Position numbers and translations under genes: made by a program. From contig NZ_JACBFO010000004.1 in assembly GCF_021401135.1 (NCBI RefSeq), forward strand, positions 310,001-374,000: a stretch of DNA of 64,000 bases. The letters run 5' to 3'. This DNA is from Azonexus sp. R2A61 (GTDB lineage: Bacteria; Pseudomonadota; Gammaproteobacteria; Burkholderiales; Rhodocyclaceae). Positions 1 through 64,000 of the stretch are shown piece by piece; within the stretch, counting starts at the first letter, position 1; each line of letters starts with the position of its first letter. Under the pieces are notes generated by a model. The model searched no databases. It was not told the origin of the DNA and saw only the letters and a list, made by a program, of their open reading frames with translations.

Positions 1-1
1 C

Positions 2-961
2 GCCGGGCTGTTGTCGCACGCGCTGCATTCGCAGGTCGCAATGCACGCCGAATACGGCGGCGTGGTGCCGGAACTGGCATCGCGCGACCACATCCGGCGT
101 GTCGTGCCGCTGCTGCGGTCGACGCTGGAAAACGCCGGAAAATCGCTGGCCGACGTTGATGCCATCGCCTATACCCGCGGCCCCGGGCTGTCCGGCGCGC
201 TGCTCGTCGGCTGTGCCTTTGCCGAGGCGCTCGGACTGGCGCTCGACAAGCCGACGCTGCCGGTGCACCACCTCGAGGGACATCTGTTGTCGCCGCTGCT
301 GTCGGCCGATCCGCCGACCTTCCCGTTCGTCGCGTTGCTGGTGTCCGGCGGCCACACGCAACTGATGCGGGTCAGTGGCGTCGGCGATTACGAACTGCTC
401 GGCGAGACGCTCGACGACGCGGCCGGCGAAGCCTTCGACAAAAGCGCAAAACTGCTTGGCCTGCCGTATCCGGGCGGTGCCTTGCTGTCGAGACTGGCCG
501 AGACCGGGACGCCGGAGCGTTACGCGCTGCCGCGTCCGATGCTGCATTCCGGCGATCTGAACTTCAGCTTTTCCGGGCTCAAGACGGCCGTGCTGACACT
601 GGTCCGTGAAAATGCCGAAGATGCTTCGGAAGCTTTCCGTGCCGATGTCGCGCGTGCCTTCCAGGAAGCCATCGTCGAGGTGCTGGTGAAGAAATCGTTG
701 AAGGCGCTGAAGCAGACCGGCCTGCAACGCCTGGTCGTCGCCGGTGGTGTCGGCGCCAACCGGCAGTTGCGGTCGACGCTTGACGACGAGGCAAAACGCA
801 AGCGCTTCCGCGTGCATTATCCGGAGCTCGAATTCTGTACCGACAACGGCGCAATGATCGCCCTGGCCGGTTGCCTGCGTCTGCAGGCCGGGGCCGAGGC
901 AAAGCCGGCGGGCAGTTTCGCGGTGCAGCCGCGCTGGCCGCTGGCGGAACTGATGCGCTGA
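2..961 (+). CDS. tsaD: tRNA N6-adenosine threonylcarbamoyltransferase TsaD (5' end missing)
   Basis: This is the catalytic subunit that transfers threonylcarbamoyl to A37 of ANN-decoding tRNAs in the cytoplasm. The visible protein keeps the HLEGH metal-binding motif, the VSGGHTQ loop and the [11 protein letters not shown] segment near the C terminus. All are typical of the TsaD/Kae1/Gcp family. About 30 N-terminal residues lie before the window, so the true start is not visible. TsaD, plsY and folB are neighbours in many proteobacteria. Here an mgtC-like gene and a tpx cluster separate tsaD from the other two. Confidence 0.97.
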
Positions 962-992
962 AGCGGCCGGCCGGCGCCGTTGCCTGCCGGTC

Positions 993-1757
993 TCAGTTGC
1001 GTGCGTGCGCGAGTTTAAAACCTTCCAGGCCGGGCAGTGCGCGCAGTCCCGCCGGCATGGCGGCGAGCGGTCGACCGAGATCGCGCCCCAGCGCCACCGC
1101 GACGAAACTCCATTCCTGGGCGCCGCCCTCGCTTTTCAACGTGAACGAGCCGTTGGCGACCTCGTAGCCGAGGTTGCGCAGGGCTTGCCGGACGGCGCTT
1201 TCGTCGGGTTCGGTGCCGGGCTGGAAACGCAGGTCGACGAAGATGGCATGCCGCGACGGCAGGCGACCTTCGAGTTTCGAGACGTAGAGCATGCAGGCGG
1301 CCGACAGTGCGGTCAGCAGGATGGCCGCGCCGTAGAAACCGATGCCGACCAGCACGCCGATCACCGAAGCGGCCCAGATCGAGGCGGCCGTGGTCAGGCC
1401 GCTGATGTTCAGGCCTTCCTTCATGATCACGCCGGCGCCGAGAAAGCCGACGCCGGTGACGATGCCCTGGATGACCCGGGTCGGGTCGGGCGCCGGCAGC
1501 GTTCCGCCCGCCCGCAGCAATTCGCTGCCGCCGAACCAGGCTTCGGGATAACCGCAGATCACCGTCACCGCGCAGGAGGCGACGCAGACCAGGCCGTAGG
1601 TGCGCATGCCGGCGGCGCGCCCGTGGTAGGAGCGCTCGTAGCCGACGACGAAGCCGAGCAGCAGCGCGCCGACCAGGTTCATGAAGACGATCAGGTTGGT
1701 GACGATCTCCTGGGCGGACCAATAATGGGCGAGGGCCGAGGTGGAAAGCTGGGTCAT
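993..1757 (-). CDS. MgtC/SapB family membrane protein
   Basis: This 254-residue inner-membrane protein has the MgtC signature: an N-terminal block of about five hydrophobic helices (residues 20-155) containing GFVVGYERSYHGRAAGMRT, followed by a soluble C-terminal domain of about 85 residues resembling the ACT-like domain of MgtC. In the family, MgtC modulates F-type ATP synthase and survival at low magnesium. Other SapB members have no known role, so function here is open. It converges on tsaD. No magnesium-responsive leader is evident upstream. Confidence 0.88.
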   Translation of the reverse strand: MTQLSTSALAHYWSAQEIVTNLIVFMNLVGALLLGFVVGYERSYHGRAAGMRTYGLVCVASCAVTVICGYPEAWFGGSELLRAGGTLPAPDPTRVIQGIVTGVGFLGAGVIMKEGLNISGLTTAASIWAASVIGVLVGIGFYGAAILLTALSAACMLYVSKLEGRLPSRHAIFVDLRFQPGTEPDESAVRQALRNLGYEVANGSFTLKSEGGAQEWSFVAVALGRDLGRPLAAMPAGLRALPGLEGFKLAHARN

Positions 1758-1821
1758 GGCGACGCCTGCGTGGCTAAAGCGTCGAGTGTTCTGGAAAAGC
1801 GCCGGCGGCGCAAGCGGCCGT

Positions 1822-1965
1822 TCAGCGCGCGCTGGCCGGCCTGGCGAGCAAAATCACCCGATTGTCGCGGTCGACCGCAGCCAGCCCCTTTTTTCCGGCC
1901 TCCTTGCGTTTCGGGCATTTCTTGCAGCGCGGACTGGCGCCGCAGCAGCCTTTTTTTCTGCCCAT
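1822..1965 (-). CDS. Small cysteine-rich basic protein (47 aa)
   Basis: I chose the internal ATG that gives a 47-residue product starting MGRKKGCCGASPRCKKCPKR. Cysteines lie at positions 7, 8, 14 and 17 (CC-x5-C-x2-C) in a Lys/Arg-rich head, which suggests metal or nucleic-acid binding. No function is known to me. It lies 11 bp after the cupin gene on the same strand and is probably co-transcribed with tpx. One copy of the GCGGTCGACCGC palindrome lies inside its coding sequence and encodes part of an AAVDRD stretch. The motif arrangement supports a real gene, but short length limits certainty. Confidence 0.6.
   Translation of the reverse strand: MGRKKGCCGASPRCKKCPKRKEAGKKGLAAVDRDNRVILLARPASAR
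1867..1878. repeat. GCGGTCGACCGC palindrome, copy 1
   Basis: This is an exact 12-bp palindrome inside the small Cys-rich gene. It belongs to a 19-nt block, TTGTCGCGGTCGACCGCAG (1862-1880), that recurs identically at 20510-20528. See the finding on the iterated palindrome. Confidence 0.85.
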
Positions 1966-1976
1966 GTCCGTGGCTT

Positions 1977-2276
1977 TCAGTGACGCCTGGCGACCCAGTA
2001 GGTCGCGCCGGCCGGGCCGTAGTATTCGGCATGCCGTTGTCCCGCCTCGAGCGCGAAGCGGTCGCCCGGCCGCAGGTGCCGGGTGATGCCATCGGTCATC
2101 AACCACATTTCGCCGGCGACGACGACGGCGAGCAGCGCGAACGGATGTTGATGATCGTCGACTTCGGCATCGGCCGGCCAGGTGCGTACCAGGGCTTCGG
2201 GGAAGCCGCGCTCCGCCGCCTCGGCGGCGAAGCGCGCGAAATCATCGCGGGGCAGGTTGCTGGCGACGACGTCCAC
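1977..2276 (-). CDS. Cupin-domain protein (99 aa)
   Basis: This is a single-domain small cupin. Residues about 40-90 carry the cupin pattern: the metal-ligand-like HQHPFALL, then GEMWLMTDG, then RPGDRFALEAGQRH. Such proteins bind metals or small ligands as a beta barrel, and the substrate cannot be inferred. The start is a GTG 14 bp after the tpx stop codon, with only a weak ribosome-binding site, so an alternative start is possible. Its position behind tpx suggests a link to peroxide or redox stress, but that rests on context only. Confidence 0.72.
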   Translation of the reverse strand: MDVVASNLPRDDFARFAAEAAERGFPEALVRTWPADAEVDDHQHPFALLAVVVAGEMWLMTDGITRHLRPGDRFALEAGQRHAEYYGPAGATYWVARRH

Positions 2277-2290
2277 GGCAGCGGCTCATC

Positions 2291-2791
2291 TCAGAGAACG
2301 GCAAGTGCCGCCGCGTAGTCCGGTTCGTTCTTGATTTCCGGGACCAGTTCGGCATGCAGGACCTTGTCGTCGCCATCGAGCACGACGACGGCCCGGGCGC
2401 TCAGGCCGGCCAGCGGACCGCTGGCGATCGCCACGCCGTAGGTTTCGAGGAAATCGCGGCCGCGCAGCGTCGACAGCGTGAGCACCTTGTCCAGGCCTTC
2501 GGCGCCGCAGAAGCGCTTCTGGGCAAACGGCAGGTCGGCCGAGATGCACAGCACGACGGTATTGGCCAGCGCATTGGCCTTGGCGTTGAACTGGCGAACC
2601 GAGGTGGCGCAGGTCGGCGTGTCGATGCTCGGGAAAATGTTCAGAATCTTGCGTTGACCGCGGAACTGGCTCAACGGCACGTCGGCGAGGTCGGCACCGA
2701 CCAGCGTGAAGGCGGGCGCGACATCGCCGACTTTCGGGAAGCGGCCGGCGATGGTGATCGGATTGCCGGCGAGGGTGACGGTTTGGCTCAT
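2291..2791 (-). CDS. tpx: Thiol peroxidase Tpx
   Basis: This is an atypical 2-Cys peroxiredoxin that reduces alkyl hydroperoxides and H2O2 with electrons from thioredoxin. The 166-residue length is normal. The peroxidatic Cys61 sits in [10 protein letters not shown] and the resolving Cys95 in KRFCGAEG, which is the Tpx arrangement. An extra Cys82 is also present. It heads a probable operon with the cupin and the Cys-rich protein, and a 29-codon reading frame precedes it. Confidence 0.97.
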
Positions 2792-2859
2792 GGTCGATTT
2801 TTCTGATGAATGGGATGAATCAGACGCCGGCCGGCGGAATTGGTTCCGGCGCGGCGGTT

Positions 2860-2949
2860 TCAGTAATTGTCCGGCAGGCCGGCAAGCAGTTCGATCCAGG
2901 GCGTCCAGGCCGCGCTGTCCTGATATTGCTGAAAGAGGCTGGCAATCAT
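2860..2949 (-). CDS. Candidate small ORF upstream of tpx (29 aa)
   Basis: A 29-codon frame starts with ATG at 2949, six bases after a GGAG Shine-Dalgarno, and encodes a peptide beginning [11 protein letters not shown] and ending AGLPDNY. It contains two tryptophans and no obvious membrane segment. It lies 68 bp upstream of tpx on the same strand, so it could be a leader peptide or an independent small protein. Support is the ribosome-binding site and context only. I recognise no family. Confidence 0.4.
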
Positions 2950-3034
2950 GGAAGTCTCCAGGCGGGGGCGAGAATGCCCGATGCCTGAAGTCTAGAAAAC
3001 CGTGCCGGATGGCACCAATCGATTGTCGTTATCG

Positions 3035-3059
3035 CGGCGATTGCGGCCGGCAATCGCCG
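3035..3059. repeat. Perfect inverted repeat downstream of plsY
   Basis: Ten-base arms CGGCGATTGC and GCAATCGCCG flank a five-base loop, just past the plsY stop codon. No T-run follows on either strand, so it is a stable hairpin that could protect a 3' end or act as a weak terminator, not a canonical intrinsic terminator. Confidence 0.5.
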
Positions 3060-3067
3060 GGCCGTGG

Positions 3068-3664
3068 TCAGCCCTTCTTCTTGCTGCCGATCCGGCTTTC
3101 CTGGCCGGCCAGCAGGCGCTGGATGTTGCCCCAGTGCTTGGCGATCAGGCCGAGGGCGAGCAGCAGCACGACGAAGGTCTGGGCGTTGCCGCCATGCATC
3201 AGCATCGCGTACAGCGGCGCGCCGGCGGCGGCGAGGATGGCGGCGAGCGACGAATAGCGCGACACGTAGGCGACCAGCAGCCAGGTGGCCAGCGTCGCCA
3301 GGCCGAGCAGCGGGTCGAGGGCGAGCAGTACGCCGGCGGCAGTGGCGACACCCTTGCCGCCCTTGAACTTCAGGAAGACCGGGAACAGGTGGCCGACGAA
3401 GACGGCCAGCGCGACCAGGGCCACGGTGCCGTCGCCCAGTTCGAGGTGACGGGCGACAAAGACGGCCAGCCAGCCCTTGGCGGCATCGCCGACCAGCGTC
3501 AGCAGCGCCGCCTTCTTGTTGCCGCTGCGCAGCACGTTGGTGGCGCCGGGGTTGCCCGAGCCGTAGCTGCGCGGATCGGCCAGGCCGAAGAGTTTCGACG
3601 AGATCATCGCGAACGGGACAGAACCGAGCAGGTAGGCGGCGAGGGCGGCAATCAAGGGGGTCAT
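3068..3664 (-). CDS. plsY: Glycerol-3-phosphate acyltransferase PlsY
   Basis: This inner-membrane enzyme transfers the acyl group from acyl-phosphate to glycerol-3-phosphate, the first step of phospholipid synthesis. The 198 residues include the three PlsY motifs: [12 protein letters not shown] (about 36-47), [17 protein letters not shown] (about 94-110), and the C-terminal block ending near KHWGNI. About five membrane helices are visible. It diverges from folB with a short shared promoter region. Confidence 0.97.
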
Positions 3665-3691
3665 GGACGGTATGGGCGTTGAGCGCTGGGG

Positions 3692-3697
3692 TACAAT
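3692..3697 (+). promoter_or_regulatory. Candidate -10 element for folB
   Basis: TACAAT sits in the context GGGGTACAATCGCGG. Similar GGG-TAxAAT contexts precede dnaE and dcd in this window. No convincing -35 hexamer is seen at the usual spacing, so this is tentative. Confidence 0.3.
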
Positions 3698-3737
3698 CGC
3701 GGCGGATTTTACACCCCGCCTTGCGGTCGACCGTCAC

Positions 3738-4088
3738 ATGGACATCATTTTCATCGAGGATCTGCGCGCCGAGACGTGGATCGGCATCTACCCGCGCGAG
3801 AAGGCGATGCCGCAAACGGTCGAGATTTCGCTGCGGATCGGCGTGTCGACCGCATCGGCCGGCGCCAGCGACGACATCCGCGATACCGTCGATTACGCCG
3901 TGGTCGTCGAGCGCCTGCGCGCCGATCTGGCGCAAAGCCATTTCAATCTGCTGGAAAAGCTGACCGAGCATATCGCCACCTGGCTGCTGGAAAACTTCGC
4001 CGCCCAGTGGGTTCGCGTGTCGGTCGCCAAGATTGGCATCCTGCCGGGCGTCAAGCGCGTCGGCGTGGTCATCGAACGGTCGGTGTGA
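3738..4088 (+). CDS. folB: Dihydroneopterin aldolase FolB
   Basis: FolB converts 7,8-dihydroneopterin to 6-hydroxymethyl-dihydropterin in folate synthesis. The 116-residue product starts MDIIFIEDLRAETWIGIYPRE, with the family's catalytic region early and DTVDYAVVVERL followed by FNLLEKLTEHIA in the middle. The ATG was chosen because the family starts there. A near-copy of the window's palindrome (GCGGTCGACCGT) lies directly before it. It is followed three bases later by a secreted unknown. Confidence 0.96.
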   Translation: MDIIFIEDLRAETWIGIYPREKAMPQTVEISLRIGVSTASAGASDDIRDTVDYAVVVERLRADLAQSHFNLLEKLTEHIATWLLENFAAQWVRVSVAKIGILPGVKRVGVVIERSV

Positions 4089-4090
4089 CG

Positions 4091-4924
4091 ATGCGCCGCT
4101 GGCTGCCTGCGCTTGCCCTGGTCGGCTGGCTGACGGCGGCACCGGCAGCGGCCTCCTGCCATGACGCGCCCTTCGCGCCGCCGGCCGGGGTCCGGCTGGA
4201 CGGCGATGCCGCGTTGATCGTCGTCCACGCCAGCGCCACCTACGACGCGCGGCTGGCCAGCAAGTACGGGGTCGATGAAGCGGTACGTTTCGCCCGCGAA
4301 CGCAACATTCCCGTCGTCTACCTGCAGGACGAGTCGGCGCCCGACAAGTATTTCGCCAGCGACTGCCGGCCCGATTACCGGATCTATTCGGCCGGCGGGG
4401 AAATCCGTTTCGACGCGCTGCCGCCGCATCTCTACATCGTCGGCGGGCACCTCGAACTGTGCCTGTCGGTGGCGCTCAACGAAATCATCGCGCGCTGGGC
4501 GCGCCAGCCGCCGCGCAAGCTGCGCATGACCTTGTTCATGGACGGCATCTATTCGAACGGCAAGAGCATCGACCCGGCGGCGCCTTACCATCGCGATTTC
4601 GCCCGCTTCATGGATGTCGTCACCTACGGCCGGCCGGGCGGCGAACACTGGCCCAAGCTGACGCTGCTCGAAACGATGGGCGTCATCGTCGATGAACAGC
4701 ATGAGCTCGATTACCTGATGCAAGTCTTGCCGCGCTGGGATACGAGCTTTTCCGATCGCTGGCGTGTCGAACTGCAGTTGAACGATTCGGTGGTCAAGGT
4801 ACTGCGCCCGGCGGCGGGCTGGAATCCGCCGACGCTCTCGTTCCATTTCGTCGATTCGGCCGACCTGGCCGAATCGACGGAGTGCCTGACCGGCACCGGC
4901 AAGCCGGCAACCTGCCGGCCCTGA
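4091..4924 (+). CDS. Secreted protein of unknown function (277 aa)
   Basis: The N terminus is a clear signal peptide with a hydrophobic core and an AAA-SC cleavage region at about residue 22. The mature part is globular and mixed alpha/beta. It includes the recognisable stretches LIVVHASATYDARL, LYIVGGHLELC and LRMTLFMDGIYSNGKS, but I cannot assign a family. It begins two bases after the folB stop codon, so the two are probably co-transcribed, although no folate role is implied. Confidence 0.82.
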   Translation: MRRWLPALALVGWLTAAPAAASCHDAPFAPPAGVRLDGDAALIVVHASATYDARLASKYGVDEAVRFARERNIPVVYLQDESAPDKYFASDCRPDYRIYSAGGEIRFDALPPHLYIVGGHLELCLSVALNEIIARWARQPPRKLRMTLFMDGIYSNGKSIDPAAPYHRDFARFMDVVTYGRPGGEHWPKLTLLETMGVIVDEQHELDYLMQVLPRWDTSFSDRWRVELQLNDSVVKVLRPAAGWNPPTLSFHFVDSADLAESTECLTGTGKPATCRP

Positions 4925-4927
4925 TCC

Positions 4928-5803
4928 TCAGATCGCGATGGCCAGGACGGTCATCGCCGCGAATCCTGCGGTCAACCCGGCGGTGGCGGCTTTTTCGCGG
5001 CCGGGGCGGTGCGAGGCGGGGATCAGCTCGTGGCTGACCACCCAGAGCATGGCGCCGGCTGCCGCGGCAAGGGCGAGCGGCAACAGTCCGTCGGCCACTG
5101 TCGTCGCCATCACGCCGAACATCCCGCCGACCGGTTCGACCAGGCCGGTGCCGAGGGCCATCGCTGCGGCACGCCACGGGCAGGCGCCGAGCACGAGCAT
5201 CGCGCTGGCGACGATCCAGCCTTCCGGAATGTTCTGGATGGCGATGCCGAGCGTCATCCCGTGATCGACGCCGGCGGCCGCCGAGACGCCGACGGCAAGG
5301 CCTTCCGGCACGTTGTGCAGGGCGATGGCGGCGACCACCAGCGCGATGTGCGGCTGCGTACCGTTTTCGGCGATGCCTTCGACGTGGGCGTGCGGCGTGC
5401 GCTGGTCCATGCGCTGCATCGCGGCGGCCCCGGCGAGCAGCGCGCCGGCGGTGGCGACGCCGAGCCACCACGGCGATGCGCTGGCGCCGACGATCTGCAC
5501 AGCCGGGACGAGCAGCGAGAACAGGCTGGCGGCGAGCATCATGCCGCCGGCGAGGCCGAGCATCGGCGCCATGAGGTTTTCCGACGGGCGGCGCATGAAC
5601 AGTACCGGCAAGGCACCGAGGCCGGTGGCGAGGCCGGCCAGCAAGCTGGCCTGAACGCCGCGGGCGGCCATCGGATGGGCGGCGAACCAGGCGATCGCCT
5701 GCGCGATGCCGAAGGCAATGCCGACGACGGCCATGGCAAGGCCGATCCACAAGTGGCGGCGGGCGGCGGGTCTGGCGTAGTGGCGGGCAACGATGTCGGT
5801 CAT
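4928..5803 (-). CDS. ZIP-family divalent metal transporter
   Basis: This inner-membrane carrier is likely to take up zinc, iron or manganese. The 291-residue protein has about eight hydrophobic helices, with the ZIP metal-binding helices intact: HNVPEG at 163-168 and QNIPEG at 190-195. A short His-containing loop (about 133-151) precedes the first. The start has a strong AGGAG ribosome-binding site that lies inside a perfect 9-bp inverted repeat, described separately. It converges on the preceding secreted protein gene with three bases between them. Confidence 0.93.
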   Translation of the reverse strand: MTDIVARHYARPAARRHLWIGLAMAVVGIAFGIAQAIAWFAAHPMAARGVQASLLAGLATGLGALPVLFMRRPSENLMAPMLGLAGGMMLAASLFSLLVPAVQIVGASASPWWLGVATAGALLAGAAAMQRMDQRTPHAHVEGIAENGTQPHIALVVAAIALHNVPEGLAVGVSAAAGVDHGMTLGIAIQNIPEGWIVASAMLVLGACPWRAAAMALGTGLVEPVGGMFGVMATTVADGLLPLALAAAAGAMLWVVSHELIPASHRPGREKAATAGLTAGFAAMTVLAIAI

Positions 5804-5805
5804 GG

Positions 5806-5831
5806 CAGTTCTCCTGATGTTGGGAGAACTG
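5806..5831 (-). promoter_or_regulatory. Inverted repeat covering the ZIP transporter ribosome-binding site
   Basis: Arms CAGTTCTCC and GGAGAACTG pair perfectly over nine bases around an eight-base loop. On the transcript the 3' arm contains the GGAG Shine-Dalgarno and ends two bases before the ATG. The RNA hairpin would hide the ribosome-binding site; as DNA it could equally be a regulator operator. Confidence 0.6.
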
Positions 5832-5892
5832 TAGCGACGCCTTCGCTATAGCGCCAATCGATTGCCTGAATTGCTCTGATTGAAAAGTTAAA

Positions 5893-6384
5893 TCAGTCGC
5901 GCAATGCCGCTTCGACCGGGCTGGCGCGCAGCGTGCGCAGCAGTTCCTGCGGGTCGATGCCGACCAGATAGCCGCGCTTGCCGCCGTTGATGTAGATCCG
6001 CGGCAGGTCGAGGATGCTCTTCTCGACATAGACCGGCATGGCCTTTTTCGTGCCGAACGGGCTGGTGCCGCCGACCAGGAAGCCCGAGTGGCGATTGGCG
6101 ACTTCCGGTTTGCACGGTTCGACCCGCTTGCAGCCGATTTGCCGCGCCAGTTCCTTGGTCGATACCTTGCAGTCGCCGTGCATCAGCACGATCAGCGGTT
6201 TGGCCTGTTCGTCCTCGAAGATCAGCGTCTTCACCACGCAGTGCTCGTCCACGCCCAGTTCGCGGGCCGAAACGCGGGTGCCGCCGTGTTCCTCGTAGGC
6301 GTAGAGATGGTTGCTGTAGGCGACCTTGTTCGCTTTGAGGAATTTGGTGGCCGGTGTTTCCGGGGCGTGTTCGTGCTTGCTCAT
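5893..6384 (-). CDS. ybaK: YbaK/EbsC-family Cys-tRNA(Pro) deacylase
   Basis: Members of this family hydrolyse Cys-tRNA(Pro) mischarged by prolyl-tRNA synthetase. The 163-residue product has the editing-domain fold signatures TPATKFLKAN, KTLIFEDE, the conserved lysine in CKVSTKELARQIG, and the GGTSPFGTKKAMPVYV loop. The ATG giving MSKHEHAPETP matches the family start. An ATG three codons upstream is possible and no strong ribosome-binding site separates them. Confidence 0.92.
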   Translation of the reverse strand: MSKHEHAPETPATKFLKANKVAYSNHLYAYEEHGGTRVSARELGVDEHCVVKTLIFEDEQAKPLIVLMHGDCKVSTKELARQIGCKRVEPCKPEVANRHSGFLVGGTSPFGTKKAMPVYVEKSILDLPRIYINGGKRGYLVGIDPQELLRTLRASPVEAALRD

Positions 6385-6521
6385 GGCCGACATTTTAGCG
6401 CGCAGAGCGGGAACGGCCGTCCTTGACACGGATTTACGCCGTTTTACCCGAAGTGCTGGCAAGTTTTCCGTGGGGCGGTCGTTAAGACAGGCAAGCGCAT
6501 TAATTTCAACAGGAGAAAATC

Positions 6522-6887
6522 ATGTCGAATACGGTCGGTACGAGTACGCATGTCAGCATTCCGAGCAGCGCGTCGTCGGGCAGTGCTGCATCGACGGCCA
6601 ACCGCATGGCGGCGATCCAGAAGCAGATCGAAAGCCTGCAGAAGCAGTTGCTCAAGTTGCAGGAAAGCAGTTCGGAAGACGCGACCGAGCAGGCCAAGCT
6701 GATCCAGCAGCAGCTCAAGATGCTGCAGGCCCAGCTGGCGCAGTTGCAGGCCGAACAGCAGAAGGAAGCCGAGAAGGCGCAGAAGTCGCAGCAAACCGAT
6801 CAGGCGGCGGGCGCGGCGGGGGATGCCGAGCCGGCCGGTGCGTCGGGCAGCGATACGCTGGGCACCGAGGTCGACGTTTACGTCTGA
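6522..6887 (+). CDS. FlxA-like coiled-coil protein
   Basis: This small acidic protein of 121 residues has a Ser/Ala-rich head, a long heptad-patterned coiled coil rich in Gln, Leu and Lys (about 30-90) and an Ala/Gly-rich tail. The pattern resembles the FlxA-like family, whose role is unclear. A good AGGAG ribosome-binding site precedes the ATG. It stands alone between ybaK and xerD. The family call rests on overall composition and heptad pattern. Confidence 0.7.
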   Translation: MSNTVGTSTHVSIPSSASSGSAASTANRMAAIQKQIESLQKQLLKLQESSSEDATEQAKLIQQQLKMLQAQLAQLQAEQQKEAEKAQKSQQTDQAAGAAGDAEPAGASGSDTLGTEVDVYV

Positions 6888-6896
6888 GCCGGTTTT

Positions 6897-7808
6897 TCAG
6901 CCGCGCGGATGGTGGACCGCATGCAGGGTCTTCAGCCGTTCGCGGGCGACGTGCGTGTAAATCTGTGTGGTCGAGATGTCGGCATGGCCGAGCAGCAACT
7001 GCACCACGCGCAGGTCGGCACCGTGGTTCAGCAGGTGCGTCGCGAAGGCGTGGCGCAGCACGTGCGGCGACAGCTTGGCTGGATCGATGCCGGCCACCTG
7101 CGCATAGCGTTTGATCAGGTGCCAGAAGGCGTGTCGGGTCATCGCGCCGCCGCGCCCGGTGACGAACAGCGCTTCGCTCTGCCGCGCGCCGAGAATGGTC
7201 GCGCGGGCGTCGCGCAAGTAGGTGGCGATCCCGTCGATCGACTGTTCGCCGAGCGGTACCAGTCGCTCCTTGCTGCCCTTGCCGAAGGCCCGCAGCACGC
7301 CGTCGACCAGGCTGACTTCGTGCAGCTTGAGGTTGACCAGTTCCGAGACGCGCAGGCCGGTGGCGTACAGGGTTTCCAGCATCGCCCGATCGCGCAGGCC
7401 GAGCGGCGTGGACAGGTCGGGGGCAGCGAGCAGCGCATCGACCTGCTGTTCCGACATCACCTTGGGCAGACGCGACGGCAGGCTGGGATTGGCCAGCTTC
7501 AGCGTCGGGTCGGCCACGATGCGGCCGCGTGCCACCTGCCAGCGAAAGAAGCGGCGCAGCGTCGACAGGTAGCGCGCCTGCGAACTGGCTCGCGTGCTGC
7601 GCGACAGTTGCGCCACGAAGGCCGACAGCGTGGTCTCGCGCAGATCGAGCAGCGCCTCGTGGCCGCCGGCGGCCAGCCAGTCGGCCAGGCGGGAAAGGTC
7701 GGAACGGTAGCTGTCCAGCGTCGACCGCGCCAGGCCGTCTTCCAGCCACAGGGCGTCGCAGAAGCGGTCGATTTCGCCCTGGTCGTCGCTACGTGCGGTG
7801 GCCTTCAT
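6897..7808 (-). CDS. xerD: Tyrosine recombinase XerD
   Basis: XerD acts with XerC at dif to resolve chromosome dimers. The 303-residue protein has the N-terminal SAM-like domain and a complete catalytic set: Arg153 in TGLRVSEL, Lys177, His249 and Arg252 in HVLRH, His275 in LGHADISTT, and nucleophile Tyr284. The chosen ATG lies inside the 3' end of ogt, a 20-bp overlap that indicates translational coupling. No integrase-associated genes or att sites lie nearby, so this is the housekeeping recombinase. Confidence 0.95.
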   Translation of the reverse strand: MKATARSDDQGEIDRFCDALWLEDGLARSTLDSYRSDLSRLADWLAAGGHEALLDLRETTLSAFVAQLSRSTRASSQARYLSTLRRFFRWQVARGRIVADPTLKLANPSLPSRLPKVMSEQQVDALLAAPDLSTPLGLRDRAMLETLYATGLRVSELVNLKLHEVSLVDGVLRAFGKGSKERLVPLGEQSIDGIATYLRDARATILGARQSEALFVTGRGGAMTRHAFWHLIKRYAQVAGIDPAKLSPHVLRHAFATHLLNHGADLRVVQLLLGHADISTTQIYTHVARERLKTLHAVHHPRG

Positions 7809-8277
7809 GGGCAAGCAACCAGCGTTTGATGTCGAGCAGGAAACCGCCGTTTTCCTCGCGTTGGCGGGCGAACCCCCCAAGGCCGCCAGCGGCGACGACG
7901 CGATGACAAGGGACGACGACCGGGTAGGGGTTGGCGCCGCAAGCCTGGCCGACGGCGCGCGGTGCATTTTTCAGGCTTTTGGCCAGTTGACCGTAGGTTT
8001 CGGTGGCGCCGCCGGGAATGGCGGCAATCCGTGCCCAGACGCGGCGCTGGAAGGCCGTGCCGGCCGGCCTCAGCGGCAGGCTGAAGACAAAGGACGGATC
8101 GCCGAGATAGGCCTGCAGCTGGCGTAGCGCCTCGGCGGCGAGCGGCGTGTTGGCCGCTTGCGGCGGGCAGGCTTTGAGGAAGTCGATGGCGACGATCTCG
8201 TCGTCGTCGCAACGGATGCTGAGTGCGAAGGCCGGCGCGGCGAAGATGGCGTCGTAGGCGCCGGACGGCGGGGTCAT
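7789..8277 (-). CDS. ogt: Methylated-DNA--protein-cysteine methyltransferase
   Basis: This is a suicide repair enzyme that moves methyl groups from O6-methylguanine to its own cysteine. The acceptor Cys124 lies in the diagnostic PCHRV motif, and a YGQLAKSLKNAPRAVG DNA-binding segment precedes it. At 162 residues it has the normal two-domain size. The ATG at 8277 is preferred over one five codons upstream because a GAGG ribosome-binding site lies between them. It is coupled to xerD. Confidence 0.95.
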   Translation of the reverse strand: MTPPSGAYDAIFAAPAFALSIRCDDDEIVAIDFLKACPPQAANTPLAAEALRQLQAYLGDPSFVFSLPLRPAGTAFQRRVWARIAAIPGGATETYGQLAKSLKNAPRAVGQACGANPYPVVVPCHRVVAAGGLGGFARQREENGGFLLDIKRWLLAHEGHRT

Positions 8278-8294
8278 GGTTTTTCCTCGCATTC

Positions 8295-8308
8295 TGCGGT
8301 CGACCGCA
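8295..8308. repeat. TGCGGTCGACCGCA palindrome, copy 2
   Basis: This is an exact 14-bp palindrome in the gap between ogt and the proA terminator. It contains the 12-bp core shared with copies at 1867, 20515, 23412 and 43431. Confidence 0.85.
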
Positions 8309-8318
8309 AGCGGGGCGG

Positions 8319-8349
8319 AAAAAGCCGGCGGGCCATCGCCGGCCCGCCG
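8319..8349 (-). terminator. Intrinsic terminator of proA
   Basis: Read on the minus strand just after the proA stop codon, a nine-base stem CGGCGGGCC/GGCCCGCCG with a six-base loop is followed within a few bases by five T residues. This is the classic Rho-independent layout. Confidence 0.75.
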
Positions 8350-8353
8350 CCGA

Positions 8354-9610
8354 TCAACTGCGGACGTGGCCGTCGCCGAGCACGATCCACTTTTCGCTGG
8401 TCAGCCCTTCCAGACCGACCGGGCCGCGCGCGTGGATCTTGTCGGTGGAGATGCCGATCTCGGCGCCCAGACCGTATTCGAAACCGTCGGCAAAACGCGT
8501 CGAGGCATTGATCATGACCGACGCCGAATCGACCTCGCGCAGGAAACGCATGGCCTTCGGATGATGGTCGGTGACGATGGCTTCGGTGTGCTTCGACGAG
8601 TAGCGGTTGATGTGCTCGATCGCCTCGTCGATGCCGGCCACCACCTTGACCGAAATGATCGGCGCCAGGTATTCGGTGGCCCAGTCTTCCTCGGTTGCCG
8701 GCACGGCATTCGGTACCAGCGCGCGGGTTTCGTCGCAGCCGCGGATCTCGACGCCCTTGCCGGTCAGCATCGCGGCGATCGCCGGCAGTTGCGCGGCGGC
8801 GACGCTGCGCGCAACGAGCAGCGACTCGGCGGTATTGCAGGTGCCGTAGCGCTGGGTCTTGGCGTTCTCGACGATCTTCAGCGCCTTGGCCGGATCGGCT
8901 TCGTCGTCGATGTAGACGTGGCAGTTGCCGTCCAGGTGCTGGATCATCGGCACGCGCGCTTCGGCCAGCAGCCGGGCGATCAGACCCTTGCCGCCGCGCG
9001 GCACGATGACGTCGACGAATTCGCGCAGGGTGATCAGCTCGCCGACCGCGGCGCGGTCGGTGGTGTCGATGACCTGCACCGCTTCGGCCGGCAGGCCGGC
9101 GTACTGCAGCGCTTCCTGGATCAGCCGGGCGATGGCGCGGTTGCAGTGAATCGCCTCGGAACCGCCGCGCAGGATCGCGGCGTTGCCGGATTTCAGGCAC
9201 AGCGCCGCGGCGTCGGCGGTGACGTTCGGGCGGGCTTCGTAGATGATGCCGATGACGCCGAGCGGTACGCGCATCTTGCCGACCTGGATGCCGGAGGGGC
9301 GGAACTTGACGTCGCTGATCTCGCCGATCGGATCGGGCAGCTTGGCGACCTGTTCGACGCCTTCGGCCATGTTGTCCACGCCCTTGTCGGTCAGCGTCAG
9401 GCGGTCGACCATCGCCGGCTCCAGGCCGTTGGCGCGGGCGGCGGTCAGATCTTCGGCGTTGGCGGCCAGCAGCGCCGCCTTGTCGCGGCGGATGGCGGCG
9501 GCCAGCTGCAGCAGGGCTGCGTTCTTTTCTGCCGTGGTGGCCGAAGCCAGACGGCGGGAAGCGGCACGCGCCTGGCGGCCGACGGTCTGCATGTATTGCT
9601 TGATATCCAT
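8354..9610 (-). CDS. proA: Gamma-glutamyl phosphate reductase ProA
   Basis: ProA reduces gamma-glutamyl phosphate to glutamate semialdehyde with NADPH, the second step of proline synthesis. The 418-residue protein has aldehyde-dehydrogenase-like motifs. These include [14 protein letters not shown], the catalytic cysteine at about 258 in [12 protein letters not shown], and the C-terminal block [13 protein letters not shown]. The ATG giving [15 protein letters not shown] matches family length. proB is not adjacent. A TATAAT -10 element lies 28 bases upstream of the start codon and a terminator follows the gene. Confidence 0.97.
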
Positions 9611-9637
9611 GGTACGAGCGGGAAACGGCAAAAAGCC

Positions 9638-9643
9638 ATTATA
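9638..9643 (-). promoter_or_regulatory. Candidate -10 element for proA
   Basis: TATAAT on the minus strand lies 28 bases upstream of the proA ATG. A matching -35 hexamer is not obvious. Confidence 0.4.
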
Positions 9644-9723
9644 GCCAGCAAACGCAGCGGGAACTTCCGGAAGCGGGTAAACTCTTAACCGCAACGACAA
9701 CAGGGCTTTCCGTTGAGAAAAAG

Positions 9724-9972
9724 ATGGCCGATAAACTGATTTTGCCGACCGAGGTCAAAGTTTGCGCAACGTGCAGCTACTGGGATGGCGAGCGCCAGGT
9801 GGACGAAGACATGAAGCTGGTGGTGGTTTCCGAGGAGTGCCAGGGCGAATGCCTGGTTCAGGAAGCCAGCAAGCCGGGCCTGCACGACGTGCGCAAGGAG
9901 TGCTCCTGCATCTGGGAAGACCTGGAACCGGATGCGCCGCCCGCCGCCGCGCCCGGGCCCGCCGACACTTGA
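9724..9972 (+). CDS. Small cysteine-rich protein (82 aa), unknown function
   Basis: The product carries six cysteines in three pairs: CATC at 14-17, ECQGEC around 39-43, and CSC at 60-62. This suggests a zinc or other metal site. The tail is Pro/Ala-rich. It is convergent with the diguanylate cyclase gene four bases away. I do not recognise a named family. The paired cysteines and the clean isolated frame support it being real. Confidence 0.72.
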
Positions 9973-9976
9973 GTCC

Positions 9977-10878
9977 TCAGCCGCTGCGCCAGACGCAGCG
10001 ATTGCGGCCGGCCGCCTTGGCGGCATAGAGTGCCTGGTCGGCGGCGACGAAAAACGCCGGATCGACCTGGCCGCCGCGCGGAATGGTCGTGATGCCGCCC
10101 AGGCTGACCGTCACGACATTGCTGATCGGCGAGGCCGGGTGGGGAAGCTGCAGGGCCGCCACGCATGCCTGGATGTCGTTGCCGATGCTGCCTGCCGCCG
10201 CCACGTCGGTTCCCGGCAGCAGCAAGGCAAATTCTTCTCCGCCGTAGCGGGCGACCAGGTCGCCGGGGCGCCGGACGAAATCCTGCAGGGCCCGGGCGAT
10301 CCGGTGCAGTGCCTGATCGCCGGCGGCATGGCCCAGATGGTCGTTGTAGGCCTTGAAATGATCCACGTCGATGATGCCCAGCGACATCGGCAGGTCGAGC
10401 CGGGCGCAACGGCGCCATTCGTTTTCCAGCGATTCGTCGTAACGCCGGCGATTGGCGATCTCGGTCAGGCTGTCGATCATCGCCAGTTGTTCGAGCAGCC
10501 GCCGGTGGTGGACCGAAAGCAGGTGGTTGCGTACCCGCTTGCGCACGATGGACGGATGAAACGGCTTGCGGATGTAGTCGACCGCACCAAGGTCCAGGCC
10601 GCGCTCCTCGTCGCCGGGCGAGTCCAGTGCGGAAATGAAAATGACCGGGATGTGCCGCGTCCGGTCGTCGTTCTTCAGTTGCTGGATGACCTGCAGACCG
10701 CTCATGTCCGGCATCATCACGTCGAGCAGGATCAGGTCCGGTTGCAGTTCCTGGGCGCGTTCCAGCGCCTGGCTTCCGTTCTTGGCCAGGATCACCCGGT
10801 ATTCGTGACGCAGCAGTTCGGTCAGCAGGTCGCGGTTCTGCTTGGCGTCGTCGACGACCAGAACGGTGTGCTCGACAT

Positions 10879-10882
<4 letters not shown>
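9977..10882 (-). CDS. Response regulator with GGDEF output (diguanylate cyclase)
   Basis: The protein makes c-di-GMP under phosphorelay control. A receiver domain (1-120) has phospho-acceptor Asp54 in [10 protein letters not shown]. The GGDEF domain (about 135-300) has active site GGEEF at 214-218 and an inhibitory I-site RPGD at 205-208, so it should be active and product-inhibited. The usual DxLTGLxNRR entry motif reads [10 protein letters not shown]. Its start overlaps the stop of the hybrid kinase gene by four bases, so the kinase is its likely phosphodonor. Confidence 0.95.
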
Positions 10883-13481
<2,599 letters not shown>

Positions 13482-13485
<4 letters not shown>

Positions 13486-14015
13486 GGCTCGATCACCCGG
13501 GCAAGGCGCAGCAACTGGGCGCTGAATTCATAACCGATCCGGCGGGCGACACGCCGGTTGACGACGATGCTGATGCGTTCGCCGTCCAGCGGCAGTTCGA
13601 TCATGCCGCCACTGCGGGCAAAGCCTGGCAGGTCGGAGACGGTGACGATCTGCCGGGCGTGAGCGCGTTCCAGCCAACTGCCGAGGTTGGCGGCTTCGCT
13701 GCCGGCGATGAACAGCAGGTGGCAGGCGGTGATCTCGCTGACCCCGAGGCGTACCTCGATCTGGCCTCGACCCTGCTCGATCTGCCCGAGCGCGTTGCCG
13801 AAAGGATTGCGGCCGGCGACGCACAGTACCGTGGGATTCGGCTGTGGTGCGCCACCCGGCCAGTAGATGAATTGCGGCAGCCGATAGAACAATACCGCCT
13901 TCATGCCGTATTCCGACACGTCCTGCGCCAGCACTGGAAAAGTCGCGAACAGGCAGCCGAAACCGGCCAGCAGTAGCCGGCGCAAGTGCGAGGTGAAAGC
14001 GGGGCGGGGCGTCAC
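13482..14015 (-). CDS. YfiR-like periplasmic regulator (DUF4154)
   Basis: The product has a signal peptide (hydrophobic run ending FPVLAQ) followed by the YfiR hallmark segment [16 protein letters not shown] and a compact alpha/beta domain. In Pseudomonas, YfiR binds the periplasmic domain of the diguanylate cyclase YfiN and represses it. There is no ATG; the GTG at 14015 just after the receptor stop codon is my choice, and a TTG at 13984 is the alternative. The likely partner here is the CHASE8-like domain of the coupled kinase. Confidence 0.85.
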
Positions 14016-14020
14016 GTATG

Positions 14021-16207
14021 TCAGAAGCGCAGTTCGACCGTGCCCATGACGGTACGGGGTTGTTGCGGAACGGCCTGCATGACCGCGCTCGACGACGAGG
14101 TGTGAGCGGCGTAGTAGCGGCGGTCGAAAAGGTTGTAGATGTCCAGGTAGAGGGACAGGTGCTCGGCCGCCAGCTTGTGCACGCCGATGTGCAGGCTGGT
14201 CACGGCATAACTGCCGGTTTCCTTGACCCGGTCGTTCTGCGTGCGATTGACGGCGCCGGTGCTGGTGTCGCCGATCCACTGCCAGCGCGGCGTGACGGTC
14301 AGCCAGTCCTGATAGCGGAAGGTGACGCCGAGCTTGACCTTGTGGGCGGCGATGTTGATCTGCCTGAGTTCCGGTCCGTTGTCGGTTTCCCGCACGCGGC
14401 CGCTGACATAGCTGTAACTGCCCCAGAGGTCTGCGGTCCACGGCCCGCCGAGGTGAATTTGCCATTGCGGGATGAGATCGATGCCATGGTATTCGTCGCG
14501 ACCGCCGTTCTGCTTCGATTCGGTGGCGCCGAGCACGACGCCGGGAATGTACTGGACGGGGGTGGCATCCGCCCGGGTGACGATGACGCCATCGACTTCC
14601 GTCCGGTAGGCATTGGTGATCAGGTTGACGCTCGATGACGGGCGCCAGTCCCAGGTCAGCGACCAGGTTTTCGAGCGTTCCGGCTGCAGCAGCCGGTTTG
14701 GTGCGCGGAAGGTGCCGACCGGATTGCCGGCCCCGTTGAAACTGCCGAAGGCGCTGTAGCTTTCTTCCGGCGACGGCGCGCGGAAGGCTTCGCCGTAAAG
14801 CAGCTTGAACACATTGCCGTGACTCGGTTGCCAGACGACACCGGCGCGCGGGTTGGTGCTGCCGCCGTAGGTCGAATACCAGTCGCGGCGCAGGCCGGCC
14901 ACCGTCGACCAGTTGGGCGACCAGCGCGCCTGCCATTGCAGGTAGCCGGACCAGCTGTGGTAGCGGACATCGAAGATTTGCAACGGGATGGCCGTGTTCG
15001 GATAGGTCATCCCCTGGTTGCCCGAGCCGAGCGACGTATCGTAGGGGCGCGGCAGGTCGGGGGTTTCGATCGCGTGGAAGTCGCGATAGCCGACGCCCGC
15101 CTGCACGGAATGATCGTCGTTCGCCTGCCAGGTGAAGTTTTGCTCGATGCCGCTGCGTCGACCGTAGGAATAGTCGTAGCCGTGATCGGCGAAATCGGTG
15201 AAGGTGTTGAGATAACGCGATTCCGGCGACACTTCGTAGACCGAGTGGTCGATGATCGTTTCGCCGCTCAGGCGGTCGCCGAGCTGGAAGCGGTACTTGC
15301 CGTACCAGTTGTCGATGGTGGTGTCCCAGAAGACGTCGTCGCGATAGATCGTCGCACTGGTCCGGTCGCCGGTGCTGCTCAGGCTGCGGAAGTTGTTGCG
15401 GTAGAAACCGAGGGTCAGCTTCTCGCCGATGTCGAGTCGGCCGTACAGGCTGCCGCTGCGCATTTCACCGACGTAAGCCTCGCGCTGGGCGGCCGGTACG
15501 ACGACGGTGCCGCCGACCGTGCGCGCATCGACTTTCGGGAAGGCCTCCGGGTAGTACTGGTCGAGCTTGGCACGGTCGCTGTGCTGCGAGTGGGCACCTA
15601 CGGTCAACGTGATGTCCGGGCCAAATTTGCCGTCGACCAGGAAATCGCCGTCGACCGAGCCGAAGCTGCCGATGCCGGCCGACGCCTTGCCGCCGCTCTG
15701 CTCGGCGCGTTCGGTGATGATGTTGATCACGCCGGCGAAGGCGTCGGCGCCGTACAACGCAGCGGCCGGGCCGTAGAGCACCTCGACCTGCTTGGCGAAG
15801 TACAGCGAGAAGTTTTCGGCGACCGGAATCTTGCCGCCGGCCGGATGATCGATGCGCACGCCGTCGAGCAGGATCAGCAGCTTGTTGTTGCCGACATGTC
15901 CCTGGAAAACGAAATTGTTGTATTGCGTCGACCGGGTGCCGCGCTGGAAGTCGACGCCGGGCAGATCCTCGAGCAGGTCGGCCAGGTTCTTGTAGCGGCG
16001 GTCGCGCATCTGCTGGCGGGTGATGACCATGATGTGGGCCGGCGTCTGATCGCGCCCCTCGGCACGCCGCGAGGCGGTGATCACCGGCGTGGCGATCAGT
16101 TCGTCGAGCGACAGCGGCAGCAGTGTGACGACCTCGTCGGCCCGGGCCTGGACGTGCAGGCACAGGCCCGCCAGCAATAGCGGGGCGCAGAACGAACGGC
16201 GACGCAT
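14021..16207 (-). CDS. TonB-dependent outer-membrane receptor
   Basis: The 728-residue protein has a signal peptide ending near residue 23, then a TonB-box-like region and a plug domain (about 45-165, with LADLLEDLPGVDFQRG and YGPAAALYGADAFAGVINIIT). A 22-strand barrel follows, ending in the typical terminal ELRF. Substrate is unknown; BtuB-like or siderophore-type receptors share this plug. Because it heads an operon with YfiR-like, kinase and cyclase genes, it may act as a sensor as much as a transporter. An RNA hairpin covers its ribosome-binding site. Confidence 0.95.
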   Translation of the reverse strand: MRRRSFCAPLLLAGLCLHVQARADEVVTLLPLSLDELIATPVITASRRAEGRDQTPAHIMVITRQQMRDRRYKNLADLLEDLPGVDFQRGTRSTQYNNFVFQGHVGNNKLLILLDGVRIDHPAGGKIPVAENFSLYFAKQVEVLYGPAAALYGADAFAGVINIITERAEQSGGKASAGIGSFGSVDGDFLVDGKFGPDITLTVGAHSQHSDRAKLDQYYPEAFPKVDARTVGGTVVVPAAQREAYVGEMRSGSLYGRLDIGEKLTLGFYRNNFRSLSSTGDRTSATIYRDDVFWDTTIDNWYGKYRFQLGDRLSGETIIDHSVYEVSPESRYLNTFTDFADHGYDYSYGRRSGIEQNFTWQANDDHSVQAGVGYRDFHAIETPDLPRPYDTSLGSGNQGMTYPNTAIPLQIFDVRYHSWSGYLQWQARWSPNWSTVAGLRRDWYSTYGGSTNPRAGVVWQPSHGNVFKLLYGEAFRAPSPEESYSAFGSFNGAGNPVGTFRAPNRLLQPERSKTWSLTWDWRPSSSVNLITNAYRTEVDGVIVTRADATPVQYIPGVVLGATESKQNGGRDEYHGIDLIPQWQIHLGGPWTADLWGSYSYVSGRVRETDNGPELRQINIAAHKVKLGVTFRYQDWLTVTPRWQWIGDTSTGAVNRTQNDRVKETGSYAVTSLHIGVHKLAAEHLSLYLDIYNLFDRRYYAAHTSSSSAVMQAVPQQPRTVMGTVELRF

Positions 16208-16217
16208 GTTGGGACCC

Positions 16218-16239
16218 CTCCCGATTTTTTTGTCGGGAG
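16218..16239 (-). promoter_or_regulatory. Hairpin at the TonB receptor ribosome-binding site
   Basis: On the transcript, CTCCCGA, an A-rich eight-base loop and TCGGGAG form a seven-base stem ending 10 bases before the ATG. The 3' arm overlaps the GGAGGGG Shine-Dalgarno. No T-run follows, so it is not an intrinsic terminator on this strand. Confidence 0.5.
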
Positions 16240-16243
16240 AAGC

Positions 16244-17278
16244 TTACACGCTAATGGCGGCCTTTTTCGACGGCGCGGCGCACAAATCGAGCATCAGTCG
16301 CAGACATTCTTCCCAGACGTTGCCGTGGCCGATGCCCTTGATCAGGCGGTCGATCTTTCCGGCATGGCGCAGGGCGGCCTCCAGTCTTGCGGTCGACAGC
16401 CGTTGCACGGCCTTTTTGATCAGCAACTGGCGCGGGCCCCAGACCTTGGCTTCCTTGAGCAGGGCGTCGAGCGGGCGGCCGCCGTCCAGGCCGATGCGGA
16501 TCGTCGCCAGCGCACGGATTTCCTCGCCCAGCGCCCACAGGATCAGCGGCGGTGCTTCGCCTTCCTGCATCAGGCCGTCCAGCGTCCGGGCGATGCGTCC
16601 GATGTCGCCGGCCAGCAGGGCTTCGCGCAGGCTGTCGATGTCGTAGCGGGCGACGTTGAGCACCGATTCCCGCACCTGCGCCATGTTCAGTTGGCCCGGC
16701 GGGTGCAGCAGACCCAGCTTCTGGATTTCCTGGTGCGCGGCGAGCAGGTTGCCCTCGACGCGTTCGGCGATGAACTTCAGGCTGTCCAGATCGGCGCTCT
16801 GCTGCTGGCGGCGCAGGCGGCCGGCCAGCCAGCCGGGCAGTTCGGCCAGCGGCGGGGCGTTGAGCTTGACCGCGACGCCGGCGTTGGCCAGCGCGGTGAA
16901 CCAGGCGGCCTTTTCCTCGCGCCAGTCGAGTTCGGGCAGCGTGATCAGCAGCAGGTTGTCCGGCGACAGGTTCTGGCACCACTGCTGCAGCGCCGCGCTG
17001 CCTTCCTTGCCGGGTTTGCCGTTCGGGATGCGCAGGTCGATCAGCTTGCGGTCGCCGAACAGCGACAGGTTGCCGCCGGCGGCCAGCAGCTGGCCCCAGT
17101 CGAATTGCGGCAGCACGGTCAGCACTTCGCGCTCGCTGTAGCCGGCCTGCCTGGCCTTGGCGCGGATGGCATCGGCGGCTTCGAGGACCAGCAGCGGTTC
17201 GTCGCCGTAGAGCACGTAGAGCGGGCGCAGTTCCCGTTCCAGGTGGGCTTGGAGTTGCTCGGCCTTGAGCAGCATCAC
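16244..17278 (-). CDS. holA: DNA polymerase III subunit delta HolA
   Basis: This clamp-loader subunit opens the beta clamp. The 344-residue length is standard. The N terminus (MMLLKAEQLQAHLERELRPLYVLYGDEPLLVLEAADAI) has the typical LYGDEPLL motif, and the C-terminal helical collar is intact. It overlaps lptE by four bases, the usual lptE-holA pairing. Only 36 bases separate it from the TonB receptor gene, so any promoter for that operon lies inside holA or further upstream. Confidence 0.95.
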   Translation of the reverse strand: MMLLKAEQLQAHLERELRPLYVLYGDEPLLVLEAADAIRAKARQAGYSEREVLTVLPQFDWGQLLAAGGNLSLFGDRKLIDLRIPNGKPGKEGSAALQQWCQNLSPDNLLLITLPELDWREEKAAWFTALANAGVAVKLNAPPLAELPGWLAGRLRRQQQSADLDSLKFIAERVEGNLLAAHQEIQKLGLLHPPGQLNMAQVRESVLNVARYDIDSLREALLAGDIGRIARTLDGLMQEGEAPPLILWALGEEIRALATIRIGLDGGRPLDALLKEAKVWGPRQLLIKKAVQRLSTARLEAALRHAGKIDRLIKGIGHGNVWEECLRLMLDLCAAPSKKAAISV

Positions 17279-17802
17279 TCGTCTTCTTCGTCGATGTCCG
17301 GGTTCTTCGGTTTGATGATCGACAGCCGGCGCATGATCTGGTTGACCAGATCATTGTTCATGTCGCGCCACAACAGGCCTTCTTCCAGATCCTTGGCCAG
17401 CACGTTGGAGTCGTCGTAGCTGATGTCGCGGGTCAGCACCACTTCCGTCGGTGCGACCAGTTCCTGGCCCTTGGCATTGACCAGGCGGAAACGGTAGCTC
17501 ATCTGCAGCCGGTACTCACGCACGCGGCCCTGGGCGTTGACGCTGAGAATGCTCTTTTCGCGCGTATCGGAAAGCTGCTGGAAGGTGGCCTCCGCATGCT
17601 TGGCGTCGTCGCTGATCTGCGTCGTGCCGACCGCGCGCACGTAGCGCTCCAGCCAGATGCGGACTTCGGCGCTTTCCGGCAGGGCGATGTACAGGCTCTT
17701 GTAGGGAATTGCCGAGCTTCCCGCTCCCCGCAGATGGAAACCGCAGCCGGCCAGGGCAACGGCGAGCACAAGGGCGAGGAGGGTGGCGGTCGGGAAGCGC
17801 AT
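17275..17802 (-). CDS. lptE: LPS-assembly lipoprotein LptE
   Basis: LptE plugs the LptD barrel in the outer membrane and helps insert LPS. The ATG at 17802 gives a lipoprotein signal peptide with lipobox LAGC at about residues 17-20, followed by the conserved GFHLRG. Length is 175 residues, and the acidic tail ends DIDEEDE. It lies 10 bases after leuS and overlaps holA, the common leuS-lptE-holA order. Confidence 0.95.
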   Translation of the reverse strand: MRFPTATLLALVLAVALAGCGFHLRGAGSSAIPYKSLYIALPESAEVRIWLERYVRAVGTTQISDDAKHAEATFQQLSDTREKSILSVNAQGRVREYRLQMSYRFRLVNAKGQELVAPTEVVLTRDISYDDSNVLAKDLEEGLLWRDMNNDLVNQIMRRLSIIKPKNPDIDEEDE

Positions 17803-17812
17803 GGCAGTTTCC

Positions 17813-20440
<2,628 letters not shown>

Positions 20441-20451
20441 TCAAACCGCGA

Positions 20452-20457
20452 ATTATA
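20452..20457 (-). promoter_or_regulatory. Candidate -10 element for leuS
   Basis: TATAAT on the minus strand gives a leader of roughly 25 bases before the ATG at 20422. No good -35 match is visible. Upstream lies a palindrome-rich spacer reaching to 20643. Confidence 0.45.
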
Positions 20458-20507
20458 GCGGTTGCGCCGACGGGCGACGGCGCGGGTTTTCTGGCGGGTT
20501 TTTGGAT

Positions 20508-20533
20508 CGTTGTCGCGGTCGACCGCAGCAACG
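20508..20533. repeat. GCGGTCGACCGC palindrome, copy 3, extended to 26 bp
   Basis: The core at 20515-20526 is flanked by CGTTG and CAACG, giving a 26-bp palindrome with two mismatched pairs in the leuS upstream spacer. The 19-nt block at 20510-20528 is identical to 1862-1880. Confidence 0.85.
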
Positions 20534-20643
20534 GCCGAAAAAGCGCAGAGGCTTGCCCGTGCGAGCGGGCGGTTGCCGGGGACCGGGCGTCCGGCGTCGT
20601 ATCGCCGAACCGGCCCGGCACGGACCGGCTCAGCGTCGCCCGG

Positions 20644-20994
20644 TCAGGCGGCTTTTTTTGCCGGGTAGAGGTTTTCCCAGGCGTTCTGCCAGAAGCGGTA
20701 GGTGTTTTGCGCGGCCATCAGCGACAGCAGCGACATCCGGGTCTGGTGACGCCACATCCAGGTCAGTTGCGGTGCCGGGCTGAGCTTGTCGCCGGGCTGG
20801 CAACCGACCTCGTCCTCGACGATGGCCAGGAAACGCTCGACGGCCAGGCCCCAGAATTCGGAACCTTCGGTCTGACCGGTCAGAAATTCGGCTTCGCCGG
20901 CGGCACGACGCCACAGCTTGAGCGCGAGCTCTTCGCTGATGCCGGCCCGCTTGGCGATCCACGGCAGGATCTTGGGGGCGTTCATGCTGTTCAT
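20644..20994 (-). CDS. Conserved small protein of unknown function (116 aa)
   Basis: The start at 20994 has an AAAGGAG ribosome-binding site seven bases upstream and gives a product beginning MNSMNAPKILPWIAKRAGIS. The sequence is soluble, alpha-helical and Trp-rich (LTWMWRHQTRM, RFWQNAWENLYP). It resembles a recurrent betaproteobacterial protein I cannot name. It diverges from uvrD, and the shared gap carries a TGCAAC-type inverted repeat that could be an operator. Confidence 0.75.
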   Translation of the reverse strand: MNSMNAPKILPWIAKRAGISEELALKLWRRAAGEAEFLTGQTEGSEFWGLAVERFLAIVEDEVGCQPGDKLSPAPQLTWMWRHQTRMSLLSLMAAQNTYRFWQNAWENLYPAKKAA

Positions 20995-21144
20995 GCTGTT
21001 ACTCCTTTTATGTCGTGGGGTCTGCCCACTTACTGCTGAGACTGCCTTGTCAGTGAAAAGTTTTGTGCACTGCAAAAAAATTAACGCCAGTATACTTTCG
21101 GCTATTTCCTGAAACGTAAAAAAATGCGCGCCCCAAATTGCTGC

Positions 21145-21160
21145 GTTGCACAAATGCAAC
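21145..21160. promoter_or_regulatory. Inverted repeat GTTGCA-N4-TGCAAC
   Basis: This is a perfect six-base inverted repeat with a CAAA spacer, between the divergent 116-aa gene and uvrD, 77 bases upstream of the uvrD ATG. The symmetry suits a dimeric regulator. Which regulator is unknown. Confidence 0.4.
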
Positions 21161-21236
21161 AAATTGGTCAGACCTTTTTACCGTTAACCGTTTCGGGTGC
21201 CATTCTACGCCTTTAGTAATAGCTCAGGTTCAATCC

Positions 21237-23396
21237 ATGTCCGATCTTCTTGCCAATCTGAATCCGCCGCAGTTGCAGGCCGTCAGCCTGCCGCCCGTGC
21301 ACGCCCTGATCCTGGCCGGGGCGGGCAGTGGCAAGACACGCGTGCTGACCACGCGCATCGCCTGGCTGATTTCCACCGGCCAGGTCGGGCCGCACGGCGT
21401 GCTGGCGGTGACCTTCACCAACAAGGCGGCGCGCGAGATGACGGCGCGGCTGGCGGCGCTGGTGCCGATCAACGTGCGCGGCATGTGGATCGGCACCTTC
21501 CACGGCCTGTGCAACCGGCTGCTGCGCGCGCATTACCGCGAGGCCGGCCTGCCGCAGACTTTCCAGATCCTCGATTCGGGCGACCAGCTGGCGGCGGTCA
21601 AGCGGCTGTTGAAGAATCTCAACGTCGACGACGAGAAATACCCACCGCGCGAGCTGTGCCATTTCATCAATGCGCACAAGGAACAGGGTGTGCGCGCGGC
21701 GCAGGCCGAGGCCTACGATCACTACACGCAGAAGCGCGTCGAGCTCTACGCCGAGTACGAGATCCAGTGCCAGCGCGAAGGCGTCGTCGATTTCGCCGAA
21801 CTGCTGTTGCGCTGCCATGAATTGCTGCAGCGCAACGAACCGCTGCGCACGCATTACCAGCAGCGCTTCCGGCACATCCTGGTCGACGAATTCCAGGATA
21901 CCAACCGCTTGCAGTACGCCTGGCTGCAGTTGCTGGCCGGCGGCGGCGCCAGGGTTTTCGCGGTCGGCGACGACGACCAGTCGATCTATCGCTTCCGCGG
22001 CGCGGAAGTCGGCAACATGCGCGAATTCGAGCGCGACTACGCCGGCGACAACGTGATCCGGCTGGAGCAGAACTACCGTTCACACGGCAACATCCTGGCC
22101 GCCGCCAATGCGATCATCAAGCACAACCGCGAACGTCTGGGCAAGAACCTGTGGACCGACGCCGGCGACGGCGAGCCGATCCGCTGTTTCGAGGGCTACA
22201 ACGACCTCGACGAGGCGCGTTTCGTGATCGACGAGGTGCGCGAACTGATCCGCGATGGCGTGTCGCCGACGCAGATCGCGTTGCTCTACCGATCCAACGC
22301 GCAGTCCCGTGTGCTCGAACACGAATTGTTCACCAAGGCCGTGCCGTACAAGGTCTATGGCGGTCTGCGCTTCTTCGAGCGGCAGGAAATCAAGCATGCG
22401 CTGGCCTACCTGCGGCTGATCGGCAATCCGGACGACGACACTGCCTTCCTGCGCGTGGTCAACTTCCCGACCCGCGGCATCGGCGCCCGTTCGCTGGAAA
22501 ACCTGCAGGCGGCGGCTCACCAGATCAATTCCAGCCTGTACAACGCCGCCGCGTCGCTGACCGGCAAGGCCGGCCAGACGGTCGGCGCCTTCATCCGGCT
22601 GGTCGAAACGCTGCGTCAGGAAACCGCCGGTCTGCCGCTGCCCGAGATCATCGAGCACGTCGTCGAAAAATCCGGCCTGACCCAGCATTACCGGACCGAG
22701 AAGGAAGGGCAGGAACGGCTGGAAAACCTCGATGAATTGATCAACGCCGCCGCCACCTTCGTCGACGCCGACGGCGTGGTGATGGCCGAGGCCGGCGAGA
22801 TGGACGCGCTGACCGCTTTCCTGACGCATGCCTCGCTGGAAGCCGGCGAGCATCAGGCCGGCGAAGGTCAGGAAGCGGTCCAGCTGATGACCGTACACGC
22901 CGCCAAGGGCCTGGAGTTCGACGTGGTCTTCATCACCGGCCTGGAGCAGGGGCTGTTCCCGCACGAGAATGCGGTCAACGAGGGGCGCGACGGGCTGGAG
23001 GAAGAGCGCCGGCTGATGTACGTCGCGGTGACCCGCGCCCGCCGCCGGCTCTACCTGGCCTGCGCGCAAAGCCGCATGCTGCACGGCCAGACGCGCTACT
23101 GCACGCCATCCTCCTTCCTCGACGAGATTCCGGAAGGCCTGCTGCTCAAGTTGAACAAGAAGGCCGAGCCGGCCTGGGGCGGTTATGGGCGTTCGTCGTC
23201 CGGCGGCGGCTACGCGCCGGAACCGGCAGCCGGCGGTTTGCGCATCGGGCAGAGCGTCGAGCACGCCAAGTTCGGCGCCGGCGTCATCGTCGCCACCGAG
23301 GGGCGCGGTGCCGATGCGCGGGTGCAGGTCAATTTCGGCGGTGCCCACGGCATGAAATGGCTGGCGCTGGAATATGCCAAGCTGACGCCGTTGTGA
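21237..23396 (+). CDS. uvrD: ATP-dependent DNA helicase UvrD/Rep type
   Basis: This SF1A 3'-5' helicase serves nucleotide excision and mismatch repair. The 719-residue protein shows Walker A GAGSGKT at 28-34, DEFQDTNRLQYAWL, GDDDQSIYRFRGAE, QNYRS and the C-terminal motif VAVTRARRRLYL. A small Tudor-like domain at the end (VEHAKFGAGVI) matches UvrD/PcrA proteins that bind RNA polymerase. The ATG fits the family N terminus MSDLLANLNPPQLQAV. A long palindrome follows its stop codon. Confidence 0.96.
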   Translation: MSDLLANLNPPQLQAVSLPPVHALILAGAGSGKTRVLTTRIAWLISTGQVGPHGVLAVTFTNKAAREMTARLAALVPINVRGMWIGTFHGLCNRLLRAHYREAGLPQTFQILDSGDQLAAVKRLLKNLNVDDEKYPPRELCHFINAHKEQGVRAAQAEAYDHYTQKRVELYAEYEIQCQREGVVDFAELLLRCHELLQRNEPLRTHYQQRFRHILVDEFQDTNRLQYAWLQLLAGGGARVFAVGDDDQSIYRFRGAEVGNMREFERDYAGDNVIRLEQNYRSHGNILAAANAIIKHNRERLGKNLWTDAGDGEPIRCFEGYNDLDEARFVIDEVRELIRDGVSPTQIALLYRSNAQSRVLEHELFTKAVPYKVYGGLRFFERQEIKHALAYLRLIGNPDDDTAFLRVVNFPTRGIGARSLENLQAAAHQINSSLYNAAASLTGKAGQTVGAFIRLVETLRQETAGLPLPEIIEHVVEKSGLTQHYRTEKEGQERLENLDELINAAATFVDADGVVMAEAGEMDALTAFLTHASLEAGEHQAGEGQEAVQLMTVHAAKGLEFDVVFITGLEQGLFPHENAVNEGRDGLEEERRLMYVAVTRARRRLYLACAQSRMLHGQTRYCTPSSFLDEIPEGLLLKLNKKAEPAWGGYGRSSSGGGYAPEPAAGGLRIGQSVEHAKFGAGVIVATEGRGADARVQVNFGGAHGMKWLALEYAKLTPL

Positions 23397-23401
23397 TTTT
23401 G

Positions 23402-23433
23402 GCCGATTCCTGCGGTCGACCGCAGGAATCGGC
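23402..23433. repeat. Perfect 32-bp palindrome after uvrD (copy 4)
   Basis: Sixteen-base arms meet with no loop. The centre at 23412-23423 is the GCGGTCGACCGC core, extended outward by AGGAATCGGC on one side and its complement on the other. It starts six bases after the uvrD stop codon. With no loop or T-run it is unlike a standard intrinsic terminator, but could cruciform or stop transcription from either side. Confidence 0.9.
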
Positions 23434-23521
23434 AAATTTCCGTGCACGGTGGATTGCCGGCGCGGCTCGGTGATACCCTCCCGGTTTTGCTTGCCAAAAG
23501 AATAGGCTGGGGGTTAGCAAC

Positions 23522-24877
23522 ATGGCCAAGATCAAGGCGGGGCTGTTGTCCCTGCGCGATTTGTTCGCCACCGCGTGGTGGATTTTCCTGATCGCCGGTA
23601 TCGGTTTTGCGGTTGCCTTCCAGTTTGTCGAGCCGGCGCCGCCCAAGCGCATGAGCATCACCACCGGCGGCGAGAGCGGCGCCTACTACCAGTTCGCCAG
23701 GCGTTACGCGGCGATTCTGGCGCGTGATGGCATCACGCTCGACATCCAGACCTCGGCCGGTTCGTTGCAGAATCTCGAGCGCCTGAAGAACGACGAAGCC
23801 CAGATCGCCTTCGTCCAGGGCGGCGTGCTGCAACCCGCCGACGACCCCGATGCCGAGGACGAATCCGGCCTGCTGTCGCTCGGTTCGGTGTTCTACGAAC
23901 CGGTCTGGGTGTTCTACCGCGGTCCGGAAATGACCCGGCTGAGCGAATTGCAGGGCAAGCGCATCGCCGTCGGCCAGGAAGGTTCGGGTATCCGCGCGCT
24001 GGCGCAGACGCTGCTGACCGCCAACGAGGTGCCGATGGGCGATAACCTGGTTGCCTTCTCCGGTCTCGACGCCGCCGAGGAGCTGCAGCAGGGGCGCATC
24101 GATGCCGCTTTCATCATCGCCGCCGAAAGTGCGCCGGTGGTCCAGGTGCTGCTGCGTTCGCCGGGCGTGCGTTTGATGAACTTCACGCAGTCCTGGGCTT
24201 ACGAGCGGCGCTATCCTTTCCTGACCCGGCTGACCTTGCCGCGCGGCGTCGCCGACCTGGTGCGCGACGTGCCGCCGGAAGACATCCGCGTGCTGGCGCC
24301 GACCGCCAACCTGATCGTCCGCGACGACCTGCATCCGGCACTGCAGGCCTTGCTGCTGCAGGCAGCGCGCGAAGTGCATGGCAAACCGGGCTTCTTCCAG
24401 ACGACCAACGAGTTTCCGGCCTATCTCGATCCGATGCTGCCGCTGGCGCCGGAGGCCGAGCGCTTCTTCAAATCCGGCGCGCCCTTCCTGCAGCGCTATC
24501 TGCCTTTCTGGCTGGCCGTGCTGGTCGACCGCATGATCGTGCTGCTGGTGCCGGTCATCGCCTTGCTCATCCCGCTGATGCGCATCGCGCCGGCGCTCTA
24601 TAACTGGCGCGTGCGCTCCAAGGTTTTCCGCTGCTACGGCGAGTTGAAGTTTCTCGAAGACGATCTGAAACACCATTTCGATCAGCGCCGCCTCGGCGAA
24701 TACCGCAGCCGGCTCGATGCGCTGGATGACGAGGCGAGTCAGCTGCGCGTGCCGCTCGGCTTCACCGATCTGGTCTACACGCTGCGCGAGCACGTCAATC
24801 TGGTGCGCGGCATCCTGCTCAAGCAGGAGGCGGCGCTCGGCGCCGAGCCGCCGCCGGCGACGGAGGCGGCATCATGA
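23522..24877 (+). CDS. TAXI-family solute-binding protein with C-terminal membrane anchor
   Basis: The 451-residue protein resembles substrate-binding subunits of TAXI-type TRAP transporters. It has an N-terminal signal-anchor (18-38), TTGGESGAYYQFARRYA, TSAGSLQNLERL and VFYEPVWVFYRG. Unlike simple binding proteins, it continues into a strong membrane segment (about 328-355, LVDRMIVLLVPVIALLIPL) and a charged cytoplasmic tail of about 90 residues. No TRAP membrane subunit lies nearby. It overlaps the ParA-like gene by four bases. Confidence 0.85.
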   Translation: MAKIKAGLLSLRDLFATAWWIFLIAGIGFAVAFQFVEPAPPKRMSITTGGESGAYYQFARRYAAILARDGITLDIQTSAGSLQNLERLKNDEAQIAFVQGGVLQPADDPDAEDESGLLSLGSVFYEPVWVFYRGPEMTRLSELQGKRIAVGQEGSGIRALAQTLLTANEVPMGDNLVAFSGLDAAEELQQGRIDAAFIIAAESAPVVQVLLRSPGVRLMNFTQSWAYERRYPFLTRLTLPRGVADLVRDVPPEDIRVLAPTANLIVRDDLHPALQALLLQAAREVHGKPGFFQTTNEFPAYLDPMLPLAPEAERFFKSGAPFLQRYLPFWLAVLVDRMIVLLVPVIALLIPLMRIAPALYNWRVRSKVFRCYGELKFLEDDLKHHFDQRRLGEYRSRLDALDDEASQLRVPLGFTDLVYTLREHVNLVRGILLKQEAALGAEPPPATEAAS

Positions 24878-25509
24878 AGGGCTTCCTGGTCGCCAATCCG
24901 AAGGGCGGTTCGGGCAAGAGCACGCTGGCCACCAATCTTGCCGGTTACTTTGCCAGCCGCGGCTGCGACGTCATGCTCGGCGACATCGACCGTCAGCAGT
25001 CGTCGCGCGAATGGCTGGCCAGCCGGCCGTTTGAACTGCCGACCATCGAGACCTGGGAAATCGGCCCGGACCACATCGCGCGGCCGCCCAAGCGCACCTC
25101 GCATGTCGTCCTCGATACGCCGGCCGGCCTGTCCGGCAAGCTGCTCGACAAGGTGCTCAAGCTGTCGGCACGGGTCATCGTGCCGGTCCAGCCGTCGCTG
25201 TTCGACATGCGGGCGACGCGCCATTTCCTGACCGAACTGCTCGACGAAAAGGCCGTGCGCAAGGGCAAGGCCGATGTCGCGGTGATCGGCATGCGGGTCG
25301 ATGCGCGGACCCGCGCGGCAGGCGAGCTGGAGCGCTTCTTCGCCGGCTACGAACTGCCGGTACTGGCCTATCTGCGCGACACGCAGTTATACGTCCAGAC
25401 GGCGGCCGCCGGGATGACGCTGTTCGATCTGCCGGCGTCGCGCGCCGAGCGCGATCTGGCGCAGTGGCAGGCGATCATCGACTGGGTCGAGGGCGGCAAG
25501 GCGGGCTGA
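24874..25509 (+). CDS. ParA/MinD-family ATPase
   Basis: This 211-residue P-loop ATPase has the deviant Walker A KGGSGKST at 10-17 and the Walker B-like VVLDTPAGL. It lacks an N-terminal DNA-binding domain, and no parB follows, so a plasmid or chromosome partition role is unlikely. The ATGA overlap with the TAXI protein suggests the two work together, perhaps positioning or gating the membrane protein; that is inference. Confidence 0.88.
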   Translation: MKGFLVANPKGGSGKSTLATNLAGYFASRGCDVMLGDIDRQQSSREWLASRPFELPTIETWEIGPDHIARPPKRTSHVVLDTPAGLSGKLLDKVLKLSARVIVPVQPSLFDMRATRHFLTELLDEKAVRKGKADVAVIGMRVDARTRAAGELERFFAGYELPVLAYLRDTQLYVQTAAAGMTLFDLPASRAERDLAQWQAIIDWVEGGKAG

Positions 25510-25524
25510 TTTTTCCGGTTTTCC

Positions 25525-25563
25525 GGCGTTGACCGCAAGCTTCAGAAGCCTGCGGTCAACGCC
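25525..25563. terminator. Long inverted repeat between convergent parA-like and lysR genes
   Basis: GGCGTTGACCGCA and its complement pair over 13 bases, and the 39-bp unit is almost fully symmetrical. It begins 15 bases after the ATPase stop codon and overlaps the last codons of the lysR gene. It is built from TTGACCGCA/TGCGGTCAA, a variant of the window's iterated palindrome. A bidirectional stop signal is plausible. Confidence 0.55.
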
Positions 25564-26450
25564 GCCAGGCGCTCGTTTTTGTCCAGTTCATCGAGGAACC
25601 ATTGCAGCGCCCGGCCAACCTGGCGGCTGCGCCAGGCGATATGGAAGGACAGTTGCTGGCCGGGTTCGGCGGCTTCCAGTTCGACCAGTCGTCCGGCGGC
25701 GATTTCCGGTTCGACGATCCAGCGCGGCAGGTGTCCGATGCCCAGTCCAGCGATCTGCGCCGCGGCCTTGGTCCGCATGTCGGGAACGCGCAGGATGTCC
25801 TGGCCGCCGATCAGTCCGGCCGAGCGGGCGCTCAGTTCCTGCGAGGTGTCGGCAATCACGACGGCGCGATGGCGCGCCAGTTCGCTGGCCGGAACCGGCC
25901 CGCGCCAACCGGCCAGCGGATGATGCGCGGCGACCACCAGCCGCAGCCTGGCCTCGCCGAGCTGGCGGCTGGCCAGTCCGCTGCGGGCCGGCATGTCGCC
26001 GGGGGCGCCGATCACCAGGTCGGCGCGGTCGGCCGCCAGGGCGTCCCAGGTGCCGCCGAGCACCTCGTGACCGAGGCGGATCTGTGTGCCGTGCCCGGCG
26101 GCGTAAAAGTCGTGGATCAAGGGCAGCAGGCGTTCGGCCGGCACCATCGCGTCGAGCGCGATGCGCAGTTCGGCTTCCCAGCCGGTGGCGATGCGCCGGA
26201 CCCGGCGTTCGATCTCCTGCGCGGCCCGCAGCAGGTGGCGGCCGTCCTCAAGCAGGCTGCGTCCGGCCTCGTTGAGCGTCGCCTTGCGTCCTGCGCGGTC
26301 GAACAGCCGGACGTCGAGATCGCTTTCCAGCTTGGCGACGGCGTGCGACAGGGCCGACGGTACCCGATGCAGCGCGGCGGCGGCGGCCGAGAAGCTGCCG
26401 TGCCGGTCGATGGCGTCGAGCACCTGCAGCAATTCGAGCGAGATCTTCAT
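25542..26450 (-). CDS. LysR-family transcriptional regulator
   Basis: The 302-residue protein has an N-terminal winged HTH (LLQVLDAIDRHGSFSAAAAALHRVPSALSHAVAKLE) followed by the LysR effector-binding domain. The gene diverges from a flavodoxin-like gene, and a GAATAT-N6-ATATTC repeat lies between them. It therefore probably controls that gene and itself. The VPSALSH motif resembles the YhaJ/DhcR branch, which responds to aromatic or quinone compounds; this sub-assignment is tentative. Confidence 0.93.
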   Translation of the reverse strand: MKISLELLQVLDAIDRHGSFSAAAAALHRVPSALSHAVAKLESDLDVRLFDRAGRKATLNEAGRSLLEDGRHLLRAAQEIERRVRRIATGWEAELRIALDAMVPAERLLPLIHDFYAAGHGTQIRLGHEVLGGTWDALAADRADLVIGAPGDMPARSGLASRQLGEARLRLVVAAHHPLAGWRGPVPASELARHRAVVIADTSQELSARSAGLIGGQDILRVPDMRTKAAAQIAGLGIGHLPRWIVEPEIAAGRLVELEAAEPGQQLSFHIAWRSRQVGRALQWFLDELDKNERLAALTAGF

Positions 26451-26467
26451 GTGAATTAAATTGAATT

Positions 26468-26485
26468 GAATATCGAAAAATATTC
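26468..26485. promoter_or_regulatory. Candidate LysR operator GAATAT-N6-ATATTC
   Basis: This is a perfect six-base inverted repeat with an AT-rich centre containing a T-N11-A type spacing. It lies 18 bases from the lysR start and about 105 from the flavodoxin start. Confidence 0.5.
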
Positions 26486-26590
26486 GCTATTTGCGCTTGA
26501 ACTCTAGGTCTAACATGGCGCCAAATCAACAGTTTCATTCATCAATCAGTTTTGTTATTACCGTCGTCGTCTTCCCTGAAAGGAATTGCC

Positions 26591-27145
26591 ATGAGCAAGC
26601 AGATCGCTGTCGTTTATTTTTCCGGCTACGGCCACACCCAACGCATTGCCGAGACGCTGGCTGCCGCAGCCGGCGCCGAACTGGTGGCGGTCGATGGCGA
26701 AGGCAATGTCAGCGACGCCGGCTGGGATGTGCTGAATGCCGCCAAGACCATCGTCTTTGGCGCCCCGACCTACATGGGCGGCGTGCCCTGGCAGTTCAAG
26801 AAATTTGCCGATGCCTCGTCCAAGGCCTGGTTCACCCGCGCCTGGCAGGACAAGCTGTTCGCCGGCTTCACCAACAGCGCCAGCTTCAACGGCGACAAGG
26901 GGGCCACGCTGATCTACCTGCAGACCCTGGCATCGCAGCATGGCGGCCTGTGGATCAGCCTCGGCTTGCTGCCGGCCAACACCAAGGCGGCGACGCGGGC
27001 CGACGTCAACAACCTGGGCGGTTCGGTCGGCCTGCTGGTACAGACGCCGGCCGATGCCGGCGTCGATGAAATTCCGTCCGGCGATCTCGACACGGCCCGC
27101 CGCTTTGGCGAGCGCATTGCGGCAACGACCGCGCGTTTCAACTGA
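26591..27145 (+). CDS. Flavodoxin-fold NAD(P)H-dependent oxidoreductase (WrbA-like)
   Basis: The 184-residue protein begins MSKQIAVVYFSGYGHTQRIAE, a phosphate-binding FMN loop, and has FGAPTYMGGVPWQFKKFAD and a later FNGDKGATLIYLQ segment. These place it with NAD(P)H quinone reductases of the flavodoxin-like/WrbA group, which reduce quinones by two electrons. A GAAAGGAA ribosome-binding site precedes it. The divergent LysR gene is the likely regulator. Confidence 0.88.
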   Translation: MSKQIAVVYFSGYGHTQRIAETLAAAAGAELVAVDGEGNVSDAGWDVLNAAKTIVFGAPTYMGGVPWQFKKFADASSKAWFTRAWQDKLFAGFTNSASFNGDKGATLIYLQTLASQHGGLWISLGLLPANTKAATRADVNNLGGSVGLLVQTPADAGVDEIPSGDLDTARRFGERIAATTARFN

Positions 27146-27166
27146 AATGCCGGCAGGGTCGCCGGA

Positions 27167-27727
27167 TCAGGCGGCCCGGCGCTGACGCCAGCGGCCGATC
27201 AGTCGGCCCGCGGCGTGGCGGGCGACGACGATCGCGGCGACCAGAATCAGCAGCGGATCGACCAGCGCATCCCACAGGTTGTCGAACAGACCGGCGGCGT
27301 AGGCCGCCAGGTCGACGGCCAGGATGAGCAGCCAGAACACCTGGCCGCGCAACCACAAGGCTGCGCCCAGCGGCAGTAGCGCTGCGCCAAGGGCCCAGGG
27401 CTGATAGCCGAGGGCGTGCAGGTCGATGCCGCTCCAACCGGCGCTGGTCGGGTAGAGCAGCGCTGCCGCCGCGCACAGGCCCAGGGCCAGGCGCGGTCCG
27501 AGCAGGTTGACCGGTTGCGGAATCAGGCGCAGCAGCGCCAGGCAGAGCAGCGTCACGGAAGGCGGACCGAAGGCGGCGTGCATGGCCGGCGCGATACCGG
27601 CGAGCAGCGCGATTGCGGTGCCGGCCAGCCCGGCACGCGGTCGCAACGTACCCAGCGGCAGCAGGCTGAGCAGGGCGCCGAAAATCAGGCCGTGGGCAAG
27701 CAGTCCGTAAGCCGCCTGGGGATTCAT
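27167..27727 (-). CDS. Integral membrane protein of unknown function (186 aa)
   Basis: The product is almost entirely hydrophobic, with about six membrane helices and a basic C terminus (RLIGRWRQRRAA). It overlaps the sialidase-like gene by four bases and is surely translated with it. No transporter motif is recognised. A role in anchoring or exporting something connected to the upstream BNR protein is only a guess. Confidence 0.8.
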   Translation of the reverse strand: MNPQAAYGLLAHGLIFGALLSLLPLGTLRPRAGLAGTAIALLAGIAPAMHAAFGPPSVTLLCLALLRLIPQPVNLLGPRLALGLCAAAALLYPTSAGWSGIDLHALGYQPWALGAALLPLGAALWLRGQVFWLLILAVDLAAYAAGLFDNLWDALVDPLLILVAAIVVARHAAGRLIGRWRQRRAA

Positions 27728-28842
27728 GCTGCGCCTCCATCCAGCCAGGCCGGGCTGAAATTCAGATATTTGATGCGTTGACCGCGCCAGGCGTAAGCCA
27801 GGTGTAGTTGTCCGTCCTGCCCCTGCAGCAGGCTGGGGTGGCTGAAACTGGCGGCGCCGTCGGCGGCGTTTTCCAGCGTCCGGGCCAGTCGCCAGTGTCG
27901 GCCCTGGTCGGCGGACAGCCACAGGTGCAGACTGTCCGTCCCTTGTTCGCCGTTGCCCGCCAGCAGCAGGCGGCCATCCTCGAGACGGAGCAGTGCGCAG
28001 GCCGTTTGCGGATTGGCCAGCCCGCTGACAGGGGTTTCCTGCCAGTGCCCGCCGCCGTCTTCCGAAATCGCCACGATGTTGGTCTCGGGCCGGCGCAAGA
28101 TGCCGAGCAATCTGCCATCGGGCAGGGCGACGAAGGCGCCCTGCCGCGTTCCGGTTGCCAGGCGCTGCTTGCCGACAACGCGCAGCGCCGCATCCAGACG
28201 TACCCATTCGACGCTGCGCGCCTGGGCCAGTGGCAGAAAACGCCCGCCGTCGTCGAGCGACAGGCTGCCTTGCAGGGCCTCACCGCCCAGCGGTGCGGCG
28301 GCGATGCGCTGCAATCGGCCCCAGCTTTCGCCTTCGTCGATCGACATCAGGTGCATCGGTTGCGGGCTGGTCCAGCCGGGGAAGCCGCGGCTGGCAAACC
28401 ACAGGTGCAAGGCCTCGCGGCCGGCTTCGAGCTGCGGCTGTTCGAGCGCATCGAGATGCGCGAAGCGCCGTCCGGCGGCGCTGGCCACGTCGACGATCCG
28501 GCGCGGCTCGCGCCAGCCGGCGGCGTCGCGCAGCGAAAACCAGAGGGCGGCGGCCGACGGGTCGCCCGGTCCGGCCAGCCAGACGGCGGCGATACGTCCG
28601 TCGGGGAGTTCGGCCAGGCTGGGCGAGTCGGCCGATTCGGTGACGGCCGGCAGCAGCGTGGCGACCATGAAAGGGCGCAATGCTTGCTCGCCGGGGGCGG
28701 CCTCGGTCGGTAATTGTGCGGGGGAGGGGCGGGGAATGACGGCAGCGGTCCAGGCGAGGGCGGCGATGAACAGCAGGCCGGCTGCATGACGCGACCAGCC
28801 GGACGAAACGGGGGCGAGGTTCGCGAGGGCAAATTTCGACAT
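27724..28842 (-). CDS. Exo-alpha-sialidase-like BNR-repeat protein
   Basis: The 372-residue protein has an N-terminal membrane or signal segment (about 18-38) and a six-bladed propeller. Asp-box (BNR) motifs are visible as SIDEGESWG, SEDGGGHWQ and SADQGRHWR, and it ends HLAYAWRGQRIKYLNFS. The fold matches the sialidase superfamily (BNR_2). Catalytic specificity is not evident, and such proteins in environmental betaproteobacteria need not act on sialic acid. It pairs with the membrane protein downstream. Confidence 0.85.
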   Translation of the reverse strand: MSKFALANLAPVSSGWSRHAAGLLFIAALAWTAAVIPRPSPAQLPTEAAPGEQALRPFMVATLLPAVTESADSPSLAELPDGRIAAVWLAGPGDPSAAALWFSLRDAAGWREPRRIVDVASAAGRRFAHLDALEQPQLEAGREALHLWFASRGFPGWTSPQPMHLMSIDEGESWGRLQRIAAAPLGGEALQGSLSLDDGGRFLPLAQARSVEWVRLDAALRVVGKQRLATGTRQGAFVALPDGRLLGILRRPETNIVAISEDGGGHWQETPVSGLANPQTACALLRLEDGRLLLAGNGEQGTDSLHLWLSADQGRHWRLARTLENAADGAASFSHPSLLQGQDGQLHLAYAWRGQRIKYLNFSPAWLDGGAA

Positions 28843-28962
28843 CCGGAAATTCTAACCGTAGGCTTTCGGCGGAGCCGCAGATATTTCTGTTGGATTTGAT
28901 AAATGGATAGTCCGTTTTTGCGCTTTCGGCGATAATTCCGCACCAGAGAGAGGACTCGATTA

Positions 28963-31518
28963 ATGCGGATCAAAACCTTCATCCTGGGCACCTCGGCCGT
29001 CGTTGCCACGCTATTCTTCACTGGCGCCTACTGGTCGCTCGAACGTGTTTTCGATGGCGTCGTTCGTGCCAATGCCGCGCGGACCTCCGAAGCGGCAACC
29101 CGCATCACCTTCGGTGCGATGTATCAGTTGATGAGCCAGGGCTGGAGCCGATCGCAGGCCGATGCCTTTCTGCGCGGCACCGCCGAGGCCGGTCAGGATG
29201 GACTGCAGGTACAGATCTACCGCAGCCAGGTCGTGATCGACCTGTACAAGGAAATCGAACAGCCGCCGCTCGACGACGAGCTGCGCCAGGTCTTCGCCAC
29301 CGGTCAGCCCTTGCGCCGCGATAACGATGTCTACGCGCGGCATATCTATCCGCTGGTGGCCGAGGCCCGCTGCCTCGGTTGTCATACCAATGCCGGCATC
29401 GGCAGCGTCCTCGGGGCGGTCGAGGTCCGTCAGGATTATGCGGGGCTGCTGGCCGATGCGCGTCGCCAACTGTGGTTCGCCTTTGTACTGCTGTTGCCGT
29501 TGGCGGGTTTGCTGGCCGCGGCGGCCGTCTGGTGGGTCGGTCGGCGTATCGAGCGTGCCGTGCAGGCGCTGCAGAGCGATTTCGAGCAGGTCAATGCGGT
29601 TTCCGATCTGAAGGCGCTGTCCCTGCGCGAGCACGATCTCGGGTTCGTCGAACTGCGTTCGATCGATCGTGCCTTGCGCGATCTGCTGCAGAAGCTGCGC
29701 GGCATCGTCGTCGACAAGGAAATCCTGACCTTCGAGATCGGCCTGCTCGAGAAATTCGTCATCACCTCGGACGTGGTTCGTGACTGGCGCGAATACGTCG
29801 GCCGCTTGCTGATGGATATCAATACCATCCTGCCGGCGCATACCTTGTTCTCGATCTTCAAGATCGACGACGAACTGTTCGACCTGGAAGTGTTCTGGCA
29901 TGGCCCGGTGTCGGCGGCGACGCGGGTCAAGATGGAGCATTTCATCCGCCAGGAATTGAACCGCCTGAGCAGCATGCCGGAAGTCGGCGCCTGCAATATC
30001 CATCATCACATTGCGAATCCGGCCGGGCGGCCGATCGAATTGTCGGACGACGAGGTGGCCGTGCGCGTCAAGTCCTTCTTCGTCGACAAGCCGAAGATCG
30101 GCGGTATCGTCGGTATCGGCGTGCATGCCGGCGTGCTCGAGGACGAAACGCGCTATCTGGTGGTCGAGAGCGTGCTGTCCACGCTGCTCAACGTCGTCGG
30201 TTCGGTCAAGGCGATCTACAAGTACACCCGCGATCTCGAGTACTACGCGACGCGCGATCCGCTGACCGACCTGTTCAACCAGCGCGTCTTCTGGGAGCTG
30301 TCGTCCTACGAAATCGGCCGGGCGCAGCGCCACGGTTACAGTTTCGGCCTGTTGCTGATCGATCTCGACAACTTCAAGCTGATCAACGACAACTACGGGC
30401 ATACGGTCGGCGACACCTACTTGCAGCGTTTTGCCCGGCAGGTGCAGGGTGCTTTGCGCGACGGCGACATCCTGGCCCGTTACGGTGGCGACGAATTCGT
30501 CGCGGTGTTGCCCGAAGCCGGCAGCGACGCGGCGGTTGCGGTGGCCAACCGGGTACGCCAGGCCGTCGATGCGCTGGAGGTCCTGACCCCCGACGGCGTC
30601 CGCCTGCGCGGTACCGCCTCGATCGGTCTGGCGGTCTATCCCGATCACGCGGAAAACGCCAAGGATCTGCTGCTGTTCGCCGACAACATGATGTATCGCG
30701 CCAAGGCCGCCGGCAAGGATCAGATCGCCGTTCCATCGCAGGAAGACGTGGTCGAGATTTTCCGCGATATCTCGCAGAAGAGCGTGATGGTCCTCGAGGC
30801 CATCGACAACCGTCGTATCGTCCCGTACTTTCAGCCCATCCTGGACGTCGCTTCGCGGCGTGTCGTGGCTTACGAGGTGCTGTCGCGCATCCAGTTGGAC
30901 GGCCAGATCATCCGCGCCGACGAGTTCGTCGAGATTGCCGAGAAGATGGGCGTCATCCACCGGCTCGACATGCTGGTGCTGGAGCAGGCGCTGGCTTCGC
31001 TGACAGCCCAGGGGCATACCGGCGAAGTGTTCGTGAACCTGTCGCCGAGGGCCTTGGTCTTCAGCGAATTCGCCCGCGACCTGCGGCGCATCATCGCGGC
31101 CAGCGGTGTCGATCCGTCGCGTATCGTGTTCGAGATCACCGAACGCGATACGGTGAAGAACCTGTCGCTGCTTGAGCGTTTCCTGAACGATCTGAAAGCC
31201 GATGGTTTCAAGCTGGCGATCGACGATTTCGGTTCCGGTTTCTCGTCCTTCCACTATCTGCGGCGTTTCCCGATCGATTACCTGAAGATCGAGGGCGACT
31301 TCATCGCCAACATGCTGCATAGCGACAAGGACCGGACCTTCGTCACCAGCATCCGTTCGCTGGCGCGCGAGATGGGAATCACGGTGGTTGCCGAGTACGT
31401 CGAATCGAATCAGGTGCTCGAGGAGCTGGCGCAAATGGAAGTGCACCTGGCCCAGGGGTTCTACATCGGTCGTCCGTCGCCGGAGCTGTTGCCGGTCGAT
31501 TGGCAGCCGGCCGAGTGA
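28963..31518 (+). CDS. Membrane GGDEF-EAL protein with periplasmic CxxCH heme-binding sensor
   Basis: This 851-residue bifunctional c-di-GMP enzyme has helix 1 at about 5-27, a periplasmic domain resembling DUF3365/Tll0287, and helix 2 at about 169-192. The periplasmic domain carries a heme-c motif, C137-LG-C140-H141. A GAF-like region (about 260-415) follows. The GGDEF domain has GGDEF at 508-512 and an I-site RDGD at 499-502. The EAL domain has EVL at 638-640, DDFGSGFSS and VAEYVE. Both catalytic sets look usable. The heme suggests redox, O2 or NO sensing. It is transcribed divergently from the sialidase-like gene. Confidence 0.94.
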   Translation: MRIKTFILGTSAVVATLFFTGAYWSLERVFDGVVRANAARTSEAATRITFGAMYQLMSQGWSRSQADAFLRGTAEAGQDGLQVQIYRSQVVIDLYKEIEQPPLDDELRQVFATGQPLRRDNDVYARHIYPLVAEARCLGCHTNAGIGSVLGAVEVRQDYAGLLADARRQLWFAFVLLLPLAGLLAAAAVWWVGRRIERAVQALQSDFEQVNAVSDLKALSLREHDLGFVELRSIDRALRDLLQKLRGIVVDKEILTFEIGLLEKFVITSDVVRDWREYVGRLLMDINTILPAHTLFSIFKIDDELFDLEVFWHGPVSAATRVKMEHFIRQELNRLSSMPEVGACNIHHHIANPAGRPIELSDDEVAVRVKSFFVDKPKIGGIVGIGVHAGVLEDETRYLVVESVLSTLLNVVGSVKAIYKYTRDLEYYATRDPLTDLFNQRVFWELSSYEIGRAQRHGYSFGLLLIDLDNFKLINDNYGHTVGDTYLQRFARQVQGALRDGDILARYGGDEFVAVLPEAGSDAAVAVANRVRQAVDALEVLTPDGVRLRGTASIGLAVYPDHAENAKDLLLFADNMMYRAKAAGKDQIAVPSQEDVVEIFRDISQKSVMVLEAIDNRRIVPYFQPILDVASRRVVAYEVLSRIQLDGQIIRADEFVEIAEKMGVIHRLDMLVLEQALASLTAQGHTGEVFVNLSPRALVFSEFARDLRRIIAASGVDPSRIVFEITERDTVKNLSLLERFLNDLKADGFKLAIDDFGSGFSSFHYLRRFPIDYLKIEGDFIANMLHSDKDRTFVTSIRSLAREMGITVVAEYVESNQVLEELAQMEVHLAQGFYIGRPSPELLPVDWQPAE

Positions 31519-31547
31519 ATCTCCCGCGGTCGACCTGCCTGACGGGG

Positions 31548-31553
31548 TAAAAT
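31548..31553 (+). promoter_or_regulatory. Candidate -10 element for dnaE
   Basis: TAAAAT in the context GGGGTAAAATCGCGG lies only seven bases before the dnaE ATG, implying a very short or leaderless transcript if used. A GCGGTCGACC palindrome relative lies just upstream. Confidence 0.3.
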
Positions 31554-31560
31554 CGCGGCC

Positions 31561-34500
31561 ATGAGTTCGCCGCGTTTCGTCCACCTCCGCCTCCACTCCG
31601 AATACTCCGTCACCGACGGCATCGTCCGCATCGGCGATGCCGTCAAGCAGGCTGCCGCCAATGGCATGCCGGCACTGGCGCTGACCGATCTGGGCAACCT
31701 GTTTGGGCTGGTCAAGTTCTACACCGGTGCCCGTGGTAAAGGGGTCAAGCCGATTGCCGGCGCCGACGTCTGGGTGGCCAATCCGGAATCGCCGGAAGAT
31801 CCGTACCGCTTGTTGTTGCTGGTCCGTAACCGCCTGGGCTACCGGCAACTCTGCGAATTGTTGACCCGGGCCTATGTGGTCGACGGTCGGCGCGAGCGCG
31901 CCGAACTGCGTCGCGAATGGTTGGGCGAAATCGGTTGCGATGGTCTGATCGCGTTGTCCGGCGCGCATCTCGGCGACGTCGGCGAGGCCTTGCTGAACGG
32001 CAACTTCGAACTGGCCGGCGAGCGGGCCCGGGCCTGGGAGGCGATCTTTCCCGGCGCCTTCTATCTCGAAGTTCAGCGTTACGGTCAGCCGCAGCAGGAG
32101 GCGATGGTCAACCAGACTGCCGATCTGGCTGGTGAGACCGGGATTCCGCTGGTCGCCACGCATCCCGTCCAGTTCATGGCGCGCGACGATTTCCAGGCAC
32201 ACGAGGCGCGCGTCTGCATCGCCGAAGGCTATGTGCTCGGCGACCACCGGCGGCCGAAGATCTATACCGAGGAGCAGTATTTCAAGTCGCAGGAAGAGAT
32301 GACCGAGCTCTTCGCCGACCTGCCGGAGGCCCTCGAAAACACGCTGGAAATTGCCCGCCGCTGCAATATCGAGATGACGCTGGGCAAGAACTTCCTGCCC
32401 AATTTCCCGATCCCGGACGGGATGACCATCGACGAATTCCTGGTCCATGAAGCCGAACAGGGACTGGAAAAGCGGCTGGCCGAGCTCTATCCCGATCCCG
32501 AGGTCAGGGCGCAGCGGCGCCCGGAGTACGACGAGCGCCTGAAGTTCGAGTGCAACACCATCATCCAGATGGGTTTCCCCGGCTACTTCCTGATCGTTGC
32601 CGACTTCATCAACTGGGCCAAGCACAACGGCGTGCCGGTCGGCCCCGGGCGGGGCTCGGGCGCCGGTTCGCTGGTCGCCTATTCGCTGCGCATCACCGAT
32701 CTTGATCCGCTGGCCTACGCCCTGCTGTTCGAGCGCTTCCTGAATCCGGAACGGGTGTCCATGCCCGACTTCGACGTCGATTTCTGCCAGGACAACCGCT
32801 GGCGCGTCATCGAATACGTGCGCGAGCACTACGGCGCCGATGCAGTCAGTCAGATCGCCACCTTCGGTACGATGTCGTCGAAGGCGGTGATCCGCGACGT
32901 CGGTCGGGTGTTCGGCCTGCCTTACTCGATGTGCGACCGCATCTCGAAGCTGATCCCGATCGTCCAGAACAAGCCGGTGTCGCTGGCCGAGGCGCTCGAG
33001 CAGGAACCGCAACTGCGCGAGATGATGGAAGGCGACGGTGACGGTGAAACCATCCGCGAGCTGTTCGATCTGGCCGGCCGCCTAGAGGACTTGACCCGCA
33101 ACGTCGGCATGCACGCCGGCGGCGTGCTCATCGCGCCGGGCAAGATCACCGACTTCTGCCCGATCTACCAGGCGACCGGCGCCGACGCGTCGCCGGTGTC
33201 GCAGTTCGACAAGGACGACGTCGAGAAGGCCGGTCTGGTCAAGTTCGACTTCCTCGGCCTGCGCAACCTGACGATTATCGAACTGGCGCTCAAGTACATC
33301 GCGCGCATGACCGGCGAGACGCTCGACCTGATGTCGCTCGGCTTCGAGGACCCCGGGGCCTACCAGATCCTCAAGGACGCCAACACCACGGCGATCTTCC
33401 AGGTCGAATCCGAGGGCATGAAGAAGCTGCTGAAGAAGCTCGCCCCCGACCGTTTCGAAGACATCATCGCCGTGCTGGCGCTCTATCGCCCCGGCCCGCT
33501 CGGCTCCGGGATGGTGGACGACTTCATCCTGCGGAAAAAGGGCCAGCAGGCCATCGACTATTTCCACCCCGACCTGACCGCCTGCCTGGCGCCGACCTAC
33601 GGCGTCATCGTGTACCAGGAACAGGTCATGCAGATCTCGCAGATCATCGGCGGCTACACGCTCGGTGGCGCCGACATGCTGCGCCGGGCGATGGGCAAGA
33701 AGAAGCCCGAGGAAATGGCCAAGCACCGCGAGACCATCGCCGCCGGTGCCAAGGAAAAGGGCTACGATCCGGCGCTGGCCGAGCAGTTGTTCGACCTGAT
33801 GACCAAGTTCGCGGAATACGGCTTCAACAAGTCGCACACCGCCGCCTACGCCGTCGTCACTTATCACACCGCCTGGCTCAAGCGTTACCACTGCGCGGCC
33901 TTCATGGCGGCGACCATGTCGTCCGACATGGACAACACCGACACGGTGAAGATCTTCTACGAGGACACCATCGCCAACAAGGTGAAGGTGCTCGGGCCGG
34001 ACGTCAATGCCTCGAATTACCGTTTCGAGCCGGTCGACCGCGAGACCATCCGCTACGGTCTCGGTGCGGTGAAGGGCACCGGCGAGCAGGCGGTCAACGT
34101 AATCCTGAAGGCGCGCGAAGAGGGTGGGCCGTTCAAGGATCTGTTCGACTTCTGCCAGCGTTGCGACAAGCGCCAGGTCAATCGCCGGACCATCGAGGCT
34201 TTGATCCGGGCCGGCGCTTTCGACAGTATCGATGCCGATCGCCACAAGCTCGTCGCTTCGGTCGGCATCGCCATGGAATACGCCGAGCAGGTCGAGCGCA
34301 ACGCGATGCAGACCAGCCTGTTCGACATCGCCGAGGTTGCCGAGGCGCATGCGCCGGAATACATCAACGTTCGGCCCTGGGACGAAAAGACGCGCCTGAT
34401 GGAAGAAAAGAGCGCGCTCGGCTTTTTCTTCTCCGGCCATCCGTACAACACCTGCAAGCGGGAATTGTCGCGTTTCGTCCGTCGACCGCTGAACCGGCTG

Positions 34501-35004
34501 GAGCCGGCCAAGGAATTCCAGTTGCTGGCCGGTATCGTGGTCGGTGTACGGACGCAGATGACGCGGCGCGGCAAGATGCTCTTTGTCCAGCTCGACGACG
34601 GTACGACGATGGTCGAAGTCTCGGTATTCAACGAACTGTTCGAAGCCGAGCGCAGCAAGATCGTCACCGATGAGGTTCTGGTCGTTGAAGGCAAGGTCCG
34701 CTACGACGATTTTTCCGGCGGCAACAGTGTTGCCGCCGAGCGTTTGATGACCCTGGGCGAGGCGCGGGCCCGTTTTGCCAAACACCTGATGCTGAAGATG
34801 AACGGCAGTTCCGACGCCAGTCGCCTGCGGGCCTTGCTGCAGCCGTTTTCCCCCGGGCCTGCTGCGGTGCGTATCCGCTACCGCAACGCCAAGGCGCAAT
34901 GCGAGATGCAACTCGGTGAAAACCTCAAGGTCAGGCTGGACGATGCTTTGATCGATGCACTGGCCGGCTGGCTGGCGCCGGACAACGTCGAGATCGTCTA
35001 TTGA
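31561..35004 (+). CDS. dnaE: DNA polymerase III subunit alpha DnaE
   Basis: This is the replicative polymerase catalytic subunit, 1147 residues. The PHP domain starts FVHLRLHSEYSVTDGI. The palm carries PDFDVDFCQDNRW, with catalytic aspartates in DFDVD, preceded by GPGRGSGAGSLVAYSL. An HhH region and a C-terminal OB fold (LLAGIVVGVRTQMTRRGKMLFVQLDD) follow. All domains are intact. It is separated from the convergent chemoreceptor gene by a strong hairpin. Confidence 0.98.
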   Translation: MSSPRFVHLRLHSEYSVTDGIVRIGDAVKQAAANGMPALALTDLGNLFGLVKFYTGARGKGVKPIAGADVWVANPESPEDPYRLLLLVRNRLGYRQLCELLTRAYVVDGRRERAELRREWLGEIGCDGLIALSGAHLGDVGEALLNGNFELAGERARAWEAIFPGAFYLEVQRYGQPQQEAMVNQTADLAGETGIPLVATHPVQFMARDDFQAHEARVCIAEGYVLGDHRRPKIYTEEQYFKSQEEMTELFADLPEALENTLEIARRCNIEMTLGKNFLPNFPIPDGMTIDEFLVHEAEQGLEKRLAELYPDPEVRAQRRPEYDERLKFECNTIIQMGFPGYFLIVADFINWAKHNGVPVGPGRGSGAGSLVAYSLRITDLDPLAYALLFERFLNPERVSMPDFDVDFCQDNRWRVIEYVREHYGADAVSQIATFGTMSSKAVIRDVGRVFGLPYSMCDRISKLIPIVQNKPVSLAEALEQEPQLREMMEGDGDGETIRELFDLAGRLEDLTRNVGMHAGGVLIAPGKITDFCPIYQATGADASPVSQFDKDDVEKAGLVKFDFLGLRNLTIIELALKYIARMTGETLDLMSLGFEDPGAYQILKDANTTAIFQVESEGMKKLLKKLAPDRFEDIIAVLALYRPGPLGSGMVDDFILRKKGQQAIDYFHPDLTACLAPTYGVIVYQEQVMQISQIIGGYTLGGADMLRRAMGKKKPEEMAKHRETIAAGAKEKGYDPALAEQLFDLMTKFAEYGFNKSHTAAYAVVTYHTAWLKRYHCAAFMAATMSSDMDNTDTVKIFYEDTIANKVKVLGPDVNASNYRFEPVDRETIRYGLGAVKGTGEQAVNVILKAREEGGPFKDLFDFCQRCDKRQVNRRTIEALIRAGAFDSIDADRHKLVASVGIAMEYAEQVERNAMQTSLFDIAEVAEAHAPEYINVRPWDEKTRLMEEKSALGFFFSGHPYNTCKRELSRFVRRPLNRLEPAKEFQLLAGIVVGVRTQMTRRGKMLFVQLDDGTTMVEVSVFNELFEAERSKIVTDEVLVVEGKVRYDDFSGGNSVAAERLMTLGEARARFAKHLMLKMNGSSDASRLRALLQPFSPGPAAVRIRYRNAKAQCEMQLGENLKVRLDDALIDALAGWLAPDNVEIVY

Positions 35005-35007
35005 ACG

Positions 35008-35040
35008 TTGTCCGCCGCCGTCGTGCCCGGCGGCGGACAA
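35008..35040. terminator. Strong hairpin between convergent dnaE and chemoreceptor genes
   Basis: Thirteen-base arms TTGTCCGCCGCCG/CGGCGGCGGACAA pair perfectly around a seven-base loop, three bases past the dnaE stop codon. The outer AA/TT bases give only weak T-runs. It is well placed to serve both genes. Confidence 0.6.
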
Positions 35041-35047
35041 TTAATCC

Positions 35048-36565
35048 TCAGGCAACCAGCTCGGTCTTGAAGCCGATGCGCACCGCGCCCCAGTGGCGGC
35101 CGTTGACCATGATCGGCATCGACAGGTCGTTGAGAATTTCCCCAGTGTCGCGGACATAGGTCTGGAACAGCGAGGACTTCTGGTTCTTGGCCAGCTTGAT
35201 GCCGACCGGGTCGTTGAAGATCCGCTTGTGCCGGCACTTGGTCAGGTCGACCGCCGGGTCTCCGCTGGGCGGATTGGAGAAGACGCCGTTGTGCGCTGGT
35301 GCATAACCGTTGGTATCCACCGACAGCGAATAGACCAGTCCCGGGACTTCGCCTAGCAGGCGGTCGTACAGAGCGGTCAGTTCGGCATCGCACTGGCTGT
35401 CGTAGGCGGTCGTGTAACGTTTCGGGTTGGAGCCCGGAATGTCCTTGTAGGCCTGGTCGAATACGTTGATGCCGCGCTCGGCGATCCGCGTCAGGATGTC
35501 GGCAACGTTGTCGCGGAACTGTGCGCAGCGATCGTGCAGCGTGTCGAACATGCTGTTGCCGGTGCGGAAATCGGCGAGTGTGCATTGCAGGTCTTCGGTC
35601 GATTCGCGCAGGGTCTTCGCCGAATCCTGGCACTGTTTCATGCGGCCGGAAATGTCCACCGAATGATTGCGAATTTCCTCGACCTCGCGGTGGATGGCCT
35701 GATTGCTTTCGCGCAGGTTGTAGATGGCGCTGGAGATCGTGCCGAGCTGGTCGGTCGTCCGGCGGAAATCGGTGACCATCGTGGTCAGATCGGCGGCCGA
35801 GGTTTCAACGTATTCGTTGGCCCGGGTGACCTCGCCGACGATGGTCTGCGTCTTGGCCGAGGTATCGGAAACCAGGTTGATCATCGACTGGGTGTTCTGG
35901 CCGATCACCTGGGTGGCGGTCTTCACCTTTTCGGCCAGCTTGCGCACTTCGTCGGCAACCACCGCGAAGCCGCGGCCGGCTTCACCGGCGCGGGCGGCTT
36001 CGATGGCCGCATTGAGCGCCAGCAGGTTGGTCTGATCGGAAATGTCGTTGATCAGCGAGACGATCTCGTTGATCTTCATCGAGCTGGTATGCAGTTCGGA
36101 TACGGTGGACGAGAAATGTTCGATATGTTCGTTGGTCGACCGCATGGTGGTCGCCACGGTCTCCATCTGCGCCAGCGAACGCTGGGCCAGGTCGAGATTG
36201 TTCTGCGTCGAGGCCTGGATGGCGTCGGAGTTCATCGCCACTTCGCTGACTGCGTGGTTGACCCGGTTGCTCGATTCGAAGATGTCGGCGGCCAGGGCTT
36301 CCTGGCGGCGCACCGCATCGCCGGTGAGTTGCACCAGGTGGTTCATCCGCGCGGCATCGGCGGCGATGCTGACGCTGCTGTTGCGGGCGTGCGTGATCAG
36401 GCTGCGGATGCGCGAGAAGAAGCGGTTGAGGTTGGCCGAGATGCGACCCGAGGCGTCGCTGCCCTGGCTGCCCACCGTTAGCGTCAGGTCGGCACTGCCT
36501 TCGGCAATCGCCGTGACGTCGCGGTCCAGTTTGGACAATGCGGCGTTGTTTCCGAACAATCCCAT
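35048..36565 (-). CDS. Soluble methyl-accepting chemotaxis protein
   Basis: The 505-residue chemoreceptor has no membrane segment. The signalling hairpin tip [19 protein letters not shown] with [16 protein letters not shown] lies near 175-215. It is followed by a C-terminal sensor domain of about 150 residues, with [15 protein letters not shown] and [21 protein letters not shown], that resembles a Cache/PAS-type fold. So the receptor probably senses a cytoplasmic signal such as redox or metabolic state. No che genes are adjacent. Confidence 0.92.
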
Positions 36566-36648
36566 GTTTGTCTCCCGTTATATTTTTGATCGGAGGGATG
36601 GCGCATCATACGTCGCCGGCACGGCCTTGTCACCGTGCTGGCGCGGGT

Positions 36649-37233
36649 TCAGGGACGTTGTCGGGAGGCGAGTCTGCCGAGGATGAAACCCTTCAGTTCG
36701 TGGAACGGAATCGGTTTGCCGAACACCGTCACATCGGTCGGAATGCCTTGCTGGCGAATCTCGGTCGCGTCGATGGCGCTGACCACGATGATGTCCATTT
36801 GCGCCAGCTCGGGATTGGCACGCAGCCGGCGGATCATCTCGAAACCGTCCATGCCCGGCATCATCAGGTCGGCGATCAGGATGTCCGGCATCCGCTGGCC
36901 GACTTGCAGCAAGCCTTCGAAGCCATCGCCGACGATGCGCAGTCGGATCGGCAGTTGCCAGGCGTCGATCGTCATCCGGTAAAGCTTTTGCAGCGTGGTG
37001 TCGTCTTCGGCCACCAGGATGTCGAGATGGCCGGCGCTTTCGTTCGGGCTGGATATCTGCTTGCGGCGACGGGCCAGCAAGGCTTCGACCGAGGCGACAG
37101 GAATGCGCCGGTGTCCGCCGGCCGTCTTCCAGGCGTCGAGGACGCCGTTCTCCACCATGTTCTGGACCGTGCCGAGAGAGACGCCGAGTCGTTGGGCGGC
37201 CTGTCGAGTGCTGAGGAATTCGCTGTCTGCCAT
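36649..37233 (-). CDS. Excisionase-type HTH fused to a receiver domain
   Basis: The 194-residue protein begins with a MerR/excisionase-like helix-turn-helix (FLSTRQAAQRLGVSLGTVQNMVENGVL, about 6-55, with KTAGGHRRI). A response-regulator receiver (about 70-190) follows, with Asp122 in LIADLMMPGMDG and a conserved Lys in VFGKPI. This order, DNA-binding first and receiver second, is the reverse of most response regulators. No partner kinase is next to it. It diverges from the Dab-like operon and could regulate it. Confidence 0.88.
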   Translation of the reverse strand: MADSEFLSTRQAAQRLGVSLGTVQNMVENGVLDAWKTAGGHRRIPVASVEALLARRRKQISSPNESAGHLDILVAEDDTTLQKLYRMTIDAWQLPIRLRIVGDGFEGLLQVGQRMPDILIADLMMPGMDGFEMIRRLRANPELAQMDIIVVSAIDATEIRQQGIPTDVTVFGKPIPFHELKGFILGRLASRQRP

Positions 37234-37391
37234 CGCTATCGTCGAAATTGCAAAACTGGCAAATTCTAAACTCAGAAGCGGCCTTGTGCAAAGAAAAACC
37301 TGATCCATCGTTCTCCCGGCCGCCGGCGCGGCTGGCATAATCGCCGGATACCTGACAAGGCGTGGTGTGAAACGTCGATGAGGAAGAGGGG

Positions 37392-38840
37392 ATGCTGAAG
37401 GTGCTGGTTTTCATGCCGGTGGCTGCCGCTGCCGCGGTGGCGCTCGTGCCCGGCCGGCATCCGCTGCTGCGTTGGCGCCTGGCGATGCTCTGCGCGCTGG
37501 GGGCGCTGGCCTGGTCCTTGTTCCTGCTCGCTCGCTTCGATCCCGGCGGCGAGGCTTTCCAGTTTGCCTGGAGCCGCGCCTGGAACGTCCGGCTGGGGTC
37601 GTACTTCTCGCTGGCCGTCGACGGCCTTTCGCTGGCCATGGTGCTGTTGACCGCACTGCTGACGCTGGTGGCCGTACTGGTGTCGCGCGAGCTGGCGCGC
37701 GGCGCACGACTTTACTATCCGTTGTTGTTTCTGTTGCAGTCGGCGATGTTCGGGGTATTCACCGCCCGCGACTGGTCGCTGTTCTACGTTTTCTGGGAAG
37801 CGACGCTGATCCCGTTGTTCTTCCTGATCGACCGCTTGGGCGGCGACGACCGGCAGCGGGCGGCACTGAATTTCTTCCTGTATACGCTGGGGGGATCGGT
37901 GTTCATGCTGGTGGCGCTGCTCTTCCTTTATGACGCGGCGCCCGGGCATAGCTTTGCGATGGCCGACATGGCAGCCGGCGGCGCTCGCCTGGCGCCCGCC
38001 ATGCAACTGCTGATCTTCGGCGGGCTGTTCATCGGTTTCGCCGTCAAGATGCCGGTCGTGCCGCTGCATGGCTGGCTGCCGCTGGCGCATGTCGAGGCGC
38101 CCGGGCCGGTGTCGCTGCTGCTTTCCGGCGTGTTGCTGAAAATGGGAGCCTACGGTTTGCTGCGGGCCGCTGAAACCTTGCCGGCCGCCTTCCTGGCTAC
38201 CCAGGACTGGCTGGCCGCACTGGCGTTCGTCAGCCTCGTCTATGGGGCCGTGCTGGCCTGGCGTCAGCAGGACCTGAAAGCGATGGTCGCCTATTCCTCG
38301 ATCTCGCACATGGGCGTCGTCTTGCTCGGGATCGCGACGCTCAACCGGACCGGTTTGCATGGCGCGGTGTTCCAGATGGTGGCACACGGCCTGGCCGCTG
38401 CATTGCTGTTCATGATCGTCGGCCTGCTTTACCAGCGCACGCATCGCCGCGATCTGGCCGATTATGCGGGCCTGGCGGAGGGCGCCCCCCGTTTTGCCCG
38501 TTGCTTCGCGGCGGCACTGCTGCTGGCGATCGGTCTGCCGGCGAGTGCCGGCTTCATTGCCGAACTGCATGTGCTGTTCGGCGCGCTGGCGCGCTGGGGA
38601 GGATGGGTGTTGCTGCTCGGGCTGGCGATGCTGCTCGGCGCGGCCTACGGATTGCGTACCATCGGCGTGCTGTTTGCGGCGGGCAGCAACGGTCCGCGTT
38701 GCCCCGACATGCGGCGCAGCGAGTTGCTGGGTGCCGCGCTACTGCTGGCGGTCAGTATTGCGCTCGGTGTGTGGCCGCGACCGTTGCTCGATCTGGTCGA
38801 CGGCAGCGTCGCCCGCCTTGCCGTGCTGTTCGGGGGCTGA
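37392..38840 (+). CDS. NuoM-like proton-channel subunit 1 of the Dab-like complex
   Basis: The 482-residue protein has about 14 membrane helices and is homologous to NuoM/MrpD antiporter subunits (Proton_antipo_M). The key charged residues are in place: Glu136 in FYVFWEATLIP, Lys219 in FAVKMPVVPLHGWLP and Lys250 in LLKMGAYGLL. There are no other complex I genes here, so it is not part of a standard NADH dehydrogenase. Three bases separate it from the dabA-like gene. It is the first gene of the six-gene operon. Confidence 0.93.
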   Translation: MLKVLVFMPVAAAAAVALVPGRHPLLRWRLAMLCALGALAWSLFLLARFDPGGEAFQFAWSRAWNVRLGSYFSLAVDGLSLAMVLLTALLTLVAVLVSRELARGARLYYPLLFLLQSAMFGVFTARDWSLFYVFWEATLIPLFFLIDRLGGDDRQRAALNFFLYTLGGSVFMLVALLFLYDAAPGHSFAMADMAAGGARLAPAMQLLIFGGLFIGFAVKMPVVPLHGWLPLAHVEAPGPVSLLLSGVLLKMGAYGLLRAAETLPAAFLATQDWLAALAFVSLVYGAVLAWRQQDLKAMVAYSSISHMGVVLLGIATLNRTGLHGAVFQMVAHGLAAALLFMIVGLLYQRTHRRDLADYAGLAEGAPRFARCFAAALLLAIGLPASAGFIAELHVLFGALARWGGWVLLLGLAMLLGAAYGLRTIGVLFAAGSNGPRCPDMRRSELLGAALLLAVSIALGVWPRPLLDLVDGSVARLAVLFGG

Positions 38841-38843
38841 GCG

Positions 38844-41801
38844 ATGCATGTCGATCGGGCCCCGGATTTCCGTCAGCGCCTGGCCGACTGGTTGAGCCAT
38901 CTCGAGCACCTGTTGCCGGCGCAGGCCCCGATCCGCGATTTCGTCCATCACAATACCTTGCACGGCCTGCAGCACTTGCCGTTTGCCGAGGCCTTGCGGG
39001 CTGCGCAGGCGGCGACCGGGGCGCGGACCTACTGGGACGAGGCCAATTTCCGCGCTGCGCATGCGGCCGGACGGATCTCGCGCGACGACCTGCTTGCGGC
39101 CCTGGCCGAGGCCGGGCCGCCCGACGGGGACATTGCCGGGGCGGACGGCCTGCGTCGGCGCGAAGTCTGGCTGGCCAGCCTGCTGTCGGCGCCGGCGGCG
39201 TACGGCGATCCGGATTTTGCCGCGCTGCCGCGGTTGACCGCAGCCGGCGACTGGCGCCAGCAGGCGAACGCGCGCTGGCAGGCCCTGTGCGAGGCGCCGG
39301 GGTACTGCGCCAGCTGGCGCAGGCTGCTGCAGCACCTGTCCGGCGAAGACGTGCTCGCCGGCGTGCACACGGCGCTCAAACGACATCTGGCGGCGCATCT
39401 CGATCTCGGGCTGGCCGTCTGGCGCAATCCGGCGCGGGCGGGCGGCTTCTATGCAGCCTGGAAAGCCTCGGCCGGACTCGATCTGGCCTGGGAGCTGGAC
39501 GAACTGCCGGGCATCCATGCCGATATCCGGCAACTGCCCGACGATCCGCTACTTGCCCTCGAGCAGTCCTTGCGGGCGCTGCTGCCCGACGAAAATCGCT
39601 GGCTGGCGTGGTTGACCGCGCTGGCGCTCGAATTGCCCGGTTGGGCGGGGATGATGCGCTGGCGCGAGCGGCATCCGGCGAGCGGCGATGTGCCGGTTGC
39701 GCTGGTCGATTATCTGGCCGTGCGGGCTTTCCTCGAACACGGACTGTGCCGCGAAGCGACCCGGCGGCTGACCGGCGCGCCGCTCGATTTTGCCGAGTTC
39801 CTCGATTATTACCGGGCCTGTCCCGGCGAATTCCTGGTCCGCCACGCGCTGGCGGTGGGCGGGCTCGACGAGGCGACGGGCGCCGCGGTCGCCGGTTTGT
39901 GTGCGGCTGCTGCCGGTCGCGAAGCAAGCGGCTGGGATGCGCTGGCGCCGCAGGTGCTGGCGTCGTTGCAGGCAGCCGAGGCGCAGCACGATGCGCAGTA
40001 CCTGGCAGGGCTGCTCGATACGCTGGCGCAACTGGGCCGGCCGCTGTCGCCGGATGTCCGGCTGGCCGGCGAACTGCGGCAGACCGCCGCCGCGCTCGAT
40101 GCCGGCCGACGCGGTGAAATCTGGTTGCTCGCCTACGAAGCGCATTATCGCGAGCAGATCCTGTCGGCGCTGGCGAGCAACCTGAAGCGCCACGCCGGAC
40201 GCCCGGCAACGCGCTTGCCGCCGTCGGCGCAGGTGGTGTTCTGCATGGACGACCGGGAAGAGGGCACGCGCCGTCATCTTGAGGAAATCGCACCGACGGT
40301 CGAGACCTTCGGCGCTGCCGGCTTCTTCGGTATCGCCATGCGCTGGCGCGGGATCGACGATGCGACGGCGACGGCCTTGTGTCCGGTCGTGGTCACGCCG
40401 CAGCACCAGATCGACGAACGGCCGTGCGATGCCGCCCGCTGGCAGGTGCATGCCGGGCGCCGCGAACGCCGTCTGCGCTGGCGCGAACGTCTGTACCAGC
40501 AGACGCGCCACGCGCCGCTGGCCGGTCCCTTGCTGACCGCGCTCGCCGGGGCGCCGGCGCTGGCCGCGCTGACCGCCGGCAGTCTGGCCCCCGCCTGGCT
40601 GGCCCGGGCCTCGGCCCGCTGGCGCCGGCTGTACGAAGGCGAGGTGCCGGCCGAACCGCAGGTCTGTGCGACGGCGCCTGCGGTCGACGGCATCCAGCAC
40701 GGTTTTTCCGACATCGAGCAGGTCGACCGCGTCGAAGCTTTCCTGCGCACGATCGGCCTGACCGACGGTTTCGCCCCGCTGGTGCTGATGCTTGGTCACG
40801 GATCGCACAGCCGCAACAACCCGCATGCCTCGGCCTACGAGTGCGGCGCCTGTTCCGGCCGGCACGGCGGGCCGAATGCGCGGGTCTTCGCCTGGCTGGC
40901 CAATCGGCCGGCGGTGCGTGCCGGACTGCGCGCGCGCGGTATCGCGATTCCCGACGGCACGCGCTTCATCGCAGCCGGGCACGACACCTGCGACGATACG
41001 GTCGACTGGTACGATCTGCCGGATTTGCCGGCGCCGTGGCAGGCTGCGGTGGATCAACTGGTCGGGCAACTCGGCGAAGCCTGCCGGGCGCACGCCGTCG
41101 AACGCTGCCGGCGGCTGGCCTCGGCACCGCTCCGCCCGGGGCCGTGGCAGGCCCGGCGCCATGTTGCCGGGCGTGCCGCCGATCCGGCACAGGCCCGGCC
41201 CGAGCTGGGTCACGCGACCAATGCCGCCGCCTTCATCGGGCGCCGGGCGCTGAGCCGCGGGCTGTTCCTCGATCGCCGGGTGTTCCTGATTTCCTACGAT
41301 CCGCTGCCGGACGACGACGGGCGCATCGTCGAGAGCATCCTGCTGGCCGCCGGCCCGGTCGGGGCCGGCATTGCGCTCGAATACTACTTTTCGACGGTGG
41401 ATAACGAACGCTTCGGCTGCGGCTCCAAGGTCACGCACAACCTGACCGGGCTGTTCGGCGTGATGGACGGGGCCGATTCCGACCTGCGTACCGGTCTGCC
41501 GTGGCAGATGGTCGAAATCCACGAACCGATGCGGCTGCTGGTCGTCGTCGAGCAGGCGCCGGCGCTACTCTCGGCGATCGTCGCCCGGCAGCCGGCGTTG
41601 CAGGAACTGGTGGGTAACGCCTGGATTCAGCTGGCTGCGGTCGACCCGGTGAGCGGCGAGATTTTCCGTCACTGCCCGCGGCGCGGCTGGCTGCCCTGGC
41701 TGGGCGCTCAGGCCTTGCCGCGCGTCGCCCGTTCGGCCGACTGGTTTGCCGGCGAGCGTGGGGCGCTGGCGCCGGCACTGCTGCTCGGAGGCGAGCGATG
41801 A
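38844..41801 (+). CDS. dabA: Inorganic carbon transporter subunit DabA (PF10070/DUF2309)
   Basis: DabA-type proteins have a beta-carbonic-anhydrase-like zinc site and, with DabB, trap CO2 as bicarbonate using ion-gradient energy. This 985-residue protein keeps the expected ligands and spacing: Cys467 and Asp469 in FCMDDREEG, His652 in LGHGSHSRNNP and Cys667 in AYECGACSG. They correspond to Cys351, Asp353, His524 and Cys539 of Halothiobacillus DabA. It is peripheral, with no long membrane helices. It overlaps the NuoL-like gene by four bases. Confidence 0.93.
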   Translation: MHVDRAPDFRQRLADWLSHLEHLLPAQAPIRDFVHHNTLHGLQHLPFAEALRAAQAATGARTYWDEANFRAAHAAGRISRDDLLAALAEAGPPDGDIAGADGLRRREVWLASLLSAPAAYGDPDFAALPRLTAAGDWRQQANARWQALCEAPGYCASWRRLLQHLSGEDVLAGVHTALKRHLAAHLDLGLAVWRNPARAGGFYAAWKASAGLDLAWELDELPGIHADIRQLPDDPLLALEQSLRALLPDENRWLAWLTALALELPGWAGMMRWRERHPASGDVPVALVDYLAVRAFLEHGLCREATRRLTGAPLDFAEFLDYYRACPGEFLVRHALAVGGLDEATGAAVAGLCAAAAGREASGWDALAPQVLASLQAAEAQHDAQYLAGLLDTLAQLGRPLSPDVRLAGELRQTAAALDAGRRGEIWLLAYEAHYREQILSALASNLKRHAGRPATRLPPSAQVVFCMDDREEGTRRHLEEIAPTVETFGAAGFFGIAMRWRGIDDATATALCPVVVTPQHQIDERPCDAARWQVHAGRRERRLRWRERLYQQTRHAPLAGPLLTALAGAPALAALTAGSLAPAWLARASARWRRLYEGEVPAEPQVCATAPAVDGIQHGFSDIEQVDRVEAFLRTIGLTDGFAPLVLMLGHGSHSRNNPHASAYECGACSGRHGGPNARVFAWLANRPAVRAGLRARGIAIPDGTRFIAAGHDTCDDTVDWYDLPDLPAPWQAAVDQLVGQLGEACRAHAVERCRRLASAPLRPGPWQARRHVAGRAADPAQARPELGHATNAAAFIGRRALSRGLFLDRRVFLISYDPLPDDDGRIVESILLAAGPVGAGIALEYYFSTVDNERFGCGSKVTHNLTGLFGVMDGADSDLRTGLPWQMVEIHEPMRLLVVVEQAPALLSAIVARQPALQELVGNAWIQLAAVDPVSGEIFRHCPRRGWLPWLGAQALPRVARSADWFAGERGALAPALLLGGER

Positions 41802-43321
41802 ATGAAGTACTGCGCCACGCCGTCGACTGGATCTGGCTGGTGCCGCTCTGGCCGTTGCTGGCCGCGTTGGTGATCGGCCTGCGCATGCTGCTCGGGCGGA
41901 CGCATGGCGATGCCGCCGAGCCGGCGACGTCGCGCCTGGTGTCGGCCGCCGCGCTGGCAGCCTTGCTCGGCTTGTTGCTCGTCGACCTCGCCGTTCTCCG
42001 GTATGGTTGGCCGGGGCATCGGGCCGTCTGGGACTGGTTCGGCAGCGACGCCTGGCAGGGGCGGCTTTCCTTCCTGCTCGATGCCTTGTCGTTGCCGGTG
42101 GCGACGACCTTTGCGCTGATCGGCTGGCTGGTCGCCCGGTTTTCCGCCAGCTATCTGCATCGCGAGCCGGGTTTCCATCGCTTCTTCCTGGTCCTCGCGC
42201 TGTTCCTGGGCGGCATCCAGTGGGTCGTGCTCGGCGGCAATGCGCTGATCGTTTTCGTCGGCTGGGAGTTGTGCGGCGTCGCCTCCTTCCTGCTCATCGC
42301 CCACGCCTGGCAGCGGCCGACCGCCAGCGGCAACGCGCTGTTCGCCTTCATCGCCAACCGGGCCGGCGATGCCGGGCTGCTTTTCTCGCTCGGCCTGTGT
42401 GCCCTGTGGGTCGGCAGTTTCGAATGGCCGCAACTGTTTGCCAGCCATCTGCCGTTGGTTGACCTGCGCGTGCTGCTACTCGGTTTTGTCGTCGCCGGGC
42501 TGGTCAAGTCGGCGCAATTGCCGTTCTCGCCGTGGATCGGCCGGGCGCTGGAAGGCCCGACGCCATCGTCGGCGATTTTCTACGGGGCCGTGCTGATCCA
42601 CGCCGGCGTCTACCTGATGCTGCGTCTGCAGCCCCTGCTCGGTCAGTTGCCGGACGTGGCCGCCGGCCTGGTGCTGATCGGCGCGTTGACCGCCGGCTAT
42701 GCGTGGTTGTGCGGCCTGGTGCAGAGCGACGTGAAGTCGTCGCTGATCTTCGCCACGCTGTTCCAGGTGGCGCTGATGTTCGTCGCCATCGGCCTGGGCT
42801 GGACGACGCTGGCGACGGTGCATCTGTGCCTGCATGCCGGCTGGCGGACCTGGCAGTTCCTGCTGGCGCCGTCATGGCTGACGCTGACCCGTGCCCGCCC
42901 GGCACCGCCGCCCTCCTGGCTGGCCTCGCGGCAGTGGCTGTACACCGCGGCGCTGCAGCGTTTCTGGCTGGACCGGCTGGGCGACATCCTGATCGGCCAG
43001 CCGACGCGGGCGATCGCCGGCGACCTGCGGGCGCTCGAGGCAGGTTTCATCGACCCGGCGATCGGCCAGCCCGGACGCGGGGCGGCGGTCGACGAGCAGC
43101 GGCCGCTGGTCCGCGCCGATGGTTTGCCGGGACGTTTGCTGGCCCGCCTGTCCGGTTTCCTGCAGCGCATCGAGAACCGCCTGCTGCTGCACGGGCGCGG
43201 CGGCAGCGGCGAACGCATGCTGCGCGAAGCCGGCCACTGGCTGCGCACGCTCGAAGCGCTGCTCGAGGAGCCGCGTTACCTGATGATGGCGGTGATGGCG
43301 ACTTTCGTGGTGATCCTGTGA
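41798..43321 (+). CDS. dabB: NuoL-like subunit, probable DabB
   Basis: This 507-residue Proton_antipo_M protein is the likely membrane partner of DabA. Helices about 5 and 7 carry Glu157 in FVGWELCGVASF and Lys237 in GLVKSAQLPFSPWIG, the channel residues of the family. After about residue 350 the sequence leaves the NuoL pattern and becomes a soluble, Arg-rich tail (about 360-490) with a last hydrophobic stretch, as in short DabB proteins. It overlaps dabA by four bases and the next gene by one (TGATG). Confidence 0.9.
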   Translation: MNEVLRHAVDWIWLVPLWPLLAALVIGLRMLLGRTHGDAAEPATSRLVSAAALAALLGLLLVDLAVLRYGWPGHRAVWDWFGSDAWQGRLSFLLDALSLPVATTFALIGWLVARFSASYLHREPGFHRFFLVLALFLGGIQWVVLGGNALIVFVGWELCGVASFLLIAHAWQRPTASGNALFAFIANRAGDAGLLFSLGLCALWVGSFEWPQLFASHLPLVDLRVLLLGFVVAGLVKSAQLPFSPWIGRALEGPTPSSAIFYGAVLIHAGVYLMLRLQPLLGQLPDVAAGLVLIGALTAGYAWLCGLVQSDVKSSLIFATLFQVALMFVAIGLGWTTLATVHLCLHAGWRTWQFLLAPSWLTLTRARPAPPPSWLASRQWLYTAALQRFWLDRLGDILIGQPTRAIAGDLRALEAGFIDPAIGQPGRGAAVDEQRPLVRADGLPGRLLARLSGFLQRIENRLLLHGRGGSGERMLREAGHWLRTLEALLEEPRYLMMAVMATFVVIL

Positions 43322-44820
43322 TGACGAGTGCCGGCGAAATCCTGTGGACGGCGCAGGCCAGCCTGCCGTGGCTGGCCGTGCTGCAGTTGTTGCCGCTGCT
43401 CGGGGCGGCGGCGGTTTTTGTGCTGGGTGAGCGGTCGACCGCCGTCTGGCTGGGCAAGCTGTGTGCCGTCGGCGAACTGCTGCTGGTCGGCTGGCTGGCC
43501 GCCTGCATCGATCCGCTGTCGCCGGCGCTGCAACTGGCCGAGCGCATCGACGCGGTCGGCTATCACGTTGCGGTCGACGGCATCGCCATCGTCTTTCTTG
43601 CGCTGGCGGCCTTGCTGACGCTGCTGATGACCCTGTACGGCATGAGCCGCGGCATGATCTCGCAGGGCCGCCTGTTTGCCGTGCTGCTGCTGGCCGAGGG
43701 TGGCCTGGTCGGCATGCTGGTTACGGTCAACATCGCCTGGTTCGCTTTTTTCTCGGCGCTCGAACTGTGGGCGGTGATCTACCTGCTGCGCCGCTGGGCT
43801 TCGTCGCGGGCCGAACAGCAGGCGCTGGCGCGCTTCGTCCAGTATCAGGGCTTCGGCTGGCTGCTGTTCGTCGCCGGCTGTTTCGTGCTCGGCTGGGGAC
43901 ATGCCGAAACCCACGGCGGACGCTGGAGCTTCGATCTGTTCGAGCTGTCCGGTGCCCTGCCGCACGGCAAGTTCCAGACGGCGGCCTTCTATCTGCTGTT
44001 CTACGGGCTGGCGGTACGTACGCCGCTCTTTCCGTTGCACGGCTGGTTGCCGAACATGGCGCAGCATGGCTTGATTGCCGTCGGTCCGGCGCTGATGGTC
44101 GGCGTCAAGGTCGGCATTTACGGCATGCTGCGTTTCGTGTTGCCGCTGACGCCGGATGCGGTGCTGGCTTGGCAGCCTTATGTGGTCGGTTTTGCGATGG
44201 CCGGCGTGTTCTTCACCGCGGCGCTGGCCTTCCTGCAGACCAATTTGCGCCGCCTGCTGGCCTTTGCCGTGGTCAGCCACACCAGCCTGCTGGTGATCGG
44301 CTTGTTCAGCCTGCATGCCTCGGGGATTCAGGGGGCGGTCCTGCTGGCCGCCAATTTCGGGCTGGCGGTGACCGGCATGTGGTTCATCGTCGGTTTCGTC
44401 TTCCGGCGCACCGGGACGACCGAGCTGGGCGAGCTGTCCGGCCTGTTCGAGCGTATTCCTTTTCTCGCCGTCGCTTTCCTGGTGTGCGGTCTGGCCATCG
44501 TCGGCATGCCCGGCACCCCGGGTTTCGATGCGGCACACCTGGTGCTGGAGGCGGCGATCGACCGCTTCGGCGCCTTGTCCACGGTGGCCACCGCGCTCGG
44601 GAACGTGGCGGCGGCCGGGTTCCTGCTGTGGGCGTTCCAGAAAGCCTTCCTGGCCCAGGAAAAAGGCCTTGGACAGGCCGTCGACCGCACGCAGGCGATG
44701 GAGTACGCGGTGTGCGGGGTGGCGCTGGCCGCGCTGCTGGCGATCGGCTTTTTCACCGAGCCCTGGCTGCATCTGACCGAAGCGGCGAGTCAGGCGGCGG
44801 CGGCGAGGTTCGCGCGATGA
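43321..44820 (+). CDS. NuoM-like proton-channel subunit 2, with Arg in place of the helix-7 Lys
   Basis: The 499-residue protein has about 14 membrane helices. Glu148 (FSALELWAVIYLL) and Lys263 (GVKVGIYGML) match the antiporter-subunit pattern. The residue equivalent to the conserved helix-7 lysine is Arg233, in GLAVRTPLFPLHGWLP. The start ATG shares its A with the preceding TGA. A copy of the GCGGTCGACCGC palindrome lies in its 5' part (43431-43442). It overlaps the next gene by four bases. Confidence 0.9.
   Translation: MTSAGEILWTAQASLPWLAVLQLLPLLGAAAVFVLGERSTAVWLGKLCAVGELLLVGWLAACIDPLSPALQLAERIDAVGYHVAVDGIAIVFLALAALLTLLMTLYGMSRGMISQGRLFAVLLLAEGGLVGMLVTVNIAWFAFFSALELWAVIYLLRRWASSRAEQQALARFVQYQGFGWLLFVAGCFVLGWGHAETHGGRWSFDLFELSGALPHGKFQTAAFYLLFYGLAVRTPLFPLHGWLPNMAQHGLIAVGPALMVGVKVGIYGMLRFVLPLTPDAVLAWQPYVVGFAMAGVFFTAALAFLQTNLRRLLAFAVVSHTSLLVIGLFSLHASGIQGAVLLAANFGLAVTGMWFIVGFVFRRTGTTELGELSGLFERIPFLAVAFLVCGLAIVGMPGTPGFDAAHLVLEAAIDRFGALSTVATALGNVAAAGFLLWAFQKAFLAQEKGLGQAVDRTQAMEYAVCGVALAALLAIGFFTEPWLHLTEAASQAAAARFAR
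43431..43442. repeat. GCGGTCGACCGC palindrome, copy 5
   Basis: This is an exact 12-bp palindrome within the coding sequence of the second NuoM-like gene. Confidence 0.85.
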
Positions 44821-46259
44821 ACCTGCCCTGGCTTTCCTGCCTGCTGCTCCTGCCCTTGCTCGGCATCCCCGCGCTCTGGCTGCTGCCGGCACGTTGGGCG
44901 AAGCCGTTCAGCCTGACGGTGCTGGCGCTGGCCTTGCTGCTGGCGACCGGGCTGCTGATCGGTTTCGTGCCAGACGGCGAGCGCTTCCAGTGGGTCGACC
45001 GGGCGGCCTGGCTGCCCGGGCTGGGCGTGCAGTGGCTGCTGGCGGTCGACGGGCTGTCGGTGCTGTTTTTGCCGGCCAGCGTGCTGCTGTTCATCGGCGT
45101 CGTTGCCGTATCGGCCCCGCTGCACGCGGTACGGGCCTATCACGCCTGGCTGCTGCTGCTGGCGACGACGATGCTCGGCATCTTCTGCGCCCTCGACCTG
45201 GTGCTGTTTTTTGTGTTCTGGGAGTTGAGCCTGCTGCCGGTGTATTTCCTGCTCGCCCATTGGGGGGCAACGCCGGAAGCGCCGCGGGTGGCGGCGCGCT
45301 ATGTGCTGCTGATGCTGGGCGGCGGCGTTCCGTTGCTGCTGGCCATCGGGCTGCTCGGCATGGCGGGCGGTTTCGACGGCATCGCCCAGTTGACCACCTT
45401 GCGGCCGACGAGCGGGCAGTGGCTGCCTTTTGCGTTGATGTTGCTCGCGTTCGGCCTGAAGGTGCCGCTGGTGCCGCTGCATACCTGGCTGCCGCAACTG
45501 GCGCTGGCCGCGCCGGGCGGCTTGCTGGCGGTGGTTCTCGGGCTCAAGGTCGGGGCCTATGCGTTGATCCGCTTTGCCGTGCCGCTGGCGCCGCAGGCCG
45601 CGCTCGACCTGCACTGGCTGCTGGCCGGGCTGGGCACGGTGAGCCTGCTGTACGGCGCCGTCGGCATCCTGGCGCACAGCAATCTGCGGGTGGCGCTGGC
45701 CTATGCCAGCGTCTGTCATGTCGGGCTGGCCGTGCTCGGCCTGGCGACCCTGAGCCCGCAGGGCGTGCAGGGGGCGGTGTCGCTGCTGTTGAGTTTCTCG
45801 GCGGCGACCGGCGGCGCCTTGCTGCTGCTCGAATGCCTGCGTCGCCGAACGGGATCGACCGACATCCACGAACTCGGTGGTGCCGCGCGCAGCATGCCCT
45901 TGCTGGCCGGCGGCGTGTTGATCTGCGGCCTGGCCGGGGTCGGCATGCCGGGGACCAGCAGTTTTCCCGGCGAATTCCTGCTCGTGCTGTCGATACTTGA
46001 ACGCTACACCGGGGCCGGCATGGCTGCCCTGTTCGGTCTGGCCATTGCGGCCAGCGCCTTTCTGGCGCGTTACCGGCAGGCGTTTTTTGGCGGAATCCGG
46101 CGGTCGACCGTGGCACGGTCGCCGGATATCCGCGGCGCTGAGTGGCTCGTGCTGTTGGTGCTGATCGCCATCATCGTCGGCATCGGCCTGTATCCGGCAC
46201 CGTGGATCGACGCCGTGCGGCCGGCCGCCGAAGCCTGGGCAGCGGCGGTGCGGCGATGA
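44817..46259 (+). CDS. NuoM-like proton-channel subunit 3
   Basis: The 480-residue, about 14-helix protein of the NuoM family carries Glu136 in FVFWELSLLPVYFLL, Lys215 in FGLKVPLVPLHTWLP and Lys244 in GLKVGAYALI, so a complete proton path is expected. Four-base overlaps on both sides fix it in the operon. With the two other NuoM-like proteins and DabB it gives the complex four channel-type subunits. Confidence 0.92.
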   Translation: MNLPWLSCLLLLPLLGIPALWLLPARWAKPFSLTVLALALLLATGLLIGFVPDGERFQWVDRAAWLPGLGVQWLLAVDGLSVLFLPASVLLFIGVVAVSAPLHAVRAYHAWLLLLATTMLGIFCALDLVLFFVFWELSLLPVYFLLAHWGATPEAPRVAARYVLLMLGGGVPLLLAIGLLGMAGGFDGIAQLTTLRPTSGQWLPFALMLLAFGLKVPLVPLHTWLPQLALAAPGGLLAVVLGLKVGAYALIRFAVPLAPQAALDLHWLLAGLGTVSLLYGAVGILAHSNLRVALAYASVCHVGLAVLGLATLSPQGVQGAVSLLLSFSAATGGALLLLECLRRRTGSTDIHELGGAARSMPLLAGGVLICGLAGVGMPGTSSFPGEFLLVLSILERYTGAGMAALFGLAIAASAFLARYRQAFFGGIRRSTVARSPDIRGAEWLVLLVLIAIIVGIGLYPAPWIDAVRPAAEAWAAAVRR

Positions 46260-46465
46260 ACGGCGACGGCAAGGCGATCGAGGCGCTGGTCAACGACCCG
46301 GCACGGCCGCGTTGCCGGTTCTGCGCCCATCATTATGTGACGCACGATCCGAATTTTCCCTACGGTTGCCGCCAGCTCGGCTTCAAGAGCGGGCGCGAGC
46401 CGATGCGCGACGTGATCGAATCGTCCGGCGAGATCTGTCTGTATTTCAGCGACAAGCGCCGCTGA
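46256..46465 (+). CDS. Small cysteine-rich protein at the end of the Dab-like operon (69 aa)
   Basis: The product has CRFCAHHYVTH, FPYGCRQLGFKS and a late SSGEICLYF, so four cysteines and several histidines could bind zinc. Related small proteins occur in many bacteria without known function. Its start overlaps the stop of the third NuoM-like gene by four bases, so it belongs to the operon. It converges on the phnA-like gene with no gap. Confidence 0.82.
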   Translation: MNGDGKAIEALVNDPARPRCRFCAHHYVTHDPNFPYGCRQLGFKSGREPMRDVIESSGEICLYFSDKRR

Positions 46466-46807
46466 TCAGGCCTTGCGGACGAATTCCGACTTCAGCTGCA
46501 TGGCGCCGATGCCGTCGATCTTGCAGTCGATGTCGTGGTCGCCGTCGATCAGCCGGATGTTCTTGACCTTGGTGCCGACCTTGACCACCGACGACGAGCC
46601 CTTGATCTTGAGGTCCTTGATCACCGTGACGCTGTCGCCGTTCTGCAGTTCGTTGCCGTTGGCGTCGCGCCAGACGCGCTGTTCCTCGGCTTCCGGCGCG
46701 GCGGCGGCCGGGTCCCATTCGTGGGCGCATTCGGGACAGACCAGCAGCGCGCCGTCCTGGTAGGTGAAGGCGGACTGGCATTGCGGGCAGGCGGGCAGGT
46801 CGGACAT
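46466..46807 (-). CDS. PhnA/YjdM-family zinc-ribbon protein
   Basis: The 113-residue protein has an N-terminal zinc ribbon (CPQC...CPEC, 7-27) and a C-terminal SH3-like PhnA domain ([17 protein letters not shown]...KSEFV). Members are named after the E. coli phn locus but are not required for phosphonate use, and function is uncertain. It starts four bases after the SulP stop codon and is likely co-transcribed with it. Confidence 0.93.
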
Positions 46808-46810
46808 GGT

Positions 46811-48502
46811 TCAGATCTCGTCGTTGGCGCCGCCCATCAGATCGGGCAGCAGCAGATAGGCGCGTTGCAGCGCGCGGGAAAGGTCGGGGCAGACATTGTC
46901 CCGACCGAGGTGTTCGGTGAAGCCGGAGCGTTCGAGCAGCGATGCCGGTTGCGCGTTCAGGCCGCAGACGATTAGTGTGCAGCCGCGCTTGCGCAGCTTG
47001 TCGAGCAGGTTTTCCAGGCCTTCCAGGCCGGTGGTGTCGAGCTGGACCAGGCGGGTCATGTCGAGCATGACGATTTCCGGATGGCCGGCGCGCGGATCGA
47101 GCAGTTCCTCCAGCTTGTTCACTGCGCCGAAGAACAGCGAACCGAACAACTGCCAGGCGGCGACCCGCATCGTGCCGTCCGGATACAGGAAACGCGGCTC
47201 GCCGGCTTCCTCGTCGAGCGCCAGGCGTTCGATGCGGGTCAGCTCCGACATCCGGTAGATGAAGAACAGGCTGGCCAGTACCATGCCCAATTCGACGGCG
47301 ATGGTCAGGTCGAACAACACGGTGACCAGAAAGACGCTGACCAGGATCACCCGGTAGTTCCACGAGTAGCGGCGCAACTCCTTGAATTCGTGCCATTCGC
47401 CCATATTGATGGCGACCACCATGACGATCGCCGACAGCGTGGCCAGCGGCACATAGGCGGCCAGCGGCGCGGCGATCAGCACGATGGCGAGCAGCACACC
47501 GGCGTGGATGATGCCGGCGATCGGCGTGCGGCCGCCGGTGCGCACGTTGGTCGTCGTCCGGGCGATCGCGCCGGTCGCCGCGAAGCCGCCGAACAGCGGG
47601 GCCGCGAGATTGGCCAGCCCCTGGGCGACCAGTTCCTGGTTGGGATCGTGGCGGTCGTCGATCTGGCCGTCGGCGACGCGGGCCGAGAGCAGCGACTCGA
47701 TGGCGCCGAGCAGGGCGATGGTGATCGCCGGCGAGATCAGCTTGCCGAAATCGTGGATCGACAACGAGGGCAGGCCGAAGGCCGGCACTTCCTGCGGGAT
47801 GCCGTTGAACCGGCTGCCGATCGTCTCGACCGGCAGGTCGAGTGCCCAGGCGGCGACGGTGCCGGCGACCAGCACGACCAGCGGGCCGGGGGCCCGGCGC
47901 AGCGGCGAAATGTGCTGCGCCAGCCGGTTGTAGGAGAGCAGGAAAACGAAGCAGGCGACGGAAAGTGCCAGGGTCGGCAGGTCGACCTTGGCGGCATGGG
48001 CGGCGAGTATCTTGATGCGGGCGAAGAACTCTGCCGGCAAGTGATCGATCTGCAGGCCGAAGAAATCCTTGATCTGGGCCAGGAAGATGACCACGGCGAT
48101 GCCGTTGGTGAAGCCGATCACCACGCTGATCGGAATGAAGCGGATCAACTGTCCCATGCGGCTGATGCCCATGATCAGCAGCAGCAGGCCGGCGAGCATC
48201 GTGGCGCCGAGCAGGTTGGCGAACCCGTGGACGGCGACGATGCCGTAGATGATGGGGATGAAGGCGCCGGTCGGGCCGCCGATCTGCACCCGGGAGCCGC
48301 CGAACAGTGAAATCAGGAAACCGGCGACGATGGCGGTCCAGATGCCGGCCGTCGGCGAGGCGCCCGAAGCGATGGCGAAAGCCATCGCCAGCGGCAGGGC
48401 GAGCACGCCGACCGTGATGCCGGCAGCAAGATCGCCTGCGAACAGCCTCCGGTCGTAGGTCGACAGGCATTCCAGCAGCTTGGGGCGGAAGGCGATTTTC
48501 AT
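46811..48502 (-). CDS. SulP-family anion transporter with STAS domain, possibly bicarbonate
   Basis: The 563-residue protein has about 12 membrane helices. Helix 1-3 sequences are AGDLAAGITVGVLALPLAMAFAIASG and GPTGAFIPIIYGI. The STAS domain (about 430-550) has the loop VQLDTTGLEGLENL. The N terminus MKIAFRPKLLECL matches BicA-like and related SulP carriers, so the ATG at 48502 was chosen; no strong ribosome-binding site is visible. Substrate could be sulfate or bicarbonate; location opposite the Dab operon favours bicarbonate by inference. Confidence 0.9.
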   Translation of the reverse strand: MKIAFRPKLLECLSTYDRRLFAGDLAAGITVGVLALPLAMAFAIASGASPTAGIWTAIVAGFLISLFGGSRVQIGGPTGAFIPIIYGIVAVHGFANLLGATMLAGLLLLIMGISRMGQLIRFIPISVVIGFTNGIAVVIFLAQIKDFFGLQIDHLPAEFFARIKILAAHAAKVDLPTLALSVACFVFLLSYNRLAQHISPLRRAPGPLVVLVAGTVAAWALDLPVETIGSRFNGIPQEVPAFGLPSLSIHDFGKLISPAITIALLGAIESLLSARVADGQIDDRHDPNQELVAQGLANLAAPLFGGFAATGAIARTTTNVRTGGRTPIAGIIHAGVLLAIVLIAAPLAAYVPLATLSAIVMVVAINMGEWHEFKELRRYSWNYRVILVSVFLVTVLFDLTIAVELGMVLASLFFIYRMSELTRIERLALDEEAGEPRFLYPDGTMRVAAWQLFGSLFFGAVNKLEELLDPRAGHPEIVMLDMTRLVQLDTTGLEGLENLLDKLRKRGCTLIVCGLNAQPASLLERSGFTEHLGRDNVCPDLSRALQRAYLLLPDLMGGANDEI

Positions 48503-48539
48503 GAGGCACGCTCGTCGGGACAAGCGAAGCATTATATGA

Positions 48540-48553
48540 GACGCTGATGCGTC
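48540..48553. repeat. Short inverted repeat GACGC-TGAT-GCGTC
   Basis: This is a perfect five-base inverted repeat directly upstream of the SulP gene, next to the tandem 11-bp repeats. Confidence 0.4.
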
Positions 48554-48558
48554 GTCAA

Positions 48559-48580
48559 TGTTAATCACATGTTAATCACA
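48559..48580. promoter_or_regulatory. Tandem 11-bp direct repeat, candidate ribbon-helix-helix operator
   Basis: TGTTAATCACA occurs twice in immediate succession (48559-48569 and 48570-48580). It lies between the SulP gene and the divergent ribbon-helix-helix gene, 45 bases before the latter's ATG. One-turn spacing suits side-by-side dimers. Confidence 0.6.
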
Positions 48581-48624
48581 GGCTGCTAAGATGGCGGCCG
48601 TAAAAACCGATAACAGGTCAAATC

Positions 48625-48807
48625 ATGGAGAACCGCACCGCCCGTCTGACGCTGCTGATCGATCCGCGCAAGAAGCAGATTTTCGAGGAAATCTGCGCCG
48701 CCCAGGATCTGACGCCCTCGCAGGTCGTCCGGCGATTGATCCGTCAGTACATCATCGATAACGCGGACGGGCGGGAACTGCCCGAGTGGCTCAAGCCGGG
48801 CGGCTGA
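48625..48807 (+). CDS. Ribbon-helix-helix DNA-binding protein (60 aa)
   Basis: The product has the Arc/CopG layout: a beta strand (RTARLTLLID), helix A (PRKKQIFEEICAAQ), a turn, and helix B (TPSQVVRRLIRQYII). It should bind DNA as a dimer. No toxin gene follows, so a toxin-antitoxin role is not supported. The tandem repeat upstream makes autoregulation, and possibly control of the SulP gene, likely. Confidence 0.85.
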   Translation: MENRTARLTLLIDPRKKQIFEEICAAQDLTPSQVVRRLIRQYIIDNADGRELPEWLKPGG

Positions 48808-49128
48808 TCAATCGTCGGCGGCCGGCGGCCGGCGCTCCGGATGGTGCGCCGCGATCCATTCGGCGTAGCGTTGCTGCATTTCCGGGGACTGTTTGTTCAG
48901 TTCCCGGAGAATGCGGGTGATCGCCCAGAACATGACGACCACCCCGCCGAGCAGGGCGACCACGGCATCTGCGGTCGACGTCGGAAAACCGCCAAAAAGC
49001 GCCTTGCCGGTGGCCAGCCAGCCGGCGCCCAGGGCCACGCAGGTCAGACCGAAAACATCGGCCAGCGCGTAGGCGGCAATGCGCAGCGTCAGGCGCGGGC
49101 GCGGCGGGCGGAAGGACGAATTGAGCAT
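48808..49128 (-). CDS. Small membrane protein of unknown function (106 aa)
   Basis: Two membrane helices are visible (about 16-42 and 53-74), with a basic N terminus and a charged C-terminal tail (ELNKQSPEMQQRYAEW). A GGAG ribosome-binding site lies six bases before the ATG at 49128. It converges on the ribbon-helix-helix gene with no gap. The DnaA-box-containing region is its upstream sequence. Confidence 0.78.
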   Translation of the reverse strand: MLNSSFRPPRPRLTLRIAAYALADVFGLTCVALGAGWLATGKALFGGFPTSTADAVVALLGGVVVMFWAITRILRELNKQSPEMQQRYAEWIAAHHPERRPPAADD

Positions 49129-49526
49129 GCGGCGCTCCGGAGAATTGTTTGAGAAAAGGGCTTGACAAATGCCGTGTCAAGCCAAGTTATGCACAGAATT
49201 GGCGCGTCGTTTCCGTTTGTTGAAAATTGGATTGCCGGATTTGACATATCCTGTGCGCGATTTGATATATCGTTGAAAATCAATGGCTTGCGGCATGGCT
49301 CAAGATTTGGGCAGGGTAGGGAAAAGCCTTGCCGGACCGCCACTTAGCGGATTGTCCCATGATTCATTCACAGACTTATCCACAGTTTTTGTGGATAGTT
49401 TGAAAACCCGTCGGCCGGCGCGGCGATTGGGGGGCGAACTTAAAGTAAAACCTGAGATTTGCCGCGTATTTTGTTGCGCTGCAATATCGGCAAGGGCTGA
49501 TGTTCAAGCCCTCGCCGATGTCGCCA
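49129..49526. other. Gene-free AT-richer region with DnaA-box-like sites and direct repeats
   Basis: This 398-bp gap holds no convincing gene. Features in order are: inverted repeat CTTGACA-N7-TGTCAAG (49161-49181), a DnaA box TTATGCACA (49187-49195), and paired repeats GATTTGACATATC (49238-49250) and GATTTGATATATC (49259-49271), 21 bp apart. These are followed by TCATTCACA (49364-49372), a consensus DnaA box TTATCCACA (49376-49384) and an inverted near-box TGTGGATAG (49390-49398). The last two form an inverted repeat with a five-base spacer. Confidence 0.6.
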
Positions 49527-51608
49527 TCACTTGACCCGCATGCCGGGTTGCGCACCGCTGTCGGGCGACAGCAGGTAGAGGCCCGGGGTCTTGCCGTCGA
49601 GGTCGGAGGCGGCCAGCACCATGCCCTCGGAGAGGCCGAACTTCATCTTGCGTGGCGCCAGGTTGGCGACCATCACGGTCAGCCGGCCGATCAGCTGCGC
49701 CGGGTCGTAGGCCGACTTGATGCCGGCGAAGACATTGCGCGTCTTTTCTTCGCCAATGTCCAGCGTCAGACGGACCAGCTTGTCGGCGCCTTCGACGTGC
49801 TCGGCATTGACGATCCTGGCGATGCGCAGGTCGACCTTCATGAAGTCGTCGATGGTGCACAGGCCGTCGGTGCTGGCCGGGGCGGCTTCGGCCGGCTTGG
49901 CGGTTTTTGCTGTTTTTCCGGCGTCGACCGCAGCAACCGGGGCCAGCGACTGCTTGTTGGCTTCGATCAGCGCCTCGATCTGCTTGCCGTCGACGCGCGT
50001 CATCAGGTGGCTGTAGGCGTTGATCGCGTGGCCGCCGGCGAGCAGCGTGCCGGCGTCGGCCCAGGTCAGCGGCGCCAGGTTCATGAAGGCCTCGACCTTG
50101 GCGGCGGTGGCCGGCAGCACCGGCTTGAGCAGCACGGTGAGCAGGCGGAACAGGTTGAGCGCGTTCGAGCAGGCGGCGTGCAGTTCGCTGTCCTTGCCTT
50201 CCTGCTTGGCCAGTTCCCAGGGCTTGACGCTGTCGACGTACTGGTTGGCGCCGTCGGTCAGGACCATGATCTCGCGGATCGCCTTGCTGAATTCGCGGGC
50301 TTCGAACAGTTCGGCAACGCGCGGCGCCGCCTCGCGAATGGCGCGGATCGCCGGCAGGCTGTCGTCGGCCGGCGCCAGTTGCCCGTTGAAGCGCTTGGCG
50401 ATGAAACCGGCGGCGCGGCTGGCGATGTTGACGTACTTGCCGACCAGGTCCGAATTCACCCGAGCGACGAAGTCGTCGAAGCTGAGGTCGATGTCTTCCA
50501 TCGTGTTCGACAGCTTGGCGGCGAAGTAGTAGCGCAGCCATTCCGGGTTCATGCCGCTGTTGAGGAAGCTCTCGGCGGTGATGAAGGTGCCGCGCGATTT
50601 CGACATTTTTGCGCCGTCGACCGTCAGAAAGCCGTGCGCGAAGATCTTGGTCGGCGTGCGGAAGCCGGCATGCTGCAGCTCGGCCGGCCAGAACAGCGCG
50701 TGGAAGTAGAGGATGTCCTTGCCGATGAAGTGGTACAGCTCGGTCGTCGAATCCTTGTTGAAGAACTCGTCGAAATCGAGGCCCTTCTGCGCGCACAGGT
50801 TGCGGAACGACCCCATGTAGCCAATCGGCGCGTCGAGCCAGACGTAGAAGTACTTGCCCGGCGCGTCGGGAATCTCGAAACCGAAGTAGGGCGCGTCGCG
50901 CGAGATGTCCCAGTCGGTCAGCCTGTTGTCGCCGGGGGCACCCAGCCATTCCTGCATCTTGTTGGCGGCTTCGGCCTGCAGTACGCCGCTGCTGGTGTAT
51001 TCGCGCAGGAAGGCTTCGCAGCGCGGGTCGGAGAGCTTGAAGAAGTAGTGGTCGGAGTGGCGCAGTTCCGGCTTGGCGCCGGAGACGGCCGAGAACGGCT
51101 CGATCAGGTCGGTCGGCGCGTAGGCGGCGCCGCAGACCTCGCAGTTGTCGCCGTACTGGTCCTTGGCGTGGCACTTCGGGCACTCGCCCTTGATGAAGCG
51201 GTCGGGCAGGAACATGTGCTTGACCGGGTCGTAGTACTGCTCGATCGAGCGTACCTCGATCAGGCCGGCGGCCTTGAGCTTGCCGTAGATGTCGTTGGCG
51301 CATTCGCGGGTTTCCGGCGAGTGCGTGCTGTAGTAATTGTCGAAGCCGACCAGGAAGCCGGCGAAGTCGCGCGAATGCTCGCCATGCACGCGGGCGATCA
51401 GCTGTTCCGGCGTGATCCCTTCCTTTTCGGCGCGGAGCATGATCGGCGTGCCGTGCGTGTCGTCGGCGCAGACGTACCAGCACTCGTTGCCGGACATCTT
51501 CTGGAAACGCACCCAGATGTCGGTCTGGATGTATTCGACGAGGTGGCCGAGGTGGATGGCGCCGTTGGCGTAAGGCAGGGCGGAGGTGACGAGGATCTTG
51601 CGCGACAT
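49527..51608 (-). CDS. metG: Methionyl-tRNA synthetase MetG
   Basis: This class I synthetase has 693 residues. HLGH is at 19-22, a zinc knuckle (CPKC...CEVC) lies near 145-160, [10 protein letters not shown] near 335, and a C-terminal EMAPII-like tRNA-binding domain (about 590-693, starting [16 protein letters not shown]). The linker between anticodon and EMAPII domains ([17 protein letters not shown]) is low-complexity. Its DNA carries a partial copy of the window's palindrome (GTTGCTGCGGTCGAC on the coding strand). Confidence 0.98.
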
Positions 51609-51777
51609 GGCGAATGCTTCGTTGCTGGGAAAGCGCGCATTTTACCGCGGGCGGACGGGTGTCGTCCCGGCTGCGCCGGTATCGAAAGTAAACGAATGTG
51701 AAAACTTGGAAAGAATGTGGCGACTTGCATTGCCGCTGGCATGTGCACTGGGCATCATGCCGGGTGGAGGATTGATC

Positions 51778-52464
51778 ATGAAATTTGCCATCATCGAAGA
51801 CAGCCGCAGCCAGGCCGAAGTGCTGAAAGCCCTGCTCAGGAGCGAAGGACATCAGGTCGAGGTGTTTGCCGACGGCGCCAGTTTCCTGGCGGCGATCGAG
51901 ACGCGCAGCTTCGATTTCTACCTGGTCGACTGGATGTTGCCCGACATCGATGGCGACGTACTGGTCACCCGGGTGCGCGAACGTTTCGGCTGGGAGGTTC
52001 CCGTCATGGTGTGCACCGCGCGGACCGACGAGGAGTGCGCCGCGGACATGCTGCGCCTGGGGGCGGACGATTTCGTGCCCAAACCGGTCCGCTACATGGA
52101 ATTCATGGCGCGTGTCGACGCATTGTTGCGGCGTCGCCGGGTGCGGGTGCCCAGCGAACTGCACGTCGGGAACATCGATGTCGATCTGGATGGTCGGCGC
52201 ATCCTGATGGCCGGCGCACCGATCGAACTGACGCAGCGGGAATACGACCTGGCGGTGGTTTTCCTGCGTAACGTCGGCCGGGTGATGCCGCGCGAGGAAC
52301 TGCTGAGCTCCATCTGGGCGCGCGAAGCCGACGTCGATACCCGGACCGTGGACACGCACGCCAGCCGCCTGCGCAAGAAGCTGGGACTGGCGGGCGAAAG
52401 CGGCTTGATGCTGACCTCGGTCTATGGTCAGGGCTATCGTCTCGACACCGTGCAGGCGGGCTGA
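51778..52464 (+). CDS. OmpR/PhoB-family response regulator
   Basis: The 228-residue protein has a receiver domain (phospho-acceptor Asp51 in YLVDWMLPDIDG) and a C-terminal winged helix (TQREYDLAVVFLRNVGRVMPREELL...VDTHASRLRKKL...YGQGYRL). A strong GGAGG ribosome-binding site precedes the ATG at 51778. No histidine kinase is adjacent, so it is an orphan here. It diverges from metG and precedes apbC. Confidence 0.94.
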   Translation: MKFAIIEDSRSQAEVLKALLRSEGHQVEVFADGASFLAAIETRSFDFYLVDWMLPDIDGDVLVTRVRERFGWEVPVMVCTARTDEECAADMLRLGADDFVPKPVRYMEFMARVDALLRRRRVRVPSELHVGNIDVDLDGRRILMAGAPIELTQREYDLAVVFLRNVGRVMPREELLSSIWAREADVDTRTVDTHASRLRKKLGLAGESGLMLTSVYGQGYRLDTVQAG

Positions 52465-52483
52465 AGCGGGTCGGCGATTCGGC

Positions 52484-52489
52484 TATACT
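52484..52489 (+). promoter_or_regulatory. Candidate -10 element for apbC
   Basis: TATACT lies 46 bases before the apbC ATG, in the gap after the response-regulator gene. The -35 region is not clear. Confidence 0.3.
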
Positions 52490-52535
52490 CCAGCAGTTCG
52501 GTCGGGTATTCCGGCCGTTACCCAACGGAGCAGAT

Positions 52536-53627
52536 ATGAGCGTCACGGAACAGCAGGTCAAGGCCGCCCTCGAGAATGCGGTCGACCCGAATACGGGCAA
52601 GAATTTCGTCGCCGGCAAGGCCCTGAAGAACCTGAAGCTGGACGGCGGCAATGTCGCCTTCGACATCGAGCTGGGTTATCCGGCGAACAGCCAGATTGAA
52701 ATCATCCGCCGGCAGGTGACCGAGGCCGTCGCTGCGGTGCCGGGCGTGGCCCAGGTGTCCGCCAATGTTTACAGCCGGATCGTCGCCCATTCGGTGCAAC
52801 TCGGCGTCAAGCTGCTGCCCGGCGTGAAGAACATCATCGCCGTGGCTTCCGGCAAGGGCGGCGTCGGCAAGAGCACGACGGCGGTCAACCTGGCGCTGGC
52901 ACTGGCCCAGGAAGGCGCCCGGGTCGGCATCCTGGATGCCGACATCTACGGGCCATCGCAGCCGCAGATGCTCGGCCTGGCCGGACGGCAGCCGGATTCG
53001 AAGGACGGCAAGACGATGGAGCCGCTCGAGGCTTACGGGGTGCAGGCAATCTCGATCGGTTTCATGGTCGACGTCGAAACGCCGATGGTCTGGCGTGGCC
53101 CGATGGTTGTCCAGGCGCTCGACCAGATGCTCAACCAGACCAACTGGCAGGATCTCGATTATCTGGTCGTCGACATGCCGCCGGGCACCGGCGACATCCA
53201 GTTGTCGCTGGCCCAGAAGGTGCCGGTCACCGGTGCCGTGATCGTCACGACGCCGCAGGACATCGCCCTGATCGATGCCCGCAAGGGCTTGAAGATGTTC
53301 GAGAAGGTCAATATCCCGATCATCGGCATCGTCGAAAACATGAGCATCCATGTTTGTTCGAATTGCGGCCATGCCGAACACATTTTCGGCGAAGGCGGCG
53401 GCGAGCAGATGTGCAAGGACTATGGCACCGAATTCCTCGGCAGTCTGCCGCTGGAAATGTCCATCCGCCAGATGGCCGACGGCGGCAAGCCGACGGTGGT
53501 CGGGGCGCCTGAGTCGAAGGTTGCAGAAATCTATCGCGGCATCGCCCGCCGGGTCGCCGTGCGGATTGCCGAGAAGGCCAAGGACATGAGTTCGAAGTTC
53601 CCCAACATCGTCGTGCAGAACACCTGA
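52536..53627 (+). CDS. apbC: Iron-sulfur cluster carrier protein ApbC (Mrp)
   Basis: This P-loop NTPase carries Fe-S clusters to apoproteins. The 363 residues include an N-terminal MIP18/DUF59 domain (about 5-85), a deviant Walker A GKGGVGKST at 106-114, and the cluster-binding CxxC at Cys274/Cys277 in HVCSNCGH. It is intact. The metG-apbC-dcd order is common in betaproteobacteria. Confidence 0.97.
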   Translation: MSVTEQQVKAALENAVDPNTGKNFVAGKALKNLKLDGGNVAFDIELGYPANSQIEIIRRQVTEAVAAVPGVAQVSANVYSRIVAHSVQLGVKLLPGVKNIIAVASGKGGVGKSTTAVNLALALAQEGARVGILDADIYGPSQPQMLGLAGRQPDSKDGKTMEPLEAYGVQAISIGFMVDVETPMVWRGPMVVQALDQMLNQTNWQDLDYLVVDMPPGTGDIQLSLAQKVPVTGAVIVTTPQDIALIDARKGLKMFEKVNIPIIGIVENMSIHVCSNCGHAEHIFGEGGGEQMCKDYGTEFLGSLPLEMSIRQMADGGKPTVVGAPESKVAEIYRGIARRVAVRIAEKAKDMSSKFPNIVVQNT

Positions 53628-53659
53628 TTTTTGTCGACAAAACGCTGGGCAAAGGCGGG

Positions 53660-53665
53660 TAGAAT
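53660..53665 (+). promoter_or_regulatory. Candidate -10 element for dcd
   Basis: TAGAAT in the context GGGTAGAATCCCGCC lies 36 bases before the dcd ATG. A TTGACCGCA palindrome half-site follows it, directly before the gene. Confidence 0.3.
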
Positions 53666-53701
53666 CCCGCCTTTATTTTTGGTTGACCGCAGGATTCCCG
53701 T

Positions 53702-54268
53702 ATGGCCATCAAATCGGACAAGTGGATACGCCGCATGGCGGAAGAGCACGGCATGATCGAGCCCTTCGAGCCGGGCCTGGTGCGCGAGGCAAACGGCCAG
53801 AAGATCGTTTCCTACGGCACCTCGAGCTACGGTTACGACATCCGCTGCGCGCGCGAATTCAAGGTGTTTACCAATATCAACTCGACCGTCGTCGATCCGA
53901 AGCAGTTCGATGAAAAGAACTACGTCGACATCGAGGGCGACTACTGCATCATTCCGCCCAACTCCTTTGCCCTGGCGCGCACCGTCGAGTATTTTCGCAT
54001 TCCGCGTTCGGTGCTGACCGTCTGCCTCGGCAAATCGACCTATGCGCGCTGCGGCATCATCGTCAATGTGACCCCGTTCGAACCGGAATGGGAAGGCTAC
54101 GTGACGCTGGAGTTTTCCAACACCACGCCGCTGCCGGCCAAGATTTACGCTGGTGAGGGCTGTGCCCAGGTGCTGTTCTTCGAGTCCGACGAAATCTGCG
54201 AGACCTCCTACCGCGACCGCGGCGGCAAATATCAGGGCCAGGTGGGTGTCACCCTGCCCAAGATCTGA
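53702..54268 (+). CDS. dcd: dCTP deaminase Dcd
   Basis: Dcd deaminates dCTP to dUTP, feeding dTMP synthesis. The 188-residue length matches the family. Visible motifs are the phosphate-binding [10 protein letters not shown] and the active-site [19 protein letters not shown], with its catalytic Glu. thyA, which uses the resulting dUMP, lies 8 kb away in this window. Confidence 0.97.
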
Positions 54269-54299
54269 CGCCGTCCGGTAACGAAACCGACTTATCCTT

Positions 54300-54327
54300 C
54301 GACCCGCTGCGGCGGGTCGCCGCTTTT
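54300..54327 (+). terminator. Terminator-like hairpin after dcd
   Basis: An eight-base stem CGACCCGC/GCGGGTCG with a four-base loop is followed by CCGCTTTT. It lies 31 bases after the dcd stop codon and just before the decarboxylase start, so it could also attenuate readthrough. Confidence 0.45.
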
Positions 54328-54338
54328 GGGGATACACC

Positions 54339-56570
54339 ATGCGCTTCCATTTCCCGGTCATCATCATCGATGAAGACTTCCGTTCCGAAAACGCCTCCGG
54401 GCTGGGTATCCGGGCGCTGGCCGACGCCTTGCAGAGCGAGGGGCTGGAAGTGCTCGGCGTCACCAGCTACGGTGACCTGACCTCGTTCGCCCAGCAGCAA
54501 AGCCGGGCATCGGCCTTCATTCTGTCGATCGACGACGAGGAACTGGCGCTCGAACCGGAAGAGACGCTCGCCGAACTGCGCGCCTTCGTCGGCGAAATCC
54601 GCCACAAGAACGCCGAAATCCCGATCTTCCTGCACGGCGAGACGCGCACCAGCCGCCACATCCCGAACGACATCCTGCGCGAGCTGCACGGTTTCATCCA
54701 CATGCACGAGGACACGCCGGAGTTCATCGCCCGCAACATCAAGCGCGAGGCGCATGCCTATCTCGACAGCCTGCCGCCGCCCTTCTTCCGCGCGCTGACG
54801 CATTACGCCGCCGACGGTTCCTATTCCTGGCACTGCCCCGGCCACTCGGGCGGCGTCGCCTTCCTGAAGTCGCCGGTCGGCCAGATGTTCCACCAGTTCT
54901 TCGGCGAGAACATGCTGCGTGCCGACGTCTGCAATGCCGTGGAAGAGCTCGGCCAGCTGCTCGACCACACCGGCCCGGTGGCCGCTTCCGAGCGCAACGC
55001 GGCGCGTATCTTCAACTGCGACCACCTCTACTTCGTCACCAACGGCACTTCGACCTCGAACAAGATCGTCTGGAACTCGACCGTGGCGCCGGGCGACATC
55101 GTTGTCGTCGACCGCAACTGCCACAAGTCGATCCTGCACTCGATCATCATGACCGGCGCCATCCCGGTGTTCCTGATGCCGACGCGCAACAACTTCGGCA
55201 TCATCGGGCCGATCCCGAAGAGCGAGTTCGCCTGGGAAAACATCCAGAAGAAAATCGACGCCAATCCCTTCATCGAGGACAAGACGGCGAAGCCGCGCGT
55301 GCTCACCATCACCCAGTCGACCTACGACGGCGTGCTCTACAACGTCGAGGACATCAAGGAAATGCTCGACGGCCGCATCGACACCCTGCACTTCGACGAA
55401 GCCTGGCTGCCGCACGCCGCCTTCCACGATTTCTACGGCGATTACCACGCCATCGGCGCCGATCGCCAGCGCTGCAAGGAATCGATGATCTTCGCCACGC
55501 AGTCCACGCACAAGCTGCTCGCCGGTCTCTCGCAGGCCTCGCAGATCCTCGTCCAGGATTGCCAGGAGCGCCAGCTCGACCGCGATGCCTTCAACGAGGC
55601 CTACCTGATGCATACCTCGACCTCGCCGCAGTACTCGATCATCGCCTCCTGCGACGTCGCCGCGGCGATGATGGAAGCGCCCGGCGGCACCGCGCTGGTC
55701 GAGGAATCGATTGCCGAGGCGCTCGACTTCCGCCGCGCCATGCGCAAGGTCGACGAGGAATGGGGCACCGGCTGGTGGTTCAAGGTCTGGGGCCCGGACG
55801 ACCTGTCCGAGGAAGGCATCGAAGAGCGCGACGCCTGGATGCTCAAGCCCGGCCACCGCTGGCACGGCTTCGGCAAGCTCGCCGAAGGCTTCAACATGCT
55901 CGACCCGATCAAGGCGACGATCATCACCCCGGGCCTCGACGTCGATGGCGACTTCGGCGAGCGCGGCATTCCGGCGGCGATCGTCACCAAGTACCTCGCC
56001 GAACACGGCGTCATCGTCGAGAAGTGCGGCCTCTACAGCTTCTTCATCATGTTCACCATCGGCATCACCAAGGGCCGCTGGAACACGCTGGTCACCGCGC
56101 TGCAGCAGTTCAAGGACGATTACGACAAGAACCAGCCACTGTGGAAGGTGCTGCCCGAGTTCGTGCAGAAGAATCCGCGCTACGAGCGCATGGGGCTGAA
56201 GGACCTGTGCAAGCAGATTCACGCGGTGTACAAGGAAAACGACGTGGCCCGCCTGACCACCGAGATGTACCTCTCGGACATGGTGCCGGCGATGCGTCCG
56301 GCCGACGCCTGGGCGCGCATGGCGCACCGCGAGATCGAGCGCGTCCGCCTCGACGAGCTCGAAGGGCGCATCACCTCGGTACTGCTGACCCCCTATCCGC
56401 CGGGCATTCCGCTGCTGATCCCGGGCGAGCGCTTCAACGCCACCATCGTCCGCTACCTTAAGTTCGCGCGCGACTTCAACGCCCGCTTCCCCGGCTTCGA
56501 GACCGACATCCACGGGCTGGTCAAGCGCGAGGACGGCGAGTACTACGTCGACTGCGTGCGCCAGGGCTAA
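54339..56570 (+). CDS. Pyridoxal-phosphate Orn/Lys/Arg decarboxylase (large type)
   Basis: This 743-residue protein has an N-terminal receiver-like wing domain, a fold-type I PLP core and a C-terminal domain. The PLP lysine is Lys392 in STHKLLAGLSQ, and the aspartate motif is FDEAWLPHAAFHDFYG. Both length and Lys position lie closer to E. coli arginine decarboxylase AdiA than to lysine decarboxylase, but sequence alone does not settle the substrate. No antiporter gene is adjacent, so an acid-resistance role is not supported. The FecR gene starts four bases after its stop codon. Confidence 0.92.
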   Translation: MRFHFPVIIIDEDFRSENASGLGIRALADALQSEGLEVLGVTSYGDLTSFAQQQSRASAFILSIDDEELALEPEETLAELRAFVGEIRHKNAEIPIFLHGETRTSRHIPNDILRELHGFIHMHEDTPEFIARNIKREAHAYLDSLPPPFFRALTHYAADGSYSWHCPGHSGGVAFLKSPVGQMFHQFFGENMLRADVCNAVEELGQLLDHTGPVAASERNAARIFNCDHLYFVTNGTSTSNKIVWNSTVAPGDIVVVDRNCHKSILHSIIMTGAIPVFLMPTRNNFGIIGPIPKSEFAWENIQKKIDANPFIEDKTAKPRVLTITQSTYDGVLYNVEDIKEMLDGRIDTLHFDEAWLPHAAFHDFYGDYHAIGADRQRCKESMIFATQSTHKLLAGLSQASQILVQDCQERQLDRDAFNEAYLMHTSTSPQYSIIASCDVAAAMMEAPGGTALVEESIAEALDFRRAMRKVDEEWGTGWWFKVWGPDDLSEEGIEERDAWMLKPGHRWHGFGKLAEGFNMLDPIKATIITPGLDVDGDFGERGIPAAIVTKYLAEHGVIVEKCGLYSFFIMFTIGITKGRWNTLVTALQQFKDDYDKNQPLWKVLPEFVQKNPRYERMGLKDLCKQIHAVYKENDVARLTTEMYLSDMVPAMRPADAWARMAHREIERVRLDELEGRITSVLLTPYPPGIPLLIPGERFNATIVRYLKFARDFNARFPGFETDIHGLVKREDGEYYVDCVRQG

Positions 56571-56573
56571 GCC

Positions 56574-57287
56574 ATGCGCCGCCTCCTCTGCCTGATCTTC
56601 GCGCTGCTCTGTTGCGGCCATGCCTGGGCCGAGGTGGCTGCCAATGTGGTGTTTTTTACTGGTCAGCCGACGTTGACCGCAGCCGACGGGAAAACCCGGA
56701 AGCTGGCACGCGGCGACGAGGTGCGCGACGGCGAGACGATCGATACCGGCGACGGACGTGTGCAGTTGCGTTTTCGCGATGGCGCAACGATGTCGCTGCA
56801 ACCGGCGACGCGTTTCCGGGTCGAGCGTTTCCGTTTCTCGGGGCCCGATGGCGGCGAAGCCGACGGGGTGGTGATGACCCTGGTCAAGGGCGCGCTGCGC
56901 ACGGTGACCGGTCTGCTCGGCAAGCGTGACCGTACGCAGTACAAGGTCGGAACGACGGTCGCGACGATCGGCATCCGCGGCACCGAATATGGCGCAGTGC
57001 TTGATGGTTCGGGGCTGACCGTGACGACCTACGTCGGGGTGGTCGAGGTCTGTAGCCAGGTGGGTTGTGTCGATGTCGAAGCTGGCCGCGCCGTCTGGGT
57101 TCGCGCGGCCAACGCCAAGCCCGAGTTGCGCGACGCCGGCGCCATGCGGAGCGAGATCAGCGCCGGCGATGTGATCCCCGAAGCGCCGATCGGCGGCTCG
57201 GCCGGCGTGCCATCGTCGGCAACGCCATCGGCCCCGACAACGACGACAAGCCCGACGTCCTCCCCGAGAGGGGGCGGAAAAATCTGA
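56574..57287 (+). CDS. FecR-domain secreted protein 1
   Basis: The 237-residue protein has a signal peptide (cleavage near AWA, about residue 19), a FecR domain (about 40-135, GDEVRDGETIDTGDGRVQLRF to VATIGIRGTEYG) and a Pro/Ser/Thr-rich tail ending RGGGKI. Unlike classical FecR it has no cytoplasmic anti-sigma region and no sigma factor nearby. The FecR domain is closely similar to that of the protein encoded at 58668, indicating duplication. Confidence 0.9.
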   Translation: MRRLLCLIFALLCCGHAWAEVAANVVFFTGQPTLTAADGKTRKLARGDEVRDGETIDTGDGRVQLRFRDGATMSLQPATRFRVERFRFSGPDGGEADGVVMTLVKGALRTVTGLLGKRDRTQYKVGTTVATIGIRGTEYGAVLDGSGLTVTTYVGVVEVCSQVGCVDVEAGRAVWVRAANAKPELRDAGAMRSEISAGDVIPEAPIGGSAGVPSSATPSAPTTTTSPTSSPRGGGKI

Positions 57288-57340
57288 TGTGAAATCGTGT
57301 AAAGTCCTGACCGGGTTCGGGGGCTTTCGTGAGGACGGGG

Positions 57341-58654
57341 ATGAAAAGGGCGTATTGCTTGTTGAGCGCGGGCTTGCTGCTGGGCGTTTCCAGCGTTGCG
57401 CAGGCAGATTCGACGACGGACAGGGCGCATGGCCTGTTGACCGGTGGCCAGGGTCGGGCAGCGTTCGAACTGCTCGAGCCGCTGGAGAGCGAGCGGGCAG
57501 GCGATGAAAATTATGACTTCCTGCTTGGTCTGGCGGCTTTGGAGATCGGCCAGAATACGCGGGCAGTCTTCGCGCTGGAACGGGTGCTGGCGGTCAACCC
57601 GGGTAATTTGCGGGCGCGCGCCGAAATCGGCCGGGCTTATCTGGCACTCGGCGAGGTCGAAACGGCCCGCCAGGAATTCGAGAACGTGCGCAAGCAGGGG
57701 GTGCCGGCCGACGTGTCGTTGACGCTCGACCGTTACATCGCTGCGGCGCGACGGGTCGAGGACCGCAGCAAGCCTTCACTCAATGGCTTCCTGGAAGCGC
57801 AGATCGGTTACGACACGAACGTCAATGTCGGGCCGAACAAGAATTCGGTGGTGATTCCCGGCCTCAGTGCGACGCCGGCAATACTTTCCCCGGACAGCAA
57901 GGCCAACCGCGATGGGTTTGGCAGCCTGGCCGGCGGCGTGGGCGGGCGCCTGCCGCTGAGCGAAAATCTGGCCCTGCTTGCGGGCGTCAACGGGACGACG
58001 CGGGTCAATCAGCACAAGGAACAGTTCGATATCGCCAACTACGATGCCAACGCCGGCCTCGTGTTCACCTCCGGGCAACATGTGGCGACGCTGATGGCCC
58101 AGTACGGCGGGGTCAATGTCGACGACCGGAAATATCGCTCCGTCGGCGGGTTGACCGGGCAATGGCAGTACAACATCGATGCACGCAATCAGTTCAGCAC
58201 CTTCGTCCAGTACGGCAAGCTGAACTACGAGCGTGAGAAGGTCCGCGATGCCGACCGCTGGGTTGCTGGCGCCGCCTATGCTTACCTGTGGCGCAATGCG
58301 GCGGTGCTTTTCGGCAGCCTTTACGGCGTTGGCGAGCGGGCTGACGCCGATATTGCCCGTTACCTCGGTTTCAACGGCCTCGGCATTCGCCTGGGCGGCA
58401 AGGCGAACCTCAGCGAGAAAACGACATTGTTCGGTGGCGCTTCGTTCGAATACCGTCGTCACCTGGAAACCGATCCCTCGTTCCTGGTCACGCGAACCGA
58501 CCAGCAGTACGGCCTGGTCGCCGGTACGACCTATGCATTTGCCAGGGAATGGACATTGACGCCGCAGATCAGCCTGACGGCGAACCGTTCGAATACGGCC
58601 TTGAATGAATATCACCGCGCGATCGTCTCCCTGGCGATCCGGCGCGAATTCTGA
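57341..58654 (+). CDS. TPR plus outer-membrane beta-barrel protein, Slam-like (DUF560)
   Basis: The 437-residue protein has a signal peptide (to about 22), TPR-like helical repeats (about 28-140, with LAVNPGNLRARAEIGRAYLALGEVETARQEF) and a C-terminal barrel (about 150-437) starting with GYDTNVNVGP and ending in FKIAIRREF-like alternation (AIVSLAIRREF). This matches Slam proteins, which export barrel-tailed surface proteins. The ATG at 57341 has a GAGG site; a GTG four codons earlier is less likely. It is flanked by two FecR-domain genes. Confidence 0.8.
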   Translation: MKRAYCLLSAGLLLGVSSVAQADSTTDRAHGLLTGGQGRAAFELLEPLESERAGDENYDFLLGLAALEIGQNTRAVFALERVLAVNPGNLRARAEIGRAYLALGEVETARQEFENVRKQGVPADVSLTLDRYIAAARRVEDRSKPSLNGFLEAQIGYDTNVNVGPNKNSVVIPGLSATPAILSPDSKANRDGFGSLAGGVGGRLPLSENLALLAGVNGTTRVNQHKEQFDIANYDANAGLVFTSGQHVATLMAQYGGVNVDDRKYRSVGGLTGQWQYNIDARNQFSTFVQYGKLNYEREKVRDADRWVAGAAYAYLWRNAAVLFGSLYGVGERADADIARYLGFNGLGIRLGGKANLSEKTTLFGGASFEYRRHLETDPSFLVTRTDQQYGLVAGTTYAFAREWTLTPQISLTANRSNTALNEYHRAIVSLAIRREF

Positions 58655-58667
58655 ACGGAGTCCCGTC

Positions 58668-59987
58668 ATGCGTCAGTTGCTTTCGATTCTTCTCGGTCTG
58701 TTCTCCGTCTCGGCGCTGGCCGCCGGTTCGGTACGGCTCGACTTCGTCGCCGGCCCGGTATCCATCGTCGCGTCGGGGGGGCAGGAACGTTCAGCCAGCC
58801 GGGGAACCGCGGTCGTGCCGGGTGAAACGGTGCGCACCGGCAGCGAGGGCCGGGCCCAGTTGCGCTTTGATGACGGTGCGGTGGTGTCGCTGCAACCGAA
58901 CAGCGATTTCCGCATCGACGATTACCGCTTTTCCGGTGCTTCCGATGGTCAGGAGCGTGCACTGTTCACCCTGCTCCGGGGCGGTCTGCGGACCTTGACC
59001 GGCATCGTCGGTCGCAGTCAGCGGGAGAGCTACCGGATGACCACCTCGGTGGCGACCATCGGCATCCGCGGAACCGAATACACGCTGGCGTATCTCGATA
59101 GCGACGCGATTGCCGTGGCTACCGGCGAGGGGGCGATCGAGGTGTGCAACGGCAGCGGCTGTTCGACACTGGCCAGCGGCGACTCCGCGGTGGTGCGCGG
59201 TCGTGACGGCGAGCCCCGGCGCGTCGCTTTCCGGCCCCGCCTCGATCCCACACCGCCGCCGCCGGATGCGATGCCGCTGTTCGCGTCGATGGCGTCGCGG
59301 CGTCCCGATGGTTCGGTCAATGTCAATCAGGGCAATTTACAGTCGGGGCCGGGTTATGCCTTTCAGGGGGCACATGGCAACGTGGTGGTGGTGTCGACGA
59401 TGGTCGATGGCGTGGCATCGCTGGCCGACGGCAATCAATTGACCCATGTCGCCAGCGGTAGCAATTTCTTCCAGTCGCTGGTCGCCGGCGAATCGGGAGG
59501 CGACGGCGTGATGGGGTGGGGGCGTTGGGCTTCGGCAACGGATCAGGCGAGTTCGACCCTGACCGATCTGCATTATGTGGTCGGCCAGCCGACGCCTGCG
59601 GCAGGTCTGACGGCGCTGAGCGGAACGACCGTGACCTATTCGAACATCGTCGGTGCGACCACCCCGACCTGTGCCGGTTGCACCGGTACGCCGACCTTTC
59701 AGGGGCCGTCCTCGGGCAGTCTGACGGCGGTCTTCGGGGCTGCGACGATGCAGGTCTCGATGTCGCTGGACATCACGATGAATGCATCGCCGATGACCAT
59801 TACCGCCACCACCGGTTCGACGCCGGTGCCGATCGCGTCGACCTTCACCTGGGATCCCGGCTACATCTACAGCGGTACGTCCGGCTCGGGGCAGTTCAGC
59901 GGGGTCAATGCCTCGCACGCCGGCGCGACCTACAGCACCTATGCCGGCGGCGGTTTCGTTTCCGGGGCGGTGGTGTTGTCGCGCTAG
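58668..59987 (+). CDS. FecR-domain protein with C-terminal TbpB-like beta-barrel, candidate Slam cargo
   Basis: The 439-residue product has a signal peptide (1-19), a FecR domain (about 45-140), a Pro-rich linker (193-202) and a C-terminal region (about 230-439) of short beta strands. That region contains GWGRW at 283-287, LHYVVGQPTP at 301-310 and the end motif FSGVNASHAGATYSTY...VSGAVVLSR. It resembles the eight-stranded barrel of TbpB/HphA-type surface proteins. It starts 13 bases after the Slam-like gene with a GGAG site. No lipobox is seen. Confidence 0.85.
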   Translation: MRQLLSILLGLFSVSALAAGSVRLDFVAGPVSIVASGGQERSASRGTAVVPGETVRTGSEGRAQLRFDDGAVVSLQPNSDFRIDDYRFSGASDGQERALFTLLRGGLRTLTGIVGRSQRESYRMTTSVATIGIRGTEYTLAYLDSDAIAVATGEGAIEVCNGSGCSTLASGDSAVVRGRDGEPRRVAFRPRLDPTPPPPDAMPLFASMASRRPDGSVNVNQGNLQSGPGYAFQGAHGNVVVVSTMVDGVASLADGNQLTHVASGSNFFQSLVAGESGGDGVMGWGRWASATDQASSTLTDLHYVVGQPTPAAGLTALSGTTVTYSNIVGATTPTCAGCTGTPTFQGPSSGSLTAVFGAATMQVSMSLDITMNASPMTITATTGSTPVPIASTFTWDPGYIYSGTSGSGQFSGVNASHAGATYSTYAGGGFVSGAVVLSR

Positions 59988-60460
59988 CGGCGTCGATAGG
60001 TCTTGAAGGTACAGCCGGTGCCGGGCCGTTCCATCTGTACGGTCCAGGTCGTCGCGTCGATCTCCGGGAACCGGGCATCGCCGTCCGGAGCCAGGTCGAC
60101 TTCGGTGATTTCCAGGCGGTTCGCCAGCCCGATTGCCTGGGCGTAAATCTCCGCGCCACCGATGACGAACAGCACTTCTGCGGTCGACGCCAGGCGCAGG
60201 GCATTTTCCAGCGAATCGGCGAGCTCAGCCCCGGTCGCGACGTAGTCCGGCTGCCGGCTGATCACGATGTTGCGCCGCCCGGGGAGCGGGCGGAAGCGTT
60301 CGGGAAGGGATTCCCAGGTCTTGCGCCCCATCAGCACTGCGTGACCGGCAGTCAGCGCCTTGAAGTGCGCCATGTCTTCGGGAATGTTCCACAGCAGCTG
60401 GTTGTCCTTGCCGATGACGCCGTTGCTGGCGACGGCTGCGATCAGAATGATTTCCGGCAT
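59984..60460 (-). CDS. folA: Dihydrofolate reductase FolA
   Basis: FolA reduces dihydrofolate to tetrahydrofolate with NADPH. The 158-residue protein shows MPEIILIAAVASNGVIGKDNQLLW, the substrate-binding Asp in PEDMAHFK, GRKTWESLP and FVIGGAEIYAQA. It is the last gene of thyA-pgi-folA, two bases after pgi. Its 3' end overlaps the convergent FecR gene by four bases. Confidence 0.97.
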   Translation of the reverse strand: MPEIILIAAVASNGVIGKDNQLLWNIPEDMAHFKALTAGHAVLMGRKTWESLPERFRPLPGRRNIVISRQPDYVATGAELADSLENALRLASTAEVLFVIGGAEIYAQAIGLANRLEITEVDLAPDGDARFPEIDATTWTVQMERPGTGCTFKTYRRR

Positions 60461-60462
60461 GT

Positions 60463-62058
60463 TCAGGCTCCGTTGGCGCGCAGATGCTCGACCAGCCCGC
60501 GCGTCGAGGCATCCAGTCCCGTCGTCTCGGCTTCACCCCGTAATACGGGGGCGAGTCGACTGGCCATCTGCTTGCCCAGTTCGACGCCCCACTGATCGAA
60601 GGCGTTGAGATGCCACAAAACGCCCAGGCTGAACACCTTGTGTTCGTAGAGGGCAATCAGCTGGCCCAGCGTGAATGGCGTCAGTTCCGGAAGCAGTAGT
60701 GTGGTCGAGGCCTGGTTGCCCGGGAAGCTGCGGTACGGGACCAGCGCCTCGGTGACGCCGGCTGCCCGTACTTCGTCGGCGGTAAGGCCGAACGCCAGTG
60801 CCGACGATTGGGCCAGACAGTTGGCCAGGAGCCCGTTGTGGTGGCCGGCAAGCGGGAAGTCGGCACGGGCCAGGGCGATGAAGTCGCAGGCGACGGCTTC
60901 GCTGCCCTGGTGCAGCAGCTGAAAGAAGGAATGTTGGCCGTTGGTGCCGGCAGCCCCCCACAAGACCGGGTTGGTCGCATGGCCGACGGCCATGCCGTCA
61001 CGGTCGATCCGCTTGCCGTTGCTTTCCATCTCCAGTTGCTGCAGATGGTCGGGCAGCAAGGCGAGCGAATGGCTGTAGGGGTAGATGCCGTGGCTGCGGG
61101 TGCCCAGGAAACAGGTGTTCCACAGGGTCAGCAATGCCAGGGTCAGCGGCAGGTTGTCGGTGGCCGGGGCCGTGAAGAAGTGCTCGTCCATGTCGCGCGC
61201 ACCGGCCAGCAACTGCCGGAAATTGCCGAAGCCGATGGCCAGTGCGATCGGCAGTCCGATCGCCGACCACAGCGAGAAGCGGCCGCCGATCGAATCGCGG
61301 AAAGGAAAGACGTTGGCCGGCGCGATGCCGAACGCGGCGGTGGCGTCGAGATTGGTCGAGGCGGCCGCGAAATGCGCAGCAATCGCAGCCGGGTCGCCGA
61401 AGGCCGTAAGCAGCCAGTCGCGCGCCGTGCGCGCGTTGGTCATCGTCTCCTGTGTCGTGAAGGTCTTGCTGGCGACGATGAACAGCGTCGTGCGCGGGTT
61501 CAGTCCGGCCAGGGTACCGGCCAGGTCTGCGCCATCCAGATTGGCGACGAAGTGGACGCGCAGGTCCGGCTGTTGGAAGGCGGACAGGGCCCGGACCGCC
61601 ATGCGCGGGCCGAGGTCGGAACCGCCGATGCCGATATTCACGATGTCGGTGATCCGTTCGCCGCCGTGACCCCGCCAGCGGCCGCTGTGGATGTCGTCGC
61701 AGAAGCGCTCCATGCGGGCCAGGACGTCGCGGATGTCGGCAGGCGCACGGTCGCCGGCGCGCAGCAGGGTGTGCTCGACGGCCCGGCCTTCCGTATGGTT
61801 GATGGCTTCGCCACGGCGCATGCGCTCGATCCAGCCTTGCCAGTCGCGGGATTCGGCAAACTTGCGCAGCAAGTTCAGGGTTTCGCCATTCAGCCGCTGC
61901 TTGGAAAAGTCGAGCAGCAACCGGTCGTGGCGCAAGGAAAAATGCCGGAAACGATCCGGGTCGGCGGCGAACAGGTCGCGGAGGTGATACGTCGCGATGG
62001 CTGCGCCCTGAACGGTCAGTGCCAGCCAGAGCGGTTGGGAGGTCAGTCGCTCGCTCAT
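60463..62058 (-). CDS. pgi: Glucose-6-phosphate isomerase Pgi
   Basis: Pgi interconverts glucose-6-phosphate and fructose-6-phosphate. The 531-residue protein has the signatures GIGGSDLGPRM, ASKTFTTQETMTNA, WGAAGTNGQHSFFQLLHQG and FDQWGVELGKQMA. It starts six bases after thyA and ends two bases before folA. This is an unusual place for a glycolytic gene, between two genes of the same folate cycle. Confidence 0.98.
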   Translation of the reverse strand: MSERLTSQPLWLALTVQGAAIATYHLRDLFAADPDRFRHFSLRHDRLLLDFSKQRLNGETLNLLRKFAESRDWQGWIERMRRGEAINHTEGRAVEHTLLRAGDRAPADIRDVLARMERFCDDIHSGRWRGHGGERITDIVNIGIGGSDLGPRMAVRALSAFQQPDLRVHFVANLDGADLAGTLAGLNPRTTLFIVASKTFTTQETMTNARTARDWLLTAFGDPAAIAAHFAAASTNLDATAAFGIAPANVFPFRDSIGGRFSLWSAIGLPIALAIGFGNFRQLLAGARDMDEHFFTAPATDNLPLTLALLTLWNTCFLGTRSHGIYPYSHSLALLPDHLQQLEMESNGKRIDRDGMAVGHATNPVLWGAAGTNGQHSFFQLLHQGSEAVACDFIALARADFPLAGHHNGLLANCLAQSSALAFGLTADEVRAAGVTEALVPYRSFPGNQASTTLLLPELTPFTLGQLIALYEHKVFSLGVLWHLNAFDQWGVELGKQMASRLAPVLRGEAETTGLDASTRGLVEHLRANGA

Positions 62059-62064
62059 GTCGTC

Positions 62065-62859
62065 TCAGACGGCCACCGGGGCCGGAATGTGCGGGTGCGG
62101 ATCGTAGCCTTCCAGCCGGAAGTCCTCGAATTTGAACGAAAAGATGTCGTCGACCGCAGGATTGATCCACATCGTCGGCAAGGCCCTCGGCTCGCGCGAC
62201 AACTGCAGGCGTGCCTGCTCGAAATGGTTGGCGTACAGATGTGCGTCGCCGAAGCTATGAACGAAATCACCCGGTCGGTAGCCGCAGACCTGCGCCAGCA
62301 TCATCGTCAGCAGCGCGTAGCTGGCGATGTTGAACGGCACGCCGAGAAAGATGTCGGCGCTGCGCTGGTACAGCTGGCAGGAAAGCTTGCCGTCGGCGAC
62401 GTAGAACTGGAACAGGCAGTGGCAGGGCGGCAGCGCCATGTTATCCACGTCGCCGGGGTTCCAGGCCGACACGATGTGCCGGCGCGAATCCGGATTGTGC
62501 TTGAGGTTGTGTACCAGTTGCGCGATCTGGTCGATCAGTCGTCCGTCGGGCGTTTCCCAGCGGCGCCACTGCTTGCCGTATACCGGGCCGAGGTCGCCGT
62601 TTTCGTCGGCCCATTCATCCCAGATGCGGACACCGTTTTCCTTCAGGTAGGCGATGTTGGTGTCGCCTTGCAGGAACCACAGCAGTTCGTGAATGATCGA
62701 CTTCAGGTGCAGCTTCTTGGTGGTCAGCGCCGGAAATCCCCGGGCGAGGTCGAAACGCATTTGCCAGCCGAAAACCGAGCGGGTGCCGGTCCCGGTACGG
62801 TCGGATTTGTCGTGACCATGTTCGAGAACATGGCGCATCAGATCGAGATATGGCTGCAT
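62065..62859 (-). CDS. thyA: Thymidylate synthase ThyA
   Basis: ThyA methylates dUMP to dTMP with methylene-tetrahydrofolate. The ATG at 62859 gives 264 residues, the E. coli length. The catalytic Cys146 lies in [11 protein letters not shown], preceded by [10 protein letters not shown] and followed by [20 protein letters not shown]. It heads the thyA-pgi-folA operon and diverges from the truncated gene at the window end. Confidence 0.98.
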
Positions 62860-63001
62860 GACGGGCGGTGACTGAGGGAATGCCGGTATTGTACATAGGA
62901 TGAGGCAATTGCCCGCGGTCATGGCGAATGATTAGAATGCCGGGATGCGGTCGGGCAACAGGGCAGCCCCGGTCAACGGTCGATCATCGAAAGGAACTGG
63001 C

Positions 63002-64000
63002 GTGCTGGGCGGAGTGGGCAGACTGGGTGATTTGTTCGGGCAGAAGGAGGGGCATCCGCTGCTGCAGCCGCGGCAGTTGCAGCAGGTCATCGACGAGCTG
63101 CCGCGCGACAATGCCTTCAAGGCGCTCGACGAGATCGCCGGCTGGCTGGAGTCGCTGCTGGCGCTGCCGGACTGCCCTGCCGACCGTCTTCATGAAGCGG
63201 CCTGCCGACTGGAGGACGCGGCCGGGCCTCACCTGAAACGCTTGAGCCGCGAATACCTGCACACGATTCGCCTGTCGCGCAGCGAGGAAAAACGCCTGTG
63301 GACCATCAATTATGGTTTCTGGACCTTGCTGGCACAGGTTTACGAGCGTGTGCTGCTGATTCCGGGAGAGCGTCCCGAGGCCTTGAAAGGGCTGCTCGGC
63401 AGCCTCTGCACCCGGCTCATCTGCGCCTTGCGCGGCGTCGTCAAGTGGGAACAGTTCCACTACGGGCCGACGCCCGCTGACATCTGGCGTCGCATGGGAA
63501 ACGCGCTGCTGGTCGCCGAGCAGGCCGGGCAGGCATCGCGACTGGTCAGCCTTGGTGCGTTGGCGGGCAACAGTTCGCCGACACAGGAATTGCACAAGGC
63601 CATCGTCTTCCATGCCGCTTCGCTGGACAGCCTGCTGCCGCTCGAAATCGAACTCGCCGAACGGATCATCGGCCATTACCTCGGCCTGTTCTCGTTCTCC
63701 AGTCAGGCCGTCCATGACAGCGTTTACTGGGTGGATCTGACGCTGGCTCAGCCACCGCTGAGGATGGCGCAGATGCCGAACGGCGCGCAACCGACCCAGC
63801 GTTTCTTCAAGCCGGGAGCGGCGCACGCGGCGATGCAGGCGGTGCTGGAAAATCTGGAACGAGGGGGCGATATTCCGGCCGACATCGGCCTTGGCGCGCA
63901 GTACCCGGTGCGTACGCTACTGCCCGTGCTGCGCCATCTGTGCGCGTATCTGGCGCCGGTTCCGCCGCAACGGCGGCATGACCGGCATCGCGTCAAGCAC
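63002..64000 (+). CDS. Unknown protein, 3' end missing; possible start of a PilZ domain
   Basis: A GTG six bases after AAAGGAA opens a frame that runs 333 codons to the window end. The visible part is soluble and alpha-helical, with LFGQKEGHPLLQPRQLQQ at the start and WEQFHYGPTPADIWRRMGN in the middle. Its last visible residues, PPQRRHDRHRVKH, look like the RxxxR opening of a c-di-GMP-binding PilZ domain, but the diagnostic second motif lies outside the window. This identity is tentative. Confidence 0.75.
   Translation, partial: MLGGVGRLGDLFGQKEGHPLLQPRQLQQVIDELPRDNAFKALDEIAGWLESLLALPDCPADRLHEAACRLEDAAGPHLKRLSREYLHTIRLSRSEEKRLWTINYGFWTLLAQVYERVLLIPGERPEALKGLLGSLCTRLICALRGVVKWEQFHYGPTPADIWRRMGNALLVAEQAGQASRLVSLGALAGNSSPTQELHKAIVFHAASLDSLLPLEIELAERIIGHYLGLFSFSSQAVHDSVYWVDLTLAQPPLRMAQMPNGAQPTQRFFKPGAAHAAMQAVLENLERGGDIPADIGLGAQYPVRTLLPVLRHLCAYLAPVPPQRRHDRHRVKH

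Follow-up and report, generated by a model that had tools for sequence, protein, structure and literature searches.

In cyanobacteria, the NDH-1MS and NDH-1MS' complexes (NdhF3/NdhD3/CupA) combine a CO2-hydrating protein with several antiporter-like subunits. Systems of the DAB1 type consist of a long DabA with one upstream NuoL-like gene and are mostly carboxysome-linked. For the DAB2 system of Halothiobacillus neapolitanus (PDB 9rd0), the available part of the published account describes Glu444 of DabA2 as essential and central to coupling, and Leu658 as occupying the transition-state position of beta-carbonic anhydrases; the missing transition-state residue is raised there in connection with the inactivity of DAB2 when no protons flow, an L658Q variant stayed inactive in vitro, and a number of mutants at Leu658 remained functional in vivo (PMC13144422). 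Furthermore, gene neighbourhoods such as the one described below were already in print in 2017 (PMC5700660).

The window analysed here, a whole stretch of 64,000 nt from Azonexus sp. R2A61 (GCF_021401135.1, contig NZ_JACBFO010000004.1, positions 310,001-374,000), holds an operon that probably encodes a larger, differently wired relative of the two-part CO2 uptake systems, in which CO2 would be converted to bicarbonate by a zinc enzyme. As an earlier note on this DNA had described, six plus-strand genes at 37392-46465 lie three bases apart or overlap (one 3-base gap, four 4-base overlaps), and its count of one DabA and four Proton_antipo_M proteins is borne out by PF10070 and PF00361 matches, the latter ranging from 98.9 to 233.5 bits (cut-off 21.5). 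The genes encode the NuoM-like subunit M1 (37392..38840, 482 aa; PF00361 233.5 bits), a DabA of extended type (38844..41801, 985 aa; PF10070 804.5 bits), the NuoL-like DabB orthologue L (41798..43321, 507 aa; PF00361), the NuoM-like subunits M2 (43318..44820, 500 aa; PF00361 121.6 bits) and M3 (44817..46259, 480 aa; PF00361 147 bits), and a Cys-containing protein of 69 aa (46256..46465). The starts of M2, M3 and the Cys protein fall within longer open frames, and the ATG at the overlap was chosen in each.

The synteny proposed in the earlier note does recur, as a core of five genes. Of 80 related loci, a set that leans to close relatives because the best 80 of 534 were taken, 68 have the full order M1-DabA-L-M2-M3, and 10 of the other 12 are broken off by contig ends. 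By record names, the order extends across Azonexus/Dechloromonas, Accumulibacter, Sulfuricellaceae, Thiobacillus, Methylomonas, Methylobacter and Magnetococcales, so that a chance arrangement can be ruled out. In addition, a phylum-wide draw yielded 59 loci from 58 of 71 PF10070-positive genomes, with one genome added separately and with the window's own genome, six fragments and five complete matches (frames of 805-843 codons) set aside; 22 of these loci have a long DabA adjoining M1, L, M2 and M3, and an M gene was found in 0 of 33 short-DabA loci within the stretch fetched. In the deepest-branching member, L198, whose upstream side is cut off, DabA is followed only by L and one weak PF00361 protein.

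The sixth gene, which the earlier note had included in the unit, does not belong to this core. At E 0.001, neither Pfam nor NCBIfam gave a match for the Cys protein, whose gene overlaps M3 by 4 bases yet is no conserved part: homologues occur in only 5 of 80 related loci, 64 of which extend 300 bases or more past M3 and could show one, and the conserved unit is therefore five genes. A SulP-family anion transporter on the opposite strand (46811..48568, minus; PF00916 305.3 bits) is a frequent neighbour and a possible partner. With the window's own SulP as query at E 1e-15, over flank lengths that vary among the sets and with the Azonexus/Dechloromonas-like group delimited roughly by locus number, a match was obtained for 44/80 of the related extended loci and 6/22 of those in the phylum sample, for 0/37 of the two-gene loci and for 2/18 of the DAB1-like ones.

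The zinc set claimed earlier for DabA, Cys467/Asp469/His652/Cys667, is present and aligns with C351/D353/H524/C539 of DabA2, whose roles are taken from the available text of PMC13144422; with R471, it completes an Asp-Arg dyad. The nearest folds to the predicted model of the window DabA are carbonic anhydrases, 9rd0 (DabA2/DabB2) not being among the fold matches listed from a library extending to 2026-04-08. Conservation was tallied over 103 extended DabAs (window, 80 related loci and 22 loci of the phylum sample; 101 at 95 percent identity), including that of L062, which lacks the operon beside it and sits on a contig equal in length to that of L169, together with 37 two-gene DabAs and 18 DAB1-like ones. 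The DAB1-like loci were chosen for long DabA matches among 31 DabA-positive genomes, out of 46 submitted from 71 CsoS2-positive of 369; by coordinates, 15 of the 18 lie within about 15 kb of csoS2, and none of them was identified as the DabA1 of H. neapolitanus. Zinc ligands and dyad occur in 103/103 extended DabAs, and the zinc set is kept in all DabA groups.

Two residues prominent in DAB2 are replaced throughout the extended type. In the finger, the least certain stretch of the alignment, Ala566 of the window DabA stands opposite DabA2 Glu444; that column holds Glu in 0/103 extended DabAs and Asp in 2, and an acidic residue within 5 residues of it is found in only 2/103. The Leu658 position is taken by His790 in the window and by His in 103/103 extended DabAs, whereas Glu444 and Leu658 are both kept in 37/37 two-gene and 18/18 DAB1-like DabAs (55/55 together). 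In view of the L658Q and other Leu658 mutant results from DAB2, a His here need not alter catalysis. The Ser356 position carries Glu in the window DabA and Ser in 18/18 DAB1-like DabAs. Assignment to DAB1 by DabA length is ruled out, as DAB1-like DabAs retain Glu444 and Leu658; in a midpoint-rooted tree of 41 sequences with SH-aLRT support only, the extended DabAs are sister to the DAB1-like group (SH-aLRT 96). Four odd loci of the phylum-wide draw stand outside the 103 and 37 tallies: L169, L198 and L202 have extended DabA residues, and L164 has two-gene residues.

For the four membrane subunits, tallies were restricted to rows with at least 85 percent of the length of the window protein. The earlier note had grouped four NuoL/NuoM-like subunits together; a midpoint-rooted tree, in which NuoN, MrpA and MrpD are each represented by one long branch, separates them into L, the DabB orthologue, and M1-M3 as NuoM-lineage additions, M1 being sister to NuoM (98/86) and M3 to M2 (97/89). 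The membrane helices of L past about residue 363 are lost, in agreement with its AF2 model: hydrophobic segments beyond residue 358 number 0-2 in 77 L sequences, 3-8 in 37 DabB and 4-6 in 18 DAB1-type DabB. L has the ion-pair residues E157/R188 and D191/K237 (E157 in 76/77; R188, D191 and K237 in 77/77), the same as in 30/30 NuoL; at the TM5 position, Glu occurs in 0/37 DabB and 0/18 DAB1-type DabB. Moreover, Arg350 is found in 77/77 L, with Lys at that place in 37/37 DabB, 18/18 DAB1-type DabB and 30/30 NuoL, and L's own path may therefore be altered.

Beyond the lost helices, L keeps a NuoL-like C-terminal segment, recovered only in comparison with a 30-sequence NuoL profile (score 42.3, probability 70.8, E 3.8e-5; 30 column shuffles reached no more than 21.2; control profiles DabB 16.9 and M1 15.3). 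The two best curated NuoL models end at L residues 358-359; against the genome's single NuoL, the C-terminal profile scored weakly (E 0.38), and a single-sequence BLAST of the C-terminus with that NuoL reached 19.6 bits at best (E 0.16), which is not convincing. The AF2 model of L superposes on NuoL at 2.4 A over 395 residues, with its helix set on the NuoL segment (block pLDDT 76 and 65; below 50 from residue 413).

M1 and M3, judged by aligned positions, retain the tested channel residues. In M1, E136, K219, K250 and E391 are each present in 77/77 sequences and in 21/21 of a second sample; in M3, E136 and K215 occur in 65/66 and K244 and E386 in 66/66, and each in 21/21 of the second sample. 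M2 reads as a degenerate NuoM-like subunit in which these residues are not kept: the TM7 Lys position is Arg234 (R in 71/71 and 21/21), and the TM12 Glu is absent, with A or V at 406 in 71/71 and no Glu in 21/21. The helix-5 Glu noted earlier is present in all four window proteins and fails as a family trait of M2, where E occurs in 56/71 (Q 12, H 3) and then in 1/21 (Q 16, H 4). By the NDH_I_M model TIGR01972 (cut-off 263.8), M1 scores 457.1, M3 340.5 and M2 barely passes at 267.7. These are not stray NDH-1 genes, since the genome carries a separate NuoL/M/N set and separate MrpA/MrpD-type genes.

A link to autotrophy found no support within the genus, where RuBisCO is present in 10/15 of the DabA-carrying genomes and in 6/10 of those that lack DabA (Fisher p 1.0); with DabA not tracking RuBisCO, and a beta-carbonic anhydrase in 24/25 genomes of the genus, a need for the operon in CO2 fixation is not shown.

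With a probability of roughly 0.57, these features are best read as one membrane-bound, proton-motive-force-driven CO2-hydrating complex, M1-DabA-L-M2-M3, with a complex-I-like arm and a coupling unlike that of DAB2. The beta-carbonic-anhydrase-type zinc site of DabA, recognised from its residues, would form bicarbonate inside the cell, and L, by its orthology to DabB and by analogy with DAB2, would receive DabA. At the sequence level, L lacks the later helices that make up the outer half-channel in NuoL and partly in DabB2, and with Glu444 of DabA lost as well, protons probably do not follow the DAB2 route. They would instead pass through M1 and M3 in a complex-I-like row, which the lateral-helix-like C-terminal segment of L may clamp and in which M2 would be a non-pumping spacer or end piece. 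Proton entry along the row would turn the DabA site on and render hydration one-way; with more than one H+ per CO2, such a machine could get by on less proton-motive force than a DAB with one channel, as a 1000-fold drive takes about 177 mV if one H+ is used and 59 mV if three are. A bolder extension, at somewhat less than even odds, is that these proteins form a class of their own among vectorial carbonic anhydrases, with a canonical site that includes the His and with energy delivered sideways through complex-I-type channels and a lateral helix rather than through a finger Glu; if true, this would be complex I with its redox arm swapped for a CO2-hydrating enzyme, at a higher proton cost per CO2.

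Alternatively, DabA and L could be an ordinary DAB-type complex, with M1-M3 as a separate, co-transcribed Mrp-like antiporter. DAB2 is functional with DabA and DabB alone (PMC13144422), which counts against a multi-subunit reading, M1 and M3 have channel residues of their own, and at two loci a second DabA-L pair stands beside a single set of M genes. Nevertheless, this is rather unlikely, since the few or no hydrophobic segments of L after residue 358 and the absent Glu444 leave a DabA-L pair without parts of the DAB2 proton path. Furthermore, in two genomes with a solitary extended DabA, L stays with M1-M3 in a cluster elsewhere (M1-L-M2-M3 or M1-M3-L-M2), and no Mrp small subunit (MrpB, C, E, F or G) was matched among the six operon proteins, the MrpA/MrpD-type genes being separate in the genome. 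Less probable still is a cation-coupled bicarbonate importer instead of a CO2 hydratase: such a role is suggested by Staphylococcus aureus MpsAB, proposed as a sodium-bicarbonate cotransporter (PMC6689103), and opposed by the DAB2 authors' argument, in the available text, against sodium coupling (PMC13144422). The SulP transporters that often adjoin the operon would suit an importer, but in its zinc, Asp-Arg and His residues DabA matches a carbonic anhydrase site. Near neutral pH, the energy released by CO2 hydration falls short of what the export of even one proton would cost at about 150 mV. On this general thermodynamic ground, which several channels would only make worse, a reverse direction, with an exergonic reaction at DabA driving outward ion pumping by several subunits, is very improbable, although it was proposed while the function of the family was unknown (PMC5700660) and L retains NuoL ion-pair residues tied to directional pumping.

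Across about a hundred sampled sequences of the extended clade, Glu444 and Leu658 are both swapped, the zinc site is kept and three NuoM-like subunits are added, which amounts to a natural experiment on the coupling of proton motive force to CO2 hydration and bears on whether complex-I-type arms can drive non-redox chemistry. The clade also occurs in records named Dechloromonas, Accumulibacter and methanotrophs, away from the carboxysomes with which the best-studied systems are associated.

Among known arrangements, clade C of ybcC in the COGNAT study likewise has ybcC (dabA) upstream of nuoL, with NuoM (COG1008) and SulP (COG0659) neighbours, and very probably comprises the same operons; the available part of that account is without comparable residue analysis, CO2 function or subunit orthology (PMC5700660). 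The locus belongs to the DAC/DAB family in the broad sense, having PF10070 with Cys2-His ligands, an Asp-Arg dyad and an adjacent DabB orthologue. With DAB2 (PDB 9rd0), as far as it is described in the available text (PMC13144422), it shares these DabA features and a NuoL-family partner with conserved inner half-channel Lys and His; it differs in having dabA ahead of the DabB orthologue and three extra NuoM-like genes, in a DabA that has lost Glu444 and changed Leu658 to His and Ser356 to Glu, and in an L that keeps the TM5 Glu, has Arg for Lys347 and lacks later membrane helices. The length of DabA, with about 1010 matched residues, resembles the DAB1 type, whereas the 18 DAB1-like loci have Glu444, Ser356 and Leu658 and no NuoM-like trio; Glu444, Leu658 and full later DabB helices, the traits of DAB2 and DAB1 alike, are all three absent here. 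NDH-1MS and NDH-1MS' are similar in joining a CO2-hydrating protein, as DabA here would be, to several antiporter-like subunits, and differ from this operon, which has no electron-transfer or quinone module and whose L scores 108.7 on the NdhF3 model TIGR01960 (cut-off 588.7). The design between DAB and NDH-1MS envisaged in the earlier note accordingly needs amendment: the residues of L do fit between DAB and complex I, but an extended DabA without Glu444 and with His at the Leu658 position is not simply DAB with extra channels. Finally, relative to complex I, whose NuoA, H, J, K and hydrophilic-arm genes have no counterpart among the six operon genes, the only membrane-arm parts are antiporter-like subunits, among which M1-M3 cluster with NuoM and L resembles NuoL in its ion pairs and C-terminal segment.

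The six genes at 37392-46465 on the forward strand run in the order M1, DabA, L, M2, M3 and a 69-residue Cys protein, where M1, M2 and M3 are NuoM-like and L is NuoL-like; a 3-base gap follows M1, and every later junction is a 4-base overlap. Open reading frames and a Pfam search of the six proteins bear out the earlier note's account of one DabA (PF10070, gene 2) and four PF00361 proteins (genes 1, 3, 4 and 5); the Cys protein gave no family match to Pfam or NCBIfam models. In a midpoint-rooted tree of 78 sequences, the sister group of L is DabB together with DAB1-type DabB (97/82) and that of M1 is NuoM (98/86); M2 pairs with M3 (97/89), and NuoM with all M subunits forms one clade (100/99). 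The operon thus comprises DabA, DabB and three NuoM-lineage subunits. The 3.73 Mb genome separately holds a NuoL/M/N set and MrpA/MrpD-type genes, together with one match each to beta-carbonic anhydrase and to the RuBisCO large subunit, the latter on the same contig about 117 kb from the operon.

A scan with DabA as query returned 534 relatives, and in 68 of the best 80 loci the five genes M1-DabA-L-M2-M3 are complete and in order. The proposed six-gene synteny thus holds for these five but not for the Cys gene, present in 5 of the 80 loci, with at least 300 bases beyond M3 in 64 of them. Ten of the 12 incomplete loci are ended by contig ends, the others being L066 and the Magnetococcales locus L062, with DabA alone. 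Two loci, L066 (8451-23138, Thiothrix) and L090 (3160-17841, Methylococcaceae), carry a second DabA-L pair adjoining a single M1/M2/M3 set.

Among 397 Pseudomonadota genomes drawn, 71 had a PF10070 match, and 59 loci were fetched from 58 of these. In 22 loci a long DabA (1048-1124 matched residues) is adjoined by M1, L, M2 and M3, including L179, where M2 is split in two pieces and M3 is ended by the contig end; in 33, a short DabA lies downstream of a single NuoL-like gene, and the stretch contains no M gene. Four loci are odd. In two of them, from genomes G416 and G156, DabA stands alone and has extended-type residues; a search of both genomes with L recovered an L of the extended type at another site (43 percent identity over nearly its full length), in the arrangements M1-L-M2-M3 (L271) and M1-M3-L-M2 (L272). 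Since these two genomes join the 22 loci, all four membrane genes share a genome with DabA in 24 of the sample's 25 extended-type genomes. The sole exception, G318, branches deepest among the extended DabAs; at its locus (L198, 65-5716) L and a single weak PF00361 protein are all that follows DabA, a contig end lies before DabA, and the operon is possibly a simpler ancestor or a decayed one. The fourth, L164 (3835-7935), has a DabA with two-gene residues within an open frame of 1367 codons and no separate NuoL-like gene in the fetched stretch, and is perhaps a DabB-DabA fusion.

With helices named after those of NuoM, the TM5 Glu, TM7 Lys, TM8 Lys and TM12 Glu are kept in M1 (77/77) and M3 (65-66 of 66), and in 21/21 of each in a second sample. 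In M2, Arg replaces the TM7 Lys and the TM12 site is without Glu (both 71/71 and 21/21), and the TM5 Glu is variable (56/71; 1/21).

By a simple count, L has 0, 1 or 2 hydrophobic segments past residue 358 in 43, 31 and 3 of 77 sequences, against 3-8 in 37 DabB, 4-6 in 18 DAB1-type DabB and 3-9 in 30 NuoL. Residues 359-433 nevertheless match the NuoL C-terminal segment in a profile comparison that scored 42.3 (E 3.8e-5, probability 70.8), and none of 30 column shuffles exceeded 21.2. The AF2 model of L (pLDDT 80.5) superposes on E. coli NuoL (7p7c; rank 5 among the fold matches) at 2.4 A over 395 residues, and because model residues 9-413 span chain residues 1-562, helix 391-413, of middling confidence, is placed on a late part of NuoL, its lateral helix HL, with the intervening helices missing. 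L keeps both NuoL ion-pair sites (E157/R188, D191/K237) and has Arg350 in 77/77, a position held by Lys in DabB, DAB1-type DabB and NuoL. The TM5 Glu is missing from 37/37 DabB and 18/18 DAB1-type DabB, a loss singled out as a DabB2 trait in the available part of PMC13144422.

The flanks also recur in part. Divergently upstream (36649-37338) lies a gene whose HTH_17 DNA-binding domain precedes a response-regulator receiver (Pfam), found at 26 of the best 80 of 534 relatives and 0/37 two-gene loci, which could be the operon's regulator or a plain neighbour. A peroxiredoxin-like gene, judged by eye, is divergent upstream of M1 in 23 loci (e.g. L023) and absent from the window. The opposite strand downstream carries yjdM and a gene for a SulP transporter (46811-48568). 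SulP matches occur in the fetched flanks of 44 of the same 80 loci, 6/22 extended loci of the phylum sample, 2/18 DAB1-like loci and 0/37 two-gene loci. Outside a roughly drawn Azonexus/Dechloromonas-like group, SulP accompanies 9 of 19 loci with at least 3 kb on each side. Because the listed loci there show 25-30 percent identity and varying side and strand, with different SulP subfamilies near extended operons, the pattern suggests that the association arose repeatedly. COG0659 is likewise listed for the ybcC (dabA) neighbourhood by COGNAT (PMC5700660, in part).

The neighbourhood type has been known since 2017, when COGNAT, in the portion available, described additional NuoM and SulP genes where dabA lies upstream of nuoL, and raised the possibility that ion number is set by subunit number (PMC5700660). 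More channels could, by gear-ratio arithmetic, help at low proton-motive force. The available text of the DAB2 paper (PMC13144422) does not mention extended operons, with 0 occurrences of "operon".

In DAB2, protons are thought to cross DabB and a half-channel that Glu444 of DabA completes (PMC13144422, in part). Compared with DAB2, the extended type is without L's later helices and without DabA Glu444, yet has two subunits with channel residues, M1 and M3, and NuoL-type ion pairs; the simplest reading of these sequence differences is that proton flow would be shifted to M1 and M3, with coupling travelling along a complex-I-like row.
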